From Candidatus Thorarchaeota archaeon (lineage in GTDB: Archaea; Asgardarchaeota; Thorarchaeia; Thorarchaeales; Thorarchaeaceae), in contig JAUVHR010000003.1 of the NCBI GenBank assembly GCA_030593165.1, positions 1 to 35,620 on the forward strand: 35,620 nucleotides of DNA, in the 5' to 3' direction. The position numbers were made by a program, and so were the translations under genes. Positions within the stretch are counted from its first letter, which is position 1; each line of letters opens with the position of its first letter. Shown here in pieces: positions 1-35,620 of the stretch. The notes beneath the pieces were generated by a model. That model saw nothing but the letters and a program-made list of their open reading frames with translations. It was not told where the DNA came from and did not search any database.

Positions 1-323
1 GTCCGATAAGCGATCACTTTGGACACAGTAGGATGTTCATAGTGTCAACGGTAGATAACGGAGAAATCGTCAAGGTCGAAGCGGTACTTAACCCACCTCA
101 CAGTAGTTGTGCTGGACCCGTACAGGCACTGGCAGATAACGGAGTGACCGTCCTTCTGACAAATGGTATAGGTCGTCGACCCTACATGATTTGTAATCAG
201 CTCGGTATCTCAGTGGTAAAAGCAATTGGTATGACTGTACGCGATGCAGTTCGGGGTTACATGGCAGGATCAAGTACATCCATGAGCGAGGATGGTCTTT
301 GCCAAGGCGGAGGCGCTCACTAG
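1..323 (+). CDS. NifX/NifB-like dinitrogenase Fe-Mo cofactor family protein, 5' truncated
   Basis: The reading frame is open from the window edge (frame of position 3) to TAG at 321-323, so the N-terminus is missing. The first visible residues include SDHFGHS and then FIVSTVDNGEIVKVEAV, matching the start of the small dinitrogenase iron-molybdenum cofactor domain (NifX, and the NifB C-terminus), which normally opens with a short strand followed by S-x-HFG. The internal ATG at 33 is therefore not the true start. The family binds or carries metal-sulfur clusters. Stand-alone copies are common in archaea that do not fix nitrogen, and nothing else nif-like is visible, so nitrogen fixation should not be inferred. 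The tail carries SMSEDGLCQGGGAH, with one Cys and a terminal His that could be metal ligands. It is convergent with the DUF424 gene. Confidence 0.8.
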   Translation, partial: PISDHFGHSRMFIVSTVDNGEIVKVEAVLNPPHSSCAGPVQALADNGVTVLLTNGIGRRPYMICNQLGISVVKAIGMTVRDAVRGYMAGSSTSMSEDGLCQGGGAH

Positions 324-359
324 ATTATGCTTCACCGTGCTAGAGATTAGGATTGTGTT

Positions 360-659
360 TTAGAGGCGAACCCACTGTGCATGTGGGTGCCCGTCTATGA
401 AAACAACAGCTTTCTCATGTATATATCCCGCACCGATGGCGGACTCCACGGTAGTCTTTCCCACCATATTGACTATGGTGGCCTTTTCTAGGTGAGGAAG
501 GCATTGGTCAAACTCCACGAGATCGCCTCCGTAGAACTCCTTACTGACCGTGAATTTCACGTCACCCTTGACCAAGGTCTGCCCTAGAAGGTCCTCATCA
601 CAGAGGGCCACAAGGTAGTGGTCGTGAGTTTTGCGAACACGCATATAAACAGGGGACAA
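360..659 (-). CDS. DUF424 family protein
   Basis: A small conserved archaeal protein of unknown function. The signature MRVRKT near the start, LVALCDEDLLGQT, and EFYGGDLVEF followed by ATIVNMVGKTTVESAIGAG match the DUF424 family, and the length (94-99 aa) is as expected. Two starts compete. TTG at 659 has GAGGTG eight bases upstream. ATG at 644 (MRVRKT) matches the usual family N-terminus but has no clear ribosome-binding site. I chose TTG on the strength of the Shine-Dalgarno. It lies just downstream of aIF2-beta on the same strand (16-nt gap with the TTG start), consistent with co-transcription, so a role in translation is a reasonable guess from context only. Confidence 0.85.
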   Translation of the reverse strand: MSPVYMRVRKTHDHYLVALCDEDLLGQTLVKGDVKFTVSKEFYGGDLVEFDQCLPHLEKATIVNMVGKTTVESAIGAGYIHEKAVVFIDGHPHAQWVRL

Positions 660-675
660 TATGAAACCACCTCAA

Positions 676-1089
676 CTAAACAGGTCTAATTGATGTTCTG
701 GCACCACATGCAGTACAGTGCATATAGTATGCGGTTCCCTCACGTAGAATGCTAGTATCAGGGCGAGTACAGACTGGGCAGATGACATAGGAACTGATAT
801 ACCGGTTGAGAACCTCAATAACGTTTTCTGTAACGAATTTACCTTGGAAAACGGCATTGTTGCCCTCAAATGTGCCACCAGTAGCCAGTTGGCCTGCTAC
901 GAACTTCAGGACCTCCTTCCCTGGACGGTTCAGAATAGTGATTATCTCCTGAAAGTTCTGCCAAATAGTACGGGTACCCTGAATCATCAGCTGTACGGAG
1001 GGAACCTGGAATCGTTCTCCAGATCTCTTGAATGCGTCTTCAGGTATCTGTGACCTTGCTCGGTCCAAGAGGCTGTCGTAGTCGTCCAT
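676..1089 (-). CDS. Translation initiation factor aIF2 subunit beta
   Basis: Beta subunit of the archaeal initiation factor 2 heterotrimer, which delivers Met-tRNAi to the small ribosomal subunit. The 137-aa length is normal. The order is a helical N-terminus contacting the gamma subunit, a central alpha-beta domain (RFQVPSVQLMIQGTRTI, then GKEVLKFVAGQLATGG), and a C-terminal zinc ribbon with CPVC and CTAC at about residues 104-131. The ATG at 1087-1089 has GAGGTT upstream at suitable spacing. It sits between the RPA-like gene (50-nt gap) and DUF424 on the minus strand. No missing residues or frame problems. Confidence 0.95.
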   Translation of the reverse strand: MDDYDSLLDRARSQIPEDAFKRSGERFQVPSVQLMIQGTRTIWQNFQEIITILNRPGKEVLKFVAGQLATGGTFEGNNAVFQGKFVTENVIEVLNRYISSYVICPVCTRPDTSILREGTAYYMHCTACGARTSIRPV

Positions 1090-1139
1090 GTTATGAACCT
1101 CAACTCAATTGCTATTGAAGCTTATGCTCTGTTCCTTGT

Positions 1140-1892
1140 CTATCTCTTGGCCGCAAGATAGATTCCAACATCAATCTCCCGAATCTTACCAGAGTCCTGA
1201 AGGTCTATGACCTTCACTGAGATTTCGTCACTATCATGGCCTCTTCCTTCGAAGAAGTCTACAATCTCATTTATCCTGACACCGGCACCACCACCACGCT
1301 GTTCAATGAATTGTACAATCTGTGAGGTGATGGGACCTGAGAGCTGTAGTGAATCAAGAGGTCTCGGAGATGCTTTCTCAGTTTCTTCCTCAGTAGGTTC
1401 TGATTCTTCTACCTCAACAGCAGTATCCGTAGATGGCGCTGCTTCCACAGGTGTGTGTGCTGCAGTAGGACTTGAAAGAAAAAGGATGGACCGTAGCCGT
1501 TCAAGCAGATGGAGTGTCATCAGGTTTGGGTCAACGATTTCTCTTACGAATTCGGGGTCAATGTAGACCTCATTCTTGTACTCGCGAACTCTGCCCATCA
1601 TCATCACAAGCTTGTTCAGTTCTACTTGCGAGAGCACTTGAGCTGTTGCTTTCCATGCCTTCGCTCTGATGGTTTCTGTCCCATCGTCGATTGTGACACT
1701 TGCATACTCGTTTGGCTTCGAGTAGTGTCTTACAATGTATCCTACAAGGACAACGCGTCGTAGCTTTACTCCATGAGTTGATACCACGTGTGATCCATCC
1801 TCCTTGGTGAATCTACCATTGATAATATCAGCCACTGAAGATCTGATTGCGGTCGCTCTTGGTTTCATTTGATAAGACACTCCTTCATTCAT
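1140..1892 (-). CDS. RPA-like ssDNA-binding protein (OB fold, acidic linker, C-terminal winged helix)
   Basis: An OB-fold domain spans about residues 40-125 (RRVVLVGYIVRHY, ASVTIDDGTETIRAKAW, LVMMMGRVREYKNEVYIDPEFVREI). A Ser/Thr/Glu-rich acidic linker at about 145-180 follows, then a C-terminal winged-helix-like region at about 185-250 (VQFIEQRGGGAGVRINEIV, ISVKVIDLQDSGKI). This is the domain order of eukaryotic RPA32 (RPA2) and of archaeal RPA-associated proteins (COG3390-like). The probable role is single-stranded DNA binding in replication and repair, supported by the FEN1 gene immediately upstream in the same direction. Start uncertainty: ATG at 1892 is used, but ATG at 1868 (MKPRATAIRSS) has GGAGTG nine bases before it and may be the real start. 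A short form would lose eight residues only. Confidence 0.8.
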   Translation of the reverse strand: MNEGVSYQMKPRATAIRSSVADIINGRFTKEDGSHVVSTHGVKLRRVVLVGYIVRHYSKPNEYASVTIDDGTETIRAKAWKATAQVLSQVELNKLVMMMGRVREYKNEVYIDPEFVREIVDPNLMTLHLLERLRSILFLSSPTAAHTPVEAAPSTDTAVEVEESEPTEEETEKASPRPLDSLQLSGPITSQIVQFIEQRGGGAGVRINEIVDFFEGRGHDSDEISVKVIDLQDSGKIREIDVGIYLAAKR

Positions 1893-1985
1893 TGGTTCAT
1901 TCCCCGTTTCACTATTTATCGTTCTTCAAAATCACTAGGACTTCATTCGCGCATTTGATGTTTGTCATCCTTGATTTCATCAATG

Positions 1986-3017
1986 TTAGAAGAAATCGCT
2001 TAGCGAGCTTTGAGCTGGCTCATCCAGCTTGGCACGTGCATGCTCAAGTCTTTCAAGGGTCCGGTTTACTCGATCCGGAGAGAAGTCGTGTTCGTCACAG
2101 AGTATTCTTCGGATGGTTTCCGGTTGGGGGTCCGACCAGATTGGTTGCTCTAGTTCGGCTGAGGGAGGGTTGAGGAATATCTCTCGTATTTCCTGATACG
2201 GGAATGTGATCTCAAGTCCCTTTTTTGCAATCACCTGCTCCAGTTGTCCAAACTCCCGTATTAGCTTCAGTGCAGTCTTTGGTCCAATTCGAGGGACCTT
2301 GTCGTTGTAGTCAGTTCCAACTAGCATTGCCACATCAATTAGCTGTTCTCTTGTAATGCCCATCTTTCTCAAATTGAGCTCTAAATCAATCAGCTCTGGG
2401 TGTACAGTCCTGTAAGTTTTGGACCGGGACACCCTTCGTCTGCCGGAGATTGAGAGATTCCGAATCATACGAGGACAGTTGTAAAGTAGAGAGTCATTGT
2501 CTTGGCTTGCACTTGCCCAGACTAGGTTCTCCCTTGCCATCTGAGCTGCAAGTCCCTCGCCTTCCGACGGTGCTTGAACAACAGGAATACCAAGCGCTGT
2601 AAGGAGTTCCTTGCTTTCTTCTATCATGTCCCCAGTTAGTCTTGAGCTAGCTCGAGCCGCCTTTCGGGCGTCCTCAATTCGGCCCTCTTCACGTGCACGC
2701 TTCCACTCCTTGCGAGCTGCCTCCCGGATCTCGCGTCTACGTTCAACTTCTGCGGCCTTTAGCTTAGGGGCCTCGCCATCATAAACATAGACAGGTCGAA
2801 TGCCAGTTTCTAGGAGCCGCACATTCCTGTAGAACATCCCACTAAGATGACTGGTTACTCGACCTTTCATATCCTTCAGAGGCATCCCATCAGGCTGGCG
2901 GATTGTTGACAGGAATTGATACAGTGTGTTGAATGCATCAACTGCAATGTCCCGTCCAGACAGCTCTTCAAGTGTCATGGGCTCAGCATGTATGATGTCA
3001 CCAAGTGTAGTCCCCAA
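1986..3017 (-). CDS. fen: Flap endonuclease FEN1
   Basis: Structure-specific 5' flap nuclease of Okazaki-fragment processing and repair. Visible motifs: the metal-binding N-domain (DAFNTLYQFLSTIR), VYVYDGEAPKLK, PSEGEGLAAQMA, SQDNDSLLY, GTDYNDKVPRIGPKTAL (helix-hairpin-helix region) and a terminal PCNA-interacting box QSSLSDFF. A GTG at 3026 would add MNL, but the family needs Met-Gly at the extreme N-terminus because Gly2 packs near the active site. The TTG at 3015-3017 gives M-G-T-T-L-G-D, with GGAG about eleven bases upstream, while the same GGAG is only two bases from the GTG. I therefore start at 3017. The conserved QDYD is QDND here, a conservative deviation next to the catalytic acids. 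First gene of a minus-strand cluster with the RPA-like gene. Confidence 0.95.
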   Translation of the reverse strand: MGTTLGDIIHAEPMTLEELSGRDIAVDAFNTLYQFLSTIRQPDGMPLKDMKGRVTSHLSGMFYRNVRLLETGIRPVYVYDGEAPKLKAAEVERRREIREAARKEWKRAREEGRIEDARKAARASSRLTGDMIEESKELLTALGIPVVQAPSEGEGLAAQMARENLVWASASQDNDSLLYNCPRMIRNLSISGRRRVSRSKTYRTVHPELIDLELNLRKMGITREQLIDVAMLVGTDYNDKVPRIGPKTALKLIREFGQLEQVIAKKGLEITFPYQEIREIFLNPPSAELEQPIWSDPQPETIRRILCDEHDFSPDRVNRTLERLEHARAKLDEPAQSSLSDFF

Positions 3018-3112
3018 TAGGTTCACTTCTCCGTGGTCATGTTCCTTTTACCTCATATATTAGTTGGCCAAATGTCTGTGATTTCAGGCTTGAAACACAT
3101 CACTCTTCGACA

Positions 3113-3123
3113 GCCTTATATTG
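3113..3123 (+). promoter_or_regulatory. TATA-like element for zinc-ribbon/aEF1B genes
   Basis: CCTTATATTG lies about 40-50 bases before the candidate starts (GTG 3162, ATG 3171), giving room for a short leader. A second AT-rich stretch at 3053-3062 is placed to serve FEN1 on the minus strand, so this spacer looks bidirectional. By eye only. Confidence 0.4.
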
Positions 3124-3170
3124 ACTCTCAGAGGGGCGTGAGAGTAATCCGGGTGAAAACCGTGGCCACA

Positions 3171-3338
3171 ATGAAAGCAATTCGATGCACATCTTGTCAC
3201 TGTTCAGTATCCCCTCATGAAGACAGTGTGAAGTTCCAGTGTCCTTCCTGTGGCGAGTTCGTTATATGGCGTTGTCAATCTTGCAGACGGTTCTCCAACA
3301 GGTACACTTGCCCGAATTGTGGCTTTCAGGGCCCATAG
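3171..3338 (+). CDS. Small zinc-ribbon protein (HVO_2753-like, two CxxC pairs)
   Basis: A 55-residue protein made almost wholly of CxxC knuckles: CTSC, CPSC, CQSC, CPNC, ending CGFQGP. This is the pattern of the archaeal small zinc-finger family (haloarchaeal HVO_2753 and COG2888), encoded next to aEF1B in many archaea, as it is here 16 bases before it. The function is not established; the context suggests translation. A longer reading from 3033 has no conserved sequence before MKAIRC, so it is rejected. A GTG at 3162 preceded by GGTGA at about five bases is an alternative start adding three residues. Confidence 0.85.
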   Translation: MKAIRCTSCHCSVSPHEDSVKFQCPSCGEFVIWRCQSCRRFSNRYTCPNCGFQGP

Positions 3339-3354
3339 GGAGATGTAGACCCAA

Positions 3355-3621
3355 ATGGCGAGAATAGTAATCACACTCAGGATTATGCCAGATGATGTGG
3401 ATGTCGATCTCGATGACCTTTTGGAGAGAATAAAGGACGCGGTTCCTGAGGGAACGGATGTCAGAGCCAATGAGATTGTGCCAGTAGCATTTGGTCTGAA
3501 AGCACTCAGGATGAACATTTTCAGAGAGGAATCGATGGGTGGAACAGATGACATCGAGGCGGCAATAAGCGCTCTTGAAGGCGTTGCTCAGGTAGAAGTT
3601 GAGCGAGTGTCTCGAATGTAG
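3355..3621 (+). CDS. ef1b: Elongation factor aEF1B (EF-1 beta)
   Basis: Guanine nucleotide exchange factor for aEF1A. The 88-aa length is normal for the single-domain archaeal form. Visible features are ITLRIMPDDVDVDLDDLLERI at the start, then VPVAFGLKALRMNIF and GGTDDIEAAISALEGVAQVEVERVSRM at the end, forming the expected alpha-beta sandwich. It follows the small zinc-ribbon gene in the same direction with a 16-nt spacer, a pairing conserved in other archaea. Start ATG at 3355. Confidence 0.93.
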   Translation: MARIVITLRIMPDDVDVDLDDLLERIKDAVPEGTDVRANEIVPVAFGLKALRMNIFREESMGGTDDIEAAISALEGVAQVEVERVSRM

Positions 3622-3698
3622 AAAACAGATTCTATGAAAATGTGCCGATTGTGGTGGTTTATTACACTTTGAGGACGATTACAGCTGTAGAGGAACCC

Positions 3699-3713
3699 TT
3701 ATAGATTATTTAT
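3699..3713 (+). promoter_or_regulatory. TATA-like element upstream of cdc48
   Basis: TTATAGATTATTTAT lies about 82-96 bases before the GTG start of cdc48, in a 173-bp gap. It would give a leader of roughly 60 bases. No operator-like repeat is seen beside it. Confidence 0.4.
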
Positions 3714-3773
3714 CGATGACGGATTGTAGTGAGTGGAGTAGACCATTCCCGTCCGTTGCATTCAAACTCTTGA

Positions 3774-5981
<2,208 letters not shown>

Positions 5982-6002
5982 TATGCAGAGGTTGATTATG
6001 CG

Positions 6003-6263
6003 TTGGCACCATGGAATCCATTGCCGCTGAAGAATCTGATTGTGGCCATAGTAAAAAAACGCCGAGGAATCATACTAGATGACGAACTCAAAAGAGCCCT
6101 CAAGAAAGAACTTGGCACAGAACCCAGCGAAGGAGAATTGAACCAAGCACTCATGCAGTTGGAAATCAACGGCCTCGTTCATGTCAGTCAGATTACCAAG
6201 ACGAAGAGACGAATTGAAGTAATCGAGGAAGGACATGAGTTCCTTGCGGTGGACGAGGATTAG
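6003..6263 (+). CDS. Small winged-helix-like protein downstream of cdc48
   Basis: An 86-residue protein I cannot assign to a named family. Its layout (helix PLKNLIVAIVKKRRGIILDD, helix ELKRALKKELG, helix EGELNQALMQLEINGLVHVS, then the strand pair ITKTKRRIEVIEEG) is that of a winged-helix domain, here charged and lacking any other domain. The start is TTG at 6003, supported by GAGGT ten bases upstream; no in-frame ATG exists. It lies 21 bases after cdc48 and 20 bases before the RibL-like gene, so the three are probably one transcript. It could be a DNA-binding regulator or a protein-protein adaptor, since winged helices in archaea do both. Confidence 0.7.
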   Translation: MAPWNPLPLKNLIVAIVKKRRGIILDDELKRALKKELGTEPSEGELNQALMQLEINGLVHVSQITKTKRRIEVIEEGHEFLAVDED

Positions 6264-6283
6264 ATTCTCGGAGTCGGAAGGAC

Positions 6284-6751
6284 ATGGCAGGCAACAGAGT
6301 CCTTGCAGCCGGTAAGTTTGACATACTTCATCTTGGGCACCTTGCCTATCTTGAGCAAGCAAGAGAATTAGCAGGACCAGATGGCGAACTGATAGTTGTC
6401 ATTGCTCTCGACAAAACCATAGAAAGGGAACGAGGAGCACCGCCCGTCTTTCCCGCTGAACAGAGAAGAAGAATCGTTGAGTCTTTGGGGATGGTTGACA
6501 AGGCCATTCTTGGTCATGATACTGAGAATCATACAAAGATTGTCGTAGACATCCGTCCCGATGTGATTGCGCTTGGACACGACCAGAGAACTAACATTAA
6601 TGCACTAGAGAACTCGTTCAGGGAGCAGGGTCTAGAAACTAAGATTATCAGACTCCGCAGAGTGATGGCAGATGGACTGTGCTCTTCCTCCTTGATAAGA
6701 GAAAGAATCATCGACTACTACCGTGAGAATGGCACGGCAAAGTCTACCTAA
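6284..6751 (+). CDS. ribL: FAD synthase (RibL-like) / cytidylyltransferase-family protein
   Basis: A nucleotidyltransferase-fold protein of 155 aa. The phosphate-binding signature AAGKFDILHLGH (HxGH class) is near residues 8-19. VFPAEQRRRIVESLG, DKAILGH and the downstream IALGHDQ correspond to conserved stretches of archaeal RibL, the enzyme that adenylates FMN to FAD. The C-terminus has SSSLIRERI, the usual second nucleotide-binding loop. The assignment rests on motif memory. A related cytidylyltransferase acting on another phosphorylated substrate is the main alternative. The last four bases overlap the convergent membrane-protein gene (stop at 6748). Confidence 0.75.
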   Translation: MAGNRVLAAGKFDILHLGHLAYLEQARELAGPDGELIVVIALDKTIERERGAPPVFPAEQRRRIVESLGMVDKAILGHDTENHTKIVVDIRPDVIALGHDQRTNINALENSFREQGLETKIIRLRRVMADGLCSSSLIRERIIDYYRENGTAKST

Positions 6752-8085
6752 ATGACAAGCTCACCTCGTACTTCTGCGGCCTTGACCATCTGTGCATTTT
6801 TCTCACGTCTGCTGAATTCACTCTTCCATACCGCGAATGCCACAACTGCTAGGCATACTAGAAGACCAATACCAAGCAGAGTAAACCAACCATATGGGAA
6901 ATGTATTAGAAAGTCCGGCAACGGACCATTGATGAAGTAGGGCCAGTTGCAGGCCACGCCAAATCCATAGAGAAAGCCAACTATGGTAATCTGTTTTAGA
7001 TATCCTATTGCCTGTTCATCATTATCGTAGAAGATAACCATTGGACCCAACCAGAACAGGTACCATGGCATTACCCAACTGAAAGCAAAGAGGATTGCGG
7101 GTAGCATGTACACGTATAGGGGTTTCATCAAGTTGAGTCGTTCCAACCATGAGGCAGTCTTCATTTCCTCTTTCTTAGGCAGGTAGAGTCGGATGGTAAA
7201 GAGTATGAATACCACATAGATGACAACTGGAATCAATGCAGGAGGCCACAGGTATGTAGTTGCACCATTGGTCGCAGGATCAGGCGAGAATAACAGTCCC
7301 GGGTACATGGGATTTACAGGAAACGGCGAGTATCCGGACGAGTTGGCGAAATGCCCAATTAGTGACTCGAAACTTGCTCCAAGAAATGTGAAGGGCACAA
7401 TAGTCACAAGAGTTGATATCATGAACCAGAATATGGCAATTGGGGCTTCGATGAATAGGAGAGGAAATGCTACTGCTGAGTATATCTTCGTCTGAATCGA
7501 GAGTCCAAGTGTGAACATTGCTTTACCCGTCTGACCCTCACTTCTGAGAACGAGAGCCATCAAAAACAAACAGTCTACAATCGGCTCGAGCTTACCCCCA
7601 CCAGCTGACATAATCAAGCCATAGATGAAGTAGCCAGCAAAGAACATACGAGCCCAATTTACAGTGTATATCTTTTCCCGAAGGAGAATTGCAATCAGAA
7701 CAAGGTTTAGGTTGAACACCAGAACGAGTAAGAAATTCAACCATAGCGGCTGTAATCCATGGGCACCTGGAAATAGACCAGTGGCTATTGCAAAGAATAT
7801 CAAACCAAATACAGGATACTCATATGTGATGTTGCCAAGGTAGTCTGGTAATGTATGATAACCATCATTCCACGGAGGACCCATTGCTTCAGCTAGGTCA
7901 TGATCATTCATGTTGTATACATTGAACCCATAAATCCAGAATGCCTCACCGTACATCTCGTTCCTATTACGGTCCCTCTCTATCACAAATGTAGCAGCAA
8001 TAGGGATTGCAATCATCGAGATAGCCAAGCTCAGGACGAGATACTTCCTGAATTCGTATATCTTAAACGAGATTGCACTAAGCAT
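6748..8085 (-). CDS. Multi-pass membrane protein, GT-C/DUF2029-like
   Basis: A 445-aa polytopic protein with about ten to twelve hydrophobic segments. The first is at residues 16-35 (LVLSLAISMIAIPIAATFVI). Soluble loops include a segment rich in D, Y and P at about 45-85 and ITYEYPVFGLIFF. A loop after KIYSAVAFPLLFIEAP and the tail WMPWYLFWLGP-type pattern resemble the lipid-dependent mannosyltransferase families of the GT-C fold (GT87/DUF2029). I cannot identify a catalytic Asp pair with certainty, so substrate and reaction are unknown; glycosylation of lipids or proteins at the outer face is an inference. The C-terminus is cytoplasmic-looking and charged (KSEFSRREKNAQ). It stands alone between convergent ribL and the downstream-facing PAPS-reductase gene. 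Confidence 0.65.
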   Translation of the reverse strand: MLSAISFKIYEFRKYLVLSLAISMIAIPIAATFVIERDRNRNEMYGEAFWIYGFNVYNMNDHDLAEAMGPPWNDGYHTLPDYLGNITYEYPVFGLIFFAIATGLFPGAHGLQPLWLNFLLVLVFNLNLVLIAILLREKIYTVNWARMFFAGYFIYGLIMSAGGGKLEPIVDCLFLMALVLRSEGQTGKAMFTLGLSIQTKIYSAVAFPLLFIEAPIAIFWFMISTLVTIVPFTFLGASFESLIGHFANSSGYSPFPVNPMYPGLLFSPDPATNGATTYLWPPALIPVVIYVVFILFTIRLYLPKKEEMKTASWLERLNLMKPLYVYMLPAILFAFSWVMPWYLFWLGPMVIFYDNDEQAIGYLKQITIVGFLYGFGVACNWPYFINGPLPDFLIHFPYGWFTLLGIGLLVCLAVVAFAVWKSEFSRREKNAQMVKAAEVRGELVI

Positions 8086-8179
8086 CGTGGTTCAACCTTG
8101 TCGATTCGTTGGGAAAACGGCAGGTCCGAAGGAGGGGGAGAATGTCCATGTAATTAACTTTCTGCCCCTTTTTTTGTTA

Positions 8180-10087
8180 CTAGCTAAGGTAGGTTGGACA
8201 AGGCCAATTATCGCATTCTAGACACTGAATGCACTTCTCTTCGTCCACTGCAATCTTGTCATCATCTAAGTAGAGAGCTCCCTGATCACACTGAGGAATA
8301 CATGATCCGCAGGCTTGACAGAACATCGCCCTGCGCACAGCTCGTTCCACCCTCATCAAGAGTGTTTCCATGTCGGAATCGTCATCACCCCTGATGATAA
8401 GCGACCCAGAGCTGAACAATGAGATGGTGTTCTCACCGGCTGTGGTTCGCAATGCACCTATCTCCTCGGATACCTTTGTCTTGCCGAATATGTGAAAAAT
8501 CTTGGAAACCCGATTCAAATCGATTCCATCAGAGAATTGTCCCTCAAGACTATATCCGGCGGATGTACAGGGGGACACGCCCTTCACAACATTCAGTTTC
8601 AACTGCTCCTTGGGACCTTCGCGACTACTTCTGATATCCAAACCTAGTGTCTTCACAAGTTCCATCTGCCCTTTGGGAAGATTCTTCCAGCGCCAGAAAC
8701 CGTGATTCACCCATTCTTCTGGAAAGCCATAGCGTCCTGCCCATTCTTTGAGCTTCTCATTCCAGCGTTTATGGAGAGCAGGGTGACTCTCTCTAATGCT
8801 CTCCAGTTCAGCTAACGGGGAAGATGGGCACAGATAACAGCCCATCCGGTGATAGCCACAGTTGTATAGTGGATTGAACTCAGCTTTCTCTCTAAAAATA
8901 TAGAGCCACACCTCCAATGCATTCCACTTCTGAATCGGGTGAGCAGAAACTTGACCTGGTACCCAGGGATTTTGGGTCACTCTTGGCTCAATTGACCTCT
9001 GGAACGATTCAAGCTTTCGTTGCCCCATGAAATTCAGGACATTACCTTGGAAATGCTCGGCGATAGAAGAAGCAGCAGGACCAAGCTTCAGGACCTTACA
9101 GCACCAGCGAAAGTCCCTAGCGGGAGGACCAAAGTCATCCAGGGATTCCCAGAATCGGTCCTTAGCTTGTTGACCTACTATCTCAACACCACGATCTCTC
9201 GCAAACTCTATGATATAATCAATGGTTTCGGGAAACTCGATGCCAGTGTCCGTGAAGAAGATGGGAGGACTATGTTTCAGTGCTTTCTCAACAACAAGAT
9301 ATGTGGCCAGTGAATCTTTGCCGCCACTGAAGCCGACAACCACAAGATAATCAGATTTCTTTTTGGTTCGTGTTACAAAAGAGGTCGCCTCATCTTCAAG
9401 ATCATCTAGATCGCGAGAATTGGCGTGAACTGCGTCATCCCAAGTTGATTTCTTAGGATTCAGATGTGAAGGTACTGGGTCGGAAATTTCGCGAATCTTT
9501 ACTGCGAAGCCCTTGCTTTGCTCAGCCATCTCCGTTCCACTCATTCTGGCAATGCCTGCTCCAATTGCAACTCCACTTGAATCAATGATCCAGACTTCAT
9601 CACGAACTTCTATACCCGAATCACATCCTGCCACTCCGGGAAGCATTAGGTTAGCTCCACTCTTCAAGTACTGAAGAACATCGTCATGAATTGAAACCCA
9701 TTTTTCCTTGCTAACTCGACTAATCCGTCTTGCTCCTTCGAGCGTCAACAGGAATCTGTACTGTAATCCTTGTACATCGAATCTCAGTCGACCGACAATA
9801 TACCCGTCAATCACAACCTCGTACATGGCATCTGGAGCCGGTACTTTGTTCATTACAATGGTCTTTGTGGAGGGTAGAAGGATAGCACCTGTTCCTGCTC
9901 CGAATTGTCGATTCACTGCATCCACCGCACGACGGAGATGACCGTCCATTGCCGGAAACGGATCGCCTGGAGGTGAGATATCGATCTTTCGTGATGTAGT
10001 ACCACATGTGGAACACACCTTACCAGATGTCCGTGGTACATTGCATTCATCGCACCAGAAGAGTCGAATCTTACCAAGATATGGCGC
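8180..10087 (-). CDS. PAPS reductase-family protein with N-terminal zinc finger and C-terminal ferredoxin domain
   Basis: Only 8180-10018 follows a canonical start (GTG at 10018, 612 aa). The PP-loop SGGKDS lies near residue 230 (VVGFSGGKDSLATYLV), followed by FTDTGIEFPETIDYI, FRWCCKVLK and a cysteine cluster CGYHRMGCYLCP. The last 50 residues carry CQACGSCIPQC and CIQCLECDNWPC, a two-cluster ferredoxin-like module. Archaeal members of this family normally begin YLGK-x-x-x-WCDECN. That sequence is present in frame upstream of the GTG (YLGKIRLFWCDECN at about 10040-10081), and its CxxC pairs with VCSTCG just after the GTG. The coding region therefore extends to at least about 10087, but no ATG, GTG or TTG exists in that frame before an upstream stop. 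The function may be sulfur transfer or sulfonucleotide reduction; the substrate is unknown. It is encoded after aor and deoC. Confidence 0.8.
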   Translation of the reverse strand, partial: APYLGKIRLFWCDECNVPRTSGKVCSTCGTTSRKIDISPPGDPFPAMDGHLRRAVDAVNRQFGAGTGAILLPSTKTIVMNKVPAPDAMYEVVIDGYIVGRLRFDVQGLQYRFLLTLEGARRISRVSKEKWVSIHDDVLQYLKSGANLMLPGVAGCDSGIEVRDEVWIIDSSGVAIGAGIARMSGTEMAEQSKGFAVKIREISDPVPSHLNPKKSTWDDAVHANSRDLDDLEDEATSFVTRTKKKSDYLVVVGFSGGKDSLATYLVVEKALKHSPPIFFTDTGIEFPETIDYIIEFARDRGVEIVGQQAKDRFWESLDDFGPPARDFRWCCKVLKLGPAASSIAEHFQGNVLNFMGQRKLESFQRSIEPRVTQNPWVPGQVSAHPIQKWNALEVWLYIFREKAEFNPLYNCGYHRMGCYLCPSSPLAELESIRESHPALHKRWNEKLKEWAGRYGFPEEWVNHGFWRWKNLPKGQMELVKTLGLDIRSSREGPKEQLKLNVVKGVSPCTSAGYSLEGQFSDGIDLNRVSKIFHIFGKTKVSEEIGALRTTAGENTISLFSSGSLIIRGDDDSDMETLLMRVERAVRRAMFCQACGSCIPQCDQGALYLDDDKIAVDEEKCIQCLECDNWPCPTYLS

Positions 10088-10148
10088 GTGACTGCGACGA
10101 AACTTCCTGCGTCTTTGATTTCCCTTTGTCAGCTGAATCAGACTCCAT
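10019..10148 (-). other. Displaced N-terminus of the PAPS-reductase-family gene (possible frameshift or non-canonical start)
   Basis: In the frame of the downstream gene this stretch encodes ...SHAPYLGKIRLFWCDECN and the residues up to VCSTCG, but it has no standard start. In the neighbouring frame an ATG at 10146-10148 opens a 25-codon reading (MESDSADKGKSKTQE...SRAISW) ending at TAA 10071-10073. Moving from that frame into the main one near 10081-10090 would join SRA directly to YLGK, which would make a normal family N-terminus. One base too many (or two too few) near GCGCC would explain it. Confidence 0.55.
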
Positions 10149-10207
10149 TTGGGAGAAAATCCGTCACTCCTTAATCCTTAGCGGTATTGACATGTTATGT
10201 GCGGAAT

Positions 10208-11998
10208 CTAGGCGAGTCCAAGGCGCTTCAATGTGCTCTCACTTGGTTGACCTTCTTTGTCCCAACCCCTTAGTGAGTAGTATTCTGCGAGCATTTCCTC
10301 AAGGTGAACGACGCGATTACGTGAACCTCCTTCAGGAAGTGGACTGAAAAAGCGTGGTGGTAGAGTATCGTCTTTTGACGAGAAACCTTCCCGTTGATTG
10401 AAGAGTCGTTCTAGATTCCAAGTCCTTTCACCAATCGTCAACAATGCTCTACCATCGATCTCCATATCAGTAGCAGCACTAAGGAACTCAGCGTAGTCAT
10501 CCACATTGAGTGCGAATTGAGAAAATCTACAAACCACCATAGCATCTACAGCTGCAGAAAGGTCCTGATACAGAATCACCAATCCGGGTTTTCCTTCAAT
10601 GCGGTCTCTATCTACAAGGACCGGAGAACCCATCACCTCGGGACCAATCAGATAGGAACGCAGGTGACAACCACCCCGGTTTGATGTAGCATATCCTAAT
10701 GCATGGCCTTGGGCTCCTCGCGGATCATACGCAGGCATCTCCATACCTTTCGCCACCATTGCCAAATCAGGCGCACCATAGCGAGTAGCAAATCGGAGAG
10801 AACCCTCGCCCAACTCAGCTCCTAGACCACGAGCCATGGCAATATCCTGGATTAGATCTAGAATACCTTCGGTGTTGGCGAAGTTCAATGGTGCATCCAA
10901 ATGACCCTTCTGTACTAATTCCATTGCACAACCTATGGTACTACCAACAGAGATCGTGTCAAGGCCTAGATTGTTGCATAGATGGTTAACCTCTGCAATC
11001 CACTCTAAATCATTGATTCCACATTGTGGTCCAAAGGCCCAGATAGTTTCGTACTCAGGACCACCGACTTCTTTCCCTTGCACTCGGCTTATGCGTCCGC
11101 ATCCGATTGGACATCCATAGCAACGGTAAGTCTTTGCAGAGAAACGCTCAAGCAGTTTCTCACCAGAAACACCATCTGCATCGTTGAACATGCCTTCCTG
11201 AAAATTATGTGTTGGAAGCATTCCGAGCTCATTCGTCACGTTGACCAGAACTGCAGTGCCATAAACTGGGAGTGATTTGTCAGTTATTCCGTTCTTTTTT
11301 ATTAGCAAGCGAGCATGTTTCACAGCTTGTTCCATTCGCCCTATGTCAGCAACAGGAACTTTACCGGTCCCTTTCACGACCAATGCCTTGAGATTCTTCG
11401 AACCCATAACTGCTCCTACACCGCCGCGTCCAGCTGCACGGTGTTTGTCTGTCATTATGGCTGCCAAGTTGACTTGGTGTTCACCTGCAGGACCAATACA
11501 GGCGACTTGTGCTTGACTGTCGGTGGCTTCAATGAGAAAATCAGTGGTTTCCTCTACATCCTTCCCCCATACTGATGCTGCATCGCGAATCTCTACTTCG
11601 CCCTCGTTAATCCATACGTACACTGGAGATGTTGCGCGGCCCTCGAACACAATTGCTGCGTATCCGGCCCGTCTGATTTGAGGACCCAAATAGCCACCAA
11701 CATTGGAGTCTAGGATGGTTCCTGTGAGTGGGGATTTGGTGATAATGGCGGTTCTGCCGGCTGTCGGAACAGATGTGGCCGTGAGCGGCCCTATTGCGAA
11801 TATGAGCCAGTTCTCTGGTGATAACGGGTTAGTTCCCGGTTCTAGATGATCATAAAGCAATTTCACCCCAAGACCACGCCCACCGAGGTAGTCCTTCATC
11901 AACTCAGGCGAGATTGGGTCCGAGTTGGTCGTTCTCTCAGTGAGGTTAACACGAAGAATCCTAGCTTGAGAATAGAGTTGAACAGTAGTTGTAGACAC
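10208..11998 (-). CDS. aor: Aldehyde:ferredoxin oxidoreductase (tungsto- or molybdopterin)
   Basis: A 596-aa member of the AOR family, which oxidises aldehydes to acids and reduces ferredoxin using a bis-pterin tungsten (or molybdenum) centre and one 4Fe-4S cluster. Visible motifs are the N-terminal ARILRVNLTERTT, GGRGLGVKLLYD, TGRT-like PTAGRTAIITKSPLTGT, DKHRAAGRGGVGAVMGSKNLKA, then the cluster ligands CYGCPIGC with a late Cys in VVCRFSQ, and pterin-binding DPRGAQGHALGYATSNRGGCH. The GTG start at 11998 has GGAGG eight bases upstream, inside the end of deoC. The 12-base spacing to deoC indicates a shared transcript. The substrate cannot be read from sequence; DeoC upstream makes acetaldehyde, so acetaldehyde is a natural candidate (inference). 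Confidence 0.93.
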   Translation of the reverse strand: MSTTTVQLYSQARILRVNLTERTTNSDPISPELMKDYLGGRGLGVKLLYDHLEPGTNPLSPENWLIFAIGPLTATSVPTAGRTAIITKSPLTGTILDSNVGGYLGPQIRRAGYAAIVFEGRATSPVYVWINEGEVEIRDAASVWGKDVEETTDFLIEATDSQAQVACIGPAGEHQVNLAAIMTDKHRAAGRGGVGAVMGSKNLKALVVKGTGKVPVADIGRMEQAVKHARLLIKKNGITDKSLPVYGTAVLVNVTNELGMLPTHNFQEGMFNDADGVSGEKLLERFSAKTYRCYGCPIGCGRISRVQGKEVGGPEYETIWAFGPQCGINDLEWIAEVNHLCNNLGLDTISVGSTIGCAMELVQKGHLDAPLNFANTEGILDLIQDIAMARGLGAELGEGSLRFATRYGAPDLAMVAKGMEMPAYDPRGAQGHALGYATSNRGGCHLRSYLIGPEVMGSPVLVDRDRIEGKPGLVILYQDLSAAVDAMVVCRFSQFALNVDDYAEFLSAATDMEIDGRALLTIGERTWNLERLFNQREGFSSKDDTLPPRFFSPLPEGGSRNRVVHLEEMLAEYYSLRGWDKEGQPSESTLKRLGLA

Positions 11999-12010
11999 AT
12001 TCAGTTCCTC

Positions 12011-12832
12011 CTAATCGGTGAAAATGTTATCCTCCTTGTGGGGGCATGTAAGACACTGTTGTTTGTACCAGAGATAAACATCCTTTGGCTGCTTAGCGAA
12101 GCTTGCTTGACGGCTTGGACAGGTCCAACAGGGTTTATCGGGCTGCAGCCAGACATCACTGTATTGTATCCATCTAAAGTCTTCAACAATCGCGATTCCG
12201 GCACTTGCTCCAAGTCTGTCCGCGCCCGCATCTATCAGCCGGTAAGCATCTTTGAAAGTCCGAATACCACCGGCTGCCTTGACACCCATTTTGCTGCCGA
12301 CCGTTTCTCTCATCAACCGGACATCATGTGGTGTTGCACCCATCGGACCAAAGCCTGTAGATGTCTTGACAAAGTCCGCTCCAGCTTCCTTCACAAGCAG
12401 ACACGCTTGCCGTTTCTCATCATCAACGAGGAAGCCAGTCTCTAGAATCACCTTTACATGGGCATCTCCAGACGCGCTCACAACCGCTTCGATATCAGAC
12501 CGTACTAGGTCGTAATTCTTATCGCGGAGTGCGCCTATGTTCATGACCATGTCAACCTCGTGAGCGCCAGCCTTCACAACTCGCTTTGCTTCGAATGCTT
12601 TTGCATCTGAGAGAGTAGCACCAAGAGGAAAACCAACCACAGCGCAGACTTTCACGTCAGAGTCCTGTAATAGCTGGGCTGCATACTCGACGTGAACGGG
12701 ATTGATACAAACAGCTGCGAAATTATAGAGTAGCGCCTCCTCGCACAGCTGCTTGATTTTGGATTGCTTCTCAGCAGGTTTCAGCACGGTATGATCAATC
12801 ATCTTGGCAAGCTTCTCGACTGTGAGGTCCAA
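12011..12832 (-). CDS. deoC: Deoxyribose-phosphate aldolase with C-terminal four-cysteine tail
   Basis: A TIM-barrel class I aldolase that cleaves 2-deoxyribose 5-phosphate to glyceraldehyde 3-phosphate and acetaldehyde in nucleoside catabolism. Key residues are visible: the D94 region (HEVDMVMNIGAL), the Schiff-base lysine K156 (DFVKTSTGFG), K185 (KAAGGIR), and the phosphate-binding loop DRLGASAG. The usual protein ends soon after this loop (about residue 217). Here some 56 residues follow, containing C235, C238, C260 and C263 in two CxxCP pairs, which could bind zinc or a cluster. The start is TTG at 12832 with GGAG nine bases upstream, and a TATA-like GGTATTAATA is at 12871-12880. First gene of the deoC-aor-PAPS-reductase run. 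Confidence 0.93.
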   Translation of the reverse strand: MDLTVEKLAKMIDHTVLKPAEKQSKIKQLCEEALLYNFAAVCINPVHVEYAAQLLQDSDVKVCAVVGFPLGATLSDAKAFEAKRVVKAGAHEVDMVMNIGALRDKNYDLVRSDIEAVVSASGDAHVKVILETGFLVDDEKRQACLLVKEAGADFVKTSTGFGPMGATPHDVRLMRETVGSKMGVKAAGGIRTFKDAYRLIDAGADRLGASAGIAIVEDFRWIQYSDVWLQPDKPCWTCPSRQASFAKQPKDVYLWYKQQCLTCPHKEDNIFTD

Positions 12833-12870
12833 TGGAAACAGCTCCGGAGAAGCGATTCTTCCTCTAGTGC

Positions 12871-12880
12871 TATTAATACC
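12871..12880 (-). promoter_or_regulatory. TATA-like element for deoC-aor operon
   Basis: On the minus strand GGTATTAATA sits about 40-48 bases upstream of the deoC TTG, which would give a short leader that still contains the GGAG ribosome-binding site. By eye only. Confidence 0.4.
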
Positions 12881-12900
12881 TTCGAATGGAATGCGAGGCT

Positions 12901-13260
12901 CTACCGCCCACCAAGATACGCCCGTATGTCGTCCAAGACCTCTTTCTGTAGTCTAATAACGTCGTGGACCTCTATCTCTTCTGCATCCTTGACAACCGAG
13001 GACAGTTGAACTACGGTCCCAACGGCTTCAATCTTGTCAAAGTCCACAGGAAACTCGACTTCAGCTCCCTTAACAATGAGCTCGGAACGAGTTGGATGGA
13101 GCGAGATACGAATACTTCTAACAATGCCAATTCTCCGCGCCCTACTGTCAAGAACCTCTTTTCCAAGTAGGCGACCTGGCATACTCAGTTCGTATAGTTC
13201 TGCTTCAATACTGGGCATTGGATCTGCTGTTGTCATTACGTCTCGGCTCCTTGTGTTCAT
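12901..13260 (-). CDS. PRC-barrel-like domain protein
   Basis: A 119-aa protein. The central part (PGRLLGKEVLDSRARRIGIV, then SELIVKGAEVEFPVDFDKIEAVGTVVQLSS) has the short-strand pattern of the PRC-barrel, a small beta-barrel domain often involved in RNA metabolism or protein contacts. The C-terminus is a charged helix (VIRLQKEVLDDIRAYLGGR). Two starts are possible: ATG at 13260, which may be leaderless because AT-rich repeats lie 15-35 bases upstream, and ATG at 13236, with AAGGAG about ten bases before it. It is divergent from hef across an 82-bp spacer. The function cannot be assigned from sequence. Confidence 0.65.
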   Translation of the reverse strand: MNTRSRDVMTTADPMPSIEAELYELSMPGRLLGKEVLDSRARRIGIVRSIRISLHPTRSELIVKGAEVEFPVDFDKIEAVGTVVQLSSVVKDAEEIEVHDVIRLQKEVLDDIRAYLGGR

Positions 13261-13274
13261 CCAAGAAAGTAGGG

Positions 13275-13302
13275 GAGTATTATTATCAGTGAGTATTATC
13301 AG
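13275..13302. repeat. Tandem imperfect AT-rich repeat in the hef / PRC-barrel divergent promoter
   Basis: GAGTATTATTATCAGT is followed at once by GAGTATTATCAG, a duplicated unit differing by four bases. Both copies contain TATA-like cores and lie between divergent genes, so one copy may serve each direction, or the duplication may be a regulator site. Confidence 0.5.
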
Positions 13303-13342
13303 AGTGTGCTAGATTGGTCTTCAAAAAACGGGGAAAAGAGAT

Positions 13343-15637
13343 GTGAGTGATTCCTTCGTCGATATACCGCTCATCAAAAAGGGAACTGTTGAGTATAGAA
13401 CGTATCAGATCACTCTTGCTGAAATTGCCTCGAAGGAGAGCATACTTGTTATCCTAAGTACCGGTTTGGGAAAGACAGTGATTGCAGCAATTGCTGCTGC
13501 AAGAAGACTAGTCAAGCATCCCGAGTCCAAAATCTTGTTTCTTGCACCATCACGTCCACTTGTCGAACAACAGGCACGATTCCTAGAACGCGTTCTAGAC
13601 ATAGATGAATCACAGGTTGTATGTTTGACTGGACAAGACCCGCCAAACAAGCGTCAGTCAATTTGGGAGAACTCCCGAGTCATTGTGATGACGCCCCAAG
13701 CTCTGCAAAATGATCTGATTCAGCGGAGTTATGATTTGAGTGAGGTCTCACTGATTGTTTTTGACGAGGCACATCGGGGAGTAGGCAACTATGCCTACAC
13801 GTTCATCGCCGAGTTATATGAGATGCAAGGGACCAATCCTGTATCTCTAGGCCTCACTGCATCACCCGGCCATAGAGTTGAACAGATCAAGACGGTATGT
13901 GAGAACCTTCGACTCGCAAAGGTGGAGATGCGAACAGAGAGTAGTCCTGATGTACGGCACTATTTGGTTTCAATCGAAACGAATCTCAACTATATTGATC
14001 TCCCGCCCGAAATTCAAGTCTTGAGAGACCTGCTGTACTCACTACTCGATGACTACACATCTCCAGTCAGGAAGTATGGCTTTTCACTTCCAAACAGCAG
14101 ACGACTGAGCAGAAAGGAGATTCTCAGAGCTCAGGGTGATGTGCGTAAAGAACTAGGCACCCACACCAGTCCGCCAAAACATCTGTACTTCATCATAAGG
14201 AACCTGACTGCAGCCCTGAGAATATTACACCTTCTTGAGTTTGTAGGAACACAGGGAATCGCCCCGACATACAGGTACATCCAAGGAATGTACGAAGAAG
14301 TACGCAACAAGAAGAGCTCAAAGGGTGTGAAGGATCTCATATCTAGGTCTGAGTTCAAACAGTTTGAAAGCCTACTAGAAGCACTACTATCGAAAGGCTA
14401 CCGTCATCCAAAGGCAGACCTTATTCTCGAGCTTGTTAGCGAACAGCTCTCCGTAGACCTAGATTCGCGGATACTGGTGTTCACTCGATTCCGTGACACA
14501 GCTATCGAGGTTGTTGAAACACTGGAGAAACTTGAAGAGGTCCGTGCCAGTCGATTTGTGGGTCAGAGTTCGAAGGGTTCGGACAAGGGTTTCTCACAGA
14601 AGAAACAGGTAGAAGTTCTTGAAGGATTCAGAAACAACGAGTTCAATGTACTCGTAGCTACGCAGGTTGGAGAAGAAGGTCTTGATATTCCTGAATGTAA
14701 TCTTGTAGTATTCTATGATTGCGTACCTTCAGTAGTCCCGTACATTCAACGTCGAGGACGAACAGGACGCAAGTCACCTGGTAGAGTTGTCATAATGGTA
14801 GCTAGAGGAACTCATGACGAGTTCTATCACTGGAGCGTGATTAGAAAGTTGAAGAAAATGCCTTCTGCTATAGACGAGGCTGGAAAAGACCCGGAAGACC
14901 AGACCAGTCTCGAGGAGTTCGATCGAGAGGAAACTGAGGATGCCGTCCCAGTTCCCAAGCCCGCAAAGGCAAAGGAAGAACAAGAGGACCGTATTGTGAT
15001 GATTGTGGATTCACGTGAACTGCCTACAGCAGTGCCGCGTGAGCTGACAAGGATGAATGTTGAGATATCAAGTGAGTCGCTGGACATTGGGGACTATATC
15101 ATCTCAGAAGATGTTGCTGTAGAGAGGAAAGAGGCAGGTGACTTCCTCCAGTCATTGATAGATGGAAGACTCTTCGTTCAACTCAGTGCCCTACGTTCAG
15201 CATATCGACGTCCAGTCATGATTATTGAAGGAGAGCAATTGATTGGACTAAGAGCTATCAATCCGAACTCAATCTACGGAGCGCTTGCCACAATCGCAAT
15301 CAGAATCCAAATTCCCATCCTGTGGGCTCGAAACGCCACAGAAACTGCAAACATCCTCTTTAGACTCGCATACCTTGAGCAGATTGGCGCCAAAAAGAAA
15401 CCAAAAACACGTACTGGAGAAACAAGGACTACTGATGCGCAGACTCTGGAGTACATCCTTTCCGGGTTCCCTGGTGTAGACACAGTAGTTTCAAGATCTA
15501 TTCTCTCAGAATTCGGCACTTTGGACAGAGTCTTTTCTGCCTCGGAGAAGGACCTGAAGAATGTAAAGGGAGTCGGTCCAAAAATCGCGGGAACGATTAG
15601 ACGACTGCTGACAACAAAATACCTGCTCCGCAAGTAG
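13343..15637 (+). CDS. hef: Hef: superfamily 2 helicase fused to XPF/ERCC4-type nuclease
   Basis: Archaeal homologue of FANCM/XPF that remodels and cuts stalled replication forks. The order is a DExD/H helicase with Walker A STGLGKT (residues 39-45), DEAH at about 141, SLGLTASPG, and motif VI QRRGRTGR near 469. An acidic linker (about 510-550) follows. The ERCC4 nuclease begins IVDSRELPTAVPRE near 555 and has the catalytic VERKEAGD near 593. Tandem helix-hairpin-helix motifs lie near 695-764 (LSGFPGVDTVVS, NVKGVGPKIAG). The 764-aa length is normal and all helicase and nuclease signatures are present, so both halves should be active. The GTG start at 13343 is the first in frame; no strong Shine-Dalgarno is seen. 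This single-chain form is typical of Euryarchaeota and Asgard archaea, not of crenarchaea. Confidence 0.95.
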   Translation: MSDSFVDIPLIKKGTVEYRTYQITLAEIASKESILVILSTGLGKTVIAAIAAARRLVKHPESKILFLAPSRPLVEQQARFLERVLDIDESQVVCLTGQDPPNKRQSIWENSRVIVMTPQALQNDLIQRSYDLSEVSLIVFDEAHRGVGNYAYTFIAELYEMQGTNPVSLGLTASPGHRVEQIKTVCENLRLAKVEMRTESSPDVRHYLVSIETNLNYIDLPPEIQVLRDLLYSLLDDYTSPVRKYGFSLPNSRRLSRKEILRAQGDVRKELGTHTSPPKHLYFIIRNLTAALRILHLLEFVGTQGIAPTYRYIQGMYEEVRNKKSSKGVKDLISRSEFKQFESLLEALLSKGYRHPKADLILELVSEQLSVDLDSRILVFTRFRDTAIEVVETLEKLEEVRASRFVGQSSKGSDKGFSQKKQVEVLEGFRNNEFNVLVATQVGEEGLDIPECNLVVFYDCVPSVVPYIQRRGRTGRKSPGRVVIMVARGTHDEFYHWSVIRKLKKMPSAIDEAGKDPEDQTSLEEFDREETEDAVPVPKPAKAKEEQEDRIVMIVDSRELPTAVPRELTRMNVEISSESLDIGDYIISEDVAVERKEAGDFLQSLIDGRLFVQLSALRSAYRRPVMIIEGEQLIGLRAINPNSIYGALATIAIRIQIPILWARNATETANILFRLAYLEQIGAKKKPKTRTGETRTTDAQTLEYILSGFPGVDTVVSRSILSEFGTLDRVFSASEKDLKNVKGVGPKIAGTIRRLLTTKYLLRK

Positions 15638-15650
15638 ACTTGCTCAGAGC

Positions 15651-16340
15651 CTAGTAGACCTCTGGATTGGTCCCCTTGCCGTTTCGGAAGGCTCTTCTGA
15701 ACTTGTCAGTCATCTCGCGGGCAACCTCCCAGTAGCGTAGGTAGTCTTGATTGTTCAGTGTCACAACAGTGAGAAGCCGTCTGAGGGTAACATAGACCGT
15801 TGGTTCGATCTCAGGGATGTTCTCTAGCACCCGCTTCGCGCTATCGCGACCTCGCTGCCAAAGCCCGTCGTGTTCAACGAACAACTGGGCCAAGTCTTCG
15901 ACTGTCGCGTCATCAGCCAAGTGGAATCCAAGGCCACGCACGGTACCTACAAGGTCAAGCGTTCTCTCAAGGTCAAAAGGTACTCTATCAGGGAGGGACT
16001 CCATATCACCAGTTGCAATGAAAATGCTCTCTGCAGTGGCCCTCCATTGCTTTTGCTGGATGTGGGAGTCACCATTTCCAGTAGGAGCATAACCGTCTTG
16101 TCGAATCAGACCGCTTCGCTCCAACTCCTTGAGATGATACCGTACTGTCTGGGGCTTGACATCTTTCTTGGGGTCTTGGCGGTCCATAAACTCACAGAGT
16201 TCTGTTGTGGTCATTCTCCTAGCTCTCAGCGCGTGCAGAATCTGCCTGCGACTCTCATCATTGAGAGCACGAACAGCTAGAATCGCTTCATCTCCAGTAA
16301 GAATCTTCACCGCGTCCAATGTTTGCGCCTCCGTGCTCAT
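15651..16340 (-). CDS. Winged-helix transcriptional regulator (ArsR-like)
   Basis: A 229-aa protein. The N-terminal 100 residues form a winged helix: ILAVRALNDESRRQILHALR, TTTELCEFM, then the recognition helix in PQTVRYHLKELERSGLI and a wing ending at DSHIQQKQWRAT. This arrangement is ArsR/GntR-like and common in archaea. The C-terminal part (about 110-229) is helical with no motif I recognise and may bind an effector or dimerise. It is convergent with hef (13-bp gap) and transcribed in the same direction as the next small winged-helix gene, 127 bp away. The target is unknown. Confidence 0.75.
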   Translation of the reverse strand: MSTEAQTLDAVKILTGDEAILAVRALNDESRRQILHALRARRMTTTELCEFMDRQDPKKDVKPQTVRYHLKELERSGLIRQDGYAPTGNGDSHIQQKQWRATAESIFIATGDMESLPDRVPFDLERTLDLVGTVRGLGFHLADDATVEDLAQLFVEHDGLWQRGRDSAKRVLENIPEIEPTVYVTLRRLLTVVTLNNQDYLRYWEVAREMTDKFRRAFRNGKGTNPEVY

Positions 16341-16467
16341 TCACCATCCAGAGTACTATAATCCTTGAGTGCTTATTTGTCAATCATCTCAGTATTGGGA
16401 GCTTGGTCAACCGCCAACGATAAGAATCGCTGGAGGCTCAAGTCCGCAAAAGGGAGTTATCTCCTGA

Positions 16468-16713
16468 TTATGCAGGCACGTAGATCCATTGCCTCATGTC
16501 TTGCAGGCAAGGAACTCTCTTGATTAGTTGTTTCTTGAGTAGTTTCCTGAGAGCATAACGAACAGTTCTCGGTGCAAATGACACCTTATCTAGGAGCTGC
16601 TTAGGGGTGACGCCACCCTGGCCACTGCTTCGAAGGATATCAAGTACTATCATCTGACTTTTGGTCAGTTTCATGTCCTTTAGCTCATCAGTAAGTTCTT
16701 TTTCTGACATCAT
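16468..16713 (-). CDS. Small MarR-like winged-helix DNA-binding protein
   Basis: An 81-aa stand-alone winged helix: LTKSQMIVLDILRSSGQGGVT, PKQLLDKVSFAPRTVRYALRKLLKKQLIKRV, then a wing ending WIYVPA. A GTG at 16725 would extend it by four residues but would overlap GGTGA, which is well placed as the ribosome-binding site eight bases before the ATG at 16713, so I start there. Its promoter carries two inverted repeats over and beside the TATA region (16744-16771), which suggests autoregulation. Targets are unknown. Confidence 0.75.
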   Translation of the reverse strand: MMSEKELTDELKDMKLTKSQMIVLDILRSSGQGGVTPKQLLDKVSFAPRTVRYALRKLLKKQLIKRVPCLQDMRQWIYVPA

Positions 16714-16743
16714 TTTTCCTTTCACCTTTCTCTTTTGAAATAG

Positions 16744-16771
16744 GTTATAATAACAGCATGAAATTGCTGTT
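16744..16771. promoter_or_regulatory. Overlapping inverted repeats on the promoter of the small winged-helix gene
   Basis: GTTAT-A-ATAAC (16744-16754) is a perfect odd palindrome and contains the minus-strand TATA-like core, 31-41 bases before the ATG at 16713. It shares its last three bases with a second inverted repeat, AACAGCA/TGCTGTT (16752-16758 and 16765-16771, 6-nt loop). Two adjacent dyads on a TATA box upstream of a DNA-binding protein gene fit an autoregulatory operator. Confidence 0.5.
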
Positions 16772-16998
16772 CAATATAGTAAACTTTGTAACGCAGACCT
16801 ATATTAATCTGTCGCAGTCCAGCATTCGGCTGTCGCGGTGTCCCACTATTGCATTCAAAACCTTTTCTAAGCAGTTTTTCTTACAAGATGGAAAGAACCG
16901 GCTTCTATCAAGTCTTTGCTGACTTTCTAATTCATTTGAAGAGGGCCCTGAGTCGGCAAACTCTTTATTGCAGTGAGCAGGAGGATGTTTGAATCAAC
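16772..16998. other. Gene-free spacer upstream of the GlmU-like gene
   Basis: No credible ORF. It contains a direct repeat CTGTCGCAG / CTGTCGCGG (about 16811-16840) and a TATA-like TCTTTATTG near 16960-16968 that could drive the GlmU-like gene. AGGAGG (about 16979-16984) is about fourteen bases before its ATG, rather far for a Shine-Dalgarno. Confidence 0.4.
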
Positions 16999-18282
16999 AT
17001 GAAGAAGGCAGCTCTACTCGCCGCAGGGGACTCAACACGGATGTTGCCACTCTCAGCCAACATTCCCAAGCATCTACTACCTGTTGGCGGAAGACCATTG
17101 ATATTCCAGACACTTGAGAGGCTCAGAGAGGCTGGAATACGTGAAACTCTGATTGTGAGTGGGTACTATGGCGAAGACCTGAAGAATGCAGTAGATGCTC
17201 AGAGCTGGGGATCTATGGAGATCTCGTACGTGTGGCAGCATGAGAGAAAGGGAACAGCCCATGCAGCCGGACACGCCAAGGACTTCGCTGGAGATGACCC
17301 CATTCTTCTCATGTACGGTGATGTCATGGCTGGACTGGATACAATCCCGCAGCTTATGAAGTACCATAAGAGAGGAGGCTTCGGTTTGACGATATCCGTG
17401 TATCCTGTCGATAATCCTTCTGCCTTTGGTGTTGTCAAAGTAGAAGAAGGAAGGGCTGTCGGATTAGTTGAGAAGCCGTCGTTAGACAATGATGCTGGTA
17501 ATCTCATTAATGCGGGGATGTTTTGTGCAGATAGTGAGCTATGGAATGCGATTGATGAGACTGAACTATCACCGCGCGGAGAGTACGAGATTACTGACTC
17601 CTTCTTGATGATGATAGAACGGGGTAATGTTGGGGCATTCAACGTACCGACTTGGTGGGTCGACGTAGGACGACCTTGGGATCTTCTTGAAGCGAACAAA
17701 CTCCTACTTGAAGAGATTCCTAGAAGAATCGAGGGCGAGATTGAGAATGGTGCGACCTTGAAAGGCAATGTGATTGTTGAGAATGGAGCGACGATAAGAA
17801 GTGGGGCGTACATTCAAGGCCCGGTGTATATCGGCAATGGCTCTGTTGTCGGCCCGAACTGCTACATCCGGCCCCATACCTATCTCGAGAAAAACGTTAA
17901 GGTCGGAAATGCTGTCGAAATAAAGAACTGCATCCTGATGGACGGAACCAGCATCGGTCATCTCTCTTATGTTGGCGATTCTATCATTGGACGAAAGGTC
18001 AACTTTGGGGCCGGCACGATCACTGCAAACCTGCGTCATGATGACAAGTCAATTTGGGTGACCGTGAAGGGGAAACGAGAGAACTCGGGTCGAAGAAAGC
18101 TCGGAGTCATCATCGGAGACCGCGTGAAGACAGGAATTGGGACACTTCTATTTCCCGGTGTGGTCCTGCATACGGGTGCATGTACTGGTCCAGGAACAAT
18201 TGTTGAAAGAGATATTGAGGCAGACAAGCTCGTTATTGGTATGCAACCGAAGAGAACACTAGACATGAAATCAGATGAGTGA
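16999..18282 (+). CDS. GlmU-like bifunctional sugar-1-phosphate nucleotidylyltransferase/acetyltransferase
   Basis: A 427-aa two-domain enzyme. The N-terminal nucleotidyltransferase has LAAGDSTRMLPLSANIPKHLLPV (GxxxRMxPLT...PK class) and LMYGDVMAG, with EKP and NAGMF loops and WWVDVGRPWDLLEAN. From about residue 240 hexapeptide repeats form a left-handed beta-helix, with GHLSYVGDS at about 320 and NFGAGTITANLR, corresponding to the catalytic acetyltransferase region of GlmU. The likely product is UDP-N-acetylglucosamine or a related nucleotide sugar for surface glycans. Archaeal homologues have broad sugar specificity, so the exact substrate is uncertain. The stop overlaps the next gene by eight bases (ATGAGTGA), showing translational coupling. 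Confidence 0.88.
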   Translation: MKKAALLAAGDSTRMLPLSANIPKHLLPVGGRPLIFQTLERLREAGIRETLIVSGYYGEDLKNAVDAQSWGSMEISYVWQHERKGTAHAAGHAKDFAGDDPILLMYGDVMAGLDTIPQLMKYHKRGGFGLTISVYPVDNPSAFGVVKVEEGRAVGLVEKPSLDNDAGNLINAGMFCADSELWNAIDETELSPRGEYEITDSFLMMIERGNVGAFNVPTWWVDVGRPWDLLEANKLLLEEIPRRIEGEIENGATLKGNVIVENGATIRSGAYIQGPVYIGNGSVVGPNCYIRPHTYLEKNVKVGNAVEIKNCILMDGTSIGHLSYVGDSIIGRKVNFGAGTITANLRHDDKSIWVTVKGKRENSGRRKLGVIIGDRVKTGIGTLLFPGVVLHTGACTGPGTIVERDIEADKLVIGMQPKRTLDMKSDE

Positions 18283-19816
18283 GGACGAAGACTTGGCTCG
18301 ATTCCCGCGAGAGTATAATATCATCATCAAGGACATCAGAAGTGTTGATGTTCTCTTCGGGTATTGTTATCCGTCCACATACAGAGCAGGAATGACTAGT
18401 CTTGCTATGCATCTATTCTATTCTGTCCTCAACTCCCGAGAGGATACATCCTGTGAACGATACTTCAGGTTTGATGTTCCGTCACCGGTGCGTTCGGTAG
18501 ATTCGGGACGGTCACTCAGAGACAATCACATAATCGGTTTCTCTCTTACGTACGAGGAAGATATTGTCAACTTGATCCATATGCTTGACCAAGGGAACAT
18601 TCCTATCAGAGCAGAAGAGCGAGGAACGGATTCGCCTCTTGTTATAGTGGGAGGACCTTCCGTGAGCGCCAATCCAGAACCCTATGTTGATTTCGTAGAT
18701 GTATTTGTTATTGGAGATGGTGATTTAGTAATCCACGAGATAGTGGACATCGTCAGAGACTCGGAATCAAGGTATGCTGCACTCGACAGCCTTGCAGAAG
18801 TAGAGGGCCTTTACGTTCCTAGTAGACAACAAGATAATGTGACTCGACTTGTTGTTGATGATCTTGACGCCCTATTTCATCCAACATCGCAGATTGTACC
18901 GGACGTGCCAGATGGGTCAGTATTGGAGCCTGTCTTTGGAAAGTCGCTTCTGGTAGAAGTCGCAAGAGGTTGTGGACATGCATGCAAGTTCTGTTTGGTG
19001 GGTCATGTTTGTCGACCACGTAGGGTGCGAACGCTGACTCGACTCAAATCAATAATCGAAGAGGGTCTTGCAAACACACCCGCTAAGAAGGTTTCACTTA
19101 TTGCATCCTCGCCTGGTGACATGGAACAACTTGAGGATCTTGTACATTGGATTGTTGGAAAAGGCCTAGAGGTTTCGGTGCCGTCACTTAGGGCTGACGA
19201 CGTGACCGAGGGCTTACTAGCGTCTCTTGTGAAGGGGGGGCAGCGTACACTTACCATTGCACCGGAAACTGGTTCTGAGTCATTGAGGAGAACTACTGGC
19301 AAAGGGTTAAGGGATAGTGACATAGAAACTGCTGTACAAATCGCATCTGCAGCTGGGTACAGGGCAATCAAGCTCTACTACATAGTGGGTCTTCCGGGTG
19401 AAACTGAAGACGACATAAAGGCAATAGCCCATATGACGAAGAGGATTGCAGAGATTTCAAACCTAAGAGTCACAGCCAATGTCAATCCATTCATTCCAAA
19501 GGCGCATACAAAGTGGCAGAGAAATGCACAACCCAGCCTCGAGCAGTTGCGAAAGAAGTTAAAGATCATAGATAACGAGCTTAGAAACGCGCGAAAGATA
19601 CAGTTTGAAGCGTTAGATCCCAGACGGGCAAGGATCCAAGCGGCTCTATCATTGGGAGATAGGAGCCTTGGAAGGGTCATCGAGAGAGCCGCTCAGTATA
19701 GTGGACTATCCGGATGGAGGCGAGCAGAGAAAGAAACAGGAGTGCCGTTCTTCGCTGTTGCAAATGACTCAGAACGTCTGAAAGGGAATCTGCCATGGGC
19801 TTTCATAAACCTTTGA
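18275..19816 (+). CDS. Radical SAM protein with N-terminal B12-binding-like domain
   Basis: A 513-aa protein. The N-terminal part (IIIKDIRSVDVLFGYCYPSTY, then IIGFSLTYEEDIVNLIHML and PLVIVGGPSVSANPEPYVDFVDVFVIGDG) has the pattern of a cobalamin-binding-like Rossmann domain. The radical SAM core begins VEVARGCGHACKFC (CxxxCxxC at about residues 233-240), binding 4Fe-4S and S-adenosylmethionine, with IAPETGSESLRR and YIVGLPGET downstream. It belongs to the large COG1032-like group, whose members do methylthiolation, methylation or ring chemistry; the substrate cannot be told. Tight coupling to the GlmU-like gene may hint at sugar or surface-polymer chemistry, but co-translation alone is weak evidence. 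Confidence 0.85.
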   Translation: MSEDEDLARFPREYNIIIKDIRSVDVLFGYCYPSTYRAGMTSLAMHLFYSVLNSREDTSCERYFRFDVPSPVRSVDSGRSLRDNHIIGFSLTYEEDIVNLIHMLDQGNIPIRAEERGTDSPLVIVGGPSVSANPEPYVDFVDVFVIGDGDLVIHEIVDIVRDSESRYAALDSLAEVEGLYVPSRQQDNVTRLVVDDLDALFHPTSQIVPDVPDGSVLEPVFGKSLLVEVARGCGHACKFCLVGHVCRPRRVRTLTRLKSIIEEGLANTPAKKVSLIASSPGDMEQLEDLVHWIVGKGLEVSVPSLRADDVTEGLLASLVKGGQRTLTIAPETGSESLRRTTGKGLRDSDIETAVQIASAAGYRAIKLYYIVGLPGETEDDIKAIAHMTKRIAEISNLRVTANVNPFIPKAHTKWQRNAQPSLEQLRKKLKIIDNELRNARKIQFEALDPRRARIQAALSLGDRSLGRVIERAAQYSGLSGWRRAEKETGVPFFAVANDSERLKGNLPWAFINL

Positions 19817-19931
19817 GGTTTTAGCGGTATGTCTAGCCATCAGCCCTAAGATTATAAGGCGTTTTTCAGAGGTATGTTTGGAACCCGCCTTGACTGACCA
19901 TGGCTTTGGGTTTTCGGTTCGGTGAAGACCG

Positions 19932-20270
19932 ATGGCCAAGGATAGAGAATTCAAAGAGAGTTTTCCAGTCCTTACTGAGGAGCTGGAAACTGGAACTACT
20001 AAACAACGCAAGATTGATGGTGTTCGTGGAATGGAAGAAGAGTCTGAACCGGTAAAGATCCGCTACACGCCTTCTGTGGTCGACTACATTAGAAGATGTG
20101 ACACAGACGAACAAGCCGTCGAGATTGTTGAGTACTTGTTGAAGCAAGGAGAGATTTCCCAGAAGGAAGCTAGGACGATAAAGTCCCAGTTGAGGGCTCA
20201 AGGGATAAGGAGCTTTGGCAGCAAGAAAGAGAGAGATCATTATTTGCACCATGGCGTAGAGCCCGAATGA
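19932..20270 (+). CDS. DUF2095-like archaeal protein
   Basis: A 112-aa charged protein. The N-terminal KDREFKESFPVLTEELETG, then RKIDGVRG and the conserved block YTPSVVDYIRRCDTDEQAVEIVEYLLKQGEI...EARTIKSQLRAQGIRSFGSKKERDHY, match the DUF2095 family (COG4345) as I remember it. Its function is unknown. The ATG at 19932 has GGTGA seven bases upstream, and a TATA-like AGATTATAAGG lies near 19848-19858. It is the first of three small genes on the plus strand that do not look related to one another. Confidence 0.75.
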   Translation: MAKDREFKESFPVLTEELETGTTKQRKIDGVRGMEEESEPVKIRYTPSVVDYIRRCDTDEQAVEIVEYLLKQGEISQKEARTIKSQLRAQGIRSFGSKKERDHYLHHGVEPE

Positions 20271-20416
20271 AGTAGATTGGTCAGCTATGATGACCTCACT
20301 TCAGAATCGATTATGAATTCAGCAACGGTATCACTAACTCGTTTTACGTGTTTATATCCCTTCGAAAGTACAATATTCTAGTAAACCAAGAGTAGTATAC
20401 TGGTGAGGTGCGGATA

Positions 20417-20785
20417 TTGGAAGGTGGGGGTAAGAAGAGAATAAGTGATACTAGAGGAAAACGAATTCGCAGAGAGATAACCAAGGACCTTGCTGCATAC
20501 GACCTGGCCGAATGGCAGAAGGCCTGTAAGGGGTTTGGACCCATCCACAATGACCATGAAACAAGAAGAGAATATTACGAAACCAATAGGTTCCGGCTAG
20601 AAGCAGCAAGGGAAATAGTAGATTTTGTAGGAGTGTGGGAGGAACATCTGAAGTCGGACTTCGAATCTGAACCCAGGACCGACATCAGGAAACGAATCAT
20701 TGCAGCAATAAGGGCTGCTCAGCGGAAGAAAAAAATGGAACTGGGTCTGTTAAATGCTGTAAAGCTAAGTGGCTTCAAGACTTGA
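20417..20785 (+). CDS. Small basic hypothetical protein
   Basis: I do not recognise this family. It has about 122 aa, is lysine/arginine-rich at both ends (KKRISDTRGKRIRREITKD, RAAQRKKKMELG) and mainly helical in between, with many Tyr and Trp. A GTG at 20408 is in frame, but the TTG at 20417 has GAGGTG six bases before it, so I prefer TTG. A TATA-like TTTATATC lies near 20350-20357. The basic, helical nature would suit nucleic acid binding, but no motif supports it. The next gene starts 27 bases after its stop. Confidence 0.55.
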   Translation: MEGGGKKRISDTRGKRIRREITKDLAAYDLAEWQKACKGFGPIHNDHETRREYYETNRFRLEAAREIVDFVGVWEEHLKSDFESEPRTDIRKRIIAAIRAAQRKKKMELGLLNAVKLSGFKT

Positions 20786-20812
20786 ATCAAATGGGCAGAC
20801 AATCCTGGGGAA

Positions 20813-21283
20813 TTGGCCAAGCAACGATTGTATAGGTCTAGAGAGAAAACAAAGAAACTGCAAGGCACGCCCACAAATGGAAGAAGAGAAAGAATGAAGA
20901 CTCTTGGTCAATACCAACCACCACGAGTGGAACTTGATAATGACTACCATATGCTGTCCAAAGATAGCATACTCCTAACGATTACTGTGTCGAATACGTT
21001 CATTCATCCATATCAGAATGTGGAACTTGGCATTAATCTGGACCCGCGGCTAAAAGTCAGAGAAGTGAGTCCATATGCGTGGGGGCCGAAGCTTGGCCGT
21101 ATCAAGATTGGGTTCCTTGAGGCGTCACTCGAAACTGTGTCGAAAGTGGCAACTGTGAAACTCCATATATCCATCCTAGAACCTGCTGACGAGTACAGTA
21201 TTGGAGGGAAGATAATCTATGATGACTGTGAGCAGGGCAGACAAGTGGAGATAGAATTGGAACAGGTGAAACTCACATTCTAA
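20813..21283 (+). CDS. Hypothetical protein with C-terminal beta-sandwich domain
   Basis: A 156-aa protein. A basic N-terminal tail of about 30 residues (KQRLYRSREKTKKLQG) is followed by a domain made largely of beta strands: SKDSILLTITVSNTF, HPYQNVELGINLDP, KVREVSPYAWG, KVATVKLHISILEP, YSIGGKIIYDD, RQVEIELEQVKLTF. The pattern (a strand with asymmetric turns, a conserved-looking GPK-LG-I turn, then KIIYDD-G) resembles the Ig-like sandwich domains found in archaeal envelope and accessory proteins and in coat appendages. I cannot choose between them. The start is TTG at 20813 (no in-frame ATG upstream; weak Shine-Dalgarno), which is uncertain; ATG at the MKTLGQY position is an alternative. Its stop codon overlaps that of the convergent gene. 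Confidence 0.55.
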   Translation: MAKQRLYRSREKTKKLQGTPTNGRRERMKTLGQYQPPRVELDNDYHMLSKDSILLTITVSNTFIHPYQNVELGINLDPRLKVREVSPYAWGPKLGRIKIGFLEASLETVSKVATVKLHISILEPADEYSIGGKIIYDDCEQGRQVEIELEQVKLTF

Positions 21284-21993
21284 GCACTATAGGACAGACC
21301 ACCAAGCTTGTGGAAAACACGTTTGAAGTATTCAGGATTGGACCATTGTATGACTTCTTTGAGTGGATTGGCTTGATTTAGGGCAAAGGTGGCTAGGATT
21401 CTGAGAAGGTCCCCCTTGAAACCTGCTATTCCATGAATCTTGTGACCGCTTCTGGAGTACGATTTTATAGTTTCGCGATTAGCTGGAAGTCTTACCACTC
21501 TGGCGTGATGTTGTTTACCTCCAAATTTCACTAAGGTGCTCCCCTCTTTTGGAGTCCAGTCATCTCCGAGTGCAATAAGATAATCCTTACCCAATGCCAG
21601 ATAGATGAGATGAAATTCTCCCTCACAAAGGCTTCGAAAGTCTGTGGCAATGGACAAAGCCGTCGAGCGTTTTAGGATTTCAGCAATCCTCATTCCGGCA
21701 AAAGTGCATTGGTAGGGAGGCACTAGGTCCTCTTCGCGTAAGATGCCAAAACCTGCGGAAACAATCGAGAGTTCAACATCAAGTCCTTGGATTGACCGCA
21801 GTCTGTCAACACCCTTTACCAGTTCTCTGGATTGATTTCCTGTATACATGTCCCGGGCTGGAGCAATCTTGTCTGGAAACTGCTTCTTCAACACTTCAAT
21901 TGATTTCCCGGATGAGATCTCTTCACATGTTGGTGCATCTAGGCCGTGATGACGTTTATGTTTGCCACAGCTGCCAACAACAAGTATCTTCAT
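21280..21993 (-). CDS. DUF6884-like protein
   Basis: A 237-aa protein. The N-terminal half has VVGSCGKHKRH, PDKIAPARDMYTGNQSREL, LDVELSIVSAGFGILREEDLVPPYQCTF. This combination (a Cys-Gly-Lys turn, PARDMYTG, then an S-A-x-x-G-L/I segment) resembles the DUF6884/YaaA-like group of alpha-beta proteins, whose molecular role is unsettled; some members sit in nucleic-acid modification or stress loci. The C-terminal half carries GKDYLIALGDDW and is less familiar. ATG start at 21993. It stands 105 bp after the atpB stop, in the same direction, and its own stop overlaps that of the convergent gene. No ATPase role should be assumed. Confidence 0.55.
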   Translation of the reverse strand: MKILVVGSCGKHKRHHGLDAPTCEEISSGKSIEVLKKQFPDKIAPARDMYTGNQSRELVKGVDRLRSIQGLDVELSIVSAGFGILREEDLVPPYQCTFAGMRIAEILKRSTALSIATDFRSLCEGEFHLIYLALGKDYLIALGDDWTPKEGSTLVKFGGKQHHARVVRLPANRETIKSYSRSGHKIHGIAGFKGDLLRILATFALNQANPLKEVIQWSNPEYFKRVFHKLGGLSYSA

Positions 21994-22098
21994 AGTGCCC
22001 CCTCGTAGTCGAACTAGTTAGTTTTCACTTACCTGTTTTGTCCCGATGTAATAAGCGGCACACTAATGCGTGAGCAAGAAGAAATTCAAAATGAGAGT

Positions 22099-23499
22099 CT
22101 AGGAGGGTTTGTATGCCCCTCGCTCTCTTGCCCATGCGATTGTAGCAGGATCGCATCTCTTGAGCTCACGCTCTGGGAACTCACTCAAGAGGTTCCAGCC
22201 AATATCAAGGGTCTGTTCAAAGGAACGGTCTTCAAACTCTCCTTGTCTGATGAAATCGCTCTCAAACAGGTCAGCGAACTTCAGATACTTCTGATCTCGT
22301 TCGGTAAGAGCCTCAGACCCAACAACTGCGACAAGGTCTCTTAGGTCTCGACCTTCTGAGTAGCCATAATATAGCTGCGCTTGAATCTCTTGGTGGTCAA
22401 ACCGAGTCATGCCTTCTCCAATACCCTCCTTCATAAGACGACTCAGGGATGGACCTGGATCAATCGGGGGGTAAACCCCTCGTCTATGTAGTCCACGGGC
22501 CACAATCATCTGGCCCTCTGTGATGTATCCTGAGAGGTCAGGGATTGGATGAGTCATATCATCTTGTGGCATGGTCAAGATTGGCATTTGAGTAATTGTG
22601 CCCTTGCGACCATGTATACGACCTGCCCGTTCATAGATTAGGCTTAAGTCGGTGTAGAGGTAACCGGGGTACCCTCGACGTCCGGGAACCTCTGAACGTG
22701 CTGCACTAATCTCACGGAGCGCCTCAGCATAGTTCGTCATGTCTGTAAGTATAACAAGTACGTGCATGTCTGACTCATACGCCAAGTATTCGGCCGCAGT
22801 CAATGCTACGCGTGGGGTGATGATTCGCTCGATAGCAGGGTCGTTGGCAAGATTGAGAAAAAGGGCGGTGTGCTCCAAAGCACCAGTTTCCTCAAATGAG
22901 TCCATGAAGTACTGTGCCTCAGTTGCAGTGATTCCCATGGCAGCAAACACAATGGCGAAGTCTCCTTCCTCTCCAGGAATCTTGGCCTGTCTTACAATCT
23001 GTGCTGCAATACGATTGTGTGGCAATCCCGACCCTGAAAATATTGGGAGCTTCTGCCCTCTGACAAGCGTATTCAATCCATCAATCACTGAAAGCCCCGT
23101 CTGAATGGGCTGACGTGTGTATTGTCGTGCATAGGGATTGATGGGGGAGCCATTGATGTCCCAATGATCCTCTGCTGTAAGGGGAGGACCTTTGTCTAGT
23201 GGACGGCCCGACCCGTCAAGAACTCGTCCCAGAATCTCGGTGGATACTGCGAGTTTCAGGGTTTCTCCGGTGAACCGGACAGCAGTCACGTCTGTATCAA
23301 GCCCTCTCGTTCCCTCGAAAACTTGAATGATTGCTCTACCTCGTCCAGTTTCCAAGACCGTTCCGGTTAGTAGCTCACCGGTAGGTGACCGTATCCGGAC
23401 CACCTCATTGTATGCAACATTATGAGTGTTCTCGATAATAAGAAGCGGACCACTAACTTCCTTGACTGTACGATAAACGATTGAAGACTCCTTTGACAT
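22099..23499 (-). CDS. atpB: A-type ATP synthase subunit B
   Basis: The regulatory, non-catalytic nucleotide-binding subunit of the A1A0 ATP synthase head; 466 aa is a normal length. The beta-barrel start [15 protein letters not shown], the [12 protein letters not shown] turn, the degenerate P-loop GSGLPHN (lacking the catalytic Lys, as in all B subunits), and [30 protein letters not shown] are all present. The N- and C-terminal regions are complete. It is separated from atpA by a membrane-protein gene and a uracil-DNA glycosylase gene, and no subunit D follows; the next gene is a DUF6884-like protein. It has its own short spacer (92 bp) with AT-rich stretches on the minus strand, so it may have its own promoter. 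Confidence 0.97.
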
Positions 23500-23591
23500 T
23501 TCAGAGACCGTCCGGAGTGGTCTGTGTGACCGATTTCAAGCATAAGTTAATTCTCTGGTTAAAAGAGTTACGAACAGTATGCAGATGAAAT

Positions 23592-24113
23592 TCACAACCA
23601 AGGAGAAACGTGGAGAAACACCAAGACAGGTGCAAGCATGAGAGCTCGGACCATCAGCGACCGACCTTTGGAGTTCAGTTCACTTGATGATGGCACAAAG
23701 TAGAGGATAGCACCCGAGAGCATACCTATTGCTGCAAGTGTATCACCGAATGAGAGTAACAGAGCAATGAGTTCTGAGTCAGTCAAATCACTAAAACCAG
23801 CCCAGGCTAGTGTTGCCTCGGTTAGTGTGGGGGCCTCGATTCCTGCAATCCCAGATACCAGATGGAGCACATGGGGACCTACAAGATAGAGGATGATTCC
23901 CAGAACGACCAATGTCTTTGCGAAACCGTCACTCAGGCCAGTGAGGTACACCATGAAACCAAGAAGAACAAACAGGAGATAGCCACGAAGAGTGAGCGCT
24001 AGGAAGATGTTCAGTATCTGACTTATTGTTTCTGACCAGAAAGGGAATGGTGTGTCATCAATTGGTAACTGAAGGAGCAGCACCATAAGTGCCTGAGTGC
24101 ATTGCGATTTCAC
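23592..24113 (-). CDS. Hypothetical membrane protein between ATPase A and B genes
   Basis: A 173-aa protein with about four hydrophobic segments: residues 31-60 (one or two passes), 65-88, 115-140 and 152-171. It is poor in charge, with no Cys pairs or recognisable motifs. The GTG at 24113 is used. ATG at 24086 (MVLLLQLPID) is an alternative; neither has a good Shine-Dalgarno. Its place in the ATPase gene run is suggestive, but it does not look like subunit K (c-ring) or I, since it has no paired helix hairpin with a central Glu. I would not assign it to the ATPase. Family unknown. Confidence 0.5.
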   Translation of the reverse strand: MKSQCTQALMVLLLQLPIDDTPFPFWSETISQILNIFLALTLRGYLLFVLLGFMVYLTGLSDGFAKTLVVLGIILYLVGPHVLHLVSGIAGIEAPTLTEATLAWAGFSDLTDSELIALLLSFGDTLAAIGMLSGAILYFVPSSSELNSKGRSLMVRALMLAPVLVFLHVSPWL

Positions 24114-24137
24114 ATTATCACATTGGTATGAGTGAAT

Positions 24138-24701
24138 TTAATCGCCACTCAGCCCCAACTCGATTCTCAGACGTTCAAAGTCTTCCTCCATAGTCTTCTT
24201 CAGTGATGGAAACCTGAGAGCAGCTGCAGGATGATATGTCATGAAGTAGGTTTGGGCGTTTCCATTGTAGAATCGACCGTGAGCGTCGGCAACCTTCCAA
24301 GGGCCAATTATGGTAGAGATTGCTACACCACCAAGAAGAACGGCGACATCCGGGCAAATCAAATCGAGTTGGCGCTCAAGATGGGGCAAACAAGCATTAA
24401 TCTCAGTTCGGTTTGGTGTTCGGTTCTTAGGTGGCCGGGACTTCAGGATTGATGTGATGAAGACCTCCTCCCTAGAAAGACCAATCTTCTCTATCATCGA
24501 TATTAGGAGTATCCCGGAACGTCCAACAAAAGGGCGACCGAGCTCGTCCTCCTTTGCACCTGGGGCTTCTCCTATGAACATGACCCGCGCGTTGAAGGGA
24601 CCCTCACCTGGCACGGCGTTCATTCTGGTCTTGTGTAAAGGACACTTTGTACATGACACAATCTGCTCATGAAGAAGCCTGAGCTCTTTTTCTGAATTCA
24701 T
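24138..24701 (-). CDS. Uracil-DNA glycosylase, family 4-like
   Basis: A DNA repair enzyme that removes uracil from DNA. Visible motifs, numbered from ATG 24701: C17-x-x-C20 (SCTKCPLH), active-site GEAPGAKEDE (residues 44-53), FVGRSG, KSRPPKNRTPNRTEINAC104LPHLERQ, and the HPAAAL loop at 157-162. Family 4 glycosylases bind a 4Fe-4S cluster with four Cys, one of them in the KCRPP stretch. Here that position reads KSRPP (Ser88, codon TCC). ATG at 24701 gives a normal family start. The TTG at 24725 adds eight residues with no similarity to the family. A TATA-like stretch near 24731-24738 would make the mRNA nearly leaderless. It lies between the ATPase A gene and the membrane-protein gene. Confidence 0.85.
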   Translation of the reverse strand: MNSEKELRLLHEQIVSCTKCPLHKTRMNAVPGEGPFNARVMFIGEAPGAKEDELGRPFVGRSGILLISMIEKIGLSREEVFITSILKSRPPKNRTPNRTEINACLPHLERQLDLICPDVAVLLGGVAISTIIGPWKVADAHGRFYNGNAQTYFMTYHPAAALRFPSLKKTMEEDFERLRIELGLSGD

Positions 24702-24832
24702 CTCAAGTGTATATGGGGGCAACACGAATAAGGTCCACGTTTTGTGTCCCTAGATTATTGAATCTTGTAAGAGATCAACTGGTGACATCTGTCGCGAGAA
24801 AGGTGGAACACAGAAGGTTCTTGCGGGTTCAC

Positions 24833-26632
24833 TCATTCGGGAATTGTAGGAGATGGGTTTTCAGTATCGCTATGAAGTGCCTCGAACTCACGGTCCATCT
24901 TCTTCTCAATAGCGTCCATTGTTTTTTCATAGGAATCCCAGGGAGTAATCTTCATCCTAGCAATGTTATCAAGAACACTGAACTCGAGAATCCTCCTAAC
25001 ACTCACACCCGTTTCAACGGCTTTTGCCATGTAGTTCGAGAATTTGACGATGATTCTCAGCATTCTGTAGGTCTTGCCAATTGGACAATAGGTGTCAACC
25101 TCATGAAGAGCGCTCTGGGTAAGGAAATCCTCCTTGATCATTCGGGCTGCTTCTAGGATTGCACGTTCAGACTCAGGAAGTGCATCGGGTCCAACAAGCT
25201 GGACGATTTCTCTTAGCTCTTGGTCCTTCTGAAGAAGGGCCATGGCCTCAATCACGAGGTCAGGCCAGTCAGCGCCAAGGTGTTCCCTATGCCAAGCCTC
25301 AAGGGTCGTCATATACAGGGAATAGCTTGTCAGGGTGTTGATAGCCGGGAAGAATCTGCGAGCGGCTAGATCCTTATCCAATGCCCAGAATACCTTGACA
25401 ATTCGTAGTGTGGCCTGTGTGACCGGTTCAGAGAAGTCGCCACCAGGTGGTGAAACTGCGCCACATATTGTAATTGAGCCCAAGCGCGTATCAGAGCCTA
25501 GAGCTTGAACCCGTCCACCCCTCTCGTAGAACTGCGCAAGCCTTGAACCGAGATATGCGGGGTAACCTTCCTCTGAGGGCAGTTGACCAAGACGTCCTGA
25601 AATCTCACGAAGTGCCTCAGCCCATCTTGATGTCGAGTCGGCCATTAGTGCTACGTCGAATCCTTGGTCACGGAAATACTCGGCAATTGTGACTGCCACA
25701 TAGATTGATGCTTCACGAGCTGCAACGGGCATGTTCGACGTGTTCGCAATCAGAACAGTCCGTTCCATCAATGGGCGACCGCTCTTAGGATCTTTCAGGT
25801 GGGGCCATTCCTCAAGAGCCTCTGTCATCTCATTTCCGCGTTCACCGCATCCTACATAGACAACTACCTGTGCATCGGCCCACTTCGCAAACTGGTGAAG
25901 TGTAACTGTCTTTCCAGTACCAAAGCCACCCGGGATAGCTCCAGTGCCGCCCTTTGCTTGTGGCATGAATGTATCGATAACTCTCTGTCCCGTTATCAGT
26001 GGAGTGTTGAACGCTTCACGCTCCTTGAACATTCGGCCAACCCGGACAGGGGTTTTCTGCAACATGATTACATCATGGACGGTTCCATGACCGTCCTTCA
26101 CCTTGCAGATGGTTTCAACAATAGTATAGTCCGCCTTGTTCGCAATCTCTACAATCTCTCCCTCAACACCTAAAGGAATCAAAATCTTTGATGTGATTAT
26201 GCCGGTTTCCGGTACCTCACCAATTACGTCCCCCGGAACCACCATTGCTCCCGTCTTTGCTAGAGGGGTGAATTTCCATTTCTTCTCCTTGTCGAGACCC
26301 TCAACCGTTAGACCACGTGAGATGAAATCTCCCGAAATCTCCTTTAATTCTGGAAGCGGACGCTGAATACCATCGAATATCGAACCAAGCAAACCGGGTC
26401 CAAGTTCAACTGAGAGCGTGTCGCCGGTTGAAGTGACGGGCTCGCCAGGAGCGAGACCAGATGTTTCTTCGTAGACTTGCACAGTGCAAGTGTTGTCACC
26501 CACCTCAATAACTTCGCCTATAAGCTTCTCATGGCCGACACGGACAACCTCATACATTCGTACGGATGGCAAACCGTCACACTTCACAACTGGACCTGAG
26601 ATACTTTCGATACTCCCGGTGTCCTTGGTCAT
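24833..26632 (-). CDS. atpA: A-type ATP synthase subunit A (catalytic)
   Basis: Catalytic subunit of the A1A0 ATP synthase head, 599 aa, with no intein. P-loop GGFGTGKT near residue 235, the long non-homologous region (GLTVEGLDKEKKWKF, VPETGIITSKILIP), NTSNMPVAAREASIY, and [32 protein letters not shown] are intact. The ATG at 26632 has AGGAGT at a good distance (ATAAGGAGTTACAAT). It follows atpF by 26 bp, so F and A are co-transcribed. The next gene downstream is uracil-DNA glycosylase, not subunit B. Confidence 0.97.
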   Translation of the reverse strand: MTKDTGSIESISGPVVKCDGLPSVRMYEVVRVGHEKLIGEVIEVGDNTCTVQVYEETSGLAPGEPVTSTGDTLSVELGPGLLGSIFDGIQRPLPELKEISGDFISRGLTVEGLDKEKKWKFTPLAKTGAMVVPGDVIGEVPETGIITSKILIPLGVEGEIVEIANKADYTIVETICKVKDGHGTVHDVIMLQKTPVRVGRMFKEREAFNTPLITGQRVIDTFMPQAKGGTGAIPGGFGTGKTVTLHQFAKWADAQVVVYVGCGERGNEMTEALEEWPHLKDPKSGRPLMERTVLIANTSNMPVAAREASIYVAVTIAEYFRDQGFDVALMADSTSRWAEALREISGRLGQLPSEEGYPAYLGSRLAQFYERGGRVQALGSDTRLGSITICGAVSPPGGDFSEPVTQATLRIVKVFWALDKDLAARRFFPAINTLTSYSLYMTTLEAWHREHLGADWPDLVIEAMALLQKDQELREIVQLVGPDALPESERAILEAARMIKEDFLTQSALHEVDTYCPIGKTYRMLRIIVKFSNYMAKAVETGVSVRRILEFSVLDNIARMKITPWDSYEKTMDAIEKKMDREFEALHSDTENPSPTIPE

Positions 26633-26658
26633 TATTGTAACTCCTTATTCTGGATGGG

Positions 26659-26982
26659 CTATATATTGATCTCGATCCCGACTGCTCTACGTATGAGTTC
26701 CTTAAGTACGACCTCATAGGTCCCGGTGGACCCATTTCTGTCTGGGATAAGTAGGATTACTGGAACAGGGGCCTCGGAAAGCTCGATTATCGTGCTCTCC
26801 ACTTGTTTTGCCAGTGATTCGGTTATTAGGATGAGTCCAATACTTGAGTTTCGGAAGTACTCAAGCAAACATCTTTTCGTTTCCTCGGGTGATTTCGGAA
26901 CTGAACATACGTGGACTCCAACCATTTTGAAACCCGTGACAGTATCTCTGTCACCAATTGCAGCAATTTCATCACTAGGTAT
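26659..26982 (-). CDS. atpF: A-type ATP synthase subunit F, apparently starting at AUA
   Basis: Subunit F is the small stalk-associated regulatory subunit. From the first canonical start (ATG 26925) the protein is 88 aa (MVGVHVCSV...IEINI) and lacks the family N-terminus. In frame upstream, 26926-26979 encode PSDEIAAIGDRDTVTGFK, which is that conserved N-terminus (IxVIGDRDTVTGF class). The frame closes at TAG 26995-26997. Between, no ATG, GTG or TTG occurs in frame. The codon ATA at 26980-26982 follows TAGGAGG (26991-26997) by exactly eight bases. I therefore place the start at ATA, giving 107 aa, the normal size. A sequence error converting ATG to ATA is the alternative. The downstream helix and the ITESLAKQVESTIIEL and VPVILLIPD elements are intact. 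Confidence 0.8.
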   Translation of the reverse strand: MPSDEIAAIGDRDTVTGFKMVGVHVCSVPKSPEETKRCLLEYFRNSSIGLILITESLAKQVESTIIELSEAPVPVILLIPDRNGSTGTYEVVLKELIRRAVGIEINI

Positions 26983-27067
26983 TTGGAGGGCCTCCTAGAT
27001 AGTCGGGTTCGAAATGAGCTGAAATCGCCCGCTAAAAAGCATTTGCAAAGTGTATAGGACCGTGGAA

Positions 27068-27556
27068 TCAGTAGGTACAGAACTGAGCTATTATGTCATC
27101 TTCTTCAATAATCGTCCAACAGTATGAGCACTTGAGCTTGAGAGGCTGTCGTGAAACAACCTCAAACTTCGCCCGAATTGGTTCTCGTTCCTTGTTGGTG
27201 ACACAGCGCTTGTTCGTGCATTCTACAACATCGGTGATTTCATCCGGAAGCTTGACTCGCGTCTTCTTGACAACATGAGAGTCCTCTATGACATTAATCG
27301 ATGCTTCGGGTGCAACTAGGGCAATTCGATCTAGCTCGGACTTCTTTAGAATCCTATCCTCGATCTTCACGATGTCCTTTCGGCCAATCCTTGATGATCT
27401 AATGTTCATAGCAAGTGATACGACATTGCCCTCCTTTCCTGTAATACCAAGAATCTTCAGAACATCAAGAGCGTGTCCCGCCCTGATGTGATCGATAACG
27501 ATGCCTGCCTTGATCCTTACAATTCGTATCTTGCCACTTTGCGCTTTTTGGGTCAT
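27068..27556 (-). CDS. pyrI: Aspartate carbamoyltransferase regulatory subunit
   Basis: Regulatory subunit of ATCase in pyrimidine biosynthesis, binding CTP/ATP and the catalytic PyrB. The nucleotide-binding domain starts MTQKAQSGKIRIVRIKAGIV, with GHALDVLKILGITGKEGNVVSLAMN. The zinc domain has four Cys: CTNKRC and CSYCW. The ATG at 27556 follows GGTGA at about six bases; the longer reading from 27625 has no family similarity. pyrB is not in the window, so here the regulatory subunit is alone beside the ATPase genes. It is divergent from srp54 across 141 bp. Confidence 0.9.
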   Translation of the reverse strand: MTQKAQSGKIRIVRIKAGIVIDHIRAGHALDVLKILGITGKEGNVVSLAMNIRSSRIGRKDIVKIEDRILKKSELDRIALVAPEASINVIEDSHVVKKTRVKLPDEITDVVECTNKRCVTNKEREPIRAKFEVVSRQPLKLKCSYCWTIIEEDDIIAQFCTY

Positions 27557-27697
27557 GTATATCACCTGATTGTGTGAGCTGGGGATGCTTGGCTTTTGAA
27601 TCTGATGCATTGAATGGAGTGACATGCTCTTTAGAAACAGAGGCGAAACTTGATATGGAGTCTGGATGAGTGAGGCGCCAGATAATGGTGAGAGAAC

Positions 27698-29041
27698 TTG
27701 GTTCTGGAAGGACTTGGAAAATCGTTACACTCAGCCTTGAAGAAGCTCTTTGGTGCGAATATTATAGACGAAGATTTGGTAAAGGAGCTAGTAAAGGACA
27801 TCCAGAGAGCACTCCTAGTTGCCGATGTCGATGTCAACCTAGTAATGGCCATCACTCAGCGTGTGGAAGAACAGGCACTTGATGAGTCTCTTCCAAGAGG
27901 TGTTTCACGACGAGAGCATATTGTAAGGGTCGTATGGGACGCACTGGCGTACTTCTTGGGTGAAAAGCCAGTCCCATTCAAAATCAATCCTGGTCAGCCA
28001 AATCTTGTTATGATGATTGGTATACAGGGCTCTGGCAAGACCACAACTGTAGGCAAGCTCGCGCGCTACTACCAGAAGAGAGGGATAAGGACTGGCGTTA
28101 TCTGTGCTGACAACTTCAGACCAGGAGCTTACAGTCAGTTAAAGCAGCTAGCCGAGAAATCCAACGTTCCATTCTATGGCAATGAGGATGAGAAGAATGC
28201 CGTAAAGCTAGCCAAGAATGGTTTCAAGTATATGAAAAACAACAATATCGAGCTCATTCTTCTAGATACTTCAGGTCGTCATCGAGAAGAAACCAGTCTT
28301 ATCAAGGAGATGCGTGACATTGCAAAAGCCGTTAAACCACAGGAGATTGTCTTAGTCATAGATGGAACGCTAGGACATCAGGCGGGGGTTCAAGCACGTG
28401 CGTTCCATGAGGCAACGGATATAGGTTCAATCATTATCACTAAACTGGACGGTAGTGCGAAGGGAGGCGGTGCACTTTCGGCAGTTGCTGCAACTCAAGC
28501 TCCAATCAAGTTCATTGGAACTGGGGAGGGTCTTGACGCGATAGAACCATTCAACCCGACAAAGTTCGCTGGTAGACTTCTGGGCATGTCAGACATCAGA
28601 GGACTAATCGACAAGGTACGTGAGGCTCAGATAGATGTCGACGAGGATGCTGCGCGCCGGCTCATGAAGGGGCAATTCTCTCTTACCGACATGATGGCAC
28701 AACTCAAAGAGCTAAAAAAGATGGGACCAATCGGGAAGGTAATGGAGATGCTTGGTCTGCAGTACAAGCTTCCCGAAGGCGTAGCCGAGGTTCAAGAAGA
28801 GAATCTCAAACGGTTTGAGGTCATTATGAACTCGATGACAAAGTCCGAACTGGATGACCCAAAGATCATCAAGTCTTCAAGGATTAAGCGAATCGCAGCG
28901 GGATCCGGGACCTCGGTCAGAGACGTAAGAGACCTGCTGAAGCAATATGAACAGATGAAGATGATGATGAAACAGTTCGGCAAATCGAGGCGGAGAGGTA
29001 GGGGAGGAGTCCCCGGCATTCCAGGGTTACCAGGAATGTAA
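27698..29041 (+). CDS. srp54: Signal recognition particle protein SRP54
   Basis: GTPase that targets nascent membrane and secreted proteins, acting with 7S RNA and FtsY. N-domain helices (LGKSLHSALKKLFGANIIDEDLVKELVKDIQRALL) are followed by the G-domain (GIQGSGKTTT at about 108, DTSGRH at about 190, TKLDG at about 248). The Met-rich M-domain covers about 300-447, with GQFSLTDMMAQLKELKKMG, MKMMMKQFG and a glycine/proline tail GGVPGIPGLPGM. The 447-aa length is normal. The start is TTG at 27698 with GGTGAG five bases before it. First gene of a plus-strand run with trmY, a GTPase and trmJ. Confidence 0.97.
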   Translation: MVLEGLGKSLHSALKKLFGANIIDEDLVKELVKDIQRALLVADVDVNLVMAITQRVEEQALDESLPRGVSRREHIVRVVWDALAYFLGEKPVPFKINPGQPNLVMMIGIQGSGKTTTVGKLARYYQKRGIRTGVICADNFRPGAYSQLKQLAEKSNVPFYGNEDEKNAVKLAKNGFKYMKNNNIELILLDTSGRHREETSLIKEMRDIAKAVKPQEIVLVIDGTLGHQAGVQARAFHEATDIGSIIITKLDGSAKGGGALSAVAATQAPIKFIGTGEGLDAIEPFNPTKFAGRLLGMSDIRGLIDKVREAQIDVDEDAARRLMKGQFSLTDMMAQLKELKKMGPIGKVMEMLGLQYKLPEGVAEVQEENLKRFEVIMNSMTKSELDDPKIIKSSRIKRIAAGSGTSVRDVRDLLKQYEQMKMMMKQFGKSRRRGRGGVPGIPGLPGM

Positions 29042-29068
29042 GTTGCCCTTAGATCAAGAGGAACTGAA

Positions 29069-29668
29069 ATGAGTGCTCGTAGATTCCTTGTCGTGTTTGA
29101 TTCGCTACCATTGGATGTTACCAGTGTTAGGAAGGGGAGTAACCATCCGAGTGTTGTAACAGCCTCCAGATGTGTCAATGTAGGTCTCTTCGTATCGGGT
29201 GATTTGAGAAGAGATGTGGTTGTCAGTTTTGGTACTGGGCCACACAACGACTTTCGAGTCATCTCATTCTCCGGGGCAGTGCTGAAACGTGTATCTCCAG
29301 ACGAGAGATCGGTTTCGTTATTCCTAATGAAAGCATCTCAAGGAATGTCGGATTTGGAGCGAAATGAGTCAACAAGACTGCAGAATGGTATCCTAATGCA
29401 GAGGGCGAGCATGACTTCACTCCTAGAAGAGTGGGATGTCCCCAGAACGTATATTTCTGCATCAGGTTTTGGTCTAAAACAAGCACCCATAGGAGAAAAT
29501 TCAGAAGGGCTCTTCATCTATGAGATTCCAGAAACAAGTAACATTCAAACTCTTTTGCATGACCAAGTGATTCCATTGGACCGTCCGAAGACCCCGGAAA
29601 GATTTATCCTCGCGGTGAATCTTGCGGCAGACCAGACAGTTTCAGAGAACAGAAGAAAATCTTCTTAA
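29069..29668 (+). CDS. trmY: tRNA pseudouridine-54 N1-methyltransferase
   Basis: A SPOUT-fold methyltransferase that converts pseudouridine 54 in the T-loop to N1-methylpseudouridine, using S-adenosylmethionine. The conserved block TASRCVNVGLFVSGDLRRDVVV, then ISFSGAVLKRVSPDERSVSLFLMKA, is the signature of TrmY (DUF358). The C-terminus has GLFIYEI and an irregular tail that is rather long for the family. The 28-bp gap after srp54 suggests co-transcription. Three consecutive genes here (this, a GTPase and trmJ) concern RNA or ribosome maturation. Confidence 0.85.
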   Translation: MSARRFLVVFDSLPLDVTSVRKGSNHPSVVTASRCVNVGLFVSGDLRRDVVVSFGTGPHNDFRVISFSGAVLKRVSPDERSVSLFLMKASQGMSDLERNESTRLQNGILMQRASMTSLLEEWDVPRTYISASGFGLKQAPIGENSEGLFIYEIPETSNIQTLLHDQVIPLDRPKTPERFILAVNLAADQTVSENRRKSS

Positions 29669-29720
29669 TACTACACTTCCAAAGAAGGATGAAGATTCTT
29701 TGAACAAGGCGTGACCTCAA

Positions 29721-30896
29721 TTGCCGACCAATGTTACCCCCGAATTCGATAGACAAAGGCAAATCTATGAGGACACTGAAGACCTTCCACAGAGGATTGT
29801 CGAGCTTCAGAAACTGTTGTCGCTTGCACCCAGACACAAAGGTGCAGAACGCATGCGTGGGAACTACCGCAAGAAGCTAGCCGTACTGAAAGCGCAGCTT
29901 GAGAAAGAAAGAGAACGTGACCGGGCCAGAAGAGGGGGTGGCTCCGATGAGGGGGTCGTAAGGAAGGAAGGGGCAGGGCAAGTATGCTTAGTTGGGGTCA
30001 CGAACAGCGGCAAATCCTCTCTGATTAATGCGGTCACTAATGCTGAACTCACTGTTGCTGATTATCCCTTCGCAACTGCAATTCCAACACCTGCCATGAT
30101 GATTCTAGAAGACATCAATATCCAATTAGTTGAACTACCAGGCATATTTGAGGGTAGCCATGAAGCTGGCATTGGACGGCAAGCGCTTTCAGTTGCGAGG
30201 AACACCGATTGTATCGCACTTGTAATTGATCTCTCACGGGACATAGAGCCACAGATGACGGTCATTCTCTCAGAACTTGACCGTGCAAGAATCCGTCTCA
30301 ACAGAGAAAAGACTGCAGTCAGAATTGAGAGGGTTGGTTCTGGAGGTCTTCAAATCTACGGAATACAGAATTTCGATGGCACTAAGGAGGAAGTCTTTGA
30401 ATACCTAAGAGCTCGTAAGGTCAACAACATTATCGTCCGCTTCCAAAAGCATACAACGTTCCAGCAGCTTGCGGATGCAATGGATGCAAGTGTTGTGTAT
30501 GTTAGAGCCATGGTCATTGGTACAAAAGGTGACGCACAAGGATCAATCGAACGCTTTGAAGAACTAGAAACAGAGTACAGTGAAAGGTTTGACATTGTAC
30601 CGACTTCGGCGCTCAAACAAGAGAATCTTGATCTAATGAGTTGGGCGATTTATGAACATCTAGACATTCTCAGAGTATATACAAAGATACCCGGAAGGAA
30701 GCGAGAACGTAGGCCGATTGTCTTACCTGTGGGATCTGTTGTTGAAGATGCGGCTGGCAAAGTACACAAGGAGCTTTTTGTAGAGAGATTTCGGATGGCG
30801 GTCATAATAAGGGAAAAGGACAAGATAAAGAGAAGACAGGTGGGCCTTAGCTACCCTCTTCAAGAAGGGGACATTCTACAGCTCACCCACATGTAG
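29721..30896 (+). CDS. DRG/Obg-family GTPase with TGS domain
   Basis: A 391-aa GTPase, related to eukaryotic DRG proteins that bind ribosomes. An N-terminal helical segment (ELQKLLSLAPRHKGAERMR, KKLAVLKAQLEKERERDRARRGGG) precedes the G domain: G1 GVTNSGKSS at about residues 92-100, switch/G3 ELPGIFEGSHEAG (usually DLPG) and G4 TKGD at about 267, where most relatives have NKxD. The C-terminus, about 325-391, is a TGS domain with PVGSVVEDAAGKVHKELFVERFRMAVII and a QVGLSYPLQEGDILQL end. TTG start at 29721. Deviations at G3 and G4 are conservative, but they may alter nucleotide preference. It follows trmY by 52 bp. Confidence 0.88.
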   Translation: MPTNVTPEFDRQRQIYEDTEDLPQRIVELQKLLSLAPRHKGAERMRGNYRKKLAVLKAQLEKERERDRARRGGGSDEGVVRKEGAGQVCLVGVTNSGKSSLINAVTNAELTVADYPFATAIPTPAMMILEDINIQLVELPGIFEGSHEAGIGRQALSVARNTDCIALVIDLSRDIEPQMTVILSELDRARIRLNREKTAVRIERVGSGGLQIYGIQNFDGTKEEVFEYLRARKVNNIIVRFQKHTTFQQLADAMDASVVYVRAMVIGTKGDAQGSIERFEELETEYSERFDIVPTSALKQENLDLMSWAIYEHLDILRVYTKIPGRKRERRPIVLPVGSVVEDAAGKVHKELFVERFRMAVIIREKDKIKRRQVGLSYPLQEGDILQLTHM

Positions 30897-30927
30897 ATAG
30901 AAGCTCACGAAAACTACACAAGAGGTC

Positions 30928-31668
30928 ATGAAGCTGAGTGGATTTTCAAATCTGTATGTTGTGCTTGTCGATCCTCAGAACCCGGGGAATGTTGGTTTTG
31001 TAGCCAGAGTAATGGCAAACTTTGGAGTGACAAACCTTAGGATTGTAGGCGAGGATATTCGATATAGTCCGCAAGCCCAGATATTCTCAGTACATGCAGC
31101 AGATGTACTAGAGGGCGCAGGAGTTTATGACAACCTCGAGAGAGCATTGGAAGACATAGATGCGGTATGGGTAAGTACTGCCAGAACAGGTAGCAACCAC
31201 AGCGTCACTCGAGTGTTGGTTCCACTACAAGAGCTGCCAGACCCCAACTCTCTAACCGGCAAGGTGGCGTTGGTCTTTGGCAGAGAGTCCACAGGCCTAA
31301 CAAACGAAGAGATTGCTATGTGTGACCTAACTTTCACAATTCCAGCAATGAAATCATACAGAAGCCTGAATCTCAGTCATGCAGTGGCTGTAGTACTCTA
31401 TCAACTCTATACAGATTATGCACCCAAGGAGTCTAGAATACCTACTGAGCAAAGAGCTGCAACATTCGACGAGAGGGAACAGGTCTGTATTTTCTTTGAT
31501 GAGTTAGTTGAACTTACGACCATCAGGGATTTCAGAAAGCCAATCGCTAAGCAGGTCTTCCGGAACCTCTTAGGTCGTGCATATATGACTGGACGCGAGA
31601 TAGCAACTCTTACTGGGACTGTCAGGAAAATCAAACAACTAGTGGACAGCGAGGAGAGTACAGACTAG
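30928..31668 (+). CDS. TrmJ-like tRNA/rRNA 2'-O-methyltransferase
   Basis: A SpoU/TrmH-class SPOUT methyltransferase of 246 aa. Motif 1 (YVVLVDPQNPGNVGFVARVMANFG) gives the ribose-binding Asn, motif 2 is KVALVFGRESTGLTNEEIAMCDLTFTIP, and motif 3 is YRSLNLSHAVAVVLYQLY. The extended C-terminal helices (about 165-246) resemble TrmJ, which methylates position 32 of tRNA. TrmL- or rRNA-type relatives share the same motifs, so the target is not certain. Start ATG at 30928 (32-bp gap from the GTPase). Its stop codon overlaps the stop of rpl10e in the sequence CTAG. Confidence 0.85.
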   Translation: MKLSGFSNLYVVLVDPQNPGNVGFVARVMANFGVTNLRIVGEDIRYSPQAQIFSVHAADVLEGAGVYDNLERALEDIDAVWVSTARTGSNHSVTRVLVPLQELPDPNSLTGKVALVFGRESTGLTNEEIAMCDLTFTIPAMKSYRSLNLSHAVAVVLYQLYTDYAPKESRIPTEQRAATFDEREQVCIFFDELVELTTIRDFRKPIAKQVFRNLLGRAYMTGREIATLTGTVRKIKQLVDSEESTD

Positions 31669-32207
31669 TCAATGCCGTATCCGAGTGTCCGCTTAAGCTC
31701 CGGATCTATCTCTTCAAAGACAATCTTGCAAGGAGTCGGGAACTTCGGTGCTGCTTTCTTGAGTGCCCTTCTTGCGTCCTTGATGTGCTCCCTGTTGCAT
31801 CTGATGGTGATGAGAGCCTGATTCCTGCCTACTCTGGCTGCAATTCCAATGACTTTCCCCCAAGATTTCCGCATACCATCCTGAACACGGTCCGCCCCTG
31901 CTCCGGATATCATCTTGTTCTCACGCAGGTAGTGATAGGGCTTTACTCGAATTCTCAAGTGATAGTACTTTCTGCCAACTGTCTTGGTCATATGACGGTT
32001 GGATGCAATACGCGCAGCCTCGAGTGCCTGATGTCTGATTTGACATTTCTCAAGACCCATCAGGGAAAGAACAACCTCGAACTCTCCACCCGCGTTACCC
32101 ATGTCAAAGCTGACAATCCGACTTGGCGGCTGACGGTGAATATACTTCTTGCGTGTAAAGGGCTGGCGATCTTGCGTTCGGTAACATTGTCCTGGGCGCT
32201 TTCCCAT
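31665..32207 (-). CDS. rpl10e: 50S ribosomal protein L10e (uL16 family)
   Basis: Large-subunit protein near the peptidyl-transferase and A-site region. The N-terminus MGKRPGQCYRTQDRQPFTRKKYIHRQ, plus HHLRIRVKPYHYLRENKM-like YHLRIRVKPYHYLREN, SGAGADRVQDGMRKSWGK and the VGRNQ loop, are diagnostic. GTG at 32216 is in frame, but the ATG at 32207 has GGGTGA six bases before it and gives the family N-terminus MGKRPG, so it is preferred. A 7-bp inverted repeat brackets its TATA-like box (32258-32284). It is convergent with the trmJ-like gene. Confidence 0.96.
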   Translation of the reverse strand: MGKRPGQCYRTQDRQPFTRKKYIHRQPPSRIVSFDMGNAGGEFEVVLSLMGLEKCQIRHQALEAARIASNRHMTKTVGRKYYHLRIRVKPYHYLRENKMISGAGADRVQDGMRKSWGKVIGIAARVGRNQALITIRCNREHIKDARRALKKAAPKFPTPCKIVFEEIDPELKRTLGYGID

Positions 32208-32257
32208 TTTATTCACCCGAGTGGTATTTAGAGCCTAATGTGACCAGACTCAGCGGA

Positions 32258-32284
32258 AAGCCTTGTAGAACGAATAAAAGGCTT
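32258..32284 (-). promoter_or_regulatory. Inverted repeat around the rpl10e TATA-like box
   Basis: AAGCCTT (32258-32264) and AAGGCTT (32278-32284) form a 7-bp stem with a 13-base loop. On the minus strand the TATA-like CTTTTATTCG lies within or at the edge of the repeat, 65-73 bases before the ATG. It could be a regulator site or a leader RNA hairpin. Confidence 0.45.
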
Positions 32285-32557
32285 ATGGCGTGTATCTGGG
32301 CGTAGCATTCGATGTTGGGGTGTTGTGTGTTTCTTCGTATTATGTCATCAATGGTTGCTAATAAAGAGCCACTTCTCTAAAGACCATTATTTGTCCGATT
32401 AGCAATCAGATAGCAGAATAATCGGTCAGAAGTGAAACTCTTACTTCCGATGAGAACTCGCAGTCCGGGGAGTTATTAGATTATGTGACTAATAAAATGA
32501 TATCGAGCAATGCATACCCCGGCTCCAGACCCGACGAACCTTGGTAATATGGGTCCA

Positions 32558-32588
32558 AGTAATCTAGTTGATTCAATCAATGATTACT
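32558..32588. repeat. Nested palindrome in the rpl10e / DHS spacer
   Basis: AGTAATC (32558-32564) pairs with GATTACT (32582-32588), and inside it TTGATT (32568-32573) pairs with AATCAA (32575-32580) around a single central C. With TAG and T bulges this is an almost continuous dyad of thirteen pairs. Neither neighbouring gene has its start here. Confidence 0.5.
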
Positions 32589-32601
32589 GAATCAGAGCCA
32601 C

Positions 32602-32650
32602 AAAAACGAACAGATGATGTGGGAAGATGGTAGCGATATCTCTTCCCGCG
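32602..32650 (-). terminator. Possible terminator hairpin after deoxyhypusine synthase
   Basis: GGGAAGA (32621-32627) and TCTTCCC (32641-32647) form a stem that extends to ten pairs with wobble (32618-32650, 13-base loop). On the minus strand it is followed by five U (32602-32606), and it lies 58 bases after the deoxyhypusine synthase stop. Archaeal termination depends mainly on U tracts, so the hairpin itself may be incidental. Confidence 0.4.
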
Positions 32651-32707
32651 GAATCCGAATCCGTCTTGTTTTGTCACCCAATCTAGTTGGCAAGAACCAT
32701 CCAATGT

Positions 32708-33640
32708 CTATTGTCTATTCAATGCTGCAAGTACAATCAGTGGGAATAATACGGTCGCGTCCCCAATGACTGTTTCGAAGTTTGCGTCGGTCTGAACCTT
32801 TTGCCAAGAAACACCTTCTTTCAGAGGGGCTCCTCCCACACTCCCACCTTCTGGGCGATCAAGCGTGATTTGCACTGCCAAATCGAGCCCACCGCGAAGA
32901 ATCGTACTGCCCATGGTGAAATGTTTTGTCAAGCCGCCCCCAAGCATAATGGCACCTGTCTTCTTGGTTTCAGTGATAATCTGACCGAGTATCCTCAGAT
33001 CCTTCACGAAATCAAGTGAGAGCTTCTGTGTGGTACTATAGGTGTACATATGAAAACCAAGCATCGAGTCCATCAGTCCAGGAGAGAATATGGGAACCTC
33101 ATTGAGAGCCGCTTGTCGGACAATTGAAATATCATCCTTTAGGGTGTGGCCAAGTGCAGCGATAAACTCGCAGGGAGAAAGACTTACCCGTTCATCTTCC
33201 GAAAGAGAATCTAGAAACTCGTAAATCTTCTTCTCGAATGTTTCAAAGTCCTTCTCGTATACGAAGATATCAGCTATGCGACCCATGCCCTTTTGCCGCA
33301 GTTCAGGGTCACTGAAACCGCTAGGCACCCTATAGTGCCCACCACCGTATGATTCGATAAGGTCATGAACGATATTCGCCCCACTCGTGACTATCGCATC
33401 TATATGACCATGTTTTACCAAGTCACTGACAACTTTACGGAGACCGCCTGGAACCATTGGTCCGGACATTGCCAGAAACGTGAAATAGTCAGAATCCTCA
33501 AGCATCCTCTTGAAGATTGCAGATGCGCGCCCCAATCTCCCCGCACCAAGGACACCCACACTGTGCATAGAATCTACGAACTTCGAAACTGTCATGTCAG
33601 GGATAAGATCTGTGTGTTTTACTCGGTCCACTACGACCAC
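32708..33640 (-). CDS. dys: Deoxyhypusine synthase
   Basis: Transfers an aminobutyl group from spermidine to a lysine of aIF5A, using NAD. The 310-aa length is normal. Visible features are TFLAMSGPMVPGGLRKVVSDLV, DAIVTSGANIVHDLIE and the active-site lysine in EGVSWQKVQ (about residue 280), then IGDATVLFPLIVLAAL. The GTG at 33640 is used. A nearby GTG at 33631, preceded by GGGTGG at five bases, is a possible alternative. A TATA-like ACTTATCT near 33666-33673 on this strand would give an almost leaderless mRNA. aIF5A itself is not in this window. Confidence 0.94.
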   Translation of the reverse strand: MVVVDRVKHTDLIPDMTVSKFVDSMHSVGVLGAGRLGRASAIFKRMLEDSDYFTFLAMSGPMVPGGLRKVVSDLVKHGHIDAIVTSGANIVHDLIESYGGGHYRVPSGFSDPELRQKGMGRIADIFVYEKDFETFEKKIYEFLDSLSEDERVSLSPCEFIAALGHTLKDDISIVRQAALNEVPIFSPGLMDSMLGFHMYTYSTTQKLSLDFVKDLRILGQIITETKKTGAIMLGGGLTKHFTMGSTILRGGLDLAVQITLDRPEGGSVGGAPLKEGVSWQKVQTDANFETVIGDATVLFPLIVLAALNRQ

Positions 33641-33692
33641 CCATGCGGATGGCTGCTCGTGCGTTAGATAAGTTATTGCATGTAGAAAGTAG

Positions 33693-33740
33693 AGCGTGGA
33701 CCCGAGTCCATTCCGGGAGGGCCTGACTCGAGTCCACGTT
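33693..33740. repeat. Strong interrupted inverted repeat (hairpin) of unknown role
   Basis: AGCGTGGAC (33693-33701) pairs with GTCCACGTT (33732-33740, one G-U), a 2x2 internal loop (CC/GA) follows, then GAGTC (33704-33708) pairs with GACTC (33725-33729). The apical part is 16 bases. It lies between divergent genes, so it terminates neither. Confidence 0.55.
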
Positions 33741-33964
33741 AGTCACATGACTTGATCCTGTCTATGCAATGAACAACAATCTAGATTTCCATCAGCTCAT
33801 ATGGGTTCAAGCAGAGAAGAATGTACAGGAGAGCAGTCCGAAAGTATTCTCATAGGAAAATCCAGAAAAGGCAGGCGCCCAGAGGGATAATCCATAGTGA
33901 TTAGAGCCTAGTATCGAATGGGCCAGTGCGTCGTTCGGGTCCGGTTGGAGTTCATTCAGCAAGT

Positions 33965-33973
33965 CTTATATTC
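33965..33973 (+). promoter_or_regulatory. TATA-like box for rpl35ae
   Basis: CTTATATTC lies about 46-54 bases before the ATG. It would place transcription start near 33993 and leave the GAGG ribosome-binding site within a short leader. Confidence 0.45.
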
Positions 33974-34018
33974 TAACGCTAGGGCGTCAACGAGAATCCA
34001 CTGGATGAGGAATCCCCA

Positions 34019-34303
34019 ATGTCAAAGAAAGACATCTTGAAGGGCCGAAAGGGCGTCGTAACAAGTTATCGTAGAGGAAAACATCTACAGCATCCAAATC
34101 AGGTCCTTCTCATTTTTGACGGTATTGAATCCAGATCTGAGGCTGCTCCACTCGTTAGTAGACAGGTGAAGTGGACCTCGGAAGATGGTAGAGAAGTCCT
34201 AGGCAAGGTAATTGGGGTTCATGGGAACAGTGGAGCCGTCCGAGCCAAGTTCAGAACCAACCTGCCCGGTCAGGCGATTGGTACTCCGGTCGTTTTGACC
34301 TAG
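34019..34303 (+). CDS. rpl35ae: 50S ribosomal protein L35Ae (eL33)
   Basis: Large-subunit protein of patchy archaeal distribution, shared with eukaryotes. The 94-aa protein has KGVVTSYRRGKHLQHPNQVLLIF, then SRQVKWTSEDGREVLGKVIGVHGNSGAVRAKFRTNLPGQAIGTPV; the -GxxxGxHGNSGxVRAxFxxNLPGxAxG- pattern is diagnostic. The ATG at 34019 has GAGG eight bases upstream. It is monocistronic or followed by the C/D sRNA and a membrane-protein gene. Confidence 0.93.
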   Translation: MSKKDILKGRKGVVTSYRRGKHLQHPNQVLLIFDGIESRSEAAPLVSRQVKWTSEDGREVLGKVIGVHGNSGAVRAKFRTNLPGQAIGTPVVLT

Positions 34304-34310
34304 AACCAAC

Positions 34311-34317
34311 TTTTATC
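34311..34317 (+). promoter_or_regulatory. TATA-like box for the C/D box sRNA
   Basis: TTTTATC is centred 27 bases before the first base of the sRNA terminal stem (34341), the expected distance from an archaeal TATA box to the transcription start. It lies just after the rpl35ae stop. Confidence 0.5.
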
Positions 34318-34340
34318 AACGAATCATCGGAAGTTCACAT

Positions 34341-34412
34341 GGCTCCGATGATGTAGATGGCTATCTGAGGGTTCTCGAACCCAGCGACGAGTCATAGTTA
34401 GACTGAGGAGCC
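34341..34412 (+). ncRNA. C/D box sRNA guiding 2'-O-methylation of 23S rRNA helix 69
   Basis: A 72-nt element with all parts of an archaeal C/D guide RNA in order. The terminal stem is GGCTCC (34341-34346) paired with GGAGCC (34407-34412). Box C is ATGATGT (34348-34354, one base off RUGAUGA) and box D' is CTGA (34365-34368). The small hairpin GGGTT-CTCG-AACCC follows (34369-34382), then box C' GCGACGA (34384-34390, two off) and box D CTGA (34403-34406). The guide before D, GAGTCATAGTTA (34389-34400), is exactly complementary to TAACTATGACTC, found in archaeal/eukaryotic 23S/28S helix 69. By the N+5 rule it would target the A equivalent to E. coli A1913. The D' guide (AGATGGCTAT) has no target I can name. 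The C and C' deviations and the long D'-C' spacer are the weak points. Confidence 0.75.
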
Positions 34413-34449
34413 GCCTAATGCGCACCCGCATCCTTAGAGGACTCGGTCG

Positions 34450-34995
34450 ATGATTGAATTGTTCATCTATTTTGCAGTGTATCTACTAGCAGGGTTAACA
34501 TTGAAGGCGGGTGATGACTTGCTTGATGTACTAGATAGACCGAGTCAGGCCTGGATTCCACTAACCCTGTCAGGCTTCATGTTTGGTTTGTTGATGGCCT
34601 ATTCTCAGTGGGACCTCGTCCTGCTGACCGCTATTATTATCGGGGTGCTGCTCTCAGGAAAAGTGAATCAGTCGCAATTCGTGGCAGGTTTCGTAATGAT
34701 CGGATTGGTTGTCATTCTCAGAGGATTACCAACTATCGATAATCCACTTGGTTGGCTCTCACTGCTGATTATGCTGTTCCTTGCTGCAATACTTGATGAG
34801 AGGGGCAATGATTGGACCGATTCACATGCAACTCCAAATGCAGCGAGGTTCTTTCAGTATAGATTAGTTCTCAAGGTTTCCGCTCTCCTTCTCGTCATTC
34901 CATGGCCAGAATTCCTGTTTAGCGCCCTAGGGCTCTGGGTGTTTGATTTTGGCTATGAACTAGCTGGCGCCATTGTCAAGAGAAGTGCTACATGA
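34450..34995 (+). CDS. Conserved-type membrane protein of unknown function
   Basis: A 181-aa protein with about five or six hydrophobic segments: residues 3-17, 37-50, 56-70, 76-90, 100-114 and 143-170. The start ATG at 34450 has GAGG nine bases upstream. The N-terminal KAGDDLLDVLDRP, just after the first segment, has a cluster of acidic residues that recalls metal-phosphate binding loops (prenyltransferase-like DDxxD), and ILDERGNDWTD lies between two segments near residue 115-126. This is a resemblance only and the function is unknown. Its stop overlaps the convergent radical SAM gene by eight bases. Confidence 0.6.
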   Translation: MIELFIYFAVYLLAGLTLKAGDDLLDVLDRPSQAWIPLTLSGFMFGLLMAYSQWDLVLLTAIIIGVLLSGKVNQSQFVAGFVMIGLVVILRGLPTIDNPLGWLSLLIMLFLAAILDERGNDWTDSHATPNAARFFQYRLVLKVSALLLVIPWPEFLFSALGLWVFDFGYELAGAIVKRSAT

Positions 34996-35620
34996 GATGC
35001 GGAAAGATAAGACTGCAGCAGACATCTACGAATATCGGATTCAATCCTTTGTTTCTTGCATAGTCGACCCCATCTTGACTGATTAGGGCTATTCCGTTTG
35101 CACCACAATCTATTGCTAGTTTGTCTGATTCTTTTTTGTGCTCGCCCTTTGGTCTGGCACAGCCTAGAAGAAGTGGCGTGTCACCAAACCCTAATCGGGC
35201 AACGGTCATCACACGTCCAACATCAATTGGCCTAGGGGGAGCAACAGTGGCCATGGGGGTTTTAGGTATAGGAGAGAGTACAATGATGACGACTCCTGCG
35301 GGAGAAACCTCTGCGATTATTTGCAGGGCTTCTAGCTCCCCACCAAGTTGACCGTAATTGAGACCAACAAGAATGTGAGGAACAGTCGGAATACCTGCGG
35401 CTTCTAGAATACGTAAGGAACTGCGCATCTTTGCTGGCCCGTCCTCGATGTGATAAACTCTGCTAGAAACCTCATTATCACCGATTATGTCCAACATTGC
35501 TGCATCAATTTGAGCATCCGCGAGTTGCCCAGCGGTTTCCTCGTCCACCAGTCCCGTGTGCACAACAACCTGCAGTCCTAGTTCAGCTTTGACTCGGGCA
35601 ATTGCATCTGTAAACCCCAC
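34988..35620 (-). CDS. Radical SAM protein (biotin-synthase-like, COG1856 type), partial at window end
   Basis: A 210-codon open frame runs to the window end, so the N-terminal CxxxCxxC and AdoMet-binding motif would lie outside. The visible part has barrel strands typical of the family: GLQVVVHTGLVDEETAGQL, DAAMLDIIGD, ILEAAGIPTVPHILVGLNYG, VVIIVLSPIPKTPM, TPLLLGCARPKGE. These resemble archaeal biotin-synthase-like proteins (COG1856), some of which make lipoyl groups. I cannot choose between these roles. A GTG at the window edge could be a start, but the missing radical SAM motif shows the gene continues. Confidence 0.75.
   Translation of the reverse strand: MGFTDAIARVKAELGLQVVVHTGLVDEETAGQLADAQIDAAMLDIIGDNEVSSRVYHIEDGPAKMRSSLRILEAAGIPTVPHILVGLNYGQLGGELEALQIIAEVSPAGVVIIVLSPIPKTPMATVAPPRPIDVGRVMTVARLGFGDTPLLLGCARPKGEHKKESDKLAIDCGANGIALISQDGVDYARNKGLNPIFVDVCCSLIFPHLM

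Follow-up and report, generated by a model that had tools for sequence, protein, structure and literature searches.

Helix 69 of the large-subunit rRNA makes a bridge between the ribosomal subunits and is in contact with the A-site tRNA. The locus described here raises the question whether a short element between two genes of a Thorarchaeota genome encodes a guide RNA directed at this helix, as a first-pass annotation of the window (the whole stretch of DNA that was analysed, 35,620 nt) had proposed. We conclude that the element is very probably the gene of a C/D box sRNA and has a promoter of its own, and that its D guide, judged from sequence, directs a predicted 2'-O-methylation of the A1913 equivalent (yeast A2256). 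The direct support for this reading comes from the anatomy of the element, its conservation, covariation both within its structure and between guide and target, the pairing itself, and the fibrillarin and Nop5 genes of the host.

The terminal stem, the C, D and D' boxes, the C'-like box and the upstream TATA-like element are all present where the first-pass annotation had placed them (Table 1). As in archaeal C/D box sRNAs generally, the C and D boxes lie beside the terminal stem, and the C' and D' boxes are internal. The hairpin between the D' and C' boxes was absent from the earlier list of parts; it covaries. A covariance model built from the family (see below) matches positions 34,339-34,416 with 93 bits (E 1e-19), the element's own sequence being among the 27 from which the model was built. 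Single-sequence folding of the element is unremarkable (z -1.37). Rfam gave 0 matches in the window at the gathering score, and the element is unmatched up to E 5. ARAGORN did not find a tRNA in the window, and a scan for sigma-type promoters and terminators returned no relevant match.

Table 1. Parts of the candidate sRNA gene and its two neighbouring genes, in window coordinates.
Feature	Position	Strand	Basis or remark
eL33 (rpl35ae) gene, upstream neighbour	34019..34303	+	PF01247, E 4.5e-20; NF003326 above cut-off
TTTTAT, TATA-like box and probable promoter of the sRNA itself	34311..34316	+	placement kept in family loci
C/D box sRNA gene, whole element from stem to stem	34341..34412	+	sequence and covariance model
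Terminal stem, 5' arm GGCTCC	34341..34346	+	pairs with 34407-34412
C box ATGATGT	34348..34354	+	RUGAUGA with one departure (6/7 match)
D' guide AGATGGCTAT	34355..34364	+	predicted weak target: C1934 equivalent (yeast C2277), helix 71 strand
D' box CTGA	34365..34368	+	exact match in sequence
Hairpin GGGTT-CTCG-AACCC, closing the C'/D' motif	34369..34382	+	4/5 pairs changed on both sides
C' box GCGACGA	34384..34390	+	RUGAUGA with two departures (5/7 match)
D guide TCATAGTTAG, complement of CUAACUAUGA in helix 69	34392..34401	+	T at 34398 opposite the A1913 equivalent
D box CTGA	34403..34406	+	sequence; same CTGA in 34/44 family elements
Terminal stem, 3' arm GGAGCC	34407..34412	+	6 perfect pairs with the 5' arm
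181-aa ORF, hydrophobic, downstream neighbour	34450..34995	+	no Pfam or NCBIfam match

We found the element by DNA search in 27 of 59 genomes, its own included; these are 27 of the 37 genomes of its family and 0 of the 22 from other families. The 27 elements were aligned, and a covariance-type search of the kind that had been suggested for this locus, run with a model built from the alignment (own sequence included), located the element in 44 of 47 family genomes, with no match in G025 (74% complete), G061 (92%) or G034 (67%). The TGA of the C box is unchanged in all 27 aligned elements, and 98.7% of the cells of the terminal stem are paired across 26 distinct sequences. For the terminal stem and internal hairpin together, 96.1% of cells are paired, against 89.4% (sd 0.8) in shuffled alignments, and the helix covariation score is 0.280 against 0.167; for both measures, none of 500 shuffles was as high. 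Shifting the structure by 1-3 columns left at most 51% of cells paired. The core of the D guide, TCATAGTTA, is kept in 43 of the 44 family elements, and the D' box is degenerate in some members (CCGA, CGTA, CCTA, CTTA, CACA); the C' box is degenerate too. A TATA-like box (TTT(T)ATC- or TTTTGAT-like) starts 28-31 nt upstream of the stem in 36 of 41 parsed family loci, 3 of the 44 loci being unparsed. The claim of an unannotated C/D box sRNA at this locus is thereby borne out: the element is conserved, covaries and is without an Rfam match.

The 23S and 16S genes of the host itself are absent from the assembly; the target is present in all 17 of the family's 23S sequences that were compared. All 17 family sequences contain UAACUAUGA in helix 69, which reads CUAACUAUGAGUC in 16 of them and AUAACUAUGAUUC in one (G017). 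The first-pass annotation is supported in its choice of helix 69 as the target and assumed UAACUAUGACUC, so that the last three bases of its 12-nt pairing do not hold: helix 69 lacks the proposed 12-nt string TAACTATGACTC in 17/17 family sequences, which carry TAACTATGAGTC (16) or TAACTATGATTC (one) instead, and the contiguous duplex is formed with CUAACUAUGA over 10 bp. The register survives this correction, the fifth base from box D facing the A1913 equivalent as described. With 10 bp in the relatives' 23S rRNA, the D guide has the length (about 9 nt or more) and the N+5 register of a C/D guide. Of the 44 family elements, 29 have a G at guide position 2, which can pair with C1910; in the other 15 this position would be unpaired if their rRNA has C1910, which leaves 9 bp.

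To rank the target, we scored all N+5 sites of each genome's own 23S rRNA, together with 16S rRNA where present. For 11 of 12 family genomes the A1913 equivalent was the top-ranked site, and for the twelfth it came second; G001 and G021 were left out of an initial 14, the search pattern having failed to extract their element. When the window's own guide is set against the 23S rRNA of its congener G001, the A1913 site scores 23 and is second to a score of 24 at a site 264 nt downstream. This competing site varies among relatives, whereas the guide core does not.

Scans of the phylum place the same guide well beyond this family. A strict pattern, made up of a C box, the D guide and a D box, matched 39 of 227 genomes against 1 match in the reversed control. 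A looser one matched 83 of 227 genomes, which represent 34 of 61 genera; its reversed control gave 11 matches in 10 genomes. On inspection by eye, 16 of 29 families have what look like genuine C/D sRNAs (f1, f3, f5, f6, f7, f9, f11, f13, f14, f18, f21, f22, f25, f26, f27 and f28); the pattern scans showed none in f2, the largest other family, or in f20, f16, f19, f12 and f10. Also by eye, we discarded as chance the looser-scan matches in G078, G087 (two, on C25), G097, G099, G150, G154 and G180, along with second looser-scan matches in f1 genomes (e.g. G031, G059, G067). A further scan, for the D' core followed by D guide and D box, gave 32 loci, 29 of them in genomes labelled Thorarchaeota or Lokiarchaeota. 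We excluded the remaining three of these 32 loci as probably due to chance: L085 of an Acidilobaceae genome, which lacks a C box in place, and, on the host only, L095 of a Dehalococcoidia bacterium and L115 of Neptuniibacter. One f28 genome (G216, contig C746) carries two different candidate A1913 guide RNAs, at 649-711 (-) and 844-905 (+), about 130 nt apart.

Altered helix 69 loops were seen in the four genomes read from f15 and f4. In f15 (L295 of G097, L297 of G099 and L236 of G103) the loop is UAACCAUGA, the 1915 equivalent being C, although PMC2584109 describes this position as universally conserved and pseudouridylated; the patterns used gave no credible A1913 guide in these three genomes. 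In f4 (L227 of G039) helix 69 is UAACUCUGA, the A1916 equivalent having changed to C.

Thirteen families provide both an sRNA and a 23S sequence; for f9 and f22 the two come from different genomes within a single genus. Positions 2-11 of the guide are Watson-Crick paired with rRNA 1910-1919 at 129 of 130 places, and random reassignment of sRNAs to rRNAs did as well in 8 of 20,000 permutations; the families are related, so that combined p-values and permutation counts overstate independence and the true number of independent changes is smaller. The search pattern fixed guide positions 3-9 and 11, and the information on covariation comes from positions 2 and 10. At position 10, T accompanies A1918 of the rRNA in 5/5 families and C accompanies G1918 in 7/8, the exception being f11, where a guide T opposite G1918 makes a G-U pair. 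At position 2, G goes with C1910 in the representatives of f1 and f18, and C with G1910 in 11/11. Among all N+5 sites of 23S rRNA, the A1913 equivalent ranks first in 16 of 17 sRNA/23S combinations from the 13 families.

The D' guides were left free in both pattern scans and can be compared with the rRNA separately. We assigned the D' boxes of the other families by eye and repeated the test without assigned boxes. For 10 of these 13 families, at most 1.1% of 19-nt windows of 23S rRNA score as well as the D' guide's best N+5 site on the helix 71 strand, with predicted pairing over 13 bp in f6, 10 bp in f14, f18, f9 and f22, 9 bp in f13 and f26, and 8 bp in f7, f11 and f25. The sites lie at +32 from A1913 (the G1945 equivalent) in f6, f7, f11, f13, f14, f22, f25 and f26, at +27 in f18 and at +25 in f9; in f3 and f27, where 60% and 28% of windows are as good, this pairing is absent. 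Predicted pairing of the D' guide with the adjacent helix 71 strand in most of the 13 families is new here and well supported, and its strength in ten of them indicates that many Asgards carry a double guide directed at both helix 69 and helix 71. Within f18, a subset (G080, G087, G092; G079, G088, G093) keeps the D guide and has a changed D' guide, and by eye its match to helix 71 is lost. Inserts of 880 nt (L294, G120), 848 nt (L238, G122), 823 nt (L289, G135), 251 nt (L291, G141) and 30 nt (L226, G038) separate helix 69 from helix 71, and with them the D and D' target sites; these are probably rRNA introns.

For the window's own family, the D' guide pairs over 7-8 bp at +21, where 4.2% of windows are as good for the own RNA and 2.7-11.8% for three others; with the congener's 23S rRNA, the own guide forms 7 bp including one G-U. 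The same picture emerged without an assigned D' box, the own RNA being matched by 9% of windows and 6% of shuffles. These values weakly suggest a possible role of the Thorarchaeota D' guide in holding or marking the adjoining strand of helix 71. There is slightly less than an even chance that it has no rRNA target at all and is kept for pairing with the D guide or for a target of another kind, e.g. a tRNA. In single family genomes its pairing with helix 71 is just 6-8 bp and ranks 4th to 37th, position 8 does not track the rRNA, and in the predicted fold AUGGCU pairs with AGUCAU of the D guide. A D' guide without an rRNA target sits less easily with the GGCTA motif, which 42 of the 44 family elements retain (a count for which five mis-parsed rows were read from the alignment and the loci instead), or with the ten other families whose D' guides aim at the same strand over 8-13 bp.

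As expected for a host of archaeal C/D sRNAs, the assembly encodes both fibrillarin (E 7.1e-91) and Nop5 (E 2.9e-68), in adjacent genes on contig C51; tRNA genes were located as well (29 matches). From these parts we infer the steps of transcription, RNP assembly and methylation. The sRNA would be transcribed from its own TATA-like promoter, and its anatomy suggests that the folded transcript would have two k-turns, a terminal one at C/D and an internal one at C'/D' with the hairpin as its cap. L7Ae, Nop5 and fibrillarin would bind it, as in the established pathway; the D guide would then form its 10-bp duplex in the helix 69 loop of 23S rRNA, and fibrillarin would 2'-O-methylate the A1913 equivalent. 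Methylation could instead be absent or incidental if the RNA acted as an rRNA folding chaperone that bridges helix 69 and the helix 71 strand. In most Asgard families tested the D' guides do pair downstream of the D target, at a distance of 21-32 nt, and chaperone roles have been proposed for such double guides (PMC4644070). We nevertheless consider a chaperone of this kind very improbable, since A1913 stands in the N+5 register in 13/13 families (the register being part of the search pattern) and since the host has fibrillarin, which together with that register argues for methylation as well.

The genomic setting bears on a further alternative. The first-pass annotation had pointed to the interval between rpl35ae and the next gene in relatives, and there the arrangement recurs: of 38 family loci examined, 36 have eL33 next to the sRNA and 37 have the 181-aa ORF downstream. 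An element so placed between two conserved same-strand genes could be a k-turn that belongs to the eL33 3' UTR or to the ORF's leader, binds L7Ae and regulates the mRNA, with no part in methylation; binding of L7Ae to archaeal k-turns, with translational regulation, is reported in the relevant part of PMC5539422. This, too, we hold to be very improbable. The TATA-like box is positioned for an independent start, the most conserved part is the guide and not the k-turn alone, and guide and rRNA covary. The same guide also occurs in other Asgard families, where eL33 or the 181-aa ORF is near the sRNA in 0 of 19 loci examined, so that this gene position is not common to other families. That the short motifs are a chance match and no gene exists is contradicted by conservation and covariation and has next to no probability. 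Elsewhere in the window, a SpoU-type RNA methylase is encoded at 30928-31668 and a putative SAM-dependent RNA methyltransferase at 29069-29668; the same plus-strand stretch, 29069-31668, also carries the gene of a GTPase with a TGS domain. All three genes lie a few kb upstream of the sRNA gene.

A methylation guide for A1913 can be compared with known archaeal and eukaryotic systems. Dennis et al. (2015) described 489 archaeal C/D sRNAs in seven species; according to that paper (PMC4644070), helices 68, 69 and 71 are methylation hotspots, predicted sites are dense around E. coli A1912 in hyperthermophiles, and the two guides of a double guide often target nearby sites. The Thorarchaeotal sRNA resembles those RNAs in its two guides and its C/D and C'/D' motifs; the seven species listed there include no Asgard, which the present host is. 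The Thorarchaeotal sRNA also has a covarying hairpin between D' and C'. For Haloarcula marismortui, the relevant passage of PMC2584109 gives Gm at 1909 in helix 69, and a mark at 1913 is unmentioned there. Rfam sR1 (RF01152) has a sub-threshold match to the relative G117 (25.4 bits against a cut-off of 45) and none to the window's element.

By counting along helix 69 to 71 and comparing with the listed yeast sites, we take A1913 to be yeast A2256. On the same count, +32 is yeast Gm2288 and +25 is Am2281. Entries of a published site table give yeast rRNA the marks Am2256, Am2280, Am2281 and Gm2288, and place Am2256 under snR63, as the first-pass annotation had stated. Yeast snR63 and human U46 (Am2256 and Am3739 in those entries, helix 69) thus address the same nucleotide as is predicted for the Thorarchaeotal guide; both are eukaryotic snoRNAs, and the likeness to the Thorarchaeotal RNA considered here is that of the target nucleotide. 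A guide that is dictated by its target and so short cannot show common descent with snR63/U46. The proposal of an Asgard guide with the same target as the eukaryotic snoRNA accordingly holds, through the 13-family pairing and the published snR63 site, as far as the predicted target is concerned.

Eukaryotes serve the helix 71 sites with separate snoRNAs, whereas Asgards carry the helix 71 and helix 69 guides on one RNA. The site of yeast snR75 (Gm2288) is equivalent to the D' target of eight other Asgard families (+32) and that of snR13 (Am2280/Am2281) to the D' target of f9 (+25), with plant and human U15 grouped among these equivalent-site snoRNAs; unlike them, the weak predicted target of the Thorarchaeota D' guide lies at +21. 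One possible history, which we regard as rather unlikely, is that a double guide in the Asgard ancestor marked A1913 and helix 71 (G1945 or A1938), that eukaryotes inherited both marks and split the guides onto snR63/U46 and snR75/U15, and that Thorarchaeota kept the first mark and drifted on the second. An Asgard A1913 guide that is often coupled to a helix 71 guide offers concrete candidate modification sites for testing whether eukaryotes took over their rRNA methylation from the archaeal host, and its broad occurrence in Asgards is useful for tracing the origin of eukaryotic ribosome marking. In yeast, the joint loss of several helix 69 marks has many effects, as outlined in the relevant part of a review. 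Searches of an open-access library turned up no publication about Asgard C/D guides. Because this kind of RNA and the helix 69 hotspot are already published, a known kind gains an Asgard member; what is added here is that member itself, with its exact register, its family-wide conservation and the recurrent coupling to a helix 71 guide.
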